Origin: Synechococcus sp. HK05
Lineage (GTDB): Bacteria > Cyanobacteriota > Cyanobacteriia > PCC-6307 > Cyanobiaceae
Length of the DNA: 64,000 bases
Assembly: GCF_019104765.1 (NCBI RefSeq)
Contig: NZ_JAHRXJ010000001.1
Location: 62,001-126,000, forward strand
Direction: 5' to 3'
Position numbers and translations under genes: made by a program. The notes beneath the pieces are model-generated. The model saw only the letters and a program-made list of their open reading frames with translations. It did no database searches and was not told the DNA's origin. This document shows, one piece after another, positions 1-64,000 of the stretch; positions within the stretch are counted from its first letter, which is position 1, and every line of letters starts with the position of its first letter.

Positions 1-139
1 GTCTGCTGAAGCGCTGGGGTTGGAGGTGATCCCGGCCGCCGGTTACAGCGAGGCCGCGGGTCTGGTGCTGGCCCTGCGCGAGGGCATTGCTCCGTCGGCC
101 CTGCGCCGGCCGTTGCCTGGTTTGCGGGATCGGTCCTGA
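1..139 (+). CDS. C-terminal fragment of an unidentified protein (truncated by window edge)
   Basis: An open frame enters from the left edge (first full codon at base 2) and ends at TGA 137-139, giving 45 residues. The tail is rich in Ala, Leu and Arg and ends in GLRDRS. Its last base is the first base of the next gene's ATG (TGATG), so the two are probably co-transcribed. Too little is present to recognise the family, and I assign no function. Confidence 0.6.
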   Translation, partial: SAEALGLEVIPAAGYSEAAGLVLALREGIAPSALRRPLPGLRDRS

Positions 140-582
140 TGGCTGGTTTCGGTGCTCAAGCGGGGCTGCCCCCCGAGCAGCCGTGCCCCTGCGGCGGCGC
201 CACCTATGGCTGCTGCTGCCGCCCGCTGCATCGCCAGGAGCAGGCCGCCGCCACAGCCGAACAGCTGATGCGTTCGCGTTACAGCGCCTTTGCCTTGGCC
301 GAGATCGATCACCTGCTGCGCACGCAACCTTCGCTGCAACCGATCCGCGAGCGCCGCCGCTCCCTGGAGGCCAGCTGCCGTCAGCTGCGCTGGCGCCGCC
401 TGGAGATCCTTGCTACTGAAGCCGGTGGGCCGGATGATCTGCACGGCACCGTGACCTTCGCAGCCCACTACAGCGCCGGCGGTCAGCCCGGTGTGTTGCG
501 GGAATGCTCCCGCTTTGGCCGTGAGGGCGGCCGGCCCGATGGGGCCTGGCTTTACCTGGAGGCGCTGGAGCTCAGCGATTGA
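139..582 (+). CDS. YchJ-like (UPF0225) SEC-C motif protein
   Basis: The 147-residue protein begins with a cysteine-rich SEC-C-like segment (CPCGGATYGCCC, about residues 19-30), followed by the family hallmark AEQLMRSRYSAFALAEIDHL and a C-terminal beta-rich half of NTF2-like type. This order is that of the YchJ/UPF0225 family, whose N-terminal cysteines are thought to bind zinc; the cellular role is not established. Length is normal for the family. The ATG overlaps the preceding stop by one base, suggesting translational coupling. The stop overlaps the convergent gene at 572-874 by 11 bases. The family call is secure; any function would be guesswork. Confidence 0.85.
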   Translation: MAGFGAQAGLPPEQPCPCGGATYGCCCRPLHRQEQAAATAEQLMRSRYSAFALAEIDHLLRTQPSLQPIRERRRSLEASCRQLRWRRLEILATEAGGPDDLHGTVTFAAHYSAGGQPGVLRECSRFGREGGRPDGAWLYLEALELSD

Positions 583-874
583 GGCCCGTGCAGATGCGAT
601 CGAGCACCGAGGCGCAGCGGGTGCTGGATCGGGCCATGCATTCACCGCTGAGGGTTTCCAGCCAGAGCTCCCCGGTGCTGGCGATGTCGCTCCAGTCGGC
701 CCAGACACGCACGTAATCGTTCACGCGGCGGCCGGAGCAGGGTCGCTCGAAGGCCATCAGGGTGCGGTGGTCGGGTTGCTCCACCTCCAGCCCCAGCTGT
801 TCGAGCAGCGGGCGCAGGAGCTCACCGGGTGAGTGGGAGCTGTGGAAGGGAACGAGGGCGCGGCAATAGGCCAT
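572..874 (-). CDS. conserved hypothetical protein, 100 aa
   Basis: A 100-residue soluble protein with no signal peptide or membrane segment, starting MAYCRALVPFHSSHSPGELL. It has balanced charge, a central WADWSDIASTGELW stretch and scattered cysteines (C4, C46, C79, C87, C95 by count). Codon use matches its neighbours, which supports a real gene. It lies tail to tail with the YchJ-like gene and about 84 bp downstream of ald on the same strand. I recognise no family. It looks like one of the small lineage-restricted proteins of picocyanobacteria. Confidence 0.6.
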   Translation of the reverse strand: MAYCRALVPFHSSHSPGELLRPLLEQLGLEVEQPDHRTLMAFERPCSGRRVNDYVRVWADWSDIASTGELWLETLSGECMARSSTRCASVLDRICTGLNR

Positions 875-958
875 GGCGTGGGATGGGCCGTGCCTTCAAC
901 CTATGGATGGCGGTCGGAGGGGATCCCCGCCTGCTCACAATCTCTTCCACTCTGGATG

Positions 959-2092
959 TCAGCTCAGGCAGGCCATCGGATGGCGCGTGGGCAGGCCAAG
1001 CGCTTTGGCCACACCCGGATGACACACCGACCCCGCCACGGTGTTGAGCCCCGAAACCAGCTCCGGCCGCTCGGTGACGGCCTCCACCAACCCCCGCCCG
1101 GCCACCGCCGCGATGTAAGGAAGGGTGACACTCACCAGGGCCTCGGTGGAGGTGAAGGGAACGGCCCCGGGCATGTTCCCTACCGCGTAGTGCTGCACCC
1201 CGTGGATGCGCACCACTGGATCGGTGTGGGTGGTTTCGCGGCTGGTGGCGATGCAGCCGCCTTGATCGATCGCCACATCCACGATCACCGAGCCCGCTTG
1301 CATCTGTGCCACCAGGGCTTCATCCACCAGGGTTGGGGCGCGATCGCCGGGCAGCAGCACCGCGCCGATCAACAGATCGGCTGAGGGCACCAGCCGCTCC
1401 AGCAGCCCGCGGCTGCTCACCAGGCTCACCAGTCGGCCCTGGCGCTGTCCCTCCAGCCGGCGCAGCCGCTCCGGGGAGAGATCGAGCAGGAACACTTCCG
1501 CATCCATAGCGGCGGCCAGGCGCGCGGCATTCCAGCCCACGCTGCCGGCGCCAAGCACCACCACCCGCGCCGGACGCACCCCGGTGCAGCCCCCCATCAG
1601 CACCCCGCGCCCGCCGTGGGGTTGCTCCAGCAGATGGGCCCCCACCTGGGCGGCCAGGCGGCCGGCGATCTCACTCATCGGCGCCAGCAGCGGCAGGCTG
1701 CCATCGGCCAGTTGAACCGTTTCATAGGCGATGGCGGTGGTGCCGGCCTGCAGCAGGGCTCTGCCTACGGCGGGATAGGCCGCCAGGTGCAGGTAGGTGA
1801 ACAGCACCAGATCCGGCCGCAGAAAGCCGAACTCCTCTGGCTGCGGCTCCTTCACCTTCACCACCAGATGGGCGGCCCAGGCTTCCGCCTGATCCACCAC
1901 AGCCGCTCCGGCAGCTTCGAAGACCGCATCGCTGATGCCGGCGCCTTCCCCAGCGCCTTGCTCGATCCGCACCTGCAGGCCATGACTCACCAGCTCCCGC
2001 ACGGCATCGGGGGTGAGGGCCACCCGCCGTTCATCGGGCTTGATCTCCCGCGGCACGCCGATGCTGGCGATCGGGGCGATGGAGCCGGCCAT
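959..2092 (-). CDS. ald: alanine dehydrogenase
   Basis: This 377-residue enzyme interconverts L-alanine and pyruvate plus ammonium with NAD(H). The N-terminal signature is GVPREIKPDERRVALTP (about residues 12-28). The VVKVKEP segment holds the substrate-binding lysine and YLHLAA the catalytic-region histidine. A Rossmann motif VVVLGAGSVGWNAARL lies near residue 175, and the C-terminal half has the usual MPGAVPFTST motif. Length matches the family (about 370). The ATG at 2092 fits the usual N-terminus. It is separated from nadE by about 60 bp, same strand. Its role here is probably nitrogen and pyruvate balance. PntA-like transhydrogenase subunits are related, but the full-length single-chain layout argues for Ald. 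Confidence 0.95.
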   Translation of the reverse strand: MAGSIAPIASIGVPREIKPDERRVALTPDAVRELVSHGLQVRIEQGAGEGAGISDAVFEAAGAAVVDQAEAWAAHLVVKVKEPQPEEFGFLRPDLVLFTYLHLAAYPAVGRALLQAGTTAIAYETVQLADGSLPLLAPMSEIAGRLAAQVGAHLLEQPHGGRGVLMGGCTGVRPARVVVLGAGSVGWNAARLAAAMDAEVFLLDLSPERLRRLEGQRQGRLVSLVSSRGLLERLVPSADLLIGAVLLPGDRAPTLVDEALVAQMQAGSVIVDVAIDQGGCIATSRETTHTDPVVRIHGVQHYAVGNMPGAVPFTSTEALVSVTLPYIAAVAGRGLVEAVTERPELVSGLNTVAGSVCHPGVAKALGLPTRHPMACLS

Positions 2093-2153
2093 GGGGCGGG
2101 AGCGAGAACGGGTCAGTGATCAGCTTGGCGCCGCCGATCCGGGATGGCCACGT

Positions 2154-3851
2154 TCAGGCCGCCGCGATCGGCATGCGCCATCCGCTGCCGAAGGAACGTT
2201 TGCCGAGCTTGAGCACAGGCGGGGCCTGGCGGCGCTTGAACTCTGCGCGACGCAGCAGCTGCATCACCCGATCGGCCTGGGCTCGATCGACGCCGCGGGC
2301 CACGAGATCGTCTGGGCTCAGGTGCTGTTCCAGCAGTGCTTCGAGCAGCGGGTCGAGCACGCTGTAGTCGGGCAGTGAATCGCTGTCTCGTTGATCGGGC
2401 CGCAGCTCCGCGCTCGGTGGCTTGTCGCGAATGGCGCGGCCCACCAGCTCGCCATCCGGCGGGAGCCCCAGCTCCTGCCGGCAGTGTGCGGCTGCCGTTG
2501 AATCCAGCCAGGCGCAGAGGCGGAAAACACCGGTTTTGTAGAGGTCTCCGATCACGGCCAGGCCGCCATTCATGTCGCCATAGAGGGTGCAGTAGCCCAC
2601 GGCCAGTTCTGATTTATTGCCGGTGGCGAGCAGCAGCTGGCCCTGTTGGTTGGCCACGGCCATCAGCAGGGTGCCGCGAATGCGCGATTGCAGGTTTTCA
2701 GCGGTGAGGCCTGCGGGTGCACCGCCGAGAGGGGGCGTCAGCGCGGAGTCGAAGCTGTTCATCAGGGCCTCGATCGGCACGGTGTGGGTTGCCATGCCGA
2801 GGCGATTGGCGAGGGCCAGGGAGTCGTTGATCGATCCCAGCGAACTCCAGGGTGAAGGCATCAACAGGGCTTGAACGTTGTCGGGCCCCAGGGCTGCTGC
2901 AGCGATCACGGCGACGAGGGCAGAATCGATGCCGCCGCTGAGCCCCAGCAGCGCCTTGCCGAAGCCGCATTTGCGGGCGTAATCGCGCACTCCCAACACC
3001 AGGGTGCGCACGAGCAGCTCGTTTGGATCTGGCAACTCGGGAGTTGCTTGCGGGCTCGCGCCCGGGGCCGCTGGTGTGGCGTCCCACAGGTGCAGGTCGC
3101 TCTTGGCGAAGGCCAGCTGGCAGGGCACGTCGCCGTTGGCGGTCGCCACAAAGCTGCCGCCGTCAAACACCAGTTCGTCGTTGCCACCCACCTGGTTCAC
3201 ATACGCCACCGGGCAGTGCAGGCGCCGCGCCGCCGCCGCCGCCAGCTCCCGCCTCAGCTTGGCTTTGCCGTCCCCAAAGGGTGAGGCCGAGAGGTTGATC
3301 AGCAGGTCGGGCTGGAGCGCCTGCAAATCCGCCACGGGGTCGGCCCCCAGCAGCCGCTGCGGGTGCAGCTCTTCCTCCACCCAGAGGTCTTCGCAGATCG
3401 TGATCCCAAGGCGCCAGGGGCGGCCGCCGCCCTGCAGCTCCAGCAGGCAGGGCGCATCGGCGGGACGGAAGTAGCGGCGCTCATCAAACACGTCGTAGCT
3501 GGGCAGCAGCCGTTTGCGCGCCACGATTCGCCAGTGGCCCCGCTCCACCAGGGCAGCGCTGTTGAACAGATCGGGCTGCTGGCCGTCGCTGGCGGGTTCG
3601 CTCACGCCCAGCAGCAGGGCCAGCCCCTCAGGGAGTTGTTCGGCCAGCTGATCAAGCACCTGCTGCTGCTGCCGCCGCAGGGCCGGGCGCAGCAGCAGAT
3701 CGCGGGGGGGATAGCCCCAGAGGGCGAGCTCCGGCGCGATCACCAGATCGGCTCCCTGGCTCGCTGCGGCTTGGCAGGCCTCCAGCAGCTGGGCGCCGTT
3801 GCCGGTCAGGTCGCCCACCAGCGGATTGATCTGGGCGAGGGCGAGGCGCAT
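2154..3851 (-). CDS. nadE: glutamine-dependent NAD+ synthetase
   Basis: A two-domain enzyme of 565 residues making NAD+ from nicotinate adenine dinucleotide, ATP and glutamine. Residues about 1-260 are a nitrilase-type glutaminase domain: start MRLALAQINPLVGDL, Glu in VIAPELALWGYPPRDLL, Cys in ITICEDLW. The rest is the synthetase domain with the ATP pyrophosphatase loop LGLSGGIDSALVAV near residue 300, plus ATGNKSELAVGYCTLYGDMNGG. The stop of nadD lies 3 bp upstream of this start, so nadD and nadE form one operon covering the last two steps of NAD synthesis. Length is usual for the glutamine-dependent form. Confidence 0.96.
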   Translation of the reverse strand: MRLALAQINPLVGDLTGNGAQLLEACQAAASQGADLVIAPELALWGYPPRDLLLRPALRRQQQQVLDQLAEQLPEGLALLLGVSEPASDGQQPDLFNSAALVERGHWRIVARKRLLPSYDVFDERRYFRPADAPCLLELQGGGRPWRLGITICEDLWVEEELHPQRLLGADPVADLQALQPDLLINLSASPFGDGKAKLRRELAAAAARRLHCPVAYVNQVGGNDELVFDGGSFVATANGDVPCQLAFAKSDLHLWDATPAAPGASPQATPELPDPNELLVRTLVLGVRDYARKCGFGKALLGLSGGIDSALVAVIAAAALGPDNVQALLMPSPWSSLGSINDSLALANRLGMATHTVPIEALMNSFDSALTPPLGGAPAGLTAENLQSRIRGTLLMAVANQQGQLLLATGNKSELAVGYCTLYGDMNGGLAVIGDLYKTGVFRLCAWLDSTAAAHCRQELGLPPDGELVGRAIRDKPPSAELRPDQRDSDSLPDYSVLDPLLEALLEQHLSPDDLVARGVDRAQADRVMQLLRRAEFKRRQAPPVLKLGKRSFGSGWRMPIAAA

Positions 3852-3854
3852 CAG

Positions 3855-4451
3855 TTAGCGGAGCGTGCGGGAGGGCGGCTGCCCCAGGCCATAGAGATTG
3901 TGACGAACCAGTTCCGCCCACAACCCAGCTGGCACCTGTTCGGGGCTGGGGTGGCGGCGGATCGCTGAACTGGCGGTGGCGGGCACCGGTAGGTTCAGCA
4001 GCTCCGGCTGACCGCCCAGGCTGCGGATGGCCTCCAGGGCCGTTGGATCCAAGCCAAATCCTTGCCGCGGCACCACGGCCAGGCGGCAGCGCTGCAGCAG
4101 TTCAGCGGCCTTCCACCAGCTCGGCACCTGCCCGGCCAGATCGCCTCCCACCACAAACACCAGCGCCTGATCCGGCCAGCGCTCGGCCGCCCGCTCCAGG
4201 GTGATCAACGCCCGAGGATTGCTGAGCTCCTGAGCGTGTTGGATGCGTGGATCGCCGATGGCCTTCACCAGCGCCCCCAGCAGCTGTGCCCGCAGCTCCA
4301 GCGGTGCACCGTGCTGTTTGAACGGGTTGTCGCTGGCCCAGGTGGCGACCTGTCCGTAGTGCTCGGCCAGACCCTCCAGTAGTGCCCGGTGGCCTTCGGT
4401 GGGGGGATCGGCGCTGGTGCCGAACAGGGCCAGGCTGGGCGTTGCGCTCAT
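3855..4451 (-). CDS. nadD: nicotinate-nucleotide adenylyltransferase
   Basis: This enzyme transfers AMP to nicotinate mononucleotide, the step before NadE. The nucleotidyltransferase signature is LALFGTSADPPTEGHRALL, a variant of the GGxFDPxHxGH loop with threonine and glutamate in place of the usual residues. The second signature SSAIRRHPSPEQVP (ISSTxIR type) is near the C-terminus. I start at ATG 4451 because it overlaps the GTPase stop as ATGA; an open frame extends upstream to 4499 but adds only low-complexity residues. About 198 residues, normal for NadD. Gene order GTPase-nadD-nadE is tight. Confidence 0.9.
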   Translation of the reverse strand: MSATPSLALFGTSADPPTEGHRALLEGLAEHYGQVATWASDNPFKQHGAPLELRAQLLGALVKAIGDPRIQHAQELSNPRALITLERAAERWPDQALVFVVGGDLAGQVPSWWKAAELLQRCRLAVVPRQGFGLDPTALEAIRSLGGQPELLNLPVPATASSAIRRHPSPEQVPAGLWAELVRHNLYGLGQPPSRTLR

Positions 4452-5806
4452 GGCAGCAGTGGTTTCAGCGCTGCGGGCCGGTTGCTCTGCTCCTGCCACT
4501 GCTGCAACCAGGCCCGGGCCTGAGGGTCCTGGCGGGCTAGGCGCCGCAGCAGGGAGGCAGGGCGCAGTCGCCCCCGTTCGGCGCTGCGCAGCAGTTCGGC
4601 GGCCGCCAGACGGCCCGTGAGCCGGGTGGTGTGCACCGCCAGCGCCGCCTGGGCCAGGGCCACCGGTGCCGCCGGCGCCAGGCTGAGACCGCCGCTCAGG
4701 GGGGCCGCCAGCAGCAGCACCTGGCGCAGCCCCCCGAGCAGCAGCTGGATACCCAGTTGGGTGCCGCCCAGTAGAGCGTTCTGCGCCGACAGTCGGGTGA
4801 GGAGAGCGCGGGCGCCGCCGCCCCCCAGCTCAAGGCCATAGAGCTCACAGAGCTGCACCACCAGGGCGGTGTCGAGGGCGATGCCGCCGGCGAGATCCAG
4901 CAGCAGCAAGGGATTGGCCGCCACACCGGTGGCTTTGAGGGCGGCGTAGCGGCCGATCAGGGCCTGGGCGTTGTCTTTGCCGCGGCGCAAGCGCCATTGG
5001 TGCAACCGCTGGGCAAAGCGATCCGCGGCCCGCAGGCCGTTGAGGCCCAACAGCAGTGCACCGTGCTGGCTGAGCAGCTCGACCAGAGCCCGGCGCAGGG
5101 GTGCCACCTGAGGCGGCATCGGTTCACTGCGCACCCGGCCATCGTTCAGCACCACGGCCTGCCGTGGCGCCGAGGCCACCGCCAACAGCTCCAGATCGCG
5201 GTGCCCCGGAGGCAAGCGCCGGCGGATGCTGCTGATCAAGCCCTCGCGTTCGTCTGCTGGCCAGCAATCGATGCGGTTGAGCACCAGCAGCACGGGTTTG
5301 CCCGCTGCCAGCAGGTGTTCCAGGGCTTCAGCTTCCGGGGTGGTGAGGTCGCTGTCGAGCACCAGCAGCACCAAATCAGCACCCACGGCCACCCGCGCCG
5401 CCAGGCGCTGTCGGGCCTTGGCGGCGATCTCATCGATGCCGGGGGTGTCCACCAGGTCGACGCCGGCGATCCCGGGGATGCGCACGCGCCAGGGGCGGCG
5501 CTGCTGGCTGCGGGTGCAGCCGTGGGCCACATCGGTGGCGAAGGCCTGCTCCTCCAGCAGCGCATTGAGCAGGCTGGATTTGCCCACGCCCACGCGGCCG
5601 AACACCGCCACCCGCAGCCGCCGCTGTTTGAGAGCTCGCAATTGCTGGTCGAGCGCCTGCAGCTCCGGGCCCAGGGCGCTGCGTTCGCGGTCGCTCAGCC
5701 GCAGCTCGCTGCGCCACTCGCCCAGGAGCAGCTCGCAGCGCTCGGCGGTGGAGGGGGAACGCAAGGGCGGCGGTGAGAACGCCATGCATTGAAGCGGTTG
5801 TGCCAT
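4448..5806 (-). CDS. Era/Der-type GTP-binding protein with C-terminal hydrophobic region
   Basis: This 452-residue GTPase has a P-loop GRVGVGKSSLLNALL (G1), DTPGIDEIAAK (G3) and LNRIDCWP (G4, NKxD-type with R for K), all within about residues 70-200. A C-terminal alanine/leucine-rich part, with hydrophobic stretches such as LLLDLAGGIALDTALVVQL, resembles the DUF697-type membrane-associated GTPases of cyanobacteria. The first Met at 5806 could be replaced by the one at 5785 (MAFSPPPL). It overlaps nadD by 4 bp and is divergent from pepP with only about 26-50 bp between, so the promoters must overlap. Specific target unknown. Confidence 0.85.
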   Translation of the reverse strand: MAQPLQCMAFSPPPLRSPSTAERCELLLGEWRSELRLSDRERSALGPELQALDQQLRALKQRRLRVAVFGRVGVGKSSLLNALLEEQAFATDVAHGCTRSQQRRPWRVRIPGIAGVDLVDTPGIDEIAAKARQRLAARVAVGADLVLLVLDSDLTTPEAEALEHLLAAGKPVLLVLNRIDCWPADEREGLISSIRRRLPPGHRDLELLAVASAPRQAVVLNDGRVRSEPMPPQVAPLRRALVELLSQHGALLLGLNGLRAADRFAQRLHQWRLRRGKDNAQALIGRYAALKATGVAANPLLLLDLAGGIALDTALVVQLCELYGLELGGGGARALLTRLSAQNALLGGTQLGIQLLLGGLRQVLLLAAPLSGGLSLAPAAPVALAQAALAVHTTRLTGRLAAAELLRSAERGRLRPASLLRRLARQDPQARAWLQQWQEQSNRPAALKPLLP

Positions 5807-5832
5807 CGTCGCGCTCAGCCCCGCTCGCTTCC

Positions 5833-7155
5833 ATGCTGATCAGTCCAGCCGTGTATGCCGAGCGCCGCATCCGCTTCTTTCAGGCCCTCGGTGGGGCTGC
5901 GGCGGTGATCCCCGCTGCACCGCTGGTGACCCACCACGCCGATTGCGAGTGGCCGTTCCGCCAAAGCAGCGATTTCTGGTATCTCACCGGCTTCGATGAG
6001 CCCGATGCGGTGGCGCTGTTCCTGCCCCACAGGCCGGAGGGGGAGCGCTATGTGCTGTTCGTGAACCCCAAGGAGCCCAGCGCTGAGGTGTGGAACGGCT
6101 TCCGCTGGGGCTGCGAGGGGGCCGTGGAGCAGTTCGGTGCTGATCTGGCCCATCCCCGCAGTGAACTGGCCCAGCGGCTTCCGGAGTATCTGAGCGGTGC
6201 CGAGGGCATCGCCTTCCGCGTGGGCAAACATCCGGCGGTGGAGCCGCTGGTGCTGCAGGCCTGGGCTGGGCAGCTGGATCGTGCGCCCCGCAGCGGCGCC
6301 GCCGCCCTCGGGCTTGTGGCCCCCTGCCCCCTGCTCCATGGCCTGCGGCTGCGCAAGAGCCCTGAGGAGCTCGATCGCATGCGCGAGGCCGCTCGGATTT
6401 CAGCGGAAGCCCACGAACTCGCGCGCCAAGTGGTGCGCCCGGGGTTGAACGAGCGCCAGGTGCAAGCCGTGATCGAGCAGCACTTCCTGGAGCAGGGCGC
6501 CCGCGGTGCGGCCTACAACTCGATCGTTGCCGGTGGAGACAACGCCTGCGTGTTGCATTACACCGCCAACAACGCCGAGCTGCGCGACGGCGATCTGCTC
6601 CTGATCGACGCCGGTTGCTCCCTCAACGACTACTACAACGGAGACATCACCCGCACCTTCCCGATCAATGGCCGCTTCAGCGGTGAACAGCGGGCCCTCT
6701 ATGAGCTGGTGCTGGCGGCCCAGGAGGCGGCAGTAGCCGCTGTGGCGCCAGGGCAAACCGCCGAGGCCGTGCACAACACCGCTGTGCGGCAGCTGGTGGC
6801 AGGCCTCGTGGAGCTGGGTCTGCTCGCCGGCGAGGTGGACGGGATCATCGAGCAGGGTGCCTATCGCCACCTCTACATGCACCGCACCGGCCACTGGCTC
6901 GGCCTCGATGTGCACGACGTGGGTGCTTACCGCCTGGGTGAGCACCACGTGGCGCTGGAGCCCGGCATGGTGCTCACCGTGGAGCCCGGGCTTTATGTGA
7001 GCGATCGCCTGCCGGTGCCGGAGGGCCAACCCGCCATCGAGGAGCGCTGGAAGGGCATCGGCATCCGCATCGAAGACGACGTGGCGGTGACCGAGCACGG
7101 CCACGAGAACCTCACTGCCGCGGCGCTCAAGGCCCCGGTGGCGATGGAGCGCTAG
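5833..7155 (+). CDS. pepP: Xaa-Pro aminopeptidase (M24B)
   Basis: A metalloaminopeptidase that removes N-terminal residues preceding proline. I take ATG 5833 (MLISPAVYAERR) as the start because this is where family homology normally begins; the frame is open back to 5773 but that stretch overlaps the divergent GTPase start. The N-terminal non-catalytic domain (HADCEWPFRQSSDFWYLTGF) is followed by the pita-bread fold, with metal ligands visible in LLIDAGCSLNDYYNGDITRT (two Asp), the His in HRTGHWLGLDVHD, EPGMVLTVEPGLY (Glu) and IGIRIEDDV (Glu). About 440 residues, usual for PepP. Its stop overlaps the convergent HAD gene by 4 bases. Confidence 0.95.
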   Translation: MLISPAVYAERRIRFFQALGGAAAVIPAAPLVTHHADCEWPFRQSSDFWYLTGFDEPDAVALFLPHRPEGERYVLFVNPKEPSAEVWNGFRWGCEGAVEQFGADLAHPRSELAQRLPEYLSGAEGIAFRVGKHPAVEPLVLQAWAGQLDRAPRSGAAALGLVAPCPLLHGLRLRKSPEELDRMREAARISAEAHELARQVVRPGLNERQVQAVIEQHFLEQGARGAAYNSIVAGGDNACVLHYTANNAELRDGDLLLIDAGCSLNDYYNGDITRTFPINGRFSGEQRALYELVLAAQEAAVAAVAPGQTAEAVHNTAVRQLVAGLVELGLLAGEVDGIIEQGAYRHLYMHRTGHWLGLDVHDVGAYRLGEHHVALEPGMVLTVEPGLYVSDRLPVPEGQPAIEERWKGIGIRIEDDVAVTEHGHENLTAAALKAPVAMER

Positions 7156-7925
7156 GGCAGTGCCTGCTCGAGCGCGGTCAGAACGGCCGTTGTGTTGGGG
7201 ATCACGGCATCCGCCCCGGCCTCCAGCAGCTGCGCTTCGTAGCGGCTGCGGCGCTCGGCGGCCTCGGGTGCCTGCAGGTGGGGTGGTGCCACCGCCAAGC
7301 TGAGGAAGGTTTGTGCACTCTGCTGCTGGCGGGCGCGCTGCACGGTGAGCACATCGGCCACGGTGTCGCCCAGATAGGCCACCGGTAGTCCGCCTGAACC
7401 AAGGCCGCCGCTCAGTTCAGCGGCGAGGCGCAGGAAGCCCGTGGGATCGGGTTTGTCAGGGGCGTCGCCCATGGCGATCAGCGGTGGGTTGTTCAGCCCC
7501 AGGCGCTGCTCCAGCACAAAGCGGGCGGAGGGCGGTTCGGCGCCGCTCACAAAGCCCCAAGCCACGCCGGCGCCGCTCAACTCATCAAAGAAGCTGGGCT
7601 CCACCAGCAGGGGCTCCGTGCCGATGAAGCCCTGCCAGGCCCCTGGATCGCCCTCGGGGTCGCCGCCGAAATAAAAGCCGTTAAACACCTCCACCAGCGC
7701 TTCAAACGCCGGCAACTCCGCCAGGCCGCCCCGGCGCAGCAGTTCGAGCGAGGCGTCCCAGTCGTTGTTCCAGCAGCCCTCGGCCTTGAGGGAGTCGATG
7801 GCGGAGGGCTCAGGCCGCACACCGCTGTAGTGCTGCACCGTTTCCACGATGGCCCTGCGGTAGCTACCGCCCACGTCCCGGATCACGCCGTCGATGTCGA
7901 ACAGCAGAACAGCGCGGGGACTCAG
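7152..7925 (-). CDS. HAD-superfamily hydrolase (TIGR01548-like), start unclear
   Basis: A HAD phosphatase-like protein. The first standard start codon is a GTG at 7886, but that codon lies inside motif I: the frame upstream reads AVLLFDIDGVIRDVGG, where the first Asp is the catalytic nucleophile. The frame is open back to about 7964 with no ATG, GTG or TTG; the best candidate is CTG at 7925 (L-S-P-R-A-V-L-L-F-D). Downstream are GCWNNDWDASLELL, a motif II serine in GFVSGAEPP, and KPDPTGFLRLA plus AYLGDTVADVLTV as motifs III/IV. I recognise the subfamily often called TIGR01548 in cyanobacteria; the substrate is unknown. It is convergent with pepP and divergent from PSRP-3. Confidence 0.8.
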   Translation of the reverse strand: MSPRAVLLFDIDGVIRDVGGSYRRAIVETVQHYSGVRPEPSAIDSLKAEGCWNNDWDASLELLRRGGLAELPAFEALVEVFNGFYFGGDPEGDPGAWQGFIGTEPLLVEPSFFDELSGAGVAWGFVSGAEPPSARFVLEQRLGLNNPPLIAMGDAPDKPDPTGFLRLAAELSGGLGSGGLPVAYLGDTVADVLTVQRARQQQSAQTFLSLAVAPPHLQAPEAAERRSRYEAQLLEAGADAVIPNTTAVLTALEQALP

Positions 7926-7968
7926 GGGCCTGGAAACAGCGGCTGGTAGGTTAGTTGTTTGTGATTAA

Positions 7969-8451
<483 letters not shown>

Positions 8452-8478
8452 TCGTTTCAGTGGTCTTGCGATTCAGCT

Positions 8479-8500
8479 GCCCCCGTCAGGGGGCTTTTTT
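8479..8500 (+). terminator. rho-independent terminator of PSRP-3 gene
   Basis: A perfect 6-bp GC stem, GCCCCC (8479-8484) and GGGGGC (8489-8494), encloses a GTCA tetraloop and is followed by six T (8495-8500). It lies 28 bp after the PSRP-3 stop and separates it from the convergent operon that ends at 8533. Confidence 0.9.
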
Positions 8501-8532
8501 ATTGGCTGGCCCTTGGGCGCGTGGCTTTGGCG

Positions 8533-9549
8533 TTACTGCCGGCCGCGGGTCACCTGGCCGAAGCTGCTGCCGGTGATCAGGGCCGGCTCGGTGGCCGTTT
8601 CCACCGTGAACTGGCGTGATTCGCTCTGGCTGGTGCCATCTGGGTATACGAAGGTCACCAGCCCCTCCAGGGTGATCAAGCTGCCGTCGCGGCTGAGCTC
8701 GCGCAGGTGGTCCACGCTCACGCGTTGAAACTGGCGGAAGAAGGCCGGATCGAATTGATCGGCGGCTTCACCGCTGAAGCGTTGGCGCGCGGCCTGGATG
8801 TTCCCCAGCGAGAGGTCGTTGTAGAGCTGCTCCACGCTGGTGATCGCCTGCGCTGCGGCGGCATCGTTGCTGGCCTGCTGGCTGAGATCCGGCGCCGGTG
8901 GTGCCTCGGCAGTTGTTGTGTCAGGGCTGGGGGTGGTGAGTTCGCCGGGTAGCTGCGGCCGCGGGTTATTCGCCGTGTTGGTGCTGGGAAGGGTGGTTTG
9001 CAGCAGCAGCCAGGCGAGGCCTCCACCCACACCCACCACCAGCACGCCGGCCATGAAGCTCAGCACGGCTACCAGCCCATTGCTGCCGCCACGGCCCGCG
9101 GCAGGTTCCAGATCCTGCTCGTAGGCGTTGTTGTCGTCCTCTGCGATCTCCTCCCCTAGAGGCGGCTCGTCCTGAACGGACATGGGAGCTGTTGGGCTGG
9201 GCGAGGGAGATGCCGGCTGCGCTGCTGCGTAGGCCTCCGGCAGACCCAGCAGCCCGCGCAGCACCGCATCCATGCGGGTGCAGATGGGGGCGGCGAACAC
9301 CTCGTTGAGTTCCTGCTGCAGCCGCAGCTGCAGGCGTGCATCGGCGGGCAGGGGTGGTTGCTGGCTGGCGGCGCTGCTGAATCCCGGCGCAAGCACCAGG
9401 TATTTCAGAGCTGGCAGCAGGGCGAGTTGGCTCTGGCCGCAGAAATCGCCCACCAGGGCCTGAAGCCGGCGTCCATCAAGGGGCAGGCCCCGCTCCAGAT
9501 CGCTGAGGATCTGGCGGCGCAGATTGGCTCCGAGCGCGTAATCGTTCAC
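8533..9549 (-). CDS. single-pass membrane protein with C-terminal NTF2-like/IMS-type domain
   Basis: Last gene of the kinase-phosphatase operon. It begins at GTG 9549, which overlaps the PP2C stop as GTGA, giving 338 residues starting NDYALGANLRRQILSDLERG. The N-terminal 110 residues are a helical cytoplasmic region. An acidic, Pro/Ser-rich linker leads to one membrane span (LVAVLSFMAGVLVVGVGGGLAW, about residues 157-178). A Thr/Pro-rich stretch then precedes a C-terminal domain of about 100 residues (VEQLYNDLSLGNIQAARQRF ... LEGLVTFVYPDG) that looks like the NTF2-like/IMS (DUF4101) domain ending several cyanobacterial and ARC6-like membrane proteins. Position and topology suggest a membrane sensor, scaffold or phosphorylation target of the operon; that is inference. 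Confidence 0.75.
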   Translation of the reverse strand: MNDYALGANLRRQILSDLERGLPLDGRRLQALVGDFCGQSQLALLPALKYLVLAPGFSSAASQQPPLPADARLQLRLQQELNEVFAAPICTRMDAVLRGLLGLPEAYAAAQPASPSPSPTAPMSVQDEPPLGEEIAEDDNNAYEQDLEPAAGRGGSNGLVAVLSFMAGVLVVGVGGGLAWLLLQTTLPSTNTANNPRPQLPGELTTPSPDTTTAEAPPAPDLSQQASNDAAAAQAITSVEQLYNDLSLGNIQAARQRFSGEAADQFDPAFFRQFQRVSVDHLRELSRDGSLITLEGLVTFVYPDGTSQSESRQFTVETATEPALITGSSFGQVTRGRQ

Positions 9550-10769
9550 GGTTTCGTTGGTGCTGCGGCAGGCGCTGCAGCTGCAGGCATCTTGCCCTTT
9601 GCCGGCACGGCCGTGGCGCGGGCCCGCTCCCATTGGCGGCTTAGCTCAGCGTTCAGAGCGGCGCAGCCGGGGATGGGGCCGCTCTGGCTGGCAGCGATCA
9701 AGGCGCCGAGCGGATCGCGGCTGGTGGGTTGTTGCAGCTGGCTGGCCAGCTGGGGTTGTTCGAGTAGAGCGTTGAACTGCGCCCGGCGTTGGTTGAGGTT
9801 GCTGGGGATCTGCTCGGGGTTGGCACAGAGTTGGCGTGCCTGGGCCTGCAGGGGTGTTTCCTGCCGCACCATCCGCCACGCCCCGAGGCCAACACCGGCC
9901 GCCGCCAGCACTAAGAGGAGCAAGGGCCACAACCCCGGCGGCGGCGTGCTGCCGCCGCTTCGCCTTCGCTTCGGCCTTGCAGCCCGCTGGGCGATGGCGA
10001 GCGACACGTCGTCGCCGCTGCCAGCCTCGGTGATGTGGGCGAGCCCCTGCTCCAGCTCCTGGCGATCGCGTACATCCAGTAGGGCGGCGCAGAGCTGCAG
10101 ATAGTCGGCATCGGTGGCGCAGGATTTGCGCACGCCATCGGTGCTGAGCACCAGAGCCTGCAGATCGGTATGTGACTCCAGCGGATGCAGCTGGGTGCGC
10201 TCGCCCCAAAGCTGCTGCTCGAAGGTCTGGCAGAGGCTGCCGGTGGCTTCGCTGCCGCTGTGCTCGCGCTCCTCGCTGAGCAGCGTCGCTTGGCCCTGTT
10301 GATCGATGGCGCTCAGATCCCAGTCGCCGATGCCGGTGCAGCCCCACCACTGCGGCGCCAGCAGCACCAGCCCCAGGGTGCTGCCATAAAGCAGGGGCGA
10401 GAAGGCTTCATGCTCGGCGTCTGGCTGTAGCGCCCAGTCAGCAGCGATCGCTGCCAGCCAGCGCTGATGTATCGCGGCGGGCAGCTCCTGCTCCAGCACT
10501 TGCCGCCAGCGCTCCAGGTCCGTCAGGGGTGTGCCGCTTAGCCACTGCGCCACCGCTTCCTGGCTCACCTGGCAGGCCAGGGCACTGCCCCGGTGGCTGA
10601 GCCGGTAGCGACTGCCGCCGTGGCCATCGGCCACCACCAGCAGCTGCAGGCTGCCGCCGCGGCCCTTGAGTTCCACGCTCAGGCTGGCGTCCTGGCAGGG
10701 TTTTTGCTGGCGGCGATGGGCAGCGCCAATCACGCTGCAGGCCTGCAGGTGCTGCCAGCGCGGGCTCAC
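9546..10769 (-). CDS. membrane-anchored PP2C-family protein phosphatase
   Basis: This metal-dependent Ser/Thr phosphatase starts at GTG 10769, overlapping the vWA gene stop as GTGA; 407 residues. PP2C motifs appear in order: KPCQDAS (about residues 23-29), LLVVADGHGG (43-52, metal-binding Asp), GSTLGLVLL, TGIGDWDLSAI, LSTDGV and GSGDDVSLAIA (late metal-binding Asp). After the catalytic domain comes a basic patch (RPKRRRSGG) and one membrane span (LWPLLLLVLAAAGVGLGAW), then a helical tail ending in an Ala/Pro-rich segment. It presumably reverses phosphorylation by the kinase three genes into the operon. The membrane anchor places the catalytic domain in the cytoplasm, given the basic residues before the span. 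Confidence 0.9.
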   Translation of the reverse strand: MSPRWQHLQACSVIGAAHRRQQKPCQDASLSVELKGRGGSLQLLVVADGHGGSRYRLSHRGSALACQVSQEAVAQWLSGTPLTDLERWRQVLEQELPAAIHQRWLAAIAADWALQPDAEHEAFSPLLYGSTLGLVLLAPQWWGCTGIGDWDLSAIDQQGQATLLSEEREHSGSEATGSLCQTFEQQLWGERTQLHPLESHTDLQALVLSTDGVRKSCATDADYLQLCAALLDVRDRQELEQGLAHITEAGSGDDVSLAIAQRAARPKRRRSGGSTPPPGLWPLLLLVLAAAGVGLGAWRMVRQETPLQAQARQLCANPEQIPSNLNQRRAQFNALLEQPQLASQLQQPTSRDPLGALIAASQSGPIPGCAALNAELSRQWERARATAVPAKGKMPAAAAPAAAPTKP

Positions 10770-11512
10770 CACACCAGGGGGCCCACGTCGTCGCTGGGAT
10801 CCAGCAGCGTGGGGGGCAGATCCGGCAGGGGGATGTTGGCCGGGCTGTTGGCTGCTGTGCCCGCATCGGCTGCAGCCACGCGACTGGCGGGCATCGAGGC
10901 GGCCCCAACCACGGCGGTGGAGGCCCATTGGATGTACTGGGCCAGGGTGGTGGCGTTGCTCGCCTGCAGCGGCCGCCGCGGCGATTTGCCGCGTCCCGAG
11001 GGCTCCGGACCAATGAACTGCTGCAGCACCTCCAGATCAGCGTCATGGCCCATGGCAATCGCCAGGCGCACCGCTTTCTGGGCCCAAGGCCGCCGCATCA
11101 GGTTGGCCAGCCCCGCATCGAAATCATCGGTGGGCTGGCCGTCGGAGATCAGCACCAGCACCGGCGGCAGTGCCCGCTCTTCCATCGGCGGTGACTGCAG
11201 CGCATCGGCCACCAGATTGAGGGCATCGCCCATCGCTGTGATGCCGCCGGCCTCCAGATCGCGCCACTGCAGCTGCTGCACGGGGGTGGGTTCCGCCAGG
11301 TGCCAGGCCGCCTGATCGGCAAAACGCACGGCCCGTACCAGCACCCGCGCTTCAGGGTTCTCGCGGGCCACCTCGGCCATGCCCGGCAAGGATTGGCGGA
11401 TGGCCTGGTTGAGGGCCTGCATCTTGCCCTGGGCGGCCATTGAGCCGCTGCAATCGCAGAGGTAGATGAAGTGCAGCGGCCGGTTGCTGAGCCGAACGTT
11501 GGGGAAGGGCAT
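10766..11512 (-). CDS. von Willebrand factor A domain protein (TerY-like)
   Basis: A 248-residue vWA protein. The metal-ion-dependent adhesion site is intact: DCSGSM (DxSxS, residues 20-25), a threonine in AGGITAMGDAL, and an aspartate in LVLISDGQPTDD. The domain covers about residues 10-180; a Pro/Ala-rich tail ends in DDVGPLVW. No signal peptide is present, so it acts in the cytoplasm, as TerY-type proteins do. It lies 3 bp after the kinase gene and overlaps the PP2C gene start. The vWA, PP2C and zinc-ribbon kinase set is the TerY-P triad described for bacterial stress-response loci. What the vWA protein binds here is unknown. Confidence 0.88.
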   Translation of the reverse strand: MPFPNVRLSNRPLHFIYLCDCSGSMAAQGKMQALNQAIRQSLPGMAEVARENPEARVLVRAVRFADQAAWHLAEPTPVQQLQWRDLEAGGITAMGDALNLVADALQSPPMEERALPPVLVLISDGQPTDDFDAGLANLMRRPWAQKAVRLAIAMGHDADLEVLQQFIGPEPSGRGKSPRRPLQASNATTLAQYIQWASTAVVGAASMPASRVAAADAGTAANSPANIPLPDLPPTLLDPSDDVGPLVW

Positions 11513-11515
11513 GGC

Positions 11516-12850
11516 TTAGGGGCGTTGCACCAGGATCGCTCCGGCGCTGCTGTTGAGCTGCTGCAGGGCGGCGAGATTACAGGTTTTGCCGGGGTCAAGC
11601 TCGATGCTTTGCCCCGTGGTGGTGCGTCCACTCCAGCGGCTGGTGCTCAGGTTCTGCAGGCCCAGCACGGTGGGGTCGCTGGGGTGGGCCACCAGCCGGG
11701 CCAGGGGTTCGCGGATCGATTCGCCCACTAAGGGATCGAAGTGATGTGGTTGCAGTTCGTTGCCGGCTGCGGCGGACACCAGGCCATGGGGCAGCTGCAG
11801 GCGCAGCGGCGCTGAAAGAGGGGTGCCGCAACCCCAGCAGCTACACGGTGCCTCCGGCGCGGGGAACGTTTCCTGGCCGCAGTGGCTGCAGAGCTGGCGC
11901 TGATCGAGGCATTGGCTGATCGCCTGCTTCCACTGGCCCGTGAGGGTGCGCTCCTCGCTCTGGCGCAGGCCCGCTCCGAAGCTCTGCACAAACAGACGCT
12001 GCAGGCTGGCGGGATAGATGGGCCAGGTGATCAGAGCGGCACTGTGCTCGATCGGATCCGGCCGGTTGCTTGGGTCGTTGGGGTCAAAGATGAACAAGGC
12101 CTCATCGCCATAGAGGCGGCGGCGGGCGGGCTCATCCAGGCAGCGGATCGCCAGTTCCCGCTGGCCCCGGAAGGGGTCGTGGCGGGTGAGCAGGCGGAAC
12201 AGCAGCACCGCCAGAGAAAACAGATCGCTCCGGGCACTCGGCTTGGCCTGGCCCAGCAGCACTTCCGGCGCCATGAATCCAGGCGTCCCGAGCACGCTGC
12301 TGCTGCTCTGGCCATCCACATCCACGTTGTCGTTGTCGCAGATGAGGATCCCGCCGCTGCTGGGCTCGAGGAACAGATTGCCCAGGGAAACGTCCTTGTA
12401 ACAAAGGCCCTTGAGGTGCAGTTGGTGGAAGGCCTCCGCCAGGTGGAAACAGGCCTTGAGCACCCCCTGAAGGCTGATGGCCAGATCACCGCCGGCGTGG
12501 CGATGGGCACCAACAAACGCCTCCGGGCGAAGGCCCATCAGGTAGCCGAAGCCGCCGGCGGCTGCGGGGAAGCGCTCCAGGCTGGCGGGGATGGGATCCA
12601 GCAGCGCCAGGGGCCAGAGGAAATCACGGTTGGGGGCGCCGAGCCGGATGCTCTGCTGCAGCCGCTCCCGCAGCTGTGGATCCCGGGCGATGCAGGCCGG
12701 GAAGTACCACTTCAGAGCCAGGCGCTCTCCGCAGAGCTGCACGGCGAACACCTGGCCTTGGCTGCCTCCCCCCAGCCCCCGCTCAATCAGCAGCGGCTGC
12801 TCCAAGCCGGCAAAGGGCAGGCTGGCGCCTTCGGGCAGCAACCAGTTCAT
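11516..12850 (-). CDS. atypical Ser/Thr protein kinase with zinc-ribbon (TerY-P triad type)
   Basis: A 444-residue kinase starting at ATG 12850, which overlaps the FHA gene stop as ATGA. Kinase features: glycine loop GLGGGSQGQVF (25-35), ATP lysine K47 in LALKWYF, a catalytic loop CYKDVSLGNLF (150-160) with YKD replacing HRD, D153 and N158 present, a CDNDNV metal site (171-176) replacing DFG, and MAPEVL (193-198). After the kinase fold comes a zinc-ribbon with C321, C324, C336, C338 and C341, then a beta-rich C-terminal domain that may be FHA-like. These variant loops and the zinc-ribbon match kinases of TerY-P triads rather than PknB/Hanks kinases with extracellular PASTA domains. No membrane span is seen. 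Confidence 0.9.
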   Translation of the reverse strand: MNWLLPEGASLPFAGLEQPLLIERGLGGGSQGQVFAVQLCGERLALKWYFPACIARDPQLRERLQQSIRLGAPNRDFLWPLALLDPIPASLERFPAAAGGFGYLMGLRPEAFVGAHRHAGGDLAISLQGVLKACFHLAEAFHQLHLKGLCYKDVSLGNLFLEPSSGGILICDNDNVDVDGQSSSSVLGTPGFMAPEVLLGQAKPSARSDLFSLAVLLFRLLTRHDPFRGQRELAIRCLDEPARRRLYGDEALFIFDPNDPSNRPDPIEHSAALITWPIYPASLQRLFVQSFGAGLRQSEERTLTGQWKQAISQCLDQRQLCSHCGQETFPAPEAPCSCWGCGTPLSAPLRLQLPHGLVSAAAGNELQPHHFDPLVGESIREPLARLVAHPSDPTVLGLQNLSTSRWSGRTTTGQSIELDPGKTCNLAALQQLNSSAGAILVQRP

Positions 12851-13539
12851 GCGGAGGTTGGGGCCTGGCCGATGGCCTGGCGGATGCCGTTGCGGTGGGC
12901 CAGAGCCGTGCGGCGATTGGCGAAACCATGGCGTATGGCACGCCCATCGCGCAGCACCAGCACCAACGCATGTTGTTTGCGCGAACCCATCAGGATCCAG
13001 CCTGCTAGCGCCCCAGCCTCCAGCGGCCAGAACACCAACGGAAATGGCAGCAGCAGCAGGCCACCCAGGCAGAGCAGCAGCCACCAACTGAAGATGTGAG
13101 GGTGCAGCGGCAGGCTCTGCACAGCTGCCGAACGGATGTCGGCGACGGCCACCTGCTGCTCGCCAACGCTGATGTGGCGGGGGGCTGCGGCCGCCACCGG
13201 AGCTGGGGCAGCTGCCGCCTTTACTGCTGCGGCTGATTCGAACACCAGCACCGGGCCATTGCGGCCGAGCCGGATTTCATCGCCGTGTTCCAGGCGCTTG
13301 CATTGATGCACCTGGCGGCCTTCCAGAAAGGTGCCGTCATCGCTCTGCCAGTTGCACACCAGCCAGCCCTGGCTGCGGGAGAAGCGCACCACGGCATGGT
13401 GCTCAGACACCCCCTCCTGATTGGTCAGGCAGAGGCTGTTGCTGGCCGCGCGCCCGATGGTGAGCGGATTGGCGGGATCCAGCGGTGCCACCTTGCGGCG
13501 ATCCGCCGCCAGTACCAGCCGCGCAGCAGGGGTGCTCAT
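12847..13539 (-). CDS. FHA domain protein with C-terminal membrane segments
   Basis: This 230-residue protein starts at ATG 13539, overlapping the stop of the small membrane protein gene as ATGA. The N-terminal phosphothreonine-binding FHA domain spans about residues 5-105: LTIGRAASNSL (Gly-Arg), GVSEHHAVV (Ser-x-x-His) and DDGTFLEG, where Asp-Gly replaces the usual Asn-Gly. A linker of Ala/Pro repeats leads to a hydrophobic hairpin (FSWWLLLCLGGLLLLPFPLV and a second span, LEAGALAGWILMG) and a basic tail. It can thus hold a phospho-reader at the membrane. It lies immediately before the kinase gene and is its most plausible partner. Confidence 0.85.
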   Translation of the reverse strand: MSTPAARLVLAADRRKVAPLDPANPLTIGRAASNSLCLTNQEGVSEHHAVVRFSRSQGWLVCNWQSDDGTFLEGRQVHQCKRLEHGDEIRLGRNGPVLVFESAAAVKAAAAPAPVAAAAPRHISVGEQQVAVADIRSAAVQSLPLHPHIFSWWLLLCLGGLLLLPFPLVFWPLEAGALAGWILMGSRKQHALVLVLRDGRAIRHGFANRRTALAHRNGIRQAIGQAPTSA

Positions 13540-13874
13540 GGTTGCTGGCGCCGGCGGCGCCACCACAGCTGCCAGTCGTCGCGCAGGTCGTTCCACCAGC
13601 CGCCGTCGCCCTCGCGGTAGGGCACCACCCTTCCCGGAAACAGCAGGGCCTTGCTGGCCAGGGCCAGGGCGATCAACACCAGCACCAGCAGCACCCAGCC
13701 GGGGATCGCCCCCACCCAGGTGGCGGCGAAGAAGGCGCGAATCGCGTACAGCCCGATCGTGAACGCCAGCCACAGCCGGAAGGGTTCCCAGGGGTCCCGT
13801 TGGCGCTGCAACGATCCGCTTGAAGGCTGGCCGTAGCCTATGGCCGGGCTGCAACACCCGCCTGGCCACCGCAT
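13536..13874 (-). CDS. small membrane protein, first gene of the kinase-phosphatase operon
   Basis: An 112-residue protein with two hydrophobic segments (WLAFTIGLYAIRAFFAATW and AIPGWVLLVLVLIALALASKAL) and a strongly charged, Trp-rich C-terminus (WWNDLRDDWQLWWRRRRQQ). I recognise no family. It overlaps the FHA gene by 4 bp. Its ATG at 13874 may overlap the divergent FHA-PBP start, depending on which start that gene uses, so both promoters must lie inside the partner's coding region or start further in. Being first in the operon, it is probably part of the same membrane-linked signalling set. Confidence 0.65.
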   Translation of the reverse strand: MRWPGGCCSPAIGYGQPSSGSLQRQRDPWEPFRLWLAFTIGLYAIRAFFAATWVGAIPGWVLLVLVLIALALASKALLFPGRVVPYREGDGGWWNDLRDDWQLWWRRRRQQP

Positions 13875-16141
13875 CGCATCTGGCTTCGTTGAAAGAGCGC
13901 CTGGCGCCCGTGCCGGTGCGGCGTGCCTGGCTTGAACTGGCGCGGGCCGCTTGTGTGGGGCCGTGGCGAGAGCGCCCGGCGGCGATCGCCAGGGTGTGGC
14001 CGTTGTTGCTCGCCCATCAGGCCCGGGTGGAGCTCTGGGCTGGTGGCCGCCAGCTGAGCGAGCTGGTGCTTGAAAACAAGCGCTATCGCTTGGGACGCGA
14101 TCCTGCCTGTGAGCTCCCCTTGGCGGAGCCGGGGCTCAGCCGGGTGCACGCCATCCTCGAGAAGCAGCGCCCGAGCGATCGCGAGTTCGCCCTCGAGGAT
14201 TTCAACTCCGCCAATGGGCTGTTCCACCGGGATCGCCGCATCCGCTGGATTCAGCTGCGCGATGGTGATGCCGTGCGCTTGGGCTCACCGCTCAAGGGTG
14301 AGGCGCCGGAACTGCGCTACCACCACCCACGCAGCCCGCTCGAGCAGGCCGTGCTGCTGCTGGGAGTCGCGGCCTTGGCTGGCTCCACCCTGCTGGTGAG
14401 CGGCATGCTCGTGGCCGCCAGCATTGGCGGCGGCTCCAAGATCCGCTCCATCTCCGGGCCGGTGAAGATCTTCTCGGCCGATGGCCGCCAGATCGATGCC
14501 CGGGAGGGATCGTCCACCGCCTTGCCGTCGTTGCAGTCGTACCCGCTGCATCTGCGCCAGGCGTTGATGGCCTCCGAAGAGGCGCGCTTCGGCTGGAACA
14601 GCGGCATCGATCTGTTCGGCACCCTGCGCTCGGCCCTGCTCGGCACCGGTGGCGGCAGCGGGCTCACCCAGCAGGTGGCTCGCATGGTCTATCCCGAGGT
14701 GGGCCGCGATGTGAGCCTCACCCGCAAGCTCAGGGAGCTGTGGGTGGCGCTGCAGCTGGAGGTGGGCTTCAGCAAGAACCGCATCCTCAAGCTCTATCTC
14801 GATCGCGCCTATCTGGGCCTGGGCACCGAAGGTTTCGAGCAGGCCTCCCAGCTCTATTTCCGCAAGTCGGCCAGCGAGCTCGATGTGGGCCAGGCGGCTT
14901 TCCTGGTGGGCCTGCTGCCTAGCCCGAATGGCTACAGCCCCTGCAATCTCGAGGATCCCGGAGCGGGGCTGGAGCGGCGCAACCTTGTGCTCAAGCTGAT
15001 GCACGAGCAGGGCTGGCTCAGCGATCAGGCCTTGATCGATGCCCAGCGCCGCCCGCTCAACATCGATCCCTCGGCCTGCCGCGAATCCACCTTCAGCAGT
15101 TATCCCTTCTTCAGCGACTACGTGCTGGGGGAACTGGAAGGCACACGCTTTGGCCTCGACCTGAGCAGCGCTGATGCGGCCGGCAATTACGCCGTGATCA
15201 GCACGATCAATCCCAAGCTGCAGCAGCTGGCACAGGATCAGCTCAAGCGTTTTCTGGAGGGGCCGGCCGCGGCGGCAGGGCTCAGCCAGGGGGCCCTGAT
15301 CACGGTGAACACCGCCACCGGCGACATCCTGGCCTATGTGGGTGGTGGCGACTACGGCCGCTCCAGCTTTGATCGCGTGCAGGCGCTGCGCCAGCCCGGC
15401 TCCACGTTCAAGCTGTTTCCCTTCCTGGCGGCCCTCGCGGCCGGGGTGAAGCCGGCTGATGCGGTGTCGTGTGCGCCGCTGGCCTATGTGGCGGGCTGCC
15501 GCAGCGGCGGCGGCAGCACCAGCGTGGCGGAGGGGTTTGCCCGCTCCGAAAACGTGGTGGCCCTGCGCCTGGCGGAGCGTGCCGGGCTGGGCAATGTGTT
15601 GAAGCTGGCTCGCCGCCTCGGCATTTCCACCCCGCTCGATGCGGACTACAACACGATGCTGGGCGGCCGCGAAACCTATCTCTACGAGCTGGCACGCGCC
15701 TATGCCGTGGTGGCCAATGGCGGCCGCTCGGTGCCGATGCATGGCGTGAGCCGCATCTACGACCTCGGCATCTGCGGTTCGATCAAAAGCCTGGAGCAAT
15801 GTCCGCAGCGGGGCATCACCGTGCCGATCGGTGAGCAGACCCATCAGCTGCTCTCGCCGGAGCTTGCCGCCACGATGGATGAGCTGCTGGCTGGGGTGGT
15901 GCAGGGCGGTACCGGCCGGGCGGCGGGGCTGGTGCCTGATGCGCGCGGCAAAACGGGCACCACCAACAACGGCGTGGATGTGTTGTTTGTGGGGTACTCG
16001 CCGGCCAGCCAGCTGCTCACTGCCATCTGGATGGGCAACGACGACAACACCCCGGCCCAGGCCGCCAGTGGAGCGTTGGTGGCGGAGTTGTGGGGCCGCT
16101 ATATGCAGCAGGCGGTTACAGCAGTTCCCGGATCCGGGTGA
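13820..16141 (+). CDS. FHA-fused class A penicillin-binding protein (transglycosylase/transpeptidase)
   Basis: A bifunctional peptidoglycan synthase of up to 773 residues. Numbering from TTG 13820: a cytoplasmic FHA domain at about 70-155 (YRLGRDPACELP with Gly92-Arg93, LSRVHAIL with Ser107 and His110, Asn132-Gly133); one membrane span at 175-201; a GT51 glycosyltransferase at about 235-395 with catalytic Glu in SEEARFGWNSGID; and a transpeptidase domain with S528TFK531, S576EN578 and K711TG713. All catalytic residues are present. The start is uncertain: TTG 13820, TTG 13889 or a nearby GTG; the later ones avoid overlap with the divergent operon. It is divergent from the kinase operon, so its FHA domain is a candidate reader of that kinase's output. 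Confidence 0.93.
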   Translation: MKAGRSLWPGCNTRLATASHLASLKERLAPVPVRRAWLELARAACVGPWRERPAAIARVWPLLLAHQARVELWAGGRQLSELVLENKRYRLGRDPACELPLAEPGLSRVHAILEKQRPSDREFALEDFNSANGLFHRDRRIRWIQLRDGDAVRLGSPLKGEAPELRYHHPRSPLEQAVLLLGVAALAGSTLLVSGMLVAASIGGGSKIRSISGPVKIFSADGRQIDAREGSSTALPSLQSYPLHLRQALMASEEARFGWNSGIDLFGTLRSALLGTGGGSGLTQQVARMVYPEVGRDVSLTRKLRELWVALQLEVGFSKNRILKLYLDRAYLGLGTEGFEQASQLYFRKSASELDVGQAAFLVGLLPSPNGYSPCNLEDPGAGLERRNLVLKLMHEQGWLSDQALIDAQRRPLNIDPSACRESTFSSYPFFSDYVLGELEGTRFGLDLSSADAAGNYAVISTINPKLQQLAQDQLKRFLEGPAAAAGLSQGALITVNTATGDILAYVGGGDYGRSSFDRVQALRQPGSTFKLFPFLAALAAGVKPADAVSCAPLAYVAGCRSGGGSTSVAEGFARSENVVALRLAERAGLGNVLKLARRLGISTPLDADYNTMLGGRETYLYELARAYAVVANGGRSVPMHGVSRIYDLGICGSIKSLEQCPQRGITVPIGEQTHQLLSPELAATMDELLAGVVQGGTGRAAGLVPDARGKTGTTNNGVDVLFVGYSPASQLLTAIWMGNDDNTPAQAASGALVAELWGRYMQQAVTAVPGSG

Positions 16142-17189
16142 TCACGGCCCAGCTGAGCCCCAGCAGCAAACCCCAGCCCCAGCTGCTACTCAGCACCCGC
16201 TGCAGAGCCGTGCTGCGCTCATCGGGGTTCTGGCGCGGCAGCTGCCAACCCAGCTGCAGGGCTCCGTACACCAGCAGCAACACCCAGGCGGGGATCTCGA
16301 GGCCGGCGCTGCTGAAGCGGAACACGCGCCAGTGCAGCAGGCTCAGGCCAGCCGCCAAGGCAATCAGGGCACTGATGGCGCCGGAAGCCCCACTCCAGCG
16401 GCGTGTGATCTGCCAGCGTGCGGCGCACAGGGCGGCCAGCCCCAGGCAGGCCAGGGCCGTGAGGCAGTAGCGGAGCACCACCGACCCCAGCTGCAACGGC
16501 GAAGCCCCCAACAGGATCAGCAGCAGGATCAGGTTGAGGATCGCTTCGAGGTCATTGGCATGAATCCAGGCCTGGCTCAGCCATTGCCAGGCCTGCCGCG
16601 GCTGCGCGGCCTCGGCGCTGGGCAGCGGCCAGTGCCGCTTCAGCTGTTTGAGCGGTCCAAGGCTGAGTGCCTGCAGGAGAGCGAGCACGAGCACGAGCAC
16701 CACCCCGCCGCTCCAGCCCCAGCCCTCGAAGAGGGCCCGATCCAGTTCAGCGCCAACCCAGGCGAACACCAGCGCGCCTGCGGCGGCGAGAGCCAGGCCC
16801 GGGCCGAAGCGCTCCAGCTGCAGCCGCAGGCGGATGGGCGTTGGTAGAGCCGCGGCAGGGGGATCGGCGGCGCTTCGATCAGGCGGCGGCAGTTGACCGG
16901 TGGCGCCCTCCAGCAGATCGAGCAGCTCCTGCAGTACGGCTGGTGCATAGGTGGCCCGCAGCTGAGCGCTGAGGCTGGCCAGGGCCGATTGCTGCTCGGC
17001 GCCTTGGCTGTGGAGCACCTGCAGCAGCAGCGGTTGGCTGGCGAGATCGCGGATGGGACCTCGCAGACCATCGTTCGCCCCCAGGGCATCCATCAGCCGG
17101 TTGGTGAGCGCCCGCGATTGCCGCAGGCCGGCGGGATCCGCGGCCAGCCACCGGTTCAGCTGCATGCCCAGGTCGTGGCCAACACCCAT
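16116..17189 (-). CDS. rhomboid-like multi-pass membrane protein
   Basis: About 357 residues starting at ATG 17189 (ATG 17165 also possible; the frame continues into the atpC terminator upstream). The first 115 residues are soluble and helical. Then come about seven hydrophobic segments. A rhomboid-like pattern is visible: HANDLEAILNLILLLILLG resembles the TM2 HxxxxHxxxN region with Glu at the second His and Asn kept, and RWSGASGAISALIALAAG resembles the TM4 GxSG serine site. I find no histidine in the last hydrophobic segments where the catalytic His should be, so it may be an inactive rhomboid relative. It overlaps the 3' end of the FHA-PBP gene by 26 bp, tail to tail. Confidence 0.6.
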   Translation of the reverse strand: MGVGHDLGMQLNRWLAADPAGLRQSRALTNRLMDALGANDGLRGPIRDLASQPLLLQVLHSQGAEQQSALASLSAQLRATYAPAVLQELLDLLEGATGQLPPPDRSAADPPAAALPTPIRLRLQLERFGPGLALAAAGALVFAWVGAELDRALFEGWGWSGGVVLVLVLALLQALSLGPLKQLKRHWPLPSAEAAQPRQAWQWLSQAWIHANDLEAILNLILLLILLGASPLQLGSVVLRYCLTALACLGLAALCAARWQITRRWSGASGAISALIALAAGLSLLHWRVFRFSSAGLEIPAWVLLLVYGALQLGWQLPRQNPDERSTALQRVLSSSWGWGLLLGLSWAVITRIRELL

Positions 17190-17212
17190 GCGCGCAATTC
17201 GCAGGCAACAAC

Positions 17213-17237
17213 AAAAAAGCGCCCCGGAGGGGGCGCT
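17213..17237 (-). terminator. rho-independent terminator of atpDC
   Basis: Read on the minus strand, AGCGCCCC (17230-17237 complement) pairs with GGGGCGCT (17218-17225 complement) around a 4-base loop, followed by a T tract (complement of the A run 17213-17218). It lies 25 bp past the atpC stop, closing the atpD-atpC operon before the rhomboid-like gene. Confidence 0.9.
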
Positions 17238-17261
17238 GTCGATCATGAAGCGTGGGCTGGA

Positions 17262-17666
17262 TCAGGCCTTGCTGGCTTGCACGCGGGCGCGGGCACGCGC
17301 CAGTTCCTGCTGGGCCTTGATCTTGTCGGTGCTGGTGGGCTGGCCTTCGAACTTGGCCACAGCGGCGGTGGCGGCATCCAGCTCCTTGCTGGCGGCTTCA
17401 GCGTTGATGCTGCTGCCGAGCTCGGCAGCATTCACCAACACCGTCACTTCGTCGGCATCCACTTCGGCAAAACCACCCTGGAGGGCGATGGCCTTCCAGC
17501 CATTGCCTTCACGCACCCGCAGCACACCGAAATCGAGGGCGGTGAGGAGGGAGACGTGGCCGGGGAGAATGCCGAGCTGACCGGTGGTACTGGGCAGGAT
17601 CACTTCGTCGGCGTTGCCGTCGAAGACGCTCTGGTCGGGTGCCAGAACGCGGAGGGTGAGAGACAT
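17262..17666 (-). CDS. atpC: ATP synthase epsilon subunit
   Basis: The 134-residue epsilon subunit belongs to the F1 central stalk and restrains ATP hydrolysis. It starts MSLTLRVLAPDQSVFDG and has the beta-sandwich signature EVILPSTTGQLGILPGHVSLLTALDFGVLRV, followed by a helical C-terminus ending in QELARARARVQAS. Length is typical for cyanobacteria. It follows atpD by 16 bp and shares its transcript; the other F1/Fo subunits are elsewhere, as is usual in cyanobacteria. Confidence 0.97.
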   Translation of the reverse strand: MSLTLRVLAPDQSVFDGNADEVILPSTTGQLGILPGHVSLLTALDFGVLRVREGNGWKAIALQGGFAEVDADEVTVLVNAAELGSSINAEAASKELDAATAAVAKFEGQPTSTDKIKAQQELARARARVQASKA

Positions 17667-17682
17667 CAGTTAAGACTCCGGA

Positions 17683-19143
<1,461 letters not shown>

Positions 19144-19309
19144 TTATGGGAGAAGTCGCTGGGGACGCGCAGCGGGACTAGACCCGCTCCGAAGCGGCGC
19201 AACCTTACCACTGCGTGCCATCCACCCCGTTCGGTTCGGTAGGGCCGCAGCTGCTGTTCGGTCAACCGCCCCGGTCCGCAGTTGAACGGCGGCCTGCCGC
19301 CCTCATACC

Positions 19310-19336
19310 TTGGCACTCACGGCAGGCGAGTGCTAA
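19310..19336 (+). promoter_or_regulatory. CIRCE element (HrcA operator) upstream of groESL
   Basis: TTGGCACTC (19310-19318), a 9-base spacer and GAGTGCTAA (19328-19336) match the CIRCE consensus TTAGCACTC-N9-GAGTGCTAA with one mismatch in the left arm. It lies 90 bp before the groES ATG. CIRCE is the binding site of the heat-shock repressor HrcA, so groES-groEL is probably derepressed by heat or unfolded protein. No hrcA gene is in this window. Confidence 0.93.
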
Positions 19337-19425
19337 CTCCCTCCGCCGGGCGTTTCAACGCCGCGACCCTGGCAGCGTCTCTGGCGCCATGCCAATGGTT
19401 TCGCCTTTTTCATCGCATTCCATCC

Positions 19426-19737
19426 ATGGCTGCTGTTTCTCTCAGCGTTTCCACCGTTAAGCCCCTCGGCGACCGCATCTTCATCAAGGTGTCGGAGTCT
19501 GAGGAGAAAACCGCCGGCGGCATCCTTCTGCCTGACACCGCCAAGGAAAAGCCCCAGGTGGGCGAAGTGGTGCAGGTGGGCCCCGGTAAGCGCAACGACG
19601 ACGGTTCCCGTCAGGCCCCCGAAGTGAGCGTGGGCGACAAGGTGCTTTACAGCAAGTACGCCGGCACCGACATCAAGCTCGGCGCCGATGAGTACGTGCT
19701 CCTGTCCGAGAAGGACATCCTGGCCGTCGTCAACTGA
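19426..19737 (+). CDS. groES: co-chaperonin GroES
   Basis: A 103-residue Hsp10 that caps the GroEL ring. The start ATG 19426 gives [20 protein letters not shown], the usual cyanobacterial N-terminus. The mobile-loop region [18 protein letters not shown] and [22 protein letters not shown] are present. The frame is open upstream to 19282, but that part overlaps the CIRCE region and lacks homology. A HIP1-type octamer GCGATCGC spans the base just after the stop (19738-19745). It is followed after 60 bp by groEL. Confidence 0.97.
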
Positions 19738-19770
19738 GCGATCGCTCACCGCGATTCAGATTTTCCTTAA

Positions 19771-21429
<1,659 letters not shown>

Positions 21430-21488
21430 AGCCAGACGGGAAGAGGCTGACCTCTTCCCTCGCACCATTCAGTCATCGCAACGCCTTT

Positions 21489-21513
21489 GGGGCACGTCCG
21501 TGCCCCATTTTTT
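21489..21513 (+). terminator. rho-independent terminator of groESL
   Basis: GGGGCAC (21489-21495) and GTGCCCC (21500-21506) form a 7-bp stem with a GTCC loop, followed by A and a run of T. A second hairpin, GGGAAGAGG paired with CCTCTTCCC (about 21438-21459), lies just after the groEL stop and may stabilise the mRNA end. Confidence 0.9.
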
Positions 21514-21569
21514 GTGCCTGCCGCTCGGCGTGGATCGGAGGCGCCCAAGCCCTGTTGAGGGCCTGTTGT

Positions 21570-21593
21570 ATAGGCTCTGCAATATGAGCCTAT
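21570..21593. repeat. 8-bp inverted repeat in the groEL-downstream gap
   Basis: ATAGGCTC (21570-21577) and GAGCCTAT (21586-21593) are perfect inverted repeats with an 8-base spacer, flanked by a further CCTG/CAGG pair (21562-21565 and 21596-21599). There is no T tract, so it is more like an operator or an RNA stem-loop than a terminator. It lies about 115 bp before the small ribbon-helix-helix-like gene. Confidence 0.6.
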
Positions 21594-21709
21594 GCCAGGG
21601 GGCTGTTGTCGTGCTGACGGGAGGGCTGGGAGGCGAAGGTGGAAAGACTCGTTGCTGAGCGGGGAAATGGACGCGAGGAGGGAGGTGTATTGTTCTGGCT
21701 ATACGAATC

Positions 21710-22075
21710 TTGCTTGTGTCGCGTCCTGGGGCTTTCGCTGCAAATTTCAGGCCTGAAGTCTTGGATCGCTTCAGGGATCTCTGCAGGCGGCAGGGAAAGC
21801 AGTACACCAAGGTTCTCGAGCGCCTGGCTGAGGTTTACCTGGAGACAGAAGGTGCCGTGCTGGATGGAGTGGTTTCTGTTGGACCGCCAGACCCTGACAG
21901 GAAGAAGCGGCTGGTCCAAGTGGAGTCACTCCAGAACAAGCTGCTGGAAGATCTCTTGAAGCGTGTGGAGCTCCTGGAGAAGCACAAGGTGAAGGCCGAC
22001 TATGAGCTCGAGCGTGTGCAAAAGAGCCTTGCGTTTCTGCGCTCCGGTCTTCACGAGCCAGGCTCCAGGAGCTGA
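21710..22075 (+). CDS. small protein with possible ribbon-helix-helix N-terminus and coiled coil
   Basis: 121 residues from TTG 21710 (GTG 21716 is an alternative; no ATG is available). The segment FRPEVLDRFRDLCRRQGKQY followed by TKVLERLAEVYLE resembles a CopG/ribbon-helix-helix fold. The C-terminal half (RLVQVESLQNKLLEDLLKRV ... YELERVQKSLAFL) is a probable coiled coil. Local GC is lower (31 of 60 bases at 21661-21720) and codon use differs from neighbours, suggesting a recent arrival. A GGAGG stretch at 21681-21685 precedes the frame but is not placed well for the TTG. I assign no function. Confidence 0.5.
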   Translation: MLVSRPGAFAANFRPEVLDRFRDLCRRQGKQYTKVLERLAEVYLETEGAVLDGVVSVGPPDPDRKKRLVQVESLQNKLLEDLLKRVELLEKHKVKADYELERVQKSLAFLRSGLHEPGSRS

Positions 22076-22174
22076 CCCTTCAGGGACTTGACCCGACCCG
22101 CAACAATGTTCGCTGTGAACAGTCGGTAGGTGGTGCTGTCTGAAACGGTATCCGTCATCACCGAATGAATTCGC

Positions 22175-23530
22175 GTGCGGTTTCCTTTGCGACAGCGTCG
22201 ATTGCTGATCGCTGCTCTCACTGTTCCAGCGCTTCAGCTCTTGCTGGGTGCCTTCCTTCCGGCCCAGGCTGCAGAGGCCACGCTGGATAGCTCCGACAAC
22301 ACCCTGCTCCTGATCTCGGCAGCGATGGTGTTGTTGATGACCCCTGGTCTGGCCTTCTTCTACGGCGGCTTTGTTCAGGGGCGCAACGTGCTCAACACGA
22401 TGGCGATGAGCTTCGTGATGATGGGCATCGCCACCTTGGTGTGGGCGAGTTTTGGTTTCAGCTTGGCCTTCGCTGATGGCGGCGCCGCCCAGGCTGTGGT
22501 GGGAAACCCCTTCACCTTTGCTCTGCTTGAGCGTCTGCCGGAGGTCTGGGATGGCTTGGCCGTTCCCGGCCTCACCTTTGCCCTGTTCCAGGGCATGTTC
22601 GCGATCATCACGCCGGCTCTGATTTCAGGCGCCCTGGTGGAGCGCATCAGCTTCCGCTTCTGGTGCCTGTTCACGCCGATCTGGCTGCTCCTGGTTTATT
22701 CCCCGTTGGCCCATATGGTCTGGGGCGGCGGCTTCCTCGGTAAGGATCTCGACTTCGCCGGTGGCACCGTGGTGCACATCAGCTCCGGTGTCACGGCATT
22801 GGTGCTGGCTGGTCTGATTGGCGCCCGGCGCCAGTGGCCCAAGGCCATCCGTCCTCCCCATGACGTGACCCAGATCCTGCTGGGCACCGGACTGCTCTGG
22901 TTTGGTTGGTTCGGCTTCAACGGCGGTAGCCAGCTGGCCGTTGGCGGTGCTGAGATTCCATTCACCACCACCCATGTCGCTGCAGCGGCAGGTCTGGTGG
23001 CCTGGTCGGTGGTGGAAACCTGCCGCCGCGATGGCAAGCCCACCGCTGTAGGAATGGCCACCGGCGCCGTGGCCGGTCTGGTGGGCATCACGCCGGCGGC
23101 TGGTTTTGTCAGCATTGGATCAGCCATGGCGATCGGTGCGATCACCGCGGTTCTCTGCTACGTGTCGGTGCAGGTGAAGGTGAAGCTTCGCTTTGACGAT
23201 TCTCTCGACACCTACGCAGTCCATGGTGTGGGCGGCACCGCCGGTGCCCTGCTGACGGGTGTCTTTGCCAACGCTGAGCTCATCTCCTCGCACCCCGCCG
23301 GTCAGGTTCTGGCCGAACAGGGCCGTGGGGCCTTGGTTCTGGGTCAGCTGCAGGCCGTGCTGGTGGCCTACGGCCTGGCTGCGATCGGTACCTTCTTGAT
23401 CGCTGGCGTCTTGCGCGGCCTCGGTGTTCCGTTCCGGGTGAAGGAAGACGCTGAGAACCTTGGTGTGGATGTCGCCGAACATGGCGAAGAGGCTTACGCG
23501 GAGCGGGTTGGCTCCCCGCAGCTGTTCTGA
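22175..23530 (+). CDS. amt: ammonium transporter (Amt family)
   Basis: A 451-residue inner-membrane ammonium channel with 11 predicted spans after a cleavable-looking N-terminal segment (LLIAALTVPALQLLLGAFLPAQAAE). Family signatures: MVLLMTPGLAFFYGGFVQGRNVLNTM, LVYSPLAHMVWGGGFLG, DFAGGTVVHISSGVTALVLAG (signature with the first pore histidine) and YAVHGVGGTAGALLTGVFA (second pore histidine). It starts at GTG 22175. In cyanobacteria amt genes are usually controlled by NtcA; I did not find a convincing GTA-N8-TAC site in the 100 bp upstream. No glnK neighbour is present. Confidence 0.95.
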   Translation: MRFPLRQRRLLIAALTVPALQLLLGAFLPAQAAEATLDSSDNTLLLISAAMVLLMTPGLAFFYGGFVQGRNVLNTMAMSFVMMGIATLVWASFGFSLAFADGGAAQAVVGNPFTFALLERLPEVWDGLAVPGLTFALFQGMFAIITPALISGALVERISFRFWCLFTPIWLLLVYSPLAHMVWGGGFLGKDLDFAGGTVVHISSGVTALVLAGLIGARRQWPKAIRPPHDVTQILLGTGLLWFGWFGFNGGSQLAVGGAEIPFTTTHVAAAAGLVAWSVVETCRRDGKPTAVGMATGAVAGLVGITPAAGFVSIGSAMAIGAITAVLCYVSVQVKVKLRFDDSLDTYAVHGVGGTAGALLTGVFANAELISSHPAGQVLAEQGRGALVLGQLQAVLVAYGLAAIGTFLIAGVLRGLGVPFRVKEDAENLGVDVAEHGEEAYAERVGSPQLF

Positions 23531-23538
23531 GCCAAGCC

Positions 23539-24021
23539 TCAAGCGTTGGGCTTGAAGGTGAGCGCTACGCCGTTGTTGCAGTAGCGCTTGCCGGTGGGTT
23601 TGGGGCCATCGCCGAACACGTGCCCTTGGTGGCCGCCGCAGCGGCTGCAGTGGTATTCGGTGCGCGGCACGATCAGCTTGAAGTCGACCTTGGTGCCGAT
23701 CGCCTTGGGCAGGGGCTGCCAGAAGCTTGGCCAGCCGGTGCCGCTGTCGTATTTGGCTTTGGAGCTGAACAGGGCAAGATCGCAGCCGGCGCAATGAAAG
23801 GTGCCGGCCCGCTTCTCGTTGTTGAGGGGGCTGCTGAAGGGCCGCTCGGTGCCTTCCTGGCGGAGCACCTGATACGCCGCAGGGCTCAGGCGCCGTTTCC
23901 ATTCGGCGTCGCTGAGGGTCCACTTGGGGTCAGTCGCCGCTGAGGCCGCTTCAGCTGCAGTGGCACCGAGCATCGGGCTGAACAGAGCCGTGAGGCTCGC
24001 CAGAAAGCTGCGCCGGGGCAT
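23539..24021 (-). CDS. msrB: exported peptide-methionine (R)-S-oxide reductase MsrB
   Basis: MsrB reduces the R epimer of methionine sulfoxide. Start ATG 24021 gives MPRRSFLASLTALFSPMLGA, with a twin-arginine (Tat)-like signal peptide and probable cleavage after AEA. The MsrB domain has zinc-ligand pairs CAGC and CSRC, GTGWPSFWQPL, and the catalytic cysteine in GKRYCNNGVALTF. The frame is open upstream to 24090 but that part overlaps secG and lacks homology. The signal predicts a periplasmic or lumenal enzyme, which pairs with the exported MsrA near the right end. Confidence 0.93.
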   Translation of the reverse strand: MPRRSFLASLTALFSPMLGATAAEAASAATDPKWTLSDAEWKRRLSPAAYQVLRQEGTERPFSSPLNNEKRAGTFHCAGCDLALFSSKAKYDSGTGWPSFWQPLPKAIGTKVDFKLIVPRTEYHCSRCGGHQGHVFGDGPKPTGKRYCNNGVALTFKPNA

Positions 24022-24067
24022 CGTCAAGGTGCGAATCGGGAAGGCTGTGGGGTGATCAGGGTGGTGA

Positions 24068-24301
24068 TCAGAGCTTGAACCAGCCAGCACTCAGGGCCGT
24101 GGCCAGACCCAGGAACACGGCCAGCAACGTCCAGGTGATGCGGTTGAGGGTGGCTTCAGCGCTGCGGGCACTGCTGAACATCGAGCTGCCACTGGAGGCG
24201 AGCCCGCCCATGCCATCGCCCTTGGGGCTGTGCAGCAACACGCTGATCATCAGCAGCACGCCGCTGGCCAGCCAGATCCAGGTGAAAACGGTTTGAAGCA
24301 T
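24068..24301 (-). CDS. secG: protein-export membrane protein SecG
   Basis: A 77-residue subunit of the SecYEG translocon with two membrane spans (WIWLASGVLLMISVLL and WTLLAVFLGLATALSAGW) joined by the characteristic glycine/serine loop GDGMGGLASSGSSMFSS. Length and sequence fit cyanobacterial SecG. It sits between gpmI and msrB on the same strand, and its stop is 47 bp before the msrB start. Confidence 0.93.
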   Translation of the reverse strand: MLQTVFTWIWLASGVLLMISVLLHSPKGDGMGGLASSGSSMFSSARSAEATLNRITWTLLAVFLGLATALSAGWFKL

Positions 24302-24325
24302 GTGCTGAAGCCTAGTGGGCTGGAT

Positions 24326-25993
24326 TCAGACCCCCAGGGTCTGGGGGATGCGGCTGGGCACGGCGGTGCTCCCCACGGGGACAACCAGGGAGCTGCCGGT
24401 CATGCGTGAGGGCTGCGGCAGACCGAGGATCTCCAACAGGGTGGGGGCGATATCCGCCAGACCGCCGCCGCTGCGGAGCTCGACGGCGTTGCCGTGGCCA
24501 GGCAGCTTGCGCTGCTCACCTTCCACCAGGATCACCGGCACCGGATTGGTGGTGTGGGCAGTCCAGGGACGACCATCCGGGCCTTCCATCAGTTCGGCAT
24601 TGCCGTGATCGGCGGTGACCAGCAAGGTGCCACCCATCCGGTTCGTGGCTTCCAGCAGGCGACCCACGCTCTGATCCACCGTGTGAATGGCATCGATCGT
24701 GGCGTTCATTTCGCCGGTGTGCCCCACCATGTCGGGGTTGGCGTAGTTGATCACCACCAGCGCGTAGATGCCTTTGTTGATCGCGGCAATGCAGTGGTCG
24801 GTGAGCTGCTCGGCCGACATGGCCGGTGCCTGGTCGTAGGTGGCCACGCGTGGGGAGGGCACCAGATGGCGGTCTTCGCCGGGGTAGGGCTGCTCGATGC
24901 CACCGTTCATGAAATAGGTGACGTGGGGATATTTCTCCGTTTCGGCCGTGCGGAACTGGCGTAAACCGGCCTCTGACACCACCTGGCCCAGCAGGCCATC
25001 CAGCGATTCCGGCGGGAAGGCCACCGCCACGGGCAAGCCTGCTTCGTATTGCGTGAAGGTGACGACGGAAAGATCGTCGATCAGCTCGCGCTCAAAGTCG
25101 TTGAACTCAGGCAACACCAGGGCCCGGATGATCTGCCGCACCCGATCCGGCCGGAAGTTGAAGCACACCACACCATCGCCCGGGGCGATGCAGCCTGGGG
25201 CCAGACGCGTGGGTTCAATGAACTCATCGGTGGTGCCGCTGGCGTAGGCGCTCTCCAGCGCGTCTTGGGCGGATGCGGCGTCCGCCGGCCCGTCGTTGCA
25301 GAGCAGGCGGTAGGCCTTTTCAGTGCGATCCCAGCGGTTGTCGCGATCCATGGCCCAGTAGCGGCCACAGACCGTGCTGATGGAGCCCACGCCGGCCTTG
25401 GCCATTTGGGCCTCGATCGTGCGCAGATAGCCGGGTGCACTCTGGGTGGGTGTATCGCGACCGTCGGTGATCACGTGGATGCACACGTTCTGCAGGCCGC
25501 GGCCCGCAGCCCAGAGCAACAAACCGCCCAGATGATCGAGATGGCTGTGCACGCCGCCGTCAGAGCAGAGCCCGATCAGGTGCAGCGTGTTGCCGTTGGC
25601 CACCAGCCGGTCAGCCAGGGCATTGAGTTCAGGGTTGTCGTTGATGCTGCCGTCGCGCACGGCCTGGCTGATCCGCACCAGCTCCTGGCGGATCACACGG
25701 CCGGCGCCGATGGTGAGGTGCCCCACCTCTGAGTTGCCCATCTGGTCGTCGGGCAGGCCCACATCGGCGCCACTGGCCTCGATCAGGGTGTGGGGATAGG
25801 CATGCCATAGGGCATCCATCACCGGTGTGTCTGCGGCACGGATGGCGTTGTGGGCGTCGTCGTGGCGGTAGCCCCATCCATCGAGGATGCACAACACAAC
25901 GGGCGCAACGTTTCCCCGTTTGGATTCGGGTCCGTCACCGTTCGCCGGTCGTCCGTGTTCGTGCCCTGGCTCGGTCGACGTTGAAGCTGTCAC
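24326..25993 (-). CDS. gpmI: 2,3-bisphosphoglycerate-independent phosphoglycerate mutase
   Basis: Interconverts 3- and 2-phosphoglycerate with two metal ions. The core begins [15 protein letters not shown] (metal Asp in ILDGWG). The phosphoserine nucleophile is in [11 protein letters not shown], and later motifs [24 protein letters not shown]-type [11 protein letters not shown] and [11 protein letters not shown] complete the active site. About 555 residues from GTG 25993 ([10 protein letters not shown]); an ATG at 26017 in the same frame adds 8 residues. It is divergent from pyrR and followed by secG 24 bp later. Confidence 0.95.
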
Positions 25994-26133
25994 CCGCTCG
26001 ATCCTGCCTCGCCGCAACTCCTTCTCAACACAACCTACCCCGCGCCTCGGACTGATCCCGCTGTGATCCCGGCCGCGTCAGCTTTTGGCCACACCTGCTG
26101 ATCCCGGTACCATCGGCGCCCGCCAGCGCACAT

Positions 26134-26676
26134 ATGTCAGCCGATCGCATGGAGATCCTCTCGGCCGACGAGCTGGGACGGACCCTCAATCGCCTTGCTT
26201 CCCAGGTGTTGGAGAGCGTGGCTGACAGCCATCAAGTGGTGTTGTTGGGCATTCCCACCCGCGGTGTGGCCCTGGCCGAGGTGTTAGCCCAACGCCTGGA
26301 GGCGCTGTGCGGGCATCCGATCGACTGCGGCAGCCTCGATCCCACGTTTCACCGGGATGATCTCGATCGCATCGGCACCCGTTTGGCCACCCCAACCCAG
26401 CTACCTGCTGATCTGGAGGGGCGCGATGTGGTCTTGGTCGACGATGTGATCTTTACCGGTCGCACCGTGCGCGCTGCCCTCGAGGCCCTGCAGGCCTGGG
26501 GTAGGCCTCGCCGGGTGCGGTTGTTGGTGATGGTGGACCGCGGCCATCGGGAGCTGCCGATCCAGCCGGACTTCTGCGGCCGGGTCGTGCCCACCAGTCG
26601 GCAGGAGTTGATTGCGCTCTGCTTGCAGTCGATCGATCAGGAAGAAGGTGTGTTCCTGGTCAAAGAGGCCGGTTGA
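26134..26676 (+). CDS. pyrR: PyrR bifunctional regulator/uracil phosphoribosyltransferase
   Basis: 180 residues with the PyrR N-terminal signature ILSADELGRTLNRLASQVLE, GIPTRGVALAEVLAQRLE, and the PRPP-binding loop DVVLVDDVIFTGRTVRAAL. In Gram-positive bacteria PyrR controls pyr mRNA attenuation and has weak uracil phosphoribosyltransferase activity; in cyanobacteria the role is less certain. No pyr biosynthesis gene adjoins it. Length is standard for the family. Confidence 0.93.
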   Translation: MSADRMEILSADELGRTLNRLASQVLESVADSHQVVLLGIPTRGVALAEVLAQRLEALCGHPIDCGSLDPTFHRDDLDRIGTRLATPTQLPADLEGRDVVLVDDVIFTGRTVRAALEALQAWGRPRRVRLLVMVDRGHRELPIQPDFCGRVVPTSRQELIALCLQSIDQEEGVFLVKEAG

Positions 26677-26684
26677 GCCCGGCC

Positions 26685-26933
26685 TCAGGCCACCGGCTCC
26701 AGCTCATCGCTGCGGAAATGGGCCCGGAAGCGGCCGAAGGCCACGATCACCGGCATGGTGGGGCTGATGGTGCGGCCCTTGTAATCGGTAAGCACCTGGA
26801 ACACTTCACCCTGTTGGCCCTTGAGATCGAAGGCCTGGCCGCGATGCTCGGGATGGTGAAAGACCACCACGCTCTGGCTCACCTTGACCTGATCTCCTGC
26901 CTGCATCGAGGGTGATGGGGATGGGGGCACCAT
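26685..26933 (-). CDS. ftrV: ferredoxin-thioredoxin reductase, variable chain
   Basis: The small non-catalytic alpha chain of FTR, which docks ferredoxin so that light-derived electrons reach thioredoxin. Its SH3-like sequence is recognised by AGDQVKVSQSVVVFHHPEH, FDLKGQQGEVFQVLTDYKG, and the end FRAHFRSDELEPV. 82 residues from ATG 26933; the internal ATG 26906 (MQAGDQVKV) would give 73, nearer the usual cyanobacterial size. The catalytic chain ftrC is not in the window. It follows the TPR-like membrane protein gene by 14 bp. Confidence 0.9.
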   Translation of the reverse strand: MVPPSPSPSMQAGDQVKVSQSVVVFHHPEHRGQAFDLKGQQGEVFQVLTDYKGRTISPTMPVIVAFGRFRAHFRSDELEPVA

Positions 26934-26947
26934 CCTGTCACGCGTGA

Positions 26948-27781
26948 TCAGCGGCGACAGGCGCTTTCAGGGCCGGCTTCCACCACTCGGCCGCCGAGCT
27001 CACGGCAGGCTGCGCTGAAGGCTTGCCAGTCGTCCATGCCCTGAGCCAGCTTCTGGGTGATCAGGTCGTTGAGCCGTTCGGCCGGCACGTTGGAGTCGAG
27101 CTGGCCGCCGTGGGCGTCGTGCTCCTGTTCATGGTCGTTGCGCAGGCCCTCGATCCCCTTTTCCACCTGACGGCGGAGGGCCAGGGATTGCTGCTTCCAC
27201 CAGGGATGCTCGATCCGGTTGAGGGCATCAAGCGCTTCCCACCAGCGCCGCTGGGGAATCAGTTGCTCCGCCCGCTGCTTGAGGAATTTCTGGCGGTTCC
27301 AGTCTTCGCTGAGCTGATCACCGAGGGCGGTGCCACTGGCGTTGTGGGCGGCGTTGAGGGTGTTGAGCAGCTTGAGGGCTTCCTCAAGGCGGCCGTCGCG
27401 ATAGAGGTTTAAAGCCCTGGTTTCCAGCTGTTGCTGCCAGCTGAGCAGCTGCTGCTGATCCGCGGGGCTGCTGGTGCCGGAATTCACGAGTTGCAGTTGG
27501 AGCTTCAAGGCCTCGGCCCAGGCCCCTTGGCGCCAGAGCTCTTCGGCCTTCAGGCGGCGGCAGCGGCCCTGCTCCAGGGGCGCCTTGCCCCCCAGCCAGC
27601 GCAGGGCCGCCAGTTGCTCGCCATAGCGCAGGCAGTCGTCGAGCCGGCCTTGCTCGGCAGCGCGTTCCAGGCGCCCAGGCAGTTGCTTCTCCCACCAGTA
27701 GGCCGTGCCCACGCCGGCGGCCACCAATCCCAGAGTGAGCACCAGCCAGAAGCGCGGGAGCCGGTGGCGGCGGATGGCCAA
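26948..27781 (-). CDS. single-pass membrane protein with helical repeat (TPR-like) domain
   Basis: 277 residues. One N-terminal membrane span (FWLVLTLGLVAAGVGTAYWW) follows a short basic leader, so the rest is probably periplasmic or thylakoid-lumenal. The body is a run of Leu/Ala/Trp-rich helices (LERAAEQGRLDDCLRYGEQL, LWRQGAWAEALKLQLQLV, LYRDGRLEEALKLLNTL) with TPR spacing. A charged DHEQEHDAHGG stretch precedes a C-terminal helix. I do not recognise a named family. It may be a protein-interaction scaffold. It lies upstream of ftrV on the same strand. Confidence 0.7.
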   Translation of the reverse strand: MAIRRHRLPRFWLVLTLGLVAAGVGTAYWWEKQLPGRLERAAEQGRLDDCLRYGEQLAALRWLGGKAPLEQGRCRRLKAEELWRQGAWAEALKLQLQLVNSGTSSPADQQQLLSWQQQLETRALNLYRDGRLEEALKLLNTLNAAHNASGTALGDQLSEDWNRQKFLKQRAEQLIPQRRWWEALDALNRIEHPWWKQQSLALRRQVEKGIEGLRNDHEQEHDAHGGQLDSNVPAERLNDLITQKLAQGMDDWQAFSAACRELGGRVVEAGPESACRR

Positions 27782-27863
27782 GGGGGTGCCCGATCAATCC
27801 ATCTGTTCTATGGATCGATGCTCCCTGGATCATCCATTCGGGTGCAGCCCTCCAGCCGTCACC

Positions 27864-29513
27864 TCAGCGCACGCGTCCCAGGCAGCGTTGCGGCAAGGGC
27901 TGATCGCTGGCCAGATCCCGTCCATTCACCACCAACTCCCCGCGGGTGTTGATGGCAAACCGAAGCTCCAGTCGGTCGCTGCCGGGCTCTCCGGCGGGAG
28001 TGAGCGGAATCGCTGCGGGCTGTTCGCTCCAAGCCTGCACCGCTGCAGTGCCGGCGCTCTGGCGCCGCAGCACCGGAAGCCCATTCACAAACACCACCTC
28101 GCTGCGCTCTTCGGCGATGGGTTCCCCGAGCACCAGTTCCAGATCTGCTTGGGCGTTGCGGCTGCAGGCCAGGCGCAGCGTTAGCGGTTGTTCGCTCGGC
28201 CAGGGCTGCCCCGGCAGGAAGAGGGGATGCCAGCGGTGTTCGCGGCTGCGCTGGTCCCAGCAGCGCAGCGATACCCCGCGTTGCAGCACGTCTTTAACGA
28301 CGACCCCCGGCGTGAGCCGCAGGGCCCCGAGGGCGATGGCTTCCACCGGACGATCCGCCCGCAGCGGCACCTGGGGTAGGCGCTCCTGCAGCCAGCTTCG
28401 GATCAGCGGCAGGCGGCTGCTGCCTCCCACCGGTAGTACGGCATCAATGTCGTCCATCTGCACCCCACAGCCCCGCGCAGCAGCCAACACCTGCTCCAGC
28501 AGCTCATCGAACAGGGTGAGCAGCTGCCGCTGCCGCAGCAGCTGCTCGAGCTCGCGGCGGTTGAGGCGCAGTTCGATTGGTGCCACGCCCGGGCCAGGGC
28601 TCCAGAGGGTTAGGGCCTCTTCGGCATCGCTGAGCTGGCACTTCAAGCGTTCGCAGCCCTGCAGCAGCGAGGGGCTGGCGGGATCCAGCGCAGCCAGGTC
28701 GGGGCGGCGCTCCAGCTGGTCGGCGGCAATCCAGCGATCAAGATCGCGGCCGCCCAGAGCCAGGCCGGCTTTGCCGAGCACGCGAGCGGTGCGCAGGCTC
28801 TGACGGCTGCTGGTGAGGTCGCGGCCGCCGAAGCGCAGCAGCTGGGCGATCGGGGCCGCTTTGCCCTCGCCTCCCTCCAGCGCCACCAGCGAGAGGTCGG
28901 TCGTACCGCCGCCCACATCCACCACCAACACCCGACTGCCAGGCGGCAGCCCCGCACCGATCGCCGCCGCTGTGGGTTCATCCACCAGGGCGATCTCCGG
29001 CACCGCCAGCCGGCTGGAGGCCTCGAGCAGCCATTGGCGATATCCCCGGTAGCTCTCGATCGGTGCTGTGAGCACCAGGCGTTCAGGCTGCAGATTCTCC
29101 GGCAGCCGCTGCCAGATCTGCTCCAGCAGCAGTTGGCCGCTCTGCTCTGGGCTGAGCCAGCCGCTGCGGGGCTCTGCCTCGGTGCTGGGCCCTGGGGTGC
29201 CGGCGCCGATGCGCCGTTTGAAGTCGCGGTGGAGCCCGGTGCCCCCCTGCTCAAGCAGGCCGGCTTCGATCACCTGCCGGCCGATCAACGCTTGGCTGGA
29301 TGACGCCTCCTTCAGCCAGATCAAGCTGGGCACCACGGCCGGATCGCTGGTGCTGATCGGCGCGAGCTCGAGGAGCTCGGGAGGCGCCTCACCACTGCCT
29401 TGGAAGGCCACCACGGTGGTGGTGCTGCCCAGGTCGATGGCGAGGGTGCCGGCCACGGTGGAAAGCTGAAGGGAAGACAACGCCCTTGAGCGTGGCGCAA
29501 CCATCCCCTGCAT
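27864..29513 (-). CDS. Hsp70/DnaK-like protein
   Basis: 549 residues with an Hsp70-type actin-fold ATPase: LAIDLGSTTTVVAF (phosphate 1), VLVVDVGGGTTDLSLVAL (phosphate 2), VLPVGGSSRLPLIRSWL (adenosine), and LVDEPTAAAIGAGL. The substrate-binding part after about residue 400 is short and divergent and lacks the C-terminal helical lid and EEVD-like end of DnaK. It is therefore one of the DnaK-like proteins of cyanobacteria, not the main DnaK. Start is uncertain: ATG 29513, ATG 29504 or GTG 29456 (just before the conserved core). Divergent from the 29551 gene; no dnaJ or grpE nearby. Confidence 0.88.
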   Translation of the reverse strand: MQGMVAPRSRALSSLQLSTVAGTLAIDLGSTTTVVAFQGSGEAPPELLELAPISTSDPAVVPSLIWLKEASSSQALIGRQVIEAGLLEQGGTGLHRDFKRRIGAGTPGPSTEAEPRSGWLSPEQSGQLLLEQIWQRLPENLQPERLVLTAPIESYRGYRQWLLEASSRLAVPEIALVDEPTAAAIGAGLPPGSRVLVVDVGGGTTDLSLVALEGGEGKAAPIAQLLRFGGRDLTSSRQSLRTARVLGKAGLALGGRDLDRWIAADQLERRPDLAALDPASPSLLQGCERLKCQLSDAEEALTLWSPGPGVAPIELRLNRRELEQLLRQRQLLTLFDELLEQVLAAARGCGVQMDDIDAVLPVGGSSRLPLIRSWLQERLPQVPLRADRPVEAIALGALRLTPGVVVKDVLQRGVSLRCWDQRSREHRWHPLFLPGQPWPSEQPLTLRLACSRNAQADLELVLGEPIAEERSEVVFVNGLPVLRRQSAGTAAVQAWSEQPAAIPLTPAGEPGSDRLELRFAINTRGELVVNGRDLASDQPLPQRCLGRVR

Positions 29514-29550
29514 GGTGAGACCAGTGGGTCTTTAAGAGGCGTTAGTAGCG

Positions 29551-29856
29551 ATGGAGCGGGTGCTGCAGGCCGTGTTGTCGTATTACCGGGAGGACCCGGA
29601 GCTGTTGCGCCGTCTCGATCCGCTCTGGGCCTGCCGGGTCACCCGCGGCTGGAGTGGGTTGCGCATCGAATGCCGTGACGGCACTCACCGGGCGGTGGTG
29701 TGCCGCGTGATCGACCTGCTGCGGCCGCCCCTGGAGGCCCTGGCCCTGGTGCGGGAGATCCGCTTGCTGGCCCCCGGAGCCGAGCCCCTGGTATTTCCGG
29801 TGCGGGTGCCGTTGCCCAGCAGCCTGCTGACTTACGATGAATCCATTGGTGATTAG
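29551..29856 (+). CDS. conserved cyanobacterial hypothetical protein, 101 aa
   Basis: A 101-residue soluble protein starting MERVLQAVLSYYREDPELL, with an IECRDGTHRAVVCRV strand region and a Pro-rich end (VRVPLPSSLLTYDES). No family with a known function is recognised. It is separated from rpoZ by 3 bp and is probably co-transcribed with it. High GC and normal codon use support a real gene. Confidence 0.7.
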   Translation: MERVLQAVLSYYREDPELLRRLDPLWACRVTRGWSGLRIECRDGTHRAVVCRVIDLLRPPLEALALVREIRLLAPGAEPLVFPVRVPLPSSLLTYDESIGD

Positions 29857-29859
29857 TTC

Positions 29860-30090
29860 ATGTATCTCGGCGTCAACGTCAGCCCCAAAGAGCTCGCGCA
29901 GCGCGCCGAGAGCCTGGTTCGCTTCTCCAGCAACCGCTACCTCACCACCGTTCGCATTGCCTTCCGCGCCAAGCAACGCCGCTTCGATGACTTCGACGGC
30001 CTGCTGGAAGACTCGATGGTGAAGCCTGTGCAGCGCGCCATCATCGAGCTCAGCGATGAGCAGGATCAGCCTGACCTGCTGCCTGGCTGA
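29860..30090 (+). CDS. rpoZ: DNA-directed RNA polymerase omega subunit
   Basis: 76 residues. The omega fold is recognised by [36 protein letters not shown], and [15 protein letters not shown], which match cyanobacterial RpoZ. Omega helps assemble the large beta-prime/gamma subunits of cyanobacterial RNA polymerase and affects sigma-factor binding. Gene order is hypothetical (29551)-rpoZ-DUF1818 with gaps of 3 and 11 bp, suggesting one operon. Confidence 0.88.
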
Positions 30091-30101
30091 GGCCCGCAGC
30101 G

Positions 30102-30473
30102 GTGATCCAACGCGAAGGAGAGGGTTGGCGGTTGGCCTGGGATGGCAGCCGTCAGCCCTTTTCTGTGTTGATCGCTGGTGAAGGCTGGGCCGCTGAGCTC
30201 AGCGAGTTCGAAGCATCGGCCCTGCGGGATGCTGTGGCAGAGCTGGTGGCCCAGCACCAGGGGCTGATGGATCAGCTGATGGAGGAGGAGGCGATCGAGC
30301 TGGAGCTCGAGCGCGATCCCTGGTGGTTGGCGCTCGAGGGCGATCGCCAAAGCTGGTCGCTGCGGGTGGTGCTCACACCCGCACTGGGGCAGCGGGCGCT
30401 GGAGGGGAGTTGGTCTGCCGCGGCGGCTCGGCCGTTCACTCAGGCCTTGCAGCAGCTGTTTGGCCAGCCGTGA
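30102..30473 (+). CDS. DUF1818 family protein
   Basis: A 123-residue soluble protein beginning at GTG 30102 (IQREGEGWRLAWDGSRQPF). The pattern FSVLIAGEGWAAELSEFEA, a long acidic helix with MEEEAIELELERDPWWLALEG, and VLTPALGQRALEGSW match the cyanobacterial DUF1818 family, which has no assigned function. Last gene of the rpoZ cluster. Its end overlaps the convergent dehydrogenase gene by 38 bp. A HIP1-extended palindrome GGCGATCGCC lies inside it at 30339-30348. Confidence 0.78.
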   Translation: MIQREGEGWRLAWDGSRQPFSVLIAGEGWAAELSEFEASALRDAVAELVAQHQGLMDQLMEEEAIELELERDPWWLALEGDRQSWSLRVVLTPALGQRALEGSWSAAAARPFTQALQQLFGQP

Positions 30474-31314
30474 GCTGGTGCAGGGCGCAGTAATCGAGCC
30501 CGTCGAGGCCCGCGGCGCTGGAGCGCTGCAGCAGGGCTGCCAGCCCAGACAGCCCTTCGCTGTTGAGCCCAGCCTGTTGGGCCGCGCTGATGAAGAGATC
30601 CAGGTCTTTGCGGAGGTGGGCCGTGGGGAAATTGGGGTTGCCGTAGTCGCCGCTGAGTTCGCGCTGGAGCTTTTTGTCGAAGGTGGGGGCATAGAGGGCG
30701 CTGCTGCGCAGCAGCGCCATGAACGGTTCCACCGCCACACCGCCCTGCTGCACCAGGTGCAGCGAGAGGCTGAAGGCGTGGGTGAGGCTGGCGATCAGTT
30801 GGTTGAGGGCCAGCTTGGTGGTCATCGCCGTGCCCACCGGTCCAAGGTGCACAGGCTCTTGACTCAGTTGGCGGAGTAGCGGGAGGGCTTCCTCCATCAG
30901 CTCGGCCGGGCCACCAGCCATCAGCTGTAGCCGGCCTTCGAGGGCTTCAGGCCGGCTCCCCAGCACGGGTGCCTCCAGATAGGCGCCCCCCAGCCCCGCC
31001 ACGGCATCTGCCAGCTGCTGGCTTTCGGCCGGCCCGATGGTGCCCATCTGCAGCACGCGGCGGCCCTGCAGCGCCGCTCCCACCTGATCGATCAGCACGG
31101 CCTGGGTGGTGGGGCCGTCGTTGAGCACGGTGATCAGCCACTCAGCCTCGGCAGCGGCCTCGGCAGCACTGCTGGCCCATTGGGCCCCGAGCGCCACTAG
31201 GGGCTGGCCGCGCTCGGGGTTGCGGTTCCACACCGTGAGCCGTTCACCGCAGGCGAGCAGCCGGGTGGCGATGGCACTGCCGAGCAGGCCTGTTCCGAGC
31301 AGAGCGATGGTCAT
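30436..31314 (-). CDS. NAD(P)-dependent beta-hydroxyacid dehydrogenase
   Basis: 292 residues of the 3-hydroxyisobutyrate dehydrogenase/glyoxylate reductase family. The N-terminal Rossmann motif is ALLGTGLLGSAIATRLL. VWNRNPERGQPLVALGA suggests NADPH preference (Asn-Arg after strand 2). GTIGPAESQQLADAV is the substrate region and GTAMTTKLALNQLIASLTHA contains the catalytic lysine. Length is normal. Possible physiological substrates include glyoxylate, succinic semialdehyde and tartronate semialdehyde; the sequence does not decide. Confidence 0.88.
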   Translation of the reverse strand: MTIALLGTGLLGSAIATRLLACGERLTVWNRNPERGQPLVALGAQWASSAAEAAAEAEWLITVLNDGPTTQAVLIDQVGAALQGRRVLQMGTIGPAESQQLADAVAGLGGAYLEAPVLGSRPEALEGRLQLMAGGPAELMEEALPLLRQLSQEPVHLGPVGTAMTTKLALNQLIASLTHAFSLSLHLVQQGGVAVEPFMALLRSSALYAPTFDKKLQRELSGDYGNPNFPTAHLRKDLDLFISAAQQAGLNSEGLSGLAALLQRSSAAGLDGLDYCALHQLTAGQTAAARPE

Positions 31315-31688
31315 GGGGCTCAGCTTGCCTGAACTGCGGCGGTGAGATTGGCCACGAGATTCAGCCGCTGATCAGCACTGCTGATCAGCGGCGTTCTCCC
31401 GCGCTTACGCCCACAGACCCCAAGGTTTTGCACCGGTTTTCCACAGGCTGTTGCGGGGCAACGCCCGCTGGTGCGCGCGGCTGGGGAGAACGGTGCGGTT
31501 CTGCGCTTTCCCGTTGACAGTGCCCGCGGTGCCCAACAGCGGCCTGGGCTGCCCTGAATCGGATGGCCGCAGAAGCCAGCCACGACCCGCGATCTTGCCT
31601 TGAGAGCGCTTGGGAATGACTCGGTTGGGCCCCGGTTGACCGCCGCCCGGTGCTGTGGGGAACTGGTGGGCGTTACGGGGAGATCTGG
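31315..31688. other. 374-bp gap with inverted repeats; possible structured RNA or promoter region
   Basis: No convincing gene is seen on either strand. It contains a 13-bp perfect inverted repeat (31364-31392), a 9-base pair of distant complementary arms (31392-31400 with 31484-31492), a GTTGC/GCAAC hairpin (31450-31462), a DnaA-box-like TTTTCCACA (31437-31445) and a TTGACA at about 31515. It lies between the divergent dehydrogenase and DUF2811 genes. Confidence 0.5.
31364..31392. repeat. 13-bp perfect inverted repeat (stem-loop or operator)
   Basis: GCCGCTGATCAGC (31364-31376) and GCTGATCAGCGGC (31380-31392) are exact reverse complements around a 3-base ACT spacer. Each arm itself contains the palindrome GCTGATCAGC. 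No T tract follows on either strand. It lies 50 bp upstream of the dehydrogenase start codon. Confidence 0.85.
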
Positions 31689-31916
31689 ATGGACAGTGCC
31701 GCCACGGTGAGCATGCGCGCTGAGGTGCCTGAGCCCCTGCTGCAGTCGATGCAAGGGTTTATTGAGGCCCATCCCAACTGGGATCAGTACCGCCTGTTCC
31801 AAGCGGCTCTGGCCGGTTTTCTTGTGCAGAACGGCGTGCAGACCCGCGAGATCACTCGCTGCTATCTGGCCAACCTCTTCCCTCAGCAGCGCCGCTTCAG
31901 CGACCCGATCGCCTGA
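31689..31916 (+). CDS. DUF2811 family protein
   Basis: 75 residues from ATG 31689 (MDSAATVSMRAEVPEPLL); ATG 31713 is also possible. The core FIEAHPNWDQYRLFQAALAG then FLVQNG and RCYLANLFP match the small cyanobacterial DUF2811 family. No function is known. Convergent with the membrane protein gene that ends at 31924, with only 7 bp between the two stops. Confidence 0.75.
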   Translation: MDSAATVSMRAEVPEPLLQSMQGFIEAHPNWDQYRLFQAALAGFLVQNGVQTREITRCYLANLFPQQRRFSDPIA

Positions 31917-31923
31917 AGTGGCT

Positions 31924-32691
31924 TTACGTGTGGGCGGGGTTGTTCTGCAGTTCGGGTCTCAGCTGCACATAGGCCCCGGTCACCGTGGTGGTGATCAGCG
32001 GCAGCACCACCACCAAAGCCACCAGCGTGGCGATGAGCCCAAGCCCGGAGATCAGGGCTTCTGCTAGGAGGCCAACCAGCAGCGGGATCATCAGCAGCCC
32101 CACCAGGCCGCTGCAGAGCAACAGCAGCCCGGGGCCGTGGTGCTCCAGCAGCCACACGCCCTGGCGAAACAGGGCAGTGCCCCGCAGCCGTGTGTCGAGC
32201 ACCAGGCATGGCCCGAATATCTGGCTGATCACTACGGCTAGGGCGGCGATCAGCCCCAGCAGCGCTGGAGCTGCACTCAAAGCCGGGAGCAGCAGCAGCA
32301 CTAGCGACCAGATCACCCCGGTCACCAGCGCTACGGCCACCAGGGCAGCGGCCAGGTAGGCCAGATACAGGCTGAGCCGTCCGCTATGGCGGCATTCGCT
32401 GGGGCTGAGCTCTTGCCAGTGGATTAGCTGTTGCCGAGCGATCGCCAGGCCCGCGAGGGTGAAACCCTCGATCATCCAGATCAGGCTGCCGCCATAGAGC
32501 GCTATGCCGCAGAGGTGCAGCAGCGCGGCTAACACGCCGCTATCCACCCGCTCGGCGCCGGCGAACAGGGCCCAGCCGCACAGGTGTGTGCCCAGGGCCG
32601 CCAGGCTGAAGGCCAGCAGCAAGGGCTGGCGGGCCAGGCCTCTCCAGCTCTGCTGGAAGGCCATCCAGCTGTTCAGCCGGATCGGCTTCAC
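31924..32691 (-). CDS. multi-pass membrane protein of unknown function
   Basis: 255 residues with about six hydrophobic segments, including LLLAFSLAALGTHLCGWALF, LVAVALVTGVIWSLVLLLLP, and GLGLIATLVALVVVLPLITT. It has an SWRGLARQPLLL-type N-terminus and TRLRGTALFRQGVWLLEHHG between spans. This resembles conserved cyanobacterial membrane proteins without assigned function. Its ATG overlaps the EVE gene stop (ATGA), so the pair is translationally coupled. Confidence 0.7.
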   Translation of the reverse strand: MKPIRLNSWMAFQQSWRGLARQPLLLAFSLAALGTHLCGWALFAGAERVDSGVLAALLHLCGIALYGGSLIWMIEGFTLAGLAIARQQLIHWQELSPSECRHSGRLSLYLAYLAAALVAVALVTGVIWSLVLLLLPALSAAPALLGLIAALAVVISQIFGPCLVLDTRLRGTALFRQGVWLLEHHGPGLLLLCSGLVGLLMIPLLVGLLAEALISGLGLIATLVALVVVLPLITTTVTGAYVQLRPELQNNPAHT

Positions 32692-33146
32692 AGAGGCCCC
32701 AGCAGTTCAAACAAGCGTTGAGCGCTGGCCTCCGGCACCGGCAGGATCGAGAGACGATTGCCGTTGCGCACCACCGGCAGCTCTTCCACGCTGAACTGCT
32801 CCCGCAGGGCATCGAGGCTGAGCAGCTCGCCGAAGGTGCCCACGTAGCGCAGCCGCACGCAATCCCAACGGGGCTTGTCTGGGCTGGATTTGGGATCGAA
32901 GTATTTGTTGGTGGGATCAAACTGGCTGGGATCGATCAGCCCGGTTTCGATCACCTCCATCAGCCCCACGATGCCGGGTGGTTTGGCATTGGAGTGATAG
33001 AAAAAAGCGCGGTCTCCGATTTGCATCGCCCGCATGAAATTCCGCGCTTGATAATTGCGAATTCCATCCCAGAGGGTTGTGCCTTCTCGCTGCAGATGCT
33101 CGATCCCGTACACATCGGGTTCGCTTTTCATCAGCCAGAAGGCCAT
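32688..33146 (-). CDS. EVE domain protein
   Basis: 152 residues from ATG 33146, starting MAFWLMKSEPDVYGIEHLQ. The EVE (PUA-like) fold signature is clear: WDGIRNYQARNFMRAMQIGD, RAFFYHSNAKPPGIVGLMEV, DPTNKYFDPKSSPDKPRW. EVE domains bind modified bases in DNA or RNA; the bacterial stand-alone form has no settled role. The frame is open upstream to 33599 but this part is antisense-like and lacks homology. It is followed by the membrane protein gene with 4-bp overlap. Confidence 0.92.
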   Translation of the reverse strand: MAFWLMKSEPDVYGIEHLQREGTTLWDGIRNYQARNFMRAMQIGDRAFFYHSNAKPPGIVGLMEVIETGLIDPSQFDPTNKYFDPKSSPDKPRWDCVRLRYVGTFGELLSLDALREQFSVEELPVVRNGNRLSILPVPEASAQRLFELLGPL

Positions 33147-33204
33147 TGCTGCTGGGCGCTTTGCGGCGAGGTTAGCGGTGCCCCCGCGCTGGAACCGATC
33201 TGGG

Positions 33205-34593
33205 TCAGAGGCTCTGCACCAGTTGGCGGAAATGGTCGCCGCGGGCTTCGAAATCCCGGTATTGATCAAAGCTGGCGCAGGCTGGTGAGAGCAGCACCGC
33301 GCGGCCGTTGTGCTCCGTGGCCAGCCGCTGGGCCAGGGGCACCGCTTCGGCCAGTCCGTCGACCTGATGCACCTCACCGCTGTAGTGGCTGGCCAGCAGC
33401 AGCTGTTGAAAGGTGTGGCGTGCGGCGCCGAACAGCACCACGGCCCGCGCCTCGCGCTCCAAGCCCGCCAGCCATCCGGCCGCTTCACCCTGCTTGGCTT
33501 CTCCTCCGGCCAGCACGACGAGGGGGCCCTGCAAGGCCCGCAGCGCCACCTCGGCTGCGTCGTAGTTGGTGGCCTTGCTGTCGTTGAACCAGCGCACACC
33601 GTTGTGTTCGCGGATCAGCTCGAGCCGATGGGGTACGCCGGGAAAACGGCGCAAAGCAGCAGCCATCTGCGCGCCACTGAGGCCCACCTCCAGGCCCACC
33701 GCCACCGCCATCAACATGTTCTGGCGGTTGTGAGCACCGGGCATCGCCAGGGCATCGGCGGCCAGCAGTGGCCCATTCGGGTGGCACACCTGATCCGCTT
33801 CGATCCAGAGGTGAGGCTCGATGCCGGCGCTGCGGGCCTGCTCCCGGTTCCCAGCCGTCACCCAGCGGGCCTGATCCCAGCTGGCGGCACGGCTGCGCAG
33901 GTCGGGATCGTCGGCGTTGAGCACGCGCACCTCGGAGCGCTCCAGCAGGCTGCGTTTGATCGCCCGGTAGTTGTCGAGGGTGCCGTGGCGCTCCAGGTGA
34001 TCGGGGGTGAGGGTGGTCCACACGCCGATGCGCGGGGCCAGGGCCGGTGCCGATTCGATCTGGTAGCTGCTCAGTTCCACCACCAGCCAGGCGGGAGCTT
34101 GAGCGTCGCGGCGGGCCAGGGCCAGCTCGGCGGCGGAGAAGCCCACGTTTCCGCACATTGGCGCATCCAAACCGGCCTGATCCAGCAGGTGCGCGATCAG
34201 GTGGGTGACGGTGGTTTTGCCGTTGGTGCCCGTGATCCCGATCCAAGGGACCCCGGTGCTGGCTTCCCAGGCGGTGGTGATTTCACCGTCGGTGGGGATG
34301 CCCCGTTGGCGCAGGGCTTCGAGGGTGGGGTGATCCCAGCGGATGCCAGGGCTCACGATCACCCGCGCTGGCGGCACCGCGAGCGCACTGAAACTGGCGG
34401 GCTCCAGTGGCACACCCAGCTGAACATCGATGCCTTCGCGGCGTAAGGCGTCGGCACGGTCCTGGAGGGCAGGGCTCTCGCCGCTCTCGAGCACCAGCAC
34501 CGATGCTCCTCGCCGGTGCAGCAACCGGGCGGCGCCCACGCCCGAACGCCCAAGGCCCAGCACCACCTGCAGCGTCATCACCTGCGTGGGCAA
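33205..34593 (-). CDS. murD: UDP-N-acetylmuramoyl-L-alanine--D-glutamate ligase
   Basis: A cytoplasmic Mur ligase of 462 residues adding D-Glu to UDP-MurNAc-Ala. VVLGLGRSGVGAARLLHRRG is the N-terminal nucleotide-sugar domain. The ATP loop is WIGITGTNGKTTVTHLIAHLL, with VELSSYQIESAP and TLTPDHLERHGTLDNYRAIK downstream and WFNDSKATNYDAAEVAL in the C-terminal domain. ATG 34593 or ATG 34578 are possible starts. Not in a dcw cluster; alone next to tRNA-Val, as is common in cyanobacteria. Confidence 0.96.
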   Translation of the reverse strand: MPTQVMTLQVVLGLGRSGVGAARLLHRRGASVLVLESGESPALQDRADALRREGIDVQLGVPLEPASFSALAVPPARVIVSPGIRWDHPTLEALRQRGIPTDGEITTAWEASTGVPWIGITGTNGKTTVTHLIAHLLDQAGLDAPMCGNVGFSAAELALARRDAQAPAWLVVELSSYQIESAPALAPRIGVWTTLTPDHLERHGTLDNYRAIKRSLLERSEVRVLNADDPDLRSRAASWDQARWVTAGNREQARSAGIEPHLWIEADQVCHPNGPLLAADALAMPGAHNRQNMLMAVAVGLEVGLSGAQMAAALRRFPGVPHRLELIREHNGVRWFNDSKATNYDAAEVALRALQGPLVVLAGGEAKQGEAAGWLAGLEREARAVVLFGAARHTFQQLLLASHYSGEVHQVDGLAEAVPLAQRLATEHNGRAVLLSPACASFDQYRDFEARGDHFRQLVQSL

Positions 34594-34602
34594 GAAAACA
34601 AG

Positions 34603-34674
34603 TGGGCGATACTGGAATCGAACCAGTGACTCCTACCGTGTCAAGGTAGTGCTCTACCTCTGAGCTAATCGCCC
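34603..34674 (-). tRNA. tRNA-Val (anticodon GAC)
   Basis: Read on the minus strand the 72-nt gene folds as a cloverleaf. The acceptor arms are GGGCGAT and ATCGCCC. The D arm lies in TAGCTCAGAGGTAGAGCA, the anticodon stem is CTACC/GGTAG with loop TTGACAC (anticodon GAC, valine), and the T arm is CACTGGTTCGAATCCAGTA-like with the TTCGAAT loop. The discriminator base is A and the 3' CCA is not encoded. It lies 10 bp upstream of murD. Confidence 0.97.
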
Positions 34675-34714
34675 TCAGAGCCTTGCGGCCCATGGAACCT
34701 AGCAGCCGGGTTCC

Positions 34715-35506
34715 TCAGCGCCGCTGCATCACGAGGCGCCAGCGATCGCGTTTGGTGGGCTGAATCTCCAGGATTTCGAGTTCGCCGCGTCCATCGAGCC
34801 GCACCCGATCACCGCAGCGCAGTTCCTTGCTGGGGCTCGTGGTCACCTGCCAGTTCACCCGCACCGCCCCCTGGCGGATCAGGTCGGCCATGCGGCTGCG
34901 GGAGAGGCCAAGCCCGGCGGAGGCCACGGCGTCGAGCCGCAGGGAGGCTTCCACGCTGCTCAGCTGCTTCGGTGTGCGGGTGGCTGGCCATTGCAGCTGC
35001 TCGAGCGGCACCACCTGCAGCTGTACCGGCACGCTGCGCACCTGAGCTTCGCGTTGGTCGGCCAGGGGGGCCGCTTCCTGGCGGATCAGGGCCTGGGCGC
35101 CTCGATCGCCTCGCATCCACACATCCCCTAGGTCGCTCTCCAGGAGCCCGGCTTGCCGAAGCCCCTGGCGGACATCCGCCGGCTCGGCGGGGTCAAACAG
35201 AAAGTTGCCGCTCACCACCAGCCCGCAGACCTCGGCCAGGGGCGGCGCTGCATCCGCCAGATCCACCTGATCCGCTCGCCGCAACAGCAGCCGGCAACGC
35301 TCCGCCTGGGGCCAGCCCCCATCGGCCCACAGATTCACCTCGCTCAAGGCGCCGAGACGCGCCTCTGCTTCTTCCTTGAGCTCCGCATCCACGAAGGTGC
35401 TCCAGCAGGGCTCCCAGGTGCGCAGCGCCTGCTCCGCCAGATCGATCAAGGCCGCCAGGTCCTGCGGGCGGCGGCTCCCTTTGAGCAAGGTGTCGCGCGG
35501 CAACAT
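34715..35506 (-). CDS. photosystem II S4 domain protein (YlmH-like)
   Basis: 263 residues. A YlmH-type N-terminal domain (WSTFVDAELKEEAEARL, VCGLVVSGNFLFDPAEPADV, ESDLGDVWMRGDRGAQALI) is followed by an RNA-binding S4 domain (LRLDAVASAGLGLSRSRMAD, IRQGAVRVNWQVTTSPSKEL). This arrangement is the cyanobacterial and plastid photosystem II S4 family (TIGR03069), known from PSII-associated annotations though its molecular role is not firmly set. Length fits the family. Confidence 0.88.
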   Translation of the reverse strand: MLPRDTLLKGSRRPQDLAALIDLAEQALRTWEPCWSTFVDAELKEEAEARLGALSEVNLWADGGWPQAERCRLLLRRADQVDLADAAPPLAEVCGLVVSGNFLFDPAEPADVRQGLRQAGLLESDLGDVWMRGDRGAQALIRQEAAPLADQREAQVRSVPVQLQVVPLEQLQWPATRTPKQLSSVEASLRLDAVASAGLGLSRSRMADLIRQGAVRVNWQVTTSPSKELRCGDRVRLDGRGELEILEIQPTKRDRWRLVMQRR

Positions 35507-35514
35507 CGCGGTCC

Positions 35515-36018
35515 TCAGTTGTCGTTCAGGCGCACCACCGCTTTGGGGCGCCCGTCTTGGAGGCGGGTCCAGGGGATCTCGACGCCGTTGGGCATCTCCA
35601 CCAGCAGCAGCCAGTTGCCTTCCTCGAGGCGGTTGCGCAGGGCGCGCACCCGATCGTCCACATCCGAGCTCACGCTGGCGGCCGCCGCGAAGCTGCCCAT
35701 CCAGCCCGATCCCAGCCCCAGCAGGCCACCGATCAGATGGGAGCCGATCGGGCCTGCGAAGGCAAAGGTGTCGAGATCGGTGATGAAGGTGAAGGTGAGG
35801 CCGGCAAAAAATCCGAAGGGGATGAGCCAGGTGGCCATGCGCCTTTGGCGGATGCGCCGCGCCAGGGCTGGGTTGAGATCAGCCACCTCGGCGATGTCGG
35901 TTTCGCCTTGGCCGATCGCTACCAGCCGCTGCGGCGCCGGGGTGAGCTGGCTCAGTTGCTCGTTGAGCTGCCGCAACCGTTTGCGCTCCGCCACCACCAC
36001 CACCACGCTGCTGCCCAC
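35515..36018 (-). CDS. conserved cyanobacterial membrane protein, 167 aa
   Basis: It has a cytoplasmic N-terminal half (VVVVVAERKRLRQLNEQLSQ ... PALARRIRQRRMATWL), then two hydrophobic segments (IPFGFFAGLTFTFIT and GPIGSHLIGGLLGLGSGWMG) and a C-terminal strand-rich tail (NWLLLVEMPNGVEIPW). The general layout is seen in cyanobacterial proteins of unknown function. It precedes the PSII S4 gene by 8 bp on the same strand and is divergent from serA by 109 bp. No function is assigned. Confidence 0.7.
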   Translation of the reverse strand: MGSSVVVVVAERKRLRQLNEQLSQLTPAPQRLVAIGQGETDIAEVADLNPALARRIRQRRMATWLIPFGFFAGLTFTFITDLDTFAFAGPIGSHLIGGLLGLGSGWMGSFAAAASVSSDVDDRVRALRNRLEEGNWLLLVEMPNGVEIPWTRLQDGRPKAVVRLNDN

Positions 36019-36127
36019 GAAGCCCGGCCCTGAGAAGGCCTGATTCTCTCCTGCGCGGCTGTGGAGCGAGGGGCCTGAGACCCACCTCTCTACACTTCAC
36101 CTCCGGCCGCCCCCACCCCGCCGGGTC

Positions 36128-37714
36128 ATGACGAAGGTTCTGGTTTCCGATCCCATTGACCAGACAGGGATCGACATCCTGTCTCAGGTGGCTCAGGTGG
36201 ATGTGCGCACGGGGCTGCCGCCCGAGCAGCTCAAGGAGATCATCGGCGAGTACGACGCGCTGATGATTCGCTCCGGCACCACGGTGACGGCCGACATCAT
36301 CGAAGCCGCCGGCAAGCTGCGGATCATTGGCCGCGCCGGCGTCGGCGTCGACAACGTGGATGTGCCCGCCGCCACCAAGCGCGGCGTGATCGTGGTGAAT
36401 TCGCCCGAGGGCAACACCATCGCCGCGGCTGAGCACGCCCTGGCGCTGATGCTCTCCCTCTCGCGCCATGTGCCTCACGCCCACGTGAGCACCATGGCCG
36501 GCGGCTGGGACCGCAAGAAATACGTGGGCAACGAGCTCTACAAGAAGAAGCTCGGTGTGGTGGGCCTCGGCAAGATCGGCTCCCACGTGGCCCGCGTGGC
36601 CAAGGCCATGGGCATGGAGCTGCTGGCCTACGACCCGTTTGTGTCGCCTGAGCGCGCCCAGCAGATGCAGGTGAAGCTGCTGCCGCTGGCGGAGCTGTTT
36701 GCCGAGGCCGACTACGTGAGCCTGCACCTGCCGCGCACGCCGGACACCGAAAACCTGGTGAACGCCGAGCTGCTGCGCACGATGAAGCCCACAGCCCGGA
36801 TCGTGAACTGCGCCCGCGGCGGCATCATCGATGAGGCGGCCATCGCTGAAGCGGTGGAGAAGGGCGTGATCGCCGGTGCTGCCCTGGACGTGTACGCCAA
36901 GGAGCCCCTTGAAGCTGATTCAGCGCTGCGCAGCGTCAGCGAGCGCCTGATCCTCACTCCGCACCTCGGTGCCTCCACGGAGGAAGCCCAGGAGAACGTG
37001 GCCATCGATGTGGCCGAGCAGATCCGCGATGTGTTGCTGGGCCTGCCGGCCCGCAGTGCTGTGAACATCCCCGGCCTCAACGCCGAGGTGATGGAGCAGC
37101 TCAAGCCCCACCTGCAGCTGGCGGAAACCCTCGGTCAGCTGCTGAGCCAGCTGGCGGGCGGCCAGATCAGCGAGCTGGAGGTGCGGCTGCAGGGCGAATT
37201 CGCCAGCCATCCCGCCCAGCCCCTGGTGATCGCGGCCCTCAAGGGCCTGCTCTCCACCGCCCTGGGCGATTCGATCAACTACGTGAACGCCGGCCTGGAG
37301 GCCAAGGAGCGCGGCATCCACGTGCTCGAGGTGAAGGATGACGCCGCCCGCGACTTTGCTGGTGGCTCCCTGCAGCTGAGCTCCAAAGGCGCCAACGGCA
37401 ATCACACCGTGACCGGTGCCGTGTTCGCCGATGGCGAACTGCGCATCACCACCATCGATGAGTTCCCGGTGAACGTGGCCCCCAGCCGCCACATGCTCTT
37501 CACCCGTCACCGCGATATGCCCGGCATCATCGGCAACCTCGGTTCTGTGCTGGGCGAGCACAACGTGAACATCGCCTCGATGCAGGTGGGTCGCCGCATC
37601 GTGCGTGGCGATGCCGTGATGGTGCTCAGCCTCGACGATCCCCTGCCCGCCAGCCTGCTGGCCACCATCCATGGCATCGAGGGGATCCAGGAAGCCCATC
37701 CGGTGACCCTCTGA
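36128..37714 (+). CDS. serA: D-3-phosphoglycerate dehydrogenase
   Basis: The first enzyme of phosphorylated serine synthesis, 528 residues (long form). [20 protein letters not shown] precedes the NAD domain motif [34 protein letters not shown] and [17 protein letters not shown] hold catalytic Arg/His. An allosteric substrate-binding insert follows, and a C-terminal ACT domain ([20 protein letters not shown] ... ASMQVGR) is the usual serine-sensing unit. It starts at ATG 36128. prmA follows after 19 bp, so the two may share a transcript. Confidence 0.97.
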
Positions 37715-37733
37715 CGCCGGAGCTCTCTCACTG

Positions 37734-38657
37734 ATGACGCTCTCCTGGTGGCGGCTTGAGCTCCCCTCGCTTCCCGAGCTCGAAGAATCGCTGATCTGGA
37801 AGCTCAACGCCCTCGGCATCCCGAGGGTGGCGGTGCGGCACCGTCCCGAGGCTCCCGATGAGCGGCAGTTGGTGGCGTGGCTACCGGAAGCCGATTGGCC
37901 CGAGGCGGAGCGGCTGCAGCTGGAGCAGGCCCTGGCGCCTTTGGCCGACACCTTCGGCCTCAGCCTGCCGCCGATCGCCTGGGAGCAACAGGACGACGAA
38001 GACTGGAGCCTTAGCTGGAAGCAGCACTGGCAGGCCGACCCCGTGGGCCAGCGGCTGTTGATCCTGCCGGCCTGGCTCGAGCTGCCGCTGGAACACGCTG
38101 ATCGCTTGGTGATCCGCATGGATCCGGGCAGTGCCTTTGGAACCGGCAGCCATCCCACCACCCGGCTCTGCCTCGAAGCGATTGAGCGGTTGGCCGAGCA
38201 GCGGGGAACGCCGGAGCACCCAGACCTGGGCCCGATCCGTGTAGCGGATCTCGGCTGCGGCAGCGGCATCCTCGGCATTGCGGCTCTGCTGCAGGGCGCC
38301 AAAAGCGTGGCCGCGGCCGACACCGACTCCCTGGCCGTACGCGCCACCCGCGACAACAGTGGGGTGAGCGGCTTTGCCGATCGCCTCACGGTGGAGCTGG
38401 GTTCGGTGGAGCGTCTGGCGGAGCTGCTGGGAGGCCAGCCGGCCGATCTGTTGCTCTGCAACATCCTGGCCCCCGTGATTGAGGCCCTCTGCCCGGCCTT
38501 CGACACGGTGCTTGCTGACAGTGGACTGGGTCTGCTCAGCGGCCTGTTGGTGGATCAGGCACCGCGGCTACAACAGGTCTTGGCGGAACAGGGCTGGCAG
38601 GCGGAGCTCGCCGCTCAGCGGAGCCAGTGGGGCCTGATGACGATCCGGCGCGCCTAA
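37734..38657 (+). CDS. prmA: ribosomal protein L11 methyltransferase
   Basis: 307 residues. The N-terminal substrate domain (MTLSWWRLELPSLPELEESL) is followed by the PrmA signature VIRMDPGSAFGTGSHPTTRLC and a Rossmann SAM site VADLGCGSGILGIAALLQGA, with LLLCNILAPVIEALC as the conserved NI(L/V)A motif. It trimethylates L11. Length is usual for the family. Confidence 0.95.
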   Translation: MTLSWWRLELPSLPELEESLIWKLNALGIPRVAVRHRPEAPDERQLVAWLPEADWPEAERLQLEQALAPLADTFGLSLPPIAWEQQDDEDWSLSWKQHWQADPVGQRLLILPAWLELPLEHADRLVIRMDPGSAFGTGSHPTTRLCLEAIERLAEQRGTPEHPDLGPIRVADLGCGSGILGIAALLQGAKSVAAADTDSLAVRATRDNSGVSGFADRLTVELGSVERLAELLGGQPADLLLCNILAPVIEALCPAFDTVLADSGLGLLSGLLVDQAPRLQQVLAEQGWQAELAAQRSQWGLMTIRRA

Positions 38658-38859
38658 GAGGCCGCCCGGCAGACCTGAAGGGCAACGCCCCGAATCTGCC
38701 GATGTTGCATAAGGCACGCTGATCTGTGCCCAGTGTTCTGATTGGGCTTCGCGGCCAGACGCCCTCAGAACCCCAGAACCACGCCTCGGCGGATGTAGGA
38801 AGGATCCGTCCTACGGGCCCGGGAACTTTCCCAGGAGCCTGTGAGCCCCAATCCCTTCC

Positions 38860-39159
38860 ATGGCTTCCTACAAGGTCACCCTCATCAGCGAGGCAGAGGG
38901 CCTCAACAAGACCATCGAGGTTCCCGACGACCAGTACATCCTCGACGCCGCTGAAGAGCAGGGCATCGACCTCCCCTACTCCTGTCGTGCTGGTGCTTGC
39001 AGCACCTGCGCCGGCAAGATCACCGCTGGCACCGTGGACCAGTCCGACCAGAGCTTCCTGGACGACGACCAGATCGAAGCTGGCTTCGTGCTGACCTGCG
39101 TGGCCTACCCCACCAGCGACTGCACCATCAAGACCCACGCCGAAGAAGAGCTGTACTGA
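38860..39159 (+). CDS. petF: plant-type [2Fe-2S] ferredoxin
   Basis: The 99-residue soluble electron carrier from photosystem I to FNR, FTR, nitrite reductase and others. Cluster ligands C42, C47, C50 and C80 are present in [13 protein letters not shown] and [10 protein letters not shown]. The acidic C-terminus HAEEELY is typical of photosynthetic ferredoxins. The start [14 protein letters not shown] is standard. A 202-bp gap upstream holds its promoter; a strong terminator follows 50 bp after the stop, so it is monocistronic. Confidence 0.96.
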
Positions 39160-39209
39160 GCTCCAGTGGGGCGTGACCCTTCACGCCCCGTCTGTTTCGC
39201 TTCACGCCA

Positions 39210-39232
39210 CCACCCTTCGGGGTGGTTTTTTT
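39210..39232 (+). terminator. rho-independent terminator of ferredoxin gene
   Basis: CCACCC (39210-39215), a very stable TTCG tetraloop and GGGTGG (39220-39225) are followed by seven T (39226-39232). It ends the ferredoxin transcript and argues that the next gene starts after it. Confidence 0.95.
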
Positions 39233-39253
39233 GTCTTCAAGCGCTTTCCCGCC

Positions 39254-39673
39254 GTGACCGCTGCTTCCACCTCGGCCTCCACGCCGCCCCAGGTGCAGGC
39301 GCTCTATGCCCACGGCACGGAGCACACCAGCCCCGGCGGGCAGTACAGCTTTCGCGTACTCGGGCCCTGCTGCCGCCTGTTTGATCGCGAGGAGCTCCCC
39401 TGGCCTTGTTGCCGCATCGCCTGGCGCAGCAAAGAGCCCAGCTGGCGTCGGGTGGGCCGTCGCTTCGTGGCTGATCTGGCGGCCCGTCGCTGCCCCTCCT
39501 ATGCGGTGGAGCTGCTCCAGCCGGGCTCCCGCCCCACGGTGACGGTGCTCACCCTTTTCTCCCTGAGGCTTTGTGCGCCCCTGCAGGAGTGGTGGTACAG
39601 CAAGCAGCCGGCGTCGTTGGAGGCGGAGAACATTGCGCCACCTCAGCCTGGGCAGGTTCAGCCACCGCTATGA
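39254..39673 (+). CDS. conserved hypothetical protein with paired cysteines, 139 aa
   Basis: I choose GTG 39254 (VTAASTSASTPPQVQALYAH) because the open frame before it runs through the ferredoxin terminator. The core GGQYSFRVLGPCCRLFDREE is followed by LPWPCCRIAWRSKEPSWRRV, so two CC pairs lie 13 residues apart. The last third is a short hydrophobic-basic region (VTVLTLFSLRLCAPLQEWWY). I do not recognise the family. The cysteine spacing could bind a metal or form disulfides; that is speculation. Confidence 0.6.
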   Translation: MTAASTSASTPPQVQALYAHGTEHTSPGGQYSFRVLGPCCRLFDREELPWPCCRIAWRSKEPSWRRVGRRFVADLAARRCPSYAVELLQPGSRPTVTVLTLFSLRLCAPLQEWWYSKQPASLEAENIAPPQPGQVQPPL

Positions 39674-39826
39674 GCGTTAGAGGGGCTTGAGAACAGTCTT
39701 CGTTGGGGGGTGCGTCGTCCCCACTTCGCTGCCCCCCTCGTTCTGTCGGCTTTGCTCTGTTGCTCCGGCGCAGTGTCTGCTGCTGGATATCCATCGATAT
39801 CCGGCGACGGAGACGCCTCAACACAC

Positions 39827-39855
39827 AAAAAAGCCCCTGCCGATTGGGCAGGGGC
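39827..39855 (-). terminator. rho-independent terminator of psbV
   Basis: On the minus strand GCCCCTGCC (complement of 39847-39855) pairs with GGCAGGGGC (complement of 39833-39841) around a 5-base loop and is followed by a T run (complement of the A run 39827-39832). It lies about 50 bp after the psbV stop. Confidence 0.93.
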
Positions 39856-39902
39856 AAAAGTGGTTGTGCGGCGAGCTCAGAGATCAGAAGAACGATCCTG
39901 GA

Positions 39903-40412
39903 TCAGAAGTAGATCTTGCCGCCACCCCACTGGGCGCCCTGCACTTTGGGGGCCACCAGGATGAAGCCGGCCATCAGGCGCAGGTCTTCGTCATTGAGGT
40001 CGCGCATCTTCACGAACACATCGCTGCTGCGGATGCTGGGGTGCACGTCGGCAATGCTGTACTCGCCGTCGTAGCTGGTGGGGTCCTTCATGTAGTCCAC
40101 CAGGGCGTCCACGTTGTCGCGGGCGGGGGTGGCCAGGGCCAGGGTCTCAGGATCGAGGCCCACGTTGTGGTTGGTCTTGGTGATGCCGCCGGCGTGGCAC
40201 TCGCCGCAGCTGCTGTTGAAGATCTTGCGGCCCGCTTTGATCTCTTGTTCGCTGAAGGTCACCGAAGCGCCGTCGGCATTGGCGGGAACGGTGAGCTGGT
40301 CAGCGGTCCACTGGGCAGCCTGGGCGGGGCCGGCCAGGCCCACCAGCAGAGCCAGGGGCAGAACCAGCATCCGGGCCAGGGTCCGGAGGGCAGAAGAGAA
40401 AGAAGAGGCCAT
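39903..40412 (-). CDS. psbV: photosystem II extrinsic cytochrome c-550
   Basis: A lumenal cytochrome that stabilises the oxygen-evolving complex. Start ATG 40412 (MASSFSSALRTLARML) gives a signal peptide ending ...AQA; ATG 40427 is an alternative. The haem motif is CGECH (Cys-x-x-Cys-His). The downstream PsbV signatures ITKTNHNVGLDPETLALATP, DALVDYMKDPTSYDGE and the distal axial His in DVHPSIRSSDVF are present, ending WGGGKIYF. About 170 residues, normal for the precursor. Own terminator downstream, so it is probably monocistronic. Confidence 0.96.
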   Translation of the reverse strand: MASSFSSALRTLARMLVLPLALLVGLAGPAQAAQWTADQLTVPANADGASVTFSEQEIKAGRKIFNSSCGECHAGGITKTNHNVGLDPETLALATPARDNVDALVDYMKDPTSYDGEYSIADVHPSIRSSDVFVKMRDLNDEDLRLMAGFILVAPKVQGAQWGGGKIYF

Positions 40413-40519
40413 CGAAAAAGCCGGCAAGGTGGCGGTAGAGACCGCGCCAGAGCCCTTGTATCACGGCCGATGGGCCTGCTGGTTGGTGCGGCCCCAGGCA
40501 CTCACGAACTGTTGCAGCC

Positions 40520-41470
40520 TCAGCGGTCCTCCGGGGCTACATCCACGCTGAGGAAGTCTTTGGCCAGCTCGGTGTTGGGAAAGATGGCCCGTGCTTCGTT
40601 CAGCAGGTCGTCGGGGGTGACGGGATTGCCCGGCACGTAGCGCGGGCTCAGGTGGGTGAGCATCAGTTGTTTCACCCCTGCGGCCAGTGCGGTTTGCGCG
40701 GCCATGGTGCTGGTGGAGTGCTGGCGGGCAAACGCCATCTCCGCTTCGGCGTGGGCGAAGGTGCTCTCGTGGATCAGCAGGTCGGCTCCCTGCGCCAGCT
40801 CCACGGCCGCTTCACTGAACACCGTGTCGGTGCAGTACACCACGCTGCACCCGGGCCGCTCGGGCCCGCAGAGGCTGGCGCCGTTGATGATCCGGCCGTC
40901 ATCGAGCACCACCTCGCGGCCGGCCTTGAGTTCGGCGTAGATCGGTCCGGGTGGGATGCCGAGGGCCCGGGCTTGCTCCACGTCAAAGCGGCCGGCCCTG
41001 GGTTTCTGGTCCACGCGATAGGCGTAGGCCGGAACCCGGTGGATCAGCTTGGTGCAGCGCACGGTGATGTCGTCATCGTCGAGCAGCAGGGCGCCGCTGC
41101 TGGCCGCGTCTTTCACCCGATGGCTGCGCAGCGGGTAGCCGATGCGGGTGGAGGAGGTGCGCAGCACGCCCTCGAGGTAGTCGCGCAGCGGATCGGGGCC
41201 GTAGAGGTCGATGCCACTGCAGGTGCCCGCCAGCCCCAGGCTGGCCAGCAGCCCCGGCAGGCCGAACACGTGGTCCCCATGCATGTGGGTGACGAAAATC
41301 CTGCGCAGCTGGCTCACCCGCAGCTCGCTGCGCAGGAACTGGTGCTGGGTGCCTTCACCGCAGTCGAACAGCCATAGCTCGGCCCGTTGCGGCAGGCGCA
41401 GGGCGACAGCCGACACGTTGCGGCCGCGGGTGGGAACGCCGGAACTGGTGCCGAGGAAGGTGACCTGCAC
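40520..41470 (-). CDS. rnz: ribonuclease Z
   Basis: The metallo-beta-lactamase-fold tRNA 3' endonuclease. I start at GTG 41470 ([20 protein letters not shown]), where family homology begins; an ATG at 41551 in the same frame would add 27 residues without homology. The metal site [20 protein letters not shown] (HxHxDH), the later His in [15 protein letters not shown] and LTHLSPRY are present. About 316 residues, as usual for the short bacterial form. Since tRNA-Val here lacks an encoded CCA, RNase Z processing is expected in this organism. Confidence 0.95.
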
Positions 41471-41587
41471 GGCCGGCCGGAGGTCCCCCGGTGTGACTGA
41501 TCCGATCGTGCCATGGCGCCGCCGGTTGGCACTGGCAGGATGCCCATCCACTCGTCACAATGGCCTGCCTTGCCTGGATGGCCTGCC

Positions 41588-43018
41588 ATGGCTCGCTTGA
41601 GACGCCTGCCGCTGGGAGCGCTCCTCGTGCTGGCTCCGCTTCTGGCGCCTCAGGTGGTGATGGCTCGGTCGGCGCAACCCCAGGCGGGCCGCTCCGTTGC
41701 CGCCAGCCCGTCGGCTGAACCTGTGCTGCGGGTGTTGGTGGTGCAAGGGCAGGATGCCCGGCTTCGGCCAGCACTCTCGGCGGCAGGGCTGCGGTTGCGG
41801 GATGCCCAGGGACGGGTGCTGGAGGAGTTCAGCGGCCAGGTGGTGTTGCAGGCCTCCGCGGATGGCGCCTGGTTGCGGCTGGAGCGTGCCGATGGCTCCG
41901 ACAACGAGCAATGGCAACTGCGGGAGGTGTGGCTGGAGGCGCTGGCGGGAGCGGAAGAGGCTGATCCTGGAGTCTGGGTTGGCCAGCGCCGCTACCGCGG
42001 CCGCCTGCAGCTCATGCCTCAGGGCGGGCAGCTGCAGGTGGTGAACCACGTGCCGCTTGAAACGTATCTGCCCAGCGTGGTGGGTAGCGAAATGCCGGCC
42101 AGCTGGCCCCTGGAAGCGCTGCAGGCCCAGGCCGTGGCAGCCCGCACCTATGCCCTCAAGGCCAGAAAGCCGTCGGGGCCCTTCGATGTGCAGGCCACCA
42201 CCGCCAGCCAGGTGTACAAGGGCGTGGAAGCGGAGACTCCGTCGACCCATGCGGCGGTGCAGGCCACCCGTGGCCTGGTGCTCACGTACAACAACGCCCT
42301 GATTGATGCGGTGTTCCACAGCAGCAGCGGCGGCAGCACCGAGAGCAGTGGCGACCTTTGGCCGCGGCAGCTTCCTTATTTGGTGAGCGTGCCGGATTTC
42401 GACCAGGCCTCACCGGTGCGCGATTGGCGGCTGCCCCTCAACCAGGCAAAGCTGCGCCAGGCTTTCCCTGAGCTCGGTGGTGCCCTCGGGATCGAGGTGA
42501 TCGCCACCACGCCCACGGGCCGTGTGCGTCAGGCCCGGGTGGTGGGGCCTTCGGGCCAGCTGGCACTCACGGGTGCCCAACTGCGCAGCCGGCTTGGTCT
42601 GAAGAGCACCTGGGTGCGCTTTGAGCTGGCGCCCACGGCTCCTGCTCAGGCTGAACCTGTGCCCCCGGCTTCTGTGGCCGCGCGGCTGCAGAACGCCTTC
42701 CAGCACGATTCCGCCACCGGCGCTCCGCCCACGCTGCTGCCACCGCCGCCGCTACCGGCCTTCACCCTGCCTGCCCCATCCACGCGGGCCCCGGAGGTGG
42801 TGCAACTCGTAGCTGTGGGCCGCGGCTTCGGCCACGGCGTGGGGATGAGCCAGTGGGGAGCGCTGGCCATGGCGCAGCGCGGCGACTCCTTTGAATCGAT
42901 CCTCCGGCACTACTACCGGGGAACCTCGCTGCAGCCCTATGCGCAGCTGGCGGGCATGGCCCGTGCTGGGCGAGGCTTAAACGAGGAAGACCCCAAGAAC
43001 CTGGCTCGCTCGCGTTGA
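41588..43018 (+). CDS. SpoIID/LytB domain protein, exported
   Basis: 476 residues from ATG 41588. The signal peptide MARLRRLPLGALLVLAPLLA reaches about residue 25. The SpoIID domain is clear: VNHVPLETYLPSVVGSEMPA, LEALQAQAVAARTYALKA, VFHSSSGGSTESSGDLW and, near the end, GRGFGHGVGMSQWGALAMAQ. The Glu of GSEMP is the catalytic residue in SpoIID, a lytic transglycosylase acting on peptidoglycan denuded of stem peptides. A Pro-rich insertion (LLPPPPLPAFTLPAPS) splits the domain. In this non-sporulating cyanobacterium a periplasmic cell-wall role is likely. The stop overlaps the nagB-like start (TTGA). Confidence 0.9.
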   Translation: MARLRRLPLGALLVLAPLLAPQVVMARSAQPQAGRSVAASPSAEPVLRVLVVQGQDARLRPALSAAGLRLRDAQGRVLEEFSGQVVLQASADGAWLRLERADGSDNEQWQLREVWLEALAGAEEADPGVWVGQRRYRGRLQLMPQGGQLQVVNHVPLETYLPSVVGSEMPASWPLEALQAQAVAARTYALKARKPSGPFDVQATTASQVYKGVEAETPSTHAAVQATRGLVLTYNNALIDAVFHSSSGGSTESSGDLWPRQLPYLVSVPDFDQASPVRDWRLPLNQAKLRQAFPELGGALGIEVIATTPTGRVRQARVVGPSGQLALTGAQLRSRLGLKSTWVRFELAPTAPAQAEPVPPASVAARLQNAFQHDSATGAPPTLLPPPPLPAFTLPAPSTRAPEVVQLVAVGRGFGHGVGMSQWGALAMAQRGDSFESILRHYYRGTSLQPYAQLAGMARAGRGLNEEDPKNLARSR

Positions 43019-43800
43019 TCACTGCTCCGCTGTTGCCGTCGCCGCCGCTGCCGGGCCACCTACTGGTGGCCGCTGATGCGGCGGCGGCGGCGGCGGTGGT
43101 GGCGGAACGGTTGGAGCAGGCGCTGCAGCGTGGTGCTGTGCTCGGCCTGGCCACTGGACGCACGATGGAGCCGGTCTATGCCGCCCTGCGGGGCAGGCTC
43201 CTGGCCCTGGCGCCAGCGGAGCGTGCGCCGCTCCTGGCCAGGTGGCGCAGCTTCAACCTGGATGAATACGTCGGTTTGGCGGCTGATCATCCGGGGTCGT
43301 TTGCGGCGTTCATGCGCCAGCAGCTGGCAGATCCCCTGGCCCTGGCGCCCCGCTGCCTGCAGCTGCCGGATGGCGTCGCCGCTGATCCGGATCAGGAAGC
43401 GCGGCGCTACGCGGCGGCCCTGCAGGCCGCCGGTGGCATTGATCTGCAGTTGCTGGGGTTGGGCAGCAATGGCCATGTGGGTTTCAACGAGCCCCCCTGC
43501 GGCCCCGAGGCGCCCTGCCGCTGCCTGGAGCTGAGCACCGCCACCCGCCGCCAGAACGCCGCTGCCTTCGGCGGCGACCCGGCTGCCGTGCCGGCCTGGG
43601 CGATCACCCTCGGCACCGCCGAGATCCTGGCCGCCCGTGTGTTGCTGCTGGTGGTCACCGGTGAGGCCAAGGCCGAAATTCTGCGCCGCACGCTGCTGGA
43701 GCCGCCCTGCCCTGAGGTGCCCGCCAGCTGGCTGCAGCGTCATCCCCGCTTGCAGGTGGTGGTGGACCGGGCGGCAGCGGCGGCACTGCCGCCCGGGTGA
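43015..43800 (+). CDS. nagB: glucosamine-6-phosphate deaminase-like protein
   Basis: 261 residues, starting at TTG 43015 which overlaps the previous stop. The NagB/6-phosphogluconolactonase fold shows GLATGRTMEPVYAAL, SFNLDEYVGLAADHPGSF and LLGLGSNGHVGFNEP, the last two being NagB-type signatures (catalytic Asp and the GxGxxGHxAFNEP loop with valine). It would convert glucosamine-6-phosphate to fructose-6-phosphate. Coupling to the SpoIID gene hints at amino-sugar recycling from cell wall; that is inference. A divergent phosphogluconolactonase is less likely given the FNLDEY motif. Confidence 0.85.
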   Translation: MITAPLLPSPPLPGHLLVAADAAAAAAVVAERLEQALQRGAVLGLATGRTMEPVYAALRGRLLALAPAERAPLLARWRSFNLDEYVGLAADHPGSFAAFMRQQLADPLALAPRCLQLPDGVAADPDQEARRYAAALQAAGGIDLQLLGLGSNGHVGFNEPPCGPEAPCRCLELSTATRRQNAAAFGGDPAAVPAWAITLGTAEILAARVLLLVVTGEAKAEILRRTLLEPPCPEVPASWLQRHPRLQVVVDRAAAAALPPG

Positions 43801-43806
43801 ACGGGA

Positions 43807-44991
43807 TCAGCGGAGGTCCTGAGCAGCGGAGATCAGATCGCGGTAGGAGCTGCCGTTGAGGATGGAGGCATAGGGCACCACACCGTCATCGCCGCTGGCA
43901 GGGCTAATCAGGCCTGTGTTGCCGCGCCCCGCCGATGAGTCGTTGGAGGCAATGGTTCCTTCGCTGCCTGCATCAAAGGTGCTCCAGAGGGCCTCACGGG
44001 AGAAGCGACCATTGTTGCGGCGTTTCACATAGGCCGTGCCAGCGAATTCTCCCTGAGAGGACACAGCAGTGAAGGGCATTTGATAGATGCCTTTGCCCGC
44101 GTAGAAGATGCCCTCAAAGTGGGTCACATAGGTGTTGGTCTGATCGTTGTTGTATTGGTAGCTCCGTTGGTTTGAGGTTTTCCCGGTGATCGGGTCATAG
44201 TCCACCAGCGTGGCAGCTCCGAGGGCTTCGCCCATGGAGCCGAGCTTCTTAACCGCTGGGTCGATCACGGATCGGCCGCCGGCAATCGTGTAGCTCGTTT
44301 TGTTGTTCTTCCAGATGCCGAAGGCCGTGTGAGAGGTGGAGTCGTCCTGGTAGGTGAGATTGTGCTGCTCACCGGTCACGGTGTCGAGAACGAAGGCGCT
44401 GCTGTCTAGGCCGGTGTTGAGTGTTAGGGCCAGGAATCCGTTGGTGAGTGTGTAGTTGCCGGCCACCAGGCGGCCGCTCCAGCTGTGCAGGAAGGTGTCG
44501 GTGGTGGGCCCGCCATCAGGACGAGTGGCGTTGAAGGCTGTGAAGTTTTGATCGTTCGGCGTGCTGGTGAGTGGACCGTCGTAGAGGAAGCCGCGCGTGA
44601 TGAAGGCCTCCTTGCCATCCACATTGATGGGCTGGCTGTAGGTGCCTGCCAGCTGAATTGAGCGGATTCCGCCAGGCCCTTGGCCGGCTCTGATCGCTCC
44701 CGGGCCGTAGATCGAGCTTGAGGGTGCATCCCAGCTCTCGGGCACATCCATCAGCACCCAGGTGCCACTGCCGCTGCCTTGGCTGGTGGAGGCGCCATTG
44801 ATGCGACCTACATACACGGAGCCCTGGCCTTCGCTCGTGATGTTCCCGGAGGTGCCGGTGATCACATACCGGTTGCGGCCCGGAGCCTGCTTGATGCCCT
44901 GTGCACCGTTCTCGGAGCTGGCGCCCGTGCCGGTGTACACAAATGGGCTGTAAAAGTTGGCGGGGCTGAGGATCGTGGGTTGCTGCGCCAT
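43807..44991 (-). CDS. unrecognised beta-rich protein, 394 aa, possible foreign origin
   Basis: No signal peptide, membrane span or catalytic motif that I recognise. The sequence is rich in Gly, Ser, Thr, Asn and aromatic residues (YVITGTSGNITSEGQGSVYV, SYQYNNDQTNTYVTHFEGIF), which suggests extended beta structure, as in repeat or surface proteins. Lower GC (27 of 60 bases at 44101-44160) and more Asn/Lys/Tyr than neighbours suggest horizontal acquisition. It lies convergent to nagB and just downstream of yebC on the same strand. The full-length clean frame and the ATG at 44991 support a real gene. Confidence 0.75.
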   Translation of the reverse strand: MAQQPTILSPANFYSPFVYTGTGASSENGAQGIKQAPGRNRYVITGTSGNITSEGQGSVYVGRINGASTSQGSGSGTWVLMDVPESWDAPSSSIYGPGAIRAGQGPGGIRSIQLAGTYSQPINVDGKEAFITRGFLYDGPLTSTPNDQNFTAFNATRPDGGPTTDTFLHSWSGRLVAGNYTLTNGFLALTLNTGLDSSAFVLDTVTGEQHNLTYQDDSTSHTAFGIWKNNKTSYTIAGGRSVIDPAVKKLGSMGEALGAATLVDYDPITGKTSNQRSYQYNNDQTNTYVTHFEGIFYAGKGIYQMPFTAVSSQGEFAGTAYVKRRNNGRFSREALWSTFDAGSEGTIASNDSSAGRGNTGLISPASGDDGVVPYASILNGSSYRDLISAAQDLR

Positions 44992-45034
44992 GGGGAATGG
45001 CAGACGGTGATTCCCAGATGATGTCGCTGCTGTG

Positions 45035-45808
45035 TCAGATAATCAGCGACTTCATTGTTTCTTCATCCGCCTCCAGATTGCTGGTCACACTGCGCACATC
45101 ATCGAGCTCATCGAGGGCATCGAGCAGCTTCAGGCAGCCCGCCAGGGCTGCCTGATCTTCAAGTCGGCAGGGGGTGCTGGCGATCCAGCGGTGCTCCCAA
45201 CTGCTTACCGGCAGCCCCAGGGCTCGCAGGCCATCCTGCAGGGCTTCCAGCTGCTCGAAGGCCCCCAGCACCTCGGCGCCTTCCGGGTCGATCTCGTAGC
45301 TGATCACGGCCGGGCCGCCTTGCTCCTCCAGCTCCAGCAGCCGCTCCAGCAGCGTGTCTTCCACCAGGCCCGCCTGTTCCAGCCGCACCACGCTGCGGTG
45401 CTCAAACAGGTAGCCCACGCAGCCGGTTTCCCCCAGGTTGCCGCCGTTCTTGTTGAAGGCCAGGCGGATTTCCGCGGCGGCACGGTTGCGGTTGTCGGTG
45501 AGGGCTTCGATCAGCACGGCCACACCGCCGGGGCCGTAGCCCTCGTAGCGCACCTCTTCGAACTGATCGGCGCCGCCGCCCCCCTGGCCGGAGCCCTTGG
45601 CGATCGCCCGCTCGATGTTGGCGTTGGGCACCCGGGCCGCCTTGGCCTTCTCGATCGCCGTGCGCAGCTGGAAGTTGCCCGCCGGATCGGCGCCGGCCCT
45701 GGCGGCCACCATGATTTCGCGGCCCAGGCGGGTGAACACGGCACCACGTTTGGCGTCCACCACCGCCTTGGTGCGCTTGATCTGGGCCCATCGGCTGTGG
45801 CCGGCCAT
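45035..45808 (-). CDS. YebC/PmpR family regulatory protein
   Basis: 257 residues. The hallmark N-terminus [20 protein letters not shown] is followed by [35 protein letters not shown], and [20 protein letters not shown]. YebC proteins have been described as DNA-binding regulators and, more recently, as translation factors helping ribosomes through proline stretches. The position just after truB fits a translation-linked role. Length is typical. Confidence 0.95.
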
Positions 45809-45866
45809 GGTTGCTGTGGAGGGAAACGAAGGAAGGGGCGACTCTGGCGGATGGCATCCGGGGCCT

Positions 45867-46745
45867 TCAGCCGGCGGCTTCCAGCACCAGCCGGGGTTGC
45901 AGTCTGCCGGGCTCCTGCACGCGGGCCATCCCCGCCAGGCTGCCCTCCGGGTCCACTACCACCACGGCTGCCTCGCTGGGCCAGCTGGGATCGCAGGCCT
46001 GCATGCGGCCGCAGCGCCAGCCCTGCAGCTGCTCCTCCGGCAGCGCATGCCGCGGCAGGTGCGCCAAGGCGTTGAGCGGATCCACCAGCGCCGGCAGAGG
46101 CTCCTGCTCTAGCTGCTCCAGGCTCACCGCCTGATCGAGCGAGAAGCCGAGGGCTTCGGTGCGCCGCAGGCTGGCCAGGCAGCCGCCACAGCCCAGGGCT
46201 GCGCCCAGGTCGCGCGCCAGGGCGCGGATGTAGGTGCCGGCTGAGCAGGCCACCTCCAGCTCCAGGCGGCCTTGCTCCTGGTCCCAGCCCTGCAGCTGGA
46301 GCCGCTCGATCGTTATCGGCCTGGGGGCCAGCTCCACGCTGCGGCCCTCGCGGGCCAGCTTGTAAGCGCGCTCGCCGTTCACGTGCACCGCCGATACGGC
46401 CGGTGGCCGCTGCTGGATCGTGCCCCTGAAGGCCTGCAGGGCCTGCTCGAGGTCCGCCGGGCTCAGCTGGGGCCAGGCTTGTTGCTGCAGCACCTCGCCC
46501 TCGAGGTCGTCGCTGCTGGTGCAGAGGCCCAGCTGCACCACGCCCCGGTAGGTCTTGTCGCCGCTCAGATACGGCAGCAGCCGGGTGGCGGGCCCCAGGG
46601 CGATCGGCAGCACCCCGGTGACGGCTGGATCGAGGGTGCCGCCATGGCCTACCCGCTTGAGCCCGTAGGCCCGCCGCACCCGCGACACACAGCTGTGGGA
46701 GCTGAGGCCGGCGGGCTTGTCGAGCACGAGGAAGCCGCAGGTCAA
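45867..46745 (-). CDS. truB: tRNA pseudouridine-55 synthase
   Basis: 292 residues. It starts [40 protein letters not shown] contains the catalytic aspartate (GTLDPxxxGVLP) and [15 protein letters not shown] follows. [20 protein letters not shown] is the second TruB motif. It makes pseudouridine in the T loop of tRNAs. YebC lies 58 bp downstream. Divergent from the queuosine-precursor transporter gene. Confidence 0.96.
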
Positions 46746-46817
46746 GGCAGGGGAGGCAAGGCTGGCCTGATGCTCCCATTGCGGCGTGCGCCGGCCTCGC
46801 CAGGCTTGGGAGCGTGC

Positions 46818-47582
46818 ATGAGCGTCCAGATGGCTGCTGTTTCGAGTCCCAGCGCAGCAGTGTTGCAGCGGCGCCGGGAGCTGGCCTTTCTGGTGTTGGC
46901 CGGGCTGTTTCTCGGCACGATGGGGATGCTCAACATCCTTGGACTCACCCGCTTTCTGCAGCTGGGCCGCATCGGCTCCTGGCCGGTGGTGGTGGCGGTG
47001 GGAGCGCTCCCGTATCCGATCACGTTTCTATGCACCGATCTGATCAGTGAGATCTGGGGAGAAGAGCGCGCGAGTCAGCTGGTGTGGGTGGGGTTGTTGC
47101 TCAACGGCTGGATCGTGCTGATCCTCTGGCTGGGGGGTGTGTTGCCGGGCCTGCCCGGCGCGCCGGAGAGCACCTTCTTCGCGGTGCAGGATTTGGCCTT
47201 TGGGGCTGTGGGTGCCTCGATGGTGGCTTACATGGCTGCCCAGTTCACCGACGTGCGCCTGTTCCATTTCTGGAAGCGCTTCAGCGGTGGCCGCGCCCTG
47301 TGGCTGCGCAACAACGGCTCCACCCTGGTGAGCCAGCTGGTGGACACCTCGGCGGTGGTGCTGATCAGCCACTACGCCGCCCACGTGCTGCCGGTGAAGC
47401 CTGAGCTGCCGGTGCTGCCGCAACTGGCCAGCTTCATCGCCAGTGGGTATCTGTTCAAGCTGCTGGCGGCGTTGGCGGACACCCTGCCCTTTTATTGGCT
47501 CACGGCCTGGTTGCGGCGTTGGTTGGTGGTGCCGGGGGAGGGCAGTGAATTAGGTCCGGCTTTGGGTTCACCACTACGGTGA
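46818..47582 (+). CDS. queuosine precursor transporter (YhhQ/VUT family)
   Basis: 254 residues from ATG 46818 with six to seven hydrophobic segments. The family signature LPYPITFLCTDLISEIWGEE and the region ISHYAAHVLPVKPELPVLPQ are visible. YhhQ proteins import 7-cyano- or 7-aminomethyl-7-deazaguanine for queuosine in tRNA. It lies opposite truB, another tRNA-modification gene, with 72 bp between. The methyltransferase follows 6 bp later, so they are probably one operon. Confidence 0.88.
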   Translation: MSVQMAAVSSPSAAVLQRRRELAFLVLAGLFLGTMGMLNILGLTRFLQLGRIGSWPVVVAVGALPYPITFLCTDLISEIWGEERASQLVWVGLLLNGWIVLILWLGGVLPGLPGAPESTFFAVQDLAFGAVGASMVAYMAAQFTDVRLFHFWKRFSGGRALWLRNNGSTLVSQLVDTSAVVLISHYAAHVLPVKPELPVLPQLASFIASGYLFKLLAALADTLPFYWLTAWLRRWLVVPGEGSELGPALGSPLR

Positions 47583-47588
47583 GCAGCC

Positions 47589-48335
47589 ATGAGCCCTACC
47601 GCCACCCTCTCCCTCGATCACTTTCTCGCGGGAGGCTTTGATCTGCGCTGCCAGCTGGCCGACCACCTGTCCATGGAGCTGCAGGAGCTGGAGCGGCGCC
47701 TGCCCCTGGCTGTCGATGATTTGGCCGCTGCCCATCCCGGCGCTTTTGATCCGGAGCGGGCGGAGGCCTTCTATGAAACGGCCGTAGGCACCGGTCATTT
47801 GCTGGAGCTGGCTGCCTGGCACCTCAGCAGCGCCGACTACATCGCCGACACACTGAGGCTCCAGCAGCAGTTCGCCCGCGGCCACGTGCTCGATTTCGGC
47901 GGCGGGATCGGTACCCATGCCCTCGGGGCGGCGGCACTGCCCCAGGTGGAGGCGGTGTGGTTTGTGGATCTCAACCCTGAAAATCGCCGCTTCGTGGAGG
48001 CGCGCGCTGAACGCTTTGGGCTGCAGCACAAGCTCCGCTGTTTCCGGGATCTGGACGCGCCTCAGCTGCCCAGCCACTTCGACACGATCGTGTGCCTTGA
48101 TGTGCTGGAGCATCTCAACGATCCGAGCGCGCAGCTGGAGCAGTTCGCCGCTCGGATGACGCCTGAGGCCACGGCATTGCTGAACTGGTATTTCTTCAAG
48201 GGGCACAACGGTGAATACCCCTTCCACTTCGACGACCCTGCACTGGTGGAGTGCTTCTTCCGCACGCTGCAGAGCCGATTTCTGGAGGTGTTTCACCCCT
48301 TCTTGATCACCACCCGGGCCTACCGGTTGCTCTGA
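47589..48335 (+). CDS. class I SAM-dependent methyltransferase
   Basis: 248 residues. The SAM-binding motif I is HVLDFGGGIGTHALGAAAL, motif II/acidic strand VWFVDLNPENRRFVEARAE, and FDTIVCLDVLEHLNDPSAQL is a motif shared by UbiE/Coq5/UbiG-like methyltransferases. Before this is an 85-residue helical N-terminus (LADHLSMELQELERRLPLA). Substrate cannot be told; co-location with the YhhQ-type transporter is the only hint. Confidence 0.85.
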   Translation: MSPTATLSLDHFLAGGFDLRCQLADHLSMELQELERRLPLAVDDLAAAHPGAFDPERAEAFYETAVGTGHLLELAAWHLSSADYIADTLRLQQQFARGHVLDFGGGIGTHALGAAALPQVEAVWFVDLNPENRRFVEARAERFGLQHKLRCFRDLDAPQLPSHFDTIVCLDVLEHLNDPSAQLEQFAARMTPEATALLNWYFFKGHNGEYPFHFDDPALVECFFRTLQSRFLEVFHPFLITTRAYRLL

Positions 48336-48359
48336 AGCGGCACACACCCGCACACAACA

Positions 48360-48383
48360 AAGCCGGCGCCACGGCGCCGGCTT
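48360..48383. terminator. GC-rich bidirectional hairpin between methyltransferase and rpmA
   Basis: AAGCCGGCGCC (48360-48370) and GGCGCCGGCTT (48373-48383) form a long perfect stem. On the minus strand it is followed by TTTGTTG, so it probably terminates rplU-rpmA and may also serve the convergent methyltransferase gene. Confidence 0.75.
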
Positions 48384-48421
48384 GAGGGCCTGAGGGTTCA
48401 GGCGATGGTTGGCAGCTGAAC

Positions 48422-48685
48422 TCAGCCGACCGCCACGTTGATGCGCTTACGGGTGCGCAGGCCACGCTTGATGGTGTCGAAGCTCACCACGCCATCCACG
48501 AGGGCGAACAGGGTGTCGTCGGCACCGCGGCCCACGTTCACACCGGGGAGCACAGAGGTGCCGCGCTGACGGATCAGGATCGAGCCGGCGTTGACGGCTT
48601 CGCCGCCGTAGCGCTTCACGCCCAGGCGCTTGGAGTTGGAATCGCGGCCGTTGCGGGTGGAGCCGGTGCCTTTCTTATGGGCCAT
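48422..48685 (-). CDS. rpmA: 50S ribosomal protein L27
   Basis: 87 residues. The N-terminus [20 protein letters not shown] with [20 protein letters not shown] and [11 protein letters not shown] are diagnostic for L27, which reaches the peptidyl-transferase centre. No N-terminal extension needing cleavage is seen. It follows rplU by 39 bp in the usual rplU-rpmA operon. Confidence 0.98.
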
Positions 48686-48724
48686 GGTTCAGAGGAGAGT
48701 TGGGTTGAGGAACGCTGCGGCTGA

Positions 48725-49078
48725 TCAGGCCAGGGCTTTGCCGCCCACGCTGATGGACTTCACCATCACGCGGGTCAGTTCCTGACGGTGACCGTTCTTG
48801 CGGCGGGTCTTCTTCTTGGGGCGCATCTTGTACACGATCACCTTGGGACCGCGGCGATGCTCCATCACCTGCAGTTCCACGGTGGCGCCCTTCACGTAGG
48901 GCTGGCCCACATTGGCGGCCTTGCCGTCGTTCACCAGGAGCACGTTCTCCAGGGTGAGGGTGCTCTCGACCTCAGCGTTGATGCGGTTGAGGTCGTAGTA
49001 GCGGTTGGGCTGAACCCACACCTGGGTGCCGGAGGTCTCAACGATGGCGTAGGGACCGGTGCTGGGAGTCGTGCTCAT
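48725..49078 (-). CDS. rplU: 50S ribosomal protein L21
   Basis: 117 residues from ATG 49078 ([20 protein letters not shown]). L21 motifs [40 protein letters not shown] and [16 protein letters not shown] are present. The upstream frame to 49147 is not homologous. First gene of rplU-rpmA, divergent from kaiA; the 155-bp gap must hold both promoters. Confidence 0.97.
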
Positions 49079-49233
49079 GGCGTTATGGGCGTGGACAGGC
49101 TGACGTGAGCGACCGGAGGGACGCCCTGTCATTTCGGCCTGCCGCACGGCAATCGAAAGACAAACAATGATCTTCCCCTTTTGCCCTCCGACCCGTCAAC
49201 ACTGGGTGCGTTGCCAGGCCCCGATCGCGGCGG

Positions 49234-50109
49234 ATGTCACAGCCGGCCCTCACGATTGCCTCGCTGTTGCCGGATCCGCGCGTGGAGCGGGCTTGTCGCA
49301 GCTGGCTCAAGGGTGGCCGCTATCAGTTGGAGGACCTCGGCTCTCTCGCTGATCCGATCCGAGAGCTGCAACAGCAGCGTGAACGGTTTGATGTGGTGCT
49401 GCTGCAGCAGGGTGTGCACCCGCCCGAGGTCTATGAGGAGCTGCGCCAGCAGGGCTTGCTCTTGCCTGCGGTGGTGATCGGCGAGGTGAGCGGCCGCGTG
49501 GAGTACCACGAGGCTGAAGTTCATCTCCCCCAGGACCAGCTCGAGCAGATCGCTTACAGCGTGGATGCGGCGGTGTCGCGCTTTCTGCGTCGCGGCATGC
49601 AGGCCACGTCGGCGGGGGTGGGCGAAGGGTCGGGGGCCGATACGCCCGAGCGCTGGCGTCTGCCCAATCGTCTCAAGGGGCGGCTGGGTTATCTGGGGGT
49701 CTTTTACAAACGCGATCCCTCCCTGTTCCTTCGCAATCTCCCTCAGGAGGAGCGCGAGGAGCTGCTGCGGTCGCTCAAGCGCAGCTACCGCGATGTGCTG
49801 ATCGGCTACTTCCGCGATCCGGCCGCTGCCAACCAGGCGATTGAGAGCTTCGTGCACTCCGCCTTCTTCTGTGATCTACCGATCAACAAGGTGGTGGAGC
49901 TTCACGTCGATCTGATTGACGCCTTCTGGAAGCAGCTCAAGCTGGAGGGGCACAAGAACGACTTCCTTCAGGACTATCGCCTCGCCCTGCTCGATGTCAT
50001 GGCCCATCTCTGTGAGATGTACCGCCGCTCGGTGCCTCCCGATTTGCCCCTTGGAGGTTCCGAATCATCCGAGGAAGCCAGCCAATCCCCATCTCAGGAG
50101 GTGATCTAG
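49234..50109 (+). CDS. kaiA: circadian clock protein KaiA
   Basis: 291 residues, full length. It begins MSQPALTIASLLPDPRVERA, with an N-terminal pseudo-receiver-like domain (about 1-135: LGSLADPIRELQQQRERFDV, VVLLQQGVHPPEVYEELRQQ) and the C-terminal four-helix KaiC-binding domain (LGYLGVFYKRDPSLFLRNLP, LKRSYRDVLIGYFRDPAAAN, FFCDLPINKVVELHVDLIDA). KaiA stimulates KaiC autophosphorylation. Its presence separates this strain from Prochlorococcus, which lacks it. The TAG is directly followed by the kaiB ATG. Confidence 0.97.
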   Translation: MSQPALTIASLLPDPRVERACRSWLKGGRYQLEDLGSLADPIRELQQQRERFDVVLLQQGVHPPEVYEELRQQGLLLPAVVIGEVSGRVEYHEAEVHLPQDQLEQIAYSVDAAVSRFLRRGMQATSAGVGEGSGADTPERWRLPNRLKGRLGYLGVFYKRDPSLFLRNLPQEEREELLRSLKRSYRDVLIGYFRDPAAANQAIESFVHSAFFCDLPINKVVELHVDLIDAFWKQLKLEGHKNDFLQDYRLALLDVMAHLCEMYRRSVPPDLPLGGSESSEEASQSPSQEVI

Positions 50110-50457
50110 ATGAGCCCGCGCAAGACCTACATCCTCAAGCTGTATGTGGCAGGTAACACGCCCAACTCGATGCGGGCGCTCAAGACCCTGCGCAACATTC
50201 TCGATACCGAGTTCCAAGGGGTCTATGCCCTCAAGGTGATTGATGTGCTGAAGAATCCGCAGCTGGCGGAAGAGGACAAGATCCTCGCGACCCCCACCCT
50301 GGCCAAGATTCTGCCGCCACCGGTGCGCCGGATCATCGGTGATCTCTCGGATCGGGAGCGGGTGTTGATCGGCCTCGATCTTCTCTACGAGGAGCTCAGC
50401 GATGAGGCTTTGAGCGAACCCTATGGCGAGGAGGAGGACCCAGGCGGATTGCTTTAG
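50110..50457 (+). CDS. kaiB: circadian clock protein KaiB
   Basis: 115 residues with the thioredoxin-like, fold-switching KaiB sequence: [60 protein letters not shown], and [20 protein letters not shown]. KaiB binds phosphorylated KaiC and sequesters KaiA. The acidic C-terminus ([10 protein letters not shown]) is of usual type. It starts with no gap after kaiA; kaiC follows after 77 bp. Confidence 0.98.
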
Positions 50458-50534
50458 CCGCAACGCAGCAGTGCGTGATCACCCCTGTTCATTCACGAAG
50501 ACCCCTCTAGATTTCCTTCAGGCCAACCCGTTCC

Positions 50535-52078
50535 ATGCAGGACCCCTCCGCCACCAACCATGCTCTCTCCTCGGTGCAGAAGCTGCCCACCGGGATCGAG
50601 GGGTTTGATGACATCTGTCAGGGTGGCCTGCCGATCGGGCGTTCCACGCTGATCAGCGGCACCTCCGGTACCGGTAAGACGGTGTTCTCGCTGAATTTTC
50701 TTTACAATGGGATTCGGCAGTTTGATGAGCCCGGGATCTTCGTCACCTTTGAAGAGTCGCCGCTCGATATCCTCCGCAACGCCGCCAGCTTCGGCTGGAA
50801 CCTGCAGGAAATGGTGGAGCAGGACAAGCTCTTCCTGCTCGATGCGTCGCCCGATCCAGAAGGTCAGGATGTAGCGGGCAGCTTCGATCTCTCCGGCCTG
50901 ATCGAGCGCATCAACTACGCGATCCGCAAATACAAGGCACGCCGGGTGGCGATCGATTCGATCACTGCCGTGTTTCAGCAATACGACGCCGTGTCGGTGG
51001 TGCGCCGGGAGATCTTCCGCCTGATCGCGCGCTTGAAGGAAATCGGTGTGACCACGGTGATGACCACCGAGCGCATCGACGAATACGGCCCGATCGCCCG
51101 CTATGGGGTGGAGGAGTTCGTGAGCGACAACGTGGTGATTCTGCGCAACGTGCTCGAAGGGGAGCGGCGCCGCCGCACCGTGGAGATCCTCAAGCTGCGC
51201 GGCACCACCCACATGAAGGGGGAATTCCCCTTCACGATGGGGTCCCACGGCATCAGCATCTTCCCGCTGGGGGCGATGCGCCTCACCCAGCGCAGTTCGA
51301 ATGTGCGCGTGAGCTCCGGGGTGCCGCGGCTCGATGAGATGTGCGGCGGCGGCTTCTTCAAGGATTCGATCATCCTGGCCACCGGCGCCACCGGCACGGG
51401 CAAGACCCTGCTGGTGAGCAAGTTTGTTGAGAACGCCTGCGCCAACAAGGAGCGGGCGATCCTGTTTGCCTACGAGGAGTCGCGGGCTCAGCTGCTGCGC
51501 AACGCCACCAGCTGGGGCATCGATTTCGAGCAGATGGAGCGCGATGGTCTGCTCAAGATCATCTGCGCCTATCCCGAATCCACGGCCTTGAGGATCACCT
51601 GCAGATCATCAAAACCGAGATCGGCCAGTTCAAGCCCTCGCGCATGGCGATCGATTCGCTCTCAGCGCTGGCCCGTGGGGTGAGTCACAACGCCTTCCGC
51701 CAGTTCGTGATCGGTGTGACCGGTTATGCCAAGCAGGAGGAGATCGCCGGCTTCTTCACGAACACCTCCGAGGAGTTCATGGGCAGCCACTCGATCACCG
51801 ATTCCCACATCTCCACGATCACCGACACGATCCTGCTGCTGCAATACGTGGAGATCCGCGGTGAGATGGCCCGCGCCTTGAACGTGTTCAAGATGCGCGG
51901 CTCCTGGCACGACAAGGGCATCCGCGAGTTCATGATCACGGGCAATGGCCCTGAGATCAAAGATTCCTTCTCCAACTTCGAGCGGATCATCAGCGGTGTG
52001 CCCCACCGCATCAACACCGATGAGCGCAGTGAGCTGTCGCGCATCGTTCAGGGCGTCACCAGCGACGAGCGCCTGTAA
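50535..52078 (+). pseudogene. kaiC: circadian clock ATPase KaiC, interrupted by a single-base frameshift
   Basis: The gene is complete except for one missing base. The first frame (50535-51683) carries CI and most of CII: Walker A GTSGTGKT and GATGTGKT, catalytic Glu pairs in VTFEESP and FAYEESR, reading correctly to LLKIICAYPEST. The next codons should be GGC CTT GAG GAT CAC CTG but read GCC TTG AGG. Adding one G at the GG of 51584-51585 restores the KaiC sequence LEDHLQIIKTEIGQFKPSR and joins it to the second frame, which ends at 52078. That frame holds ITDSHISTITD with the phosphorylated Ser-Thr pair and the C-terminal KaiA-binding tail. Everything else is intact, so a sequencing error is more likely than loss of the clock. 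As read, the product would end at residue 382. Confidence 0.93.
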
Positions 52079-52088
52079 TCCCCAGCCT

Positions 52089-54065
52089 CTAGATCAGCTC
52101 CAGGCTGCGGCTGGCACGCTCGGCCTCGATGCGCAGCTCGCTGTCGTCGGCCTGCTCCAGGGGCAGATCGAACCAGAAAGTGGTGCCTACCCCCAGCTCG
52201 CTCACCATGCGCACCTGGGTGCCGTGCTTCTCGAGGATGCCGCGCACGATCGACAGACCGAGGCCCGTGCCCACTTCCGTGTGCACGGCATTCTCCACCC
52301 GGTAGAAGCGCTCAAAGATGCGCTGCTGGTCTTCGCGGGAAATCCCGGATCCGGTGTCAGCAATTTCCACCCGTAGGCGTGGCAGCGGTGCCGTGAGTGC
52401 GCAGGTGGGGCTGTCACCCGTGGCTTCGGTGCTGGGGTCGATCAGGCAGGTGTCGGGCCAGGGGTAGGCCCGCAGCATCAAGCGTCCGCCGCTGGCGGTG
52501 AACTTGAGGCCATTGCCCACCAGGTTGTCGAACACCTGCAGCAACAGATCCCAGTTGCCCCGTACCCGCGGCAGCTGCTCGTCTACCTCCAGCGAGAGCT
52601 CCACTCCCTTGTCCTGAGCATTGAGGCGGTAGTTGCGCAGGGTTTGTTCCATGGCCGGACGCAGCTCCACAGGCTCCATGCTCCAGGTGCGATCGCTCTC
52701 CAGCCGGGAGAGATCGAGCACATCGTTCACCAAGCGGGTGAGGCGATCGGTTTCGGCGTTGGCAATCGCGAGGAACTCCTTGCGGTCTTCTTCGCTCAGT
52801 TGATCGCCGAGGTCGTGGAGGGTTTCCACGTAGCTCTTGATGTTGAACAGTGGCGTGCGCAGTTCGTGCGACACATTGCTGATGAAACGGCTCTGGGCTG
52901 CATTCAGCTCCACCTCGCGGGTGAGGTCTTGCACCGTGACGGCGATGCCTTTGAGGCTCTCGCCACTCACATCCCGCACCGACTGCAGCACGATGCGCAA
53001 GGTGCGGGCTGGTTCGCCAAAGCTGCAGCGCACATCGCTGCTGTCGCGCTCCCCGCTCAGCAGCGTTTCCAGGGGCGTTTGCAGTTCCATGGCCAGCACA
53101 TCCGGCAGTTCCTGCCCCACCAGCGCCCCTTCCAGCTTGCGGCCTTCCCAGCGGAACAGCCGGCGGGCGGTGGGATTCACCAGCACCACCCGGCCTTCGG
53201 CATCGAGCAGCAGGGCGCCATCGGCCATGGTGGCGATCAGCGATTGCTGCTTCACCTGGGCGGCGGTGAGCTCTTCGATGTTCGCTTCGTTGTAAGCCTC
53301 GAGCTGGGAGGCCATGTCGTTGAAGCCTTCCAGGAGTTCGCCGAGTTCACCGCCCACCGGCAGGGCGATGCGGGCTTCGAAATCGCCGCTGGCGATGGAG
53401 CGCACACCCCGAAGCAGCTCCTTCACCGGTTGGGTGATGGTGAGGGCGTTGAACACCGCCCCCAGGATCACCAGCACCCAGATCGAGATGAATACCGCCA
53501 CCGTTACCTCACGGCTGAGGGCGGCGCTGGCCAGGGCGGCCTCGTTGGGGTTGATGCCCAGGGCCAGCACGCCCAGGTAGCGATCGCCGGCCACCAGCGG
53601 CACGAACACATCCGTCACCTGTCCATCCGGGCTGAGGTGCTGGCGGATCAGGGGGTTCTGGGGACGGCGGGCCAGATCGGCCGGTAGCTCTAGCCGGCGG
53701 CTGAGCAGCAGTTCACTGCCGCCGCTGCTGCCGCTGATCGGGATCCCGAGGTAGATCACCCCGTCGGGATCGGCGAAAAAGATGTAGCGAAGGCTCCGGC
53801 TCGATTTCCAGAAGCGTTCGGCCACCGCCGCCAGTTCGCGGTCGTTGCCTTCCGCCACCAGGGGGGTCACGTTGGCAGACAGCAGCAGGCCCAGATCGCG
53901 GGCGAAGCGGGTGTCGCTCATGCGCACATCCGCCTGAATGCCATTGAGGGCAAAAAAGCAGATGCCCGCCATCACCAGGCTCACCACCAAGGTGGCCGCA
54001 GCGAGCAGCTTGGTTTGCAGGCTGAATTCAGCCCACCAGCGGGCCAGCCGCTGCCACCAGCTCAT
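52089..54065 (-). CDS. nblS: sensor histidine kinase NblS (Hik33/DspA family)
   Basis: 658 residues. TM1 at about 19-40 and TM2 at 187-209 flank an extracytoplasmic sensor domain. HAMP (about 210-262) and PAS (about 272-385) follow. The H-box is FISNVSHELRTPLFNIKSY with His400. N-box DNLVGNGLKFTASGG and G-boxes ADTGSGISREDQQRIFERFY and GTGLGLSIVRGIL complete the kinase. This order and sequence fit NblS/Hik33, which governs high-light, nutrient and cold responses, acting on RpaB. It lies tail to tail with kaiC and overlaps the purD stop by 4 bp. Confidence 0.93.
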   Translation of the reverse strand: MSWWQRLARWWAEFSLQTKLLAAATLVVSLVMAGICFFALNGIQADVRMSDTRFARDLGLLLSANVTPLVAEGNDRELAAVAERFWKSSRSLRYIFFADPDGVIYLGIPISGSSGGSELLLSRRLELPADLARRPQNPLIRQHLSPDGQVTDVFVPLVAGDRYLGVLALGINPNEAALASAALSREVTVAVFISIWVLVILGAVFNALTITQPVKELLRGVRSIASGDFEARIALPVGGELGELLEGFNDMASQLEAYNEANIEELTAAQVKQQSLIATMADGALLLDAEGRVVLVNPTARRLFRWEGRKLEGALVGQELPDVLAMELQTPLETLLSGERDSSDVRCSFGEPARTLRIVLQSVRDVSGESLKGIAVTVQDLTREVELNAAQSRFISNVSHELRTPLFNIKSYVETLHDLGDQLSEEDRKEFLAIANAETDRLTRLVNDVLDLSRLESDRTWSMEPVELRPAMEQTLRNYRLNAQDKGVELSLEVDEQLPRVRGNWDLLLQVFDNLVGNGLKFTASGGRLMLRAYPWPDTCLIDPSTEATGDSPTCALTAPLPRLRVEIADTGSGISREDQQRIFERFYRVENAVHTEVGTGLGLSIVRGILEKHGTQVRMVSELGVGTTFWFDLPLEQADDSELRIEAERASRSLELI

Positions 54066-55363
54066 CGGCTGCGCACCTGATGGCCAATGTCGCGGCGGAA
54101 GGTCATCCCCTCGAACTGCACCTGAGCCAGGCCGGTGTAAGCCCGCTCGAAGGCGTTGTCAAAGGTGTCGGCCTGGGCCACCACCGCCAGCACGCGCCCA
54201 CCGCTGCTGAGGCAGCGGCCATCGGCCTGGCGCTGGGTGCCGGCATGGAACAGCTGCAGATCGTTGGCGGGTTGGAGCGTGGTGGTGATCGCATCGCCCT
54301 TGCGGATCTCGCCCGGGTAACCCTGGGCGGCGGCGATCACGCAGGCGCTGCACAGGGGGGCGATGCTTAGGGCCGGAGCCTGATCCAGGCTGCCGTTGGC
54401 ACAGGCCAGCAGCACGGCCGCCAATTCAGGCCCCAGCAGGGGCATCAGCGTTTCGCATTCCGGATCGCCGAAACGGCAGTTGAACTCGATCACGCTGGGG
54501 CCGTGTTCGGTGAGCATCAGGCCCGCATAGATCACCCCCTGGTAGCGGATGCCGCGGCTGTTCAAGGCCGCCAGGGTGGGCTCCAGCACCAGCTGGCGCA
54601 CCTGCTCGAGCCCCGCGGCATCGAGCAGCGGTGCCGGTGCATAGGCACCCATGCCGCCGGTGTTGGGTCCGGTGTCGCCTTCGCCGATGCGCTTGTGGTC
54701 CTGGGCGGGGGGCAGCAGCACCATGCGCTCGCCATCGGTAAGGGCGAACACCGACACCTCGGGACCGTGGGTGCGCTCCTCGAGCACCAGCGAAGCGCCG
54801 GCGCCGAAGCGGCCTTCGAAGATCTCCTCAATGGCGCTGCGGGCTTCCTCAAGCGTTTCGGCCACGGTGACGCCCTTGCCGGCCGCCAGACCATCGGCTT
54901 TCACCACCAGCGGCTTGTCCTGGGCTTCCAGGGCGGCCAGGGCCTCCTCGCGGCTGTTGGCCTTCCAGTAGCCGGCCGTGGGCACTCCGGCCTCCACCAT
55001 CAGCGCCTTGGCCCACTGTTTGCTGGCCTCCAGCTGAGCGCCGTCAGCGCCGGGGCCAAACACGGGGAAGCCGGCGGCGCGAAGCTTGTCGGCCAGGCCT
55101 GCGGCCAAGGGAGCCTCCGGACCCACCACCACCAGCTCCACGCCGTGCTCCCGGCAGGCCGCCAGCAGGCCGTCGTGGTCGTGTTCAGCGATGCTGAGCT
55201 GCTGGCACCCCTCCAGCTCCTGGGTGCCGCCATTGCCGGGGCTCACCCACACCTGCTTCACGCCGTGGCTGCGGTTCAGGGCCCAGGCCAGGGCGTTCTC
55301 GCGGCCACCACCACCCACCACGAGCACGTGGGCAGGGCTCACTCCGGGGGTGGCAGTGCTCAT
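54062..55363 (-). CDS. purD: phosphoribosylamine--glycine ligase
   Basis: 433 residues, step two of purine synthesis. The N-terminal loop VLVVGGGGRENALAWAL, ATP-grasp regions KADGLAAGKGVTVAETLEEA and LVLEERTHGPEVSVFALTDG, and YAGLMLTEHGPSVIEFNCRFGDPE are present, with GGRVLAVVAQADTFDNAFERAY near the C-terminus. It starts at ATG 55363. It is coupled to nblS by a 4-bp overlap (ATGA). Divergent from the exported protein gene at 55431. Confidence 0.97.
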   Translation of the reverse strand: MSTATPGVSPAHVLVVGGGGRENALAWALNRSHGVKQVWVSPGNGGTQELEGCQQLSIAEHDHDGLLAACREHGVELVVVGPEAPLAAGLADKLRAAGFPVFGPGADGAQLEASKQWAKALMVEAGVPTAGYWKANSREEALAALEAQDKPLVVKADGLAAGKGVTVAETLEEARSAIEEIFEGRFGAGASLVLEERTHGPEVSVFALTDGERMVLLPPAQDHKRIGEGDTGPNTGGMGAYAPAPLLDAAGLEQVRQLVLEPTLAALNSRGIRYQGVIYAGLMLTEHGPSVIEFNCRFGDPECETLMPLLGPELAAVLLACANGSLDQAPALSIAPLCSACVIAAAQGYPGEIRKGDAITTTLQPANDLQLFHAGTQRQADGRCLSSGGRVLAVVAQADTFDNAFERAYTGLAQVQFEGMTFRRDIGHQVRSR

Positions 55364-55430
55364 GGGGCAGCTTGAAACGGTGTTGACTCCAGCTGACTCC
55401 CCTAGGTTGAGGCCAAGAGGACTGCCGCTG

Positions 55431-56528
55431 GTGCCATCCCTTCTTTACACGCCGGTGGTGACCCGCTTGAGGCTGCGTTGGGCCCTGCCGCTGTTGCTAG
55501 CGCTGACAGCCTGGCTCGGCGCCAGTCCCGCCCTGGCGCAGCAGGAGCTGTTCATCCTGCGGGTGATCGGCGGCTTTTTTGAACCCAAGGCGCCGGTGCC
55601 CGATCCCGGGCCCTCAGCCCCGCCTGTGCCCGGCAGCATGCCGGAGGTGCAGTTCCAGGAGCTGCTGGTGAAGGGCGACCTGGCGGCCCTGAACCAGGCC
55701 TGTGTGGAAGCCGATGGCTTTGGCTTCACCAAACGCCTGCAGCTGCTGCAGGCCCGCTTGTTGGCGATGGCTCCAGCGCCCCAGCCCTTTCAAACGGTGC
55801 TGGTGAATGCCAATGCCTTGCTCAGTTGCCGTGCGCCGGATGCGGCGCTGCTGGTGCTCAATCGCTTCAGTCCCGAGCCGGGGCTGGAACGGGATCAATG
55901 GTTGGTGCAGCGCTGGCGGGCGGCCCAGGCCGGACTTCACCATGGCCTGGCGGCGGAAACGCTGGAGGAGCTGGCCAAGGGCAATGCCGCCAGCTTGGAA
56001 ACCCTCGCCCTACCGCTCAAGCTCCGCGACGACGGCACGATCGCCACCCGCCCAGGCCTGGATGTGTATGCCGATCATCTGTTGGTGCTGGGTCGCCGCC
56101 GTGATGCCGCCGCGGCGCTGCTGGCGGGTCAGATGCCCGGCAAGCCGATGGCCGAGCGGCTGAAGCAGGCTGTGGCGCTGCTGAACCAGATGCCCTTGCA
56201 GGAGCGTGACCAGCTGCTGGAGCGGGCGTTGGATCAGGCGGCAGCAGCGGAGGCCTGGGGTCTGGCGATTGAGCTGCTCGAGCAGCAGCGGGCCCTGCTG
56301 GTGGCGGAAGGTGTGGAGGCCAGTCGCCCCCGCGAACGCCTGGAGCGCCTCAGCCAACGGGTTGATGACGCTTACAGCGCCTGGCAGCTGGCACGGCAGG
56401 ATCCTGAACAGAGTGAGCGCACCGCGGAGCTGCAGCAACAGCTGCGCAGCCCCCGTGGCCCCGGCGGTCATGCCGCCGTACTGCTCGCCACTCCCTCCAC
56501 CGCTTCACCCCGTCCGCCGCAGCCATGA
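55431..56528 (+). CDS. exported helical-repeat protein of unknown function
   Basis: 365 residues from GTG 55431 ([20 protein letters not shown]), with a signal peptide ending ASPALA-QQ. The frame is open upstream into purD's start but lacks homology. After a Pro-rich linker the body is Leu/Ala/Gln-rich helices ([40 protein letters not shown]) with no catalytic motif. Probably periplasmic or lumenal. Its stop overlaps the purC ATG, so it is translationally coupled to purC, itself an enzyme next to purD across the divergent region. Confidence 0.7.
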
Positions 56529-57280
56529 CCAGCTACAGCCTTGGATCGCTGCTCTATGAGGGCAAGGCCAAGCGGGTGTTCGCCACCGATCAGGCCGATC
56601 TGGTGGCGGTGGAATACAAAGACGACGCCACGGCCTTCAACGCCCTGAAAAAAGCCCAGTTGGCGGGCAAGGGCGAGCTCAATTGTCAGATCTCGGCGCG
56701 GTTGTTTGAGCTGCTAGAGCGCGAAGGCATCCCCACCCACTACCTGGCGCTGCAGGAGCCCAACTGGATGCTGGTGCGTCCGGTGCAGATCGTGCCGGTG
56801 GAGGTGGTGGTGCGGAACACGGCCTTCGGCTCTCTGTGCAAGCAGATGCCAATAGAGCCGGGCACACCCCTCGATCCTCCCCTGCTCGACCTCTATTACA
56901 AGGACGACGCCTTCGGGGATCCTCTGCTCACCGATGCCCGTTTGGAGCGGTTGGGGTTGCTGACACCGGCCCAGCGCCAGGAGCTGGAGCGCCTGGCCAT
57001 GGCCGTGAACAGCTGCCTGCGCCAGTTCTTCGCCGGGATCGCTCTGCAGCTGGTGGATTTCAAGATCGAGCTGGGGTTCACCACCGATGGAGCCCTGGTT
57101 GTGGCCGATGAGATCAGCCCCGACACCTGCCGGCTCTGGGATCTGCAGGTGAGTGATGCCAGCGATCGCATCCTCGATAAAGACCGCTTCCGCCAGGACC
57201 TCGGCGGTGTGGTGGAGGCCTACGGGGAGGTTCTCAAACGGGTCCAAGGCGCCTGTCCTTCACCCCGTTCGGGCAAGTAA
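56525..57280 (+). CDS. purC: phosphoribosylaminoimidazole-succinocarboxamide synthase
   Basis: 251 residues. [20 protein letters not shown] is the N-terminal signature, followed by [40 protein letters not shown], and the substrate motifs [20 protein letters not shown] and SPDTCRLWD. It makes SAICAR from CAIR and aspartate. Overlap with the preceding gene is 4 bp. Confidence 0.97.
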
Positions 57281-57322
57281 GTTCGGCGGAATTTGCGGCT
57301 TGTCCGCACTCTTGCTGGATTC

Positions 57323-59524
57323 ATGGTCGCCACCCCTCACGGTTTGAGCCGCGCGCTGCGCCTTCGTGGCTCCCTCGGGTTGGCCGCCATCCTGCTGGCT
57401 GGTGCTCCGGCCCTGGCCCAGGAGCAGGAGGCCGCACCATCAGCCACGCCTGAGGCGAGTCCGCCGGCGGAGAGCATCGCTCCGCCGGCCAAGCCTGAGC
57501 CGAAGGTGCTGATCAGCGAGGTGGTGGTCAAGGGCATCGAGGGCCACCCCGAGCAGGAGCGCCTCGAGATTGCCGTGTACGACGCCATGGCGACCCGGCC
57601 TGGCACCCAGGTGACCCGCAGCGAGCTGCAGAACGATCTCTCGGCGATTTACGCCAGCGGCTGGTTCTCCGATGTGCGCATCCAGCCGGTGGATGGCCCG
57701 TTGGGGGTGCAGTTGGTGGTGACGGTGGTGCCCAACCCGGTGCTCACCGAGGTGGAGCTCGAGGGCATCGGGCCGAAAACGAAGATGCCCCCCTCCCTGA
57801 TCCCGGACATCTTCGCGGCCGATTACGGCAAGACCCTCAACCTCAACACCCTGCAGGCCCGCATCGGTGAGCTTCAGAAGTGGTATGCCGATCAGGGCTA
57901 TTCCCTGGCTCGGGTGAGTGGTCCCACCCGGGTGAGCCCGGAAGGTGTGGTGTTGCTGCAGGTGCGCGAGGGCACCGTGGCCGGCGTGGAGGTGCAGTTC
58001 CTCAACAAGGAGGGCGAAGCCACCAACGACAAGGGCCAGCCCATTCGCGGCAAAACCAAGCCCTGGGTGGTGACCCGTGAGGTGTCGATCAAGCCCGGCG
58101 ATACCTTCAATCGCCGCCAGCTCGAAGACGACATCAAGCGCCTCTACGGCACTGGCCTGTTCGGCGACGTGAAGGTGACCCTGCGCCCTGTGGCAGGGAA
58201 CCCCGGCGAAGTGACCATCGTGCTCGGCATTGTCGAGCAGTCAACTGGTTCTCTCTCTGGTGGATTGGGTTACAGCCAGGCTCAGGGCGTTTTTGGTCAG
58301 GTGCAACTGCAGGACAGCAATCTGCGAGGGCGAGCTTGGGATCTGGCAGTGAACTTCACTTATGGTCAGTTTGGTGGGCTTGGGGACGTTTCTTTTACAG
58401 ACCCCTGGATCAAAGGCGATAAGTACCGAACAGCCTTCAGGGCGCGAGTCTTCTTTAGCAGAGAGGTGCCTCAGATATTCCAAAGTCAAGATAATGGAAC
58501 TATTAATACCGTCTCTGATGTTTCGAATGGATTCTTTAAGGCTCCTGCCAACGCAACTGCTTATAATATAAATAGCAAAAATAATCCTACGGGCACGTCG
58601 TTTGGATCAATTTCCAAGGCTGAAAAGGCTGATCCGGGTCTTAACTGGTTTGACCTTGACAACAATTCAATCGCTATTCAGCGTATCGGGGGTAACGTTC
58701 AGTTTGTGCGGCCTTTGAACGGCGGTAACCCGTTCAAGCGAGCTGTTTGGAATGTTGTTGTTGGATTTAGTGGTCAAGAAGTGACGCCATTGAACTTCGG
58801 TGGCGAGTCGATGCCTTATGGGGTCAGTACCAATGGGCTTCGTAAGGGAAGAGCTCAGGTTAAAGACGTTATCTGTATCGCTTTTAACTGCGCTTCTAAG
58901 AATCAGCTTGTCGGGGTTCGCGTGGCCGCTACGATGAACAACCTTAACGATCCTCGCAATCCAACGTCTGGTAATTTTCTCAGTCTTGGTACAGAGCAGT
59001 TTATCTCGATTGGAGAGGATTCTCCTACATTTAATCGTCTTCGCGCGAGCTACACATATTACATCCCTGTAAACTGGTTGAAATTCTACAAAGGCTGTCG
59101 GCCGAAGCCCGGGCAAAAAGAAGACTGCAAGCAGGCTTTGGCTTTTCAGGTGACCGCTGGAACAAACGTCGGACAGTTGCCGACGTACGAAGCTTTCTGT
59201 CTTGGGGGATCTAACTCGGTTCGTGGTTACTTTGATTGTGATCTGGGTGTAGGAAAGAGCTTTGGCGAGGCAACAATTGAATATCGTTTCCCGATTTTCA
59301 GTATTATCAGTGGCGAGGTTTTTCTTGACGGAGGTACTAGTTTTGGTAGCCAGGCCAATGTTCCGGGTAATCCAGGAGAGCTGTTGCTAAAGCCTGGTCA
59401 GGGCTTCTCGGTGGGTACGGGTCTGATCGTGACCACTCCTGTGGGTCCGCTGCGTTTGGAAGTGGCGAGCCGGGATTTCACCGGTCAGTGGCGTTTCAAC
59501 CTCGGTGTGGGTTGGAAGTTCTGA
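57323..59524 (+). CDS. Omp85/BamA-family outer-membrane assembly protein
   Basis: 733 residues from ATG 57323 with a signal peptide (LGLAAILLAGAPALAQ), a Pro/Ala linker and three POTRA-like domains (about 65-310: ISEVVVKGIEGHPEQERLEI, VTVVPNPVLTEVELEGIGPK, REVSIKPGDTFNRRQLEDDI). A 16-strand barrel follows, with the family end GPLRLEVASRDFTGQWRFNLGVGWKF, C-terminal Phe included. Three POTRAs are the cyanobacterial/Toc75 pattern. It inserts outer-membrane proteins. Base use changes abruptly inside the gene: 42 of 60 GC at 57961-58020 but 47 of 120 at 58501-58620, with return to high GC after about 59395. lpxC follows 8 bp later. Confidence 0.95.
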   Translation: MVATPHGLSRALRLRGSLGLAAILLAGAPALAQEQEAAPSATPEASPPAESIAPPAKPEPKVLISEVVVKGIEGHPEQERLEIAVYDAMATRPGTQVTRSELQNDLSAIYASGWFSDVRIQPVDGPLGVQLVVTVVPNPVLTEVELEGIGPKTKMPPSLIPDIFAADYGKTLNLNTLQARIGELQKWYADQGYSLARVSGPTRVSPEGVVLLQVREGTVAGVEVQFLNKEGEATNDKGQPIRGKTKPWVVTREVSIKPGDTFNRRQLEDDIKRLYGTGLFGDVKVTLRPVAGNPGEVTIVLGIVEQSTGSLSGGLGYSQAQGVFGQVQLQDSNLRGRAWDLAVNFTYGQFGGLGDVSFTDPWIKGDKYRTAFRARVFFSREVPQIFQSQDNGTINTVSDVSNGFFKAPANATAYNINSKNNPTGTSFGSISKAEKADPGLNWFDLDNNSIAIQRIGGNVQFVRPLNGGNPFKRAVWNVVVGFSGQEVTPLNFGGESMPYGVSTNGLRKGRAQVKDVICIAFNCASKNQLVGVRVAATMNNLNDPRNPTSGNFLSLGTEQFISIGEDSPTFNRLRASYTYYIPVNWLKFYKGCRPKPGQKEDCKQALAFQVTAGTNVGQLPTYEAFCLGGSNSVRGYFDCDLGVGKSFGEATIEYRFPIFSIISGEVFLDGGTSFGSQANVPGNPGELLLKPGQGFSVGTGLIVTTPVGPLRLEVASRDFTGQWRFNLGVGWKF

Positions 59525-59532
59525 GCAGCAGC

Positions 59533-60375
59533 GTGAGCATCTGGCCCAGCGATTACTCCCAGGCCTGGACCCTGGCAGCAGCGGTGGAGCGCTCCGGCGT
59601 GGGGCTCCACAGCGGGGCTACCGCGCGGCTGCGGTTGGAGCCGTTTGAGCAGCCGGGCTATTGGGTGGCCTGGCTCGATGACCCCAGTGCTCCCCCCCAG
59701 CGCCTGCATCCCGAGCAGGTGTGCGAAACCCAGCTCTGCACGGCTCTGCAGCTTGATCAGCGGCGCCTCGCCACCGTGGAGCACCTCCTGGCGGCCCTGG
59801 CTGGGGTGGGCATCACCTCAGCGCTGCTGCTGGTGGATGGCCCTGAAATTCCTCTGATGGATGGCTCAGCCCAGCCTTGGGTGGAGGCGATTGCCGAAGT
59901 GGGCCTCAAGCCTCTGGCTGCACGCGCTCAGGCGCCGGTGCTGGCTGCCCCCATCACTCTGCAGCAGGGCCAGAGCTTCGCCACGGCCCTTCCCTCGGAG
60001 TGCTTGCGGGTGGCCGCAGCAATTGAGTTTCCCCAGGCCGCCATCGGGCGCCAGCTCTACAGCTTGGAGCTCACACCCCAGGCGTTTGTGCAGGAGATTG
60101 CACCGGCGCGCACCTTTGGCTTCAAGCACCAGGTGGAGCAGCTTCTGGCGGCGGGCCTGATCAAAGGCGGCGCCCTTGATAACGCCTTGGTATGTGATGG
60201 CGACGGCTGGGTGAACCCGCCCCTGCGCTTTGCCGATGAACCGGTGCGCCATAAGCTCCTTGACCTGTTGGGGGATCTCGCCTTAGCGGGGCTGCCCCAG
60301 GCCCAGGTGTTCGCCTTCCGCGGCTCCCACGGGTTGCACACGGCCCTGGCGGCCGCCCTGGTTTCTTCGAACTGA
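59533..60375 (+). CDS. lpxC: UDP-3-O-acyl-N-acetylglucosamine deacetylase
   Basis: 280 residues from GTG 59533 ([20 protein letters not shown]). The zinc-enzyme of the committed lipid A step. [32 protein letters not shown]-type [15 protein letters not shown] with the zinc His, [20 protein letters not shown], and [17 protein letters not shown] with the second His-x3-Asp zinc site are present, as is [20 protein letters not shown]. It is the second gene of the outer-membrane run. Confidence 0.95.
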
Positions 60376-60380
60376 CCCCC

Positions 60381-60839
60381 TTGACTGCTACCCCCTCAGC
60401 AACGGCACCGGTGCTCACCAGTGAGCAGATCCAGGGTTTGCTGCCCCATCGCTATCCCTTCGCGCTGGTGGATCGGGTGATTGAGCATGAGCCGGGCAAG
60501 CGGGCTGTGGCGATCAAGAACGTGACCTTCAACGAGCCTCAATTTCAGGGGCATTTCCCGGGGCGGCCGTTGATGCCCGGTGTGCTGATTGTGGAAGCCA
60601 TGGCCCAGGTCGGTGGTCTGATCGTCACCCAGATGCCGGATCTCCCGAAGGGCTTGTTTGTGTTTGCCGGGATCGATGGTGTGCGCTTTCGCCGGCCTGT
60701 GGTGCCCGGTGATCAGCTGGTGATCAGCTGTGAACTGCTCAGCCTCAAGCGCCAGCGCTTCGGCAAGGTGAAGGCTGAGGCGAAGGTGGATGGGGAACTG
60801 GTCTGCGCCGGAGAGCTGATGTTCTCCTTGGTGGACTGA
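60381..60839 (+). CDS. fabZ: 3-hydroxyacyl-ACP dehydratase FabZ
   Basis: 152 residues starting at TTG 60381. The hot-dog fold motifs [20 protein letters not shown] and [20 protein letters not shown] carry the catalytic His (in LPHRYP) and Glu (in VEAMAQ). It dehydrates 3-hydroxyacyl-ACP in fatty-acid synthesis. Its 3-hydroxyacyl substrates are shared with LpxA, which explains its place between lpxC and lpxA. Confidence 0.95.
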
Positions 60840-60850
60840 GCCGCGCCGTG

Positions 60851-61690
60851 ATGTCGTCTCTCGCCATGGAAACCAACACCGGCGAAACCAGGATTCATCC
60901 CACGGCGGTGGTAGATCCCCGCGCCCAGATCGATGCGGATGTGGACATCGGCCCCTATGCGGTGGTGGGCCCTGAGGTGTGCATCGGTGCCGGCAGTCGC
61001 ATCGGCCCCCACGTGGTGCTCGATGGGCGGGTGCGGATGGGCCGCGGCAACCGCATCTTTCCCGGGGCCTGCATTGGTGCTGAACCCCAAGACCTCAAGT
61101 ACAACGGTGCGTCCACCGAGGTGGTGATCGGTGATGACAACGCCATCCGCGAGTGCGTGACCATCAACCGGGCCACCCATGACGGTGAGCAGACCCGGAT
61201 CGGTAGCGGCAATCTGCTGATGGCCTACAGCCATCTCGGCCACAACTGTCTGTTGGGTGACCGCATCGTGATCGCCAATGGTGTGGCGGTGGCCGGCCAT
61301 GTGGTGATCGGCGATCGCGCCATCATTGGTGGCGTGCTCGGGATCCACCAGTTCGTGCACATCGGCACGATGGCGATGGTGGGAGGCATGAGCCGCATCG
61401 ATCGCGATGTGCCGCCCTACGCGATCGTGGAAGGCCACCCTGGCCGTTTGCGGGGGCTCAACCGCATCGGCATCAAACGCAGCGGCTTGGCCGAGCTCGA
61501 TGGCGGTGCCCAGGCCAAGCAGTTGCAGCAGGTGTGGGCAGAGCTCTACCGCAGCGACGCGGTGCTGGCCGATGCGCTGCAACAGGTGCGTCAGCAGACG
61601 CTCTTCCCGCCCGCTGAAACGCTGGTGAGCTTCCTGGAAGCGTCCATTGGTCCCGGTCGCCGCGGTCCGCTGCCTGCTGGCCGTTCATGA
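60851..61690 (+). CDS. lpxA: UDP-N-acetylglucosamine acyltransferase
   Basis: About 280 residues. A left-handed beta-helix of hexapeptide repeats ([40 protein letters not shown]) leads to the catalytic region [20 protein letters not shown] (His), and [20 protein letters not shown]. The C-terminal helical part is of normal length. ATG 60851 is preferred; GTG 60848 and ATG 60866 are alternatives. First acylation step of lipid A. Confidence 0.95.
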
Positions 61691-62877
61691 AGCGGCTGCT
61701 GATCAGCACCGGTGAAGTCTCCGGTGATCTGCAGGGTGGGCTACTCGTGGCTGCCTTGCGGGAGGAGGCCCAGCGGCGCCAGCTGCCCCTGGAGATTGCC
61801 GCCCTCGGTGGGGCGCGCATGGCTCAAGCGGGAGCCACCCTGTTGGCCGACACCACCCCGATGGGCTCCATTGGCCTGTGGGAAGCCCTCCCCTTGGTGC
61901 TGCCCACCCTGCAGGTGCAGCGCCGGTTGAGCCGTTGGCTGAAACGCCATCCCCCCGATGCGCTGGTGCTGATCGACTACATGGGTGCCAATGTGCGCCT
62001 GGGCCTGAAGGTGAAGCGACGCTTCCCTCGGGTGCCGATTTTGTATTACATCGCCCCTCAGGAGTGGGCTTTCCGCGTGGGGGAGGGCGGCTCGACTCGG
62101 CTGATCGGCTTCACCGATCGAATCCTGGCCATCTTTCCCGAGGAGGCGCGCTTCTATGCCGCCCGTGGCGCCCAGGTCACCTGGGTGGGTCACCCACTGC
62201 TCGATACCCTGACCGACCTTCCCAGCCGCGAGGCGGCGCGCTCCCAGCTCGGGCTGGAACCCCATGAGCGCCTGCTCCTGCTGTTGCCGGCCTCACGCAA
62301 GCAGGAGCTGCGCTACCTGCTGCCACCCCTGGCCGCTGCCGCGGCTGAGCTGCAACGCCGCTGCCCCGGGCTGCGGGTGATGGTGCCGGCGGGGCAGGCA
62401 GCCTTTGAGCCCGTGCTCGAGGCCATGCTGGCGGAGGCGGGCGTGCAGGCCACCGTGGTGCCCGCCGCTCAAGCCGATGCGTTGCGCCCCATCCTCTGCG
62501 CTGCGGCGGATCTGGCGCTGAATAAGTCGGGCACTGTGAACCTGGAGTTGGCCCTGCGGGGGGTCCCCCAGGTGGTGGCTTATCGCGTCAGCCGGCCCAC
62601 CGCCTGGGTGGCCCAGCATCTGCTGCATTTCCAGGTTGATCACATCTCGCCGGTGAACCTGGTGCTGCAGGAGCGGCTGGTGCCCGAACTGCTCCAGGAT
62701 GCATTCAACGCTGAGGCCGTGGTGCGTGAGGCGCTGCCGCTGCTTGATGACCCCCAGGCCCGACAACGGGTCGCCGAGGGCTATCAGCGCTTGCGTTTGG
62801 CCCTGGGGGAGCCGGGCGTCACCCGCCGTGCCGCCGCTGCCATCCTGGATGCTCTTCCTCCGGCTGCTTCCGCTTGA
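61687..62877 (+). CDS. lpxB: lipid-A-disaccharide synthase
   Basis: 396 residues beginning [20 protein letters not shown], the LpxB N-terminal signature, with [40 protein letters not shown], and [20 protein letters not shown] near the C-terminal UDP-binding half. It joins lipid X and UDP-diacylglucosamine. ATGA overlap with lpxA; TTGA overlap with msrA. No lpxD or lpxK follows in this window. Confidence 0.96.
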
Positions 62878-63506
62878 TCAAGCGCGTTGTTCCTCTTCTG
62901 ATGGCTGGGCTGCTGCTGCTCTGGCCGTTGGCGCCGGCCCACGCAGCTGTGGAGGAGGCGGTGCTGGCTGGGGGCTGTTTCTGGTGCCTTGAGCATGACC
63001 TCGAAAAGCTGCCGGGGGTGCTGAGTGTGGAGAGTGGCTACAGCGGTGGCAGCCTTCGTAACCCCACCTATCGCCAGGTGAGTGGCGGTGGCACCGGTCA
63101 CCAGGAGGTGGTGCAGGTGCGTTTCGATAACGCCAAGATCAGCTACCCCACCCTGCTGCGGGCCTACTGGCGCAATGTGGATGCGCTGGATGGCGGCGGT
63201 CAGTTCTGTGATCGCGGCAGTTCCTACCGGCCGGTGATCTTTACCGAGGGAGCAACGCAGAAGCAGCAGGCCGAGGCGAGCCGCAAGGCCGCGGCTCAGG
63301 AGCTGGGCAAGCCGGTCTCGGCGATCCGGGTGCAGATCAAGCCCCTCAGCCGTTTCTGGCCGGCGGAGGGCTATCACCAGGATTACGCCGAGCGCAACAG
63401 CGTGAAATACAACTACTACCGCTGGGCTTGCGGCCGTGATCGGCGCCTGGATCAGCTCTGGGGATCGAACGCACGCAGCCGCTCCCCATGGGTGTCTGCT
63501 CCCTGA
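62874..63506 (+). CDS. msrA: exported peptide-methionine (S)-S-oxide reductase MsrA
   Basis: 210 residues from TTG 62874, overlapping the lpxB stop. The signal peptide [20 protein letters not shown] ends at AHA. The MsrA core then starts: [20 protein letters not shown] with the catalytic Cys in [30 protein letters not shown]-type [13 protein letters not shown], and [15 protein letters not shown]. It reduces the S epimer of methionine sulfoxide. The signal places it in the periplasm, matching the exported MsrB at 23.5-24 kb. Confidence 0.94.
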
Positions 63507-63562
63507 CCTGTCAGTCGTCCGGTCCGGCCGGGCAATTCGAAGGAAAAGCTGAAGACCCCTGC

Positions 63563-63616
63563 GGCCCTTTTGGCCTGTTTTTGAGTGGTGGAGCGGGTTT
63601 CCGCCCTTTTTTCTCT
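63563..63616 (+). terminator. weak tandem terminator region after msrA
   Basis: Two short hairpins, each followed by T runs: GGCC-CTTTT-GGCC then TGTTTTT (63563-63581), and GCGG-GTTT-CCGC then CCTTTTTT (63593-63612). Stems are only 4 bp, so the call is moderate. It would end the bamA-msrA transcript. Confidence 0.5.
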
Positions 63617-63662
63617 CGGCAGAGTCACTTAGCGTTGATCTGACGCGAGCGGAGGTGTGTGT

Positions 63663-63866
63663 ATGTATCTGCTGACGATTCGCGATGGACTCGTCACCCG
63701 TCACGTTGGGCCCTATGAGAGCCCCAAGCAGGCTTCCGATGATCTGGATCGCTTGCTCGAACAGTTCGGTGAGCGTGCCCGCTGGCAGATTCACGCCCTC
63801 GAATCACCCCGGGATGTGCTGCGGGGCTCCAATCCCAAACCCAATCGCCTCGCGACGGCGGCTTAG
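63663..63866 (+). CDS. small conserved hypothetical protein, 67 aa
   Basis: Starts at ATG 63663, about 8 bp after an AGGTG-type ribosome site (GCGGAGGTGTGT). MYLLTIRDGLVTRHVGPYES then PKQASDDLDRLLEQFGERAR has the strand-helix look of small cyanobacterial proteins. The stop TAG overlaps the stop of the convergent gene (TTAG). No function is recognised. Confidence 0.65.
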   Translation: MYLLTIRDGLVTRHVGPYESPKQASDDLDRLLEQFGERARWQIHALESPRDVLRGSNPKPNRLATAA

Positions 63867-64000
63867 GGCTTCTGCTGCCCCGGATAGCCACGCAGCAGAC
63901 CGCTTTCCACCATCAAGCCCACGCCCGCCACGATGGCCACCAGGCTGAGGGTCCCGTACCAGAACCAGGGCCCATGGGCTTGGCCCAGGGTTTGCAACGT
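63863..64000 (-). CDS. C-terminal fragment of a membrane protein (truncated by window edge)
   Basis: The open frame on the minus strand enters from the right edge and ends at TAA (63863-63865 complement). The 45 visible residues contain one membrane span (FWYGTLSLVAIVAGVGLMV) followed by ESGLLRGYPGQQKP. Too little to name. Its stop overlaps that of the 67-residue gene. Confidence 0.55.
   Translation of the reverse strand, partial: TLQTLGQAHGPWFWYGTLSLVAIVAGVGLMVESGLLRGYPGQQKP

Follow-up and report, generated by a model that had tools for sequence, protein, structure and literature searches.

The window, the whole 64,000-nucleotide stretch of Synechococcus sp. HK05 DNA analysed here, carries six minus-strand genes at 8533-13874 (Table 1). 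Their presence, coordinates and junctions, given in a preliminary description of this DNA, are all real: four junctions are 4-bp overlaps (13536-13539, 12847-12850, 10766-10769 and 9546-9549), and the fifth, between the kinase and vWA genes, is a 3-bp gap at 11513-11515. The arrangement is more than chance, since the genes are conserved as a block in relatives. The unit reaches past 13874, however. A divergent gene for a penicillin-binding protein with an FHA domain (FHA-PBP), which the preliminary description had left unconnected, belongs with the six, as does a rhomboid-fold gene within the lineage of the window. The small membrane protein MEM may start elsewhere than at the ATG at 13874, as conservation among 31 aligned sequences starts only at residue 26, and the true start of the PBP probably lies further in than the first start codon. 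A scan of 8400-14000 returned no sigma-70-like promoter and a single strong terminator-like site, at 8479-8494 on the plus strand.

Table 1. Genes and features of the block, in positions of the window.
Feature	Position	Strand	Remark
MEM (P0001), small membrane protein	13536-13874	-	hydrophobic stretch 47-84; true start uncertain
P0002, FHA domain and hydrophobic region	12847-13539	-	FHA site partly degenerate
P0003, TerY-P-type protein kinase with C-terminal zinc ribbon and all-beta domain	11516-12850	-	
Kinase zinc ribbon, Cys 321, 324, 338 and 341	11828-11890	-	Cys invariant in alignments
Kinase C-terminal all-beta domain, residues 345-444	11519-11818	-	
P0004, TerY-like vWA protein, complete MIDAS	10766-11512	-	
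vWA conserved C-terminal tail: invariant PPT, mostly Asp at +3, terminal Trp	10769-10837	-	
P0005, PP2C phosphatase, hydrophobic segment 277-298, C-terminal extension, GTG start	9546-10769	-	
P0006, helical N-terminal domain, one hydrophobic segment, NTF2-like C-terminal domain, GTG start	8533-9549	-	
P0007, divergent class A penicillin-binding protein, N-terminal FHA	13820-16141	+	coordinate is first start codon listed
PBP FHA domain, phospho-Thr-binding residues intact	14084-14284	+	
P0008, rhomboid-fold membrane protein	16116-17246	-	
Stretch missing as one block in relative G022	8452-17264	.	empty site, locus L106

Pfam recognised the kinase (Pkinase, 2.4e-15), the vWA protein (VWA, 5e-6), the phosphatase (PP2C_2, E=3e-29) and the FHA domain of P0002 (E=2e-14), much as the preliminary description had assigned them; P0006 had no match and MEM nothing above a cut-off. 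In the kinase the catalytic Lys and Asp and the metal-binding Asp are intact, no hydrophobic segment was found, and the four cysteines already read as a zinc ribbon are invariant both in alignment A2 (43 sequences) and in 31/31 sequences. With the model of the entire kinase as query, the 50 Foldseek matches listed were all to kinases, alone or in complexes. Pfam gave no PASTA match, and the kinase scored 31 bits against the PknB_PASTA model, which requires 450. The vWA protein has a complete MIDAS (DxSxS..T..D, 29/29 sequences) and no TerY_C domain in Pfam, and its direct match to the PADLOC TerY model is weak (E=0.0017). The four metal-binding Asp residues of the PP2C are kept. At L103 (266 aa) and L020 (295 aa) the phosphatase is shorter, so its membrane segment is not universal.

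Judged by sequence, kinase, vWA protein and PP2C make up a TerY-P-type triad, as had been proposed, because the family profiles recognise the counterparts on ter plasmids and E. coli yegI/pphC/yegL and not the genome's two other kinases. The kinase-family profile matched the ter-plasmid kinase at E=3.5e-42 (profile positions 10-367 of 426), against 0.18 or not below 1 for the two other kinases, and the vWA-family profile matched ter-plasmid vWA proteins at 4e-24 to 7e-16, against 0.16 for ChlD. The zinc ribbon at the kinase C-terminus is part of the TerY-P definition in the portion of PMC11090510 available to us. The absence of ter genes reported for the window held for TerD, the ter family that was searched for genome-wide, with 0 in the whole genome; that search was positive in 2 of 14 control genomes.

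The all-beta domain that follows the zinc ribbon recurs near other triads, where PrsW-type proteases and vWA proteins of the membrane carry it. It had no PDB sequence match and no recurring Pfam match, the nine Pfam families found each occurring in one of 35 members. It may be an OB-fold, the domain that ends the kinase in a TerY-P-like defence module. The FHA-like strand pattern of the domain raised the possibility of an FHA fold, for which profile comparison with FHA domains gave only 20% probability. A PrsW partner is not a rule, being seen beside some triads only. In the vWA tail PPT is present in 29/29 sequences and Asp follows at +3 in 25/29. This Asp is missing at L023-L026 and L108. 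Trp was the last residue in 76 of 80 vWA ORFs. A PLW-like C-terminal end was considered as a general tag of cluster proteins and set aside; a stricter pattern picked out only four non-vWA ORFs of at least 150 aa among 5310 background ORFs (two at L020, one each at L103 and L069).

Membrane parts beyond the triad are present, as the preliminary description had noted. For P0006, the AlphaFold2 model has a mean pLDDT of 76 and a pTM of 0.38 over the whole protein, but from residue 231 on no 10-residue block falls below a pLDDT of 91. Among its Foldseek matches, proteins named NTF2 and the association domain of CaMKII had probability 1.00; the sole match to reach E 0.001 was another protein, 2jq5, with the NTF2-named and CaMKII matches at 0.002-0.03. 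Enterococcus PBP5 was also matched, the aligned part presumably being its NTF2-like domain. The model thus supports the NTF2-like end predicted from the letters, and the protein is present in the window, but it is outside the conserved core, with no match at L103, L104 or L022-L026. A direct comparison of the helical N-terminal domains of P0006 and P0008 gave only 8%, and we do not treat them as one family on that basis. Both match a common L103 protein (94.6% each) and a common L020 protein (91.6% and 77.4%), and they appear alike only through these intermediates. In P0008 the serine motif reads GASG in the window and in 14/25 sequences in all, and GAAG in 11/25, where the putative catalytic Ser is Ala; no invariant His was seen in the alignment. 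The rhomboid-fold protein was not found beside copies L103 and L104.

The preliminary description had called P0002 an FHA reader. The domain is there, but its site is degenerate: the Asn of the NG motif is replaced in 28/31 sequences, Ser is Ala in 8/31 and Arg is Lys or Ser in 5/31, which makes a role as phospho-Thr reader doubtful. In a search of 292 genomes of the phylum, matches past residue 151 fell only within the family. An intact reader is found instead in the divergent PBP, where the phospho-Thr-binding residues R, S-R-H and NG of the FHA domain are present in 31/31 sequences. As a class A PBP this protein is bifunctional; transglycosylase motifs are present in 31/31 sequences, with E/D variation at one site, and transpeptidase motifs in all 30 that reach that far. 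In-frame TGA codons interrupt the matched stretch in three of 43 operon-type PBPs (G010, G030 and G149). Three FHA domains were found in the whole genome, in P0007, its paralogue and P0002, and paralogous FHA-PBPs were found in many genomes without the kinase of this block.

We surveyed 200 genomes, 44 with the kinase and 156 without. In all but one of the 44, a gap of 955-1550 bp separated the FHA-PBP from the kinase, and the small FHA protein was present in those 43; among the matches listed for the other 156 the block's PBP did not occur, the best being the paralogue at about 44%. PBP, MEM, FHA protein and kinase stood together in 30 of 32 picocyanobacterial loci (of 79 kinase loci), and vWA and PP2C were both found in 67/79. 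Some of the remaining 12 are cut contigs, and at least L036 (21 kb) lacks vWA and PP2C. The genes are thus kept together in relatives, as the reading of the preliminary description requires. A cultured strain, Synechococcus sp. WH 5701, is among the carriers (locus L029). At L022-L026 the order PBP-MEM-FHA-KIN-VWA-PP2C is kept, and the window's other neighbours were not found. Two Prochlorococcus loci and G005 have the triad without PBP or FHA protein, so the pairing is not obligatory. The empty site in G022 has the PSRP-3 gene on one side and the gene at 17265-17669 on the other, and L105 (G126) likewise lacks the block, with about 1 kb between these genes. In G018 and G143 the block is present at other sites, and the kinase and PBP trees agree on the placement of these copies; they disagree on L030, L109 and L009/L012. 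Kinase, PP2C, vWA, two small membrane proteins and FHA-PBP form one gene block kept at different sites. Independent events are few, as most carrier genomes share ancestry and flanks.

That the trio is kept in one block with an FHA-bearing wall synthase suggests that it controls cell-wall growth. Working from gene content, linkage, presence or absence as a block and residue conservation, we lean towards a TerY-P-type triad wired to peptidoglycan synthesis, in which a non-PASTA kinase and the PP2C would switch the FHA-PBP (probability about 0.55). The kinase would phosphorylate a threonine on some protein of the block, the leading candidate being the one in the vWA protein's invariant PPT(xxD) tail. 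Once phosphorylated, this Thr would be bound on the cytoplasmic side by the PBP's FHA domain, which would thereby recruit or switch the synthase, and the PP2C would undo this. The NTF2-like outer domain, the small FHA protein and the rhomboid-fold protein may anchor the complex at the membrane, and the membrane proteins may pass an envelope signal into it. We infer the substrate, the direction (activation or inhibition), the signal and the membrane orientation. The phospho-relay of the preliminary description is likewise a putative one.

It is possible, though unlikely, that the block is a usual TerY-P anti-phage or stress module, a damage- or metal-sensing switch to which the PBP is a mere neighbour or an envelope-closing effector. 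In the parts of PMC11090510 and PMC4978471 available to us, TerY-P triads are treated as switches in stress or defence whose roles are hypotheses, and are placed with systems for tellurite resistance, with restriction systems and with CoCoNuTs; TerY-P-like modules are presented there as stand-alone defence. The block's patchy occurrence fits this, as do PADLOC matches of kinase residues 125-234 to PD-T4-6 (best 1.8e-16) and mad6 (5.6e-15), but these span the generic kinase core only. The eight block proteins gave no Pfam match to a nuclease, helicase, McrBC or TerD, TerD is missing genome-wide, and in the PBP, the partner that is constant, the active sites are intact. Quite improbable is a membrane quality-control or proteolysis switch, whose vWA and beta domain handle client peptides for a protease-like membrane partner, the PBP being one client. 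The PrsW-type proteases bearing the kinase's beta domain, the block's own rhomboid-fold protein and the naming of vWA domains as peptide binders in what we have of PMC7159879 would suit it; the loss of the catalytic Ser from the rhomboid-fold protein in 11/25 sequences, and the failure to find that protein beside L103 and L104, argue against it.

Passive linkage, with triad and PBP neighbours by descent alone and separate in role, would explain why the region as a whole, down to its unrelated flanks, is common to most relatives, and would allow for the Prochlorococcus triads without PBP. We consider it very unlikely, as triad and PBP remain neighbours in G018 and G143, where the site is another, and in L022-L026, where the flanks differ, and PBP and kinase are adjacent in 43/43. 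If the triad does act on the wall synthase, this could be a further bacterial route by which peptidoglycan synthesis comes under Ser/Thr phosphorylation, the phospho-Thr of a TerY-P vWA tail docking on a class A PBP through the FHA domain of the latter. On a wider view, the vWA tail with its terminal Trp might be a common plug for the beta domain that the kinase shares with proteases and vWA proteins of the membrane in such clusters of many phyla; we offer this route and its extension tentatively. Gene order here names a candidate target for the triad, a wall synthase with a putative phospho-Thr reader. Within six to eight genes, writer, eraser, candidate acceptor and candidate reader are directly testable, and the tail motif can be tested across phyla.

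Among the literature matches listed, and in the available parts of PMC4978471, PMC2877116, PMC1262709, PMC7880944, PMC11090510, PMC11898655 and PMC7159879, we found no description of a TerY-P triad with an FHA-PBP. The block shares the zinc-ribbon kinase, MIDAS vWA protein and adjacent PP2C with the TerY-P triads of ter plasmids, CoCoNuTs and the H. pylori island; unlike them it lacks TerD or nuclease context and a TerY_C on its vWA protein, and is coupled to an FHA-PBP and membrane proteins. E. coli K-12 yegI-pphC(yegK)-yegL likewise has three homologous components in one region, but YegI matches kinase profile positions 14-309 of 426 only, and the 22-kb stretch examined has no annotated PBP or FHA gene. 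The actinobacterial GAP1-N2 GTPase systems, as far as the available text of PMC7159879 describes them, combine a kinase with Zn ribbon and beta-rich domain, PP2C and vWA, and resemble the block in kinase architecture and in membrane and NTF2 parts; the eight block proteins have no Pfam match to a GTPase, GAP1 or FNIII, and a PBP with FHA is present instead. In the Mycobacteriales, the portion of PMC11898655 available to us describes a pknA/pknB-phosphatase-fhaA/fhaB-pbpA-rodA operon, which also brings kinase, phosphatase, FHA proteins and a PBP into one locus. Our block differs in its non-PASTA kinase, in a class A PBP that itself bears the FHA domain and in its vWA and rhomboid-fold parts, and the placing of an FHA reader and a PBP beside a kinase and phosphatase, as in the PknB cluster, would be a resemblance in way of working only.

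Divergent from the operon lies a gene for an FHA-bearing class A PBP (P0007), which the preliminary description had overlooked. The FHA domain precedes a hydrophobic segment and so, by inference, would be cytoplasmic. In a sample of 200 genomes from the order the operon's kinase was present in 44, and 43 of these also carry the small FHA protein (P0002). The same 43 encode a PBP at least 56% identical to P0007, always on the kinase's contig and across a gap of 955-1550 bp, although in three (G010, G030 and G149) in-frame TGA codons fall inside the PBP match. The 44th, G005, has neither such a PBP nor the FHA protein. Among the matches listed, kinase-free genomes contain at best a PBP paralogue of ~40-46% identity; many of these matches start early enough to take in an FHA domain. 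Comparison of 79 named loci placed the PBP, the small membrane protein (MEM) and the FHA protein with the kinase at 30 of 32 picocyanobacterial loci, the other two being Prochlorococcus, and MEM and FHA at none of the 47 non-picocyanobacterial kinase loci. Two loci were not counted as PBP carriers: L049, with a weak match (8e-9) more than 7 kb away, and L020 (Prochlorococcus MIT 0701), where the match (2e-6) is to an FHA-ABC protein. The window's genome encodes a second FHA-PBP, 45% identical, and similar proteins occur in many triad-free genomes.

Synteny alone is weak evidence for a unit, because most relatives share the flanks as well. Stronger evidence comes from L022-L026, which retain PBP-MEM-FHA-kinase-vWA-PP2C at loci where other window neighbours were not found, and from G022, where the PSRP-3 gene adjoins the gene at 17265-17669 and 8452-17264 is missing as one block. 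The block is missing too from G126, with ~1 kb between the PSRP-3 gene and the 17265-17669 counterpart, and in G018 and G143 it occupies sites other than the window's. Kinase and PBP trees, both quick searches, disagree on L030, L109 and L009/L012 but agree that G018 groups with L004 within the window's clade and that G143 groups with L022 (SH-aLRT 94/97 and 100/100). The window and G018 come from different genera, which makes whole-block transfer likely in this case; independent relocations are few. At L103 (the G018 copy) and L104 neither the NTF2-like nor the rhomboid-fold gene was found, and we therefore take both as lineage additions. The two Prochlorococcus loci keep the triad only, which shows, on gene content, that the triad has other uses besides PBP pairing. 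The rhomboid-fold protein has its catalytic Ser replaced by Ala in 11 of 25 sequences and is possibly a pseudoprotease. Protease-like and small proteins surround the L020 triad and lie beside the G018 block, some with a common N-terminal helical domain or a PLW end.

The coordinates bear out six minus-strand operon genes with four 4-bp overlaps and one 3-bp gap, and Pfam searches agree with the FHA, kinase, vWA and PP2C identities proposed. The NTF2-like end suggested for the last protein (P0006) appears as a C-terminal domain in the predicted model (mean pLDDT 76 overall, at least 91 per block over residues 231-338), whose fold matches include NTF2-named proteins and CaMKII association domains (E 0.002-0.03). 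The kinase model (P0003; mean pLDDT 93.2, nearly all confident) comprises a kinase domain, a zinc ribbon region and a domain of all-beta fold. With L020 and L021 left out, catalytic residues are intact in 31/31 kinases, the vWA metal site (MIDAS) is complete in 29/29 sequences and the four metal Asp of PP2C are present in 29/29.

Family profiles built without the test sequences (E-values for a nominal library of 5000) recognised the ter-plasmid kinase (3.5e-42), vWA (3.9e-24) and PP2C (1.8e-7), and YegI (1.1e-12), YegL (3e-9) and PphC (3.4e-15) of E. coli K-12. The controls, which comprised two kinases and ChlD and no unrelated PP2C, went unrecognised: the genome's two other kinases gave 0.18 and not below 1 with the kinase profile, and ChlD 0.16 with the vWA profile. 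The kinase's zinc ribbon likewise agrees with the TerY-P definition, which includes one (PMC11090510). On these profiles and the zinc ribbon, the core kinase-vWA-PP2C is, as had been proposed, a TerY-P triad, in both composition and ancestry. The reported lack of ter genes in the window extends, for TerD, to the whole genome.

Features discussed, with coordinates (window positions unless a locus or contig is named)
Feature	Position	Strand	Context
Class A PBP with FHA domain (P0007)	13820-16141	+	divergent from operon
Rhomboid-fold protein	16116-17246	-	
Second FHA-PBP	G000:C4:20031-22091		window's genome
PrsW protease with beta domain	L070:8173-9960		beside triad
PrsW protease with beta domain	L066:1828-3429		beside triad
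PrsW protease with beta domain	L054:594-2213		beside triad
PrsW protease with beta domain	L055:12252-13862		beside triad

A search of the whole genome identified three FHA domains, in P0007, its paralogue and P0002. PBPs of the P0007 type retain Arg, Ser-Arg-His and Asn-Gly in 31/31 sequences; among 31 sequences of the P0002 type, 26 keep the Arg, 23 the Ser and 3 the Asn at these sites, and past residue 151 P0002 matches only its own family in a phylum sample of 292 genomes. Of the block's proteins the vWA has the largest invariant share (145/248 positions), including a C-terminal tail beyond a variable linker. All 29 sequences carry PPT in this tail; position +3 is Asp in 25 of them and gapped in the other 4. 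The pattern pThr-x-x-Asp is of the type that FHA domains bind. Complete vWA reading frames beside the kinase family (L001-L079, L103, L104 and L107-L109) end in Trp in 76 of 80 cases, in many phyla and often after a Pro/Ser-rich linker: 35/35 in picocyanobacteria (34 distinct) and 41/45 elsewhere, against 138/5310 other open frames, 0/90 kinases and 2/73 PP2Cs. The terminal Trp is absent from three ter-plasmid vWAs, YegL and a Prevotella plasmid vWA. The kinase's C-terminal beta domain recurs on PrsW-type intramembrane proteases adjoining other triads, and on membrane vWA proteins beside the triads of L034 and L039. That the vWA tail binds the beta domain is only a proposal; in Prevotella the kinase has the beta domain, yet the vWA ends in WG.

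We think that the kinase and PP2C may set the phosphorylation state of the vWA tail, or of another block protein, which the FHA domain of the PBP would read, thereby recruiting or gating the synthase. The block, known here from sequence alone, would work like the mycobacterial kinase-phosphatase-FHA-PBP operon (PMC11898655), but is not a member of it, having no PASTA domain and a PknB_PASTA score far under the cut-off. Actinobacterial GTPase systems near the membrane combine the same kinase architecture with PP2C and vWA (PMC7159879); because this variant is already described, an envelope role is less surprising and its novelty lower.
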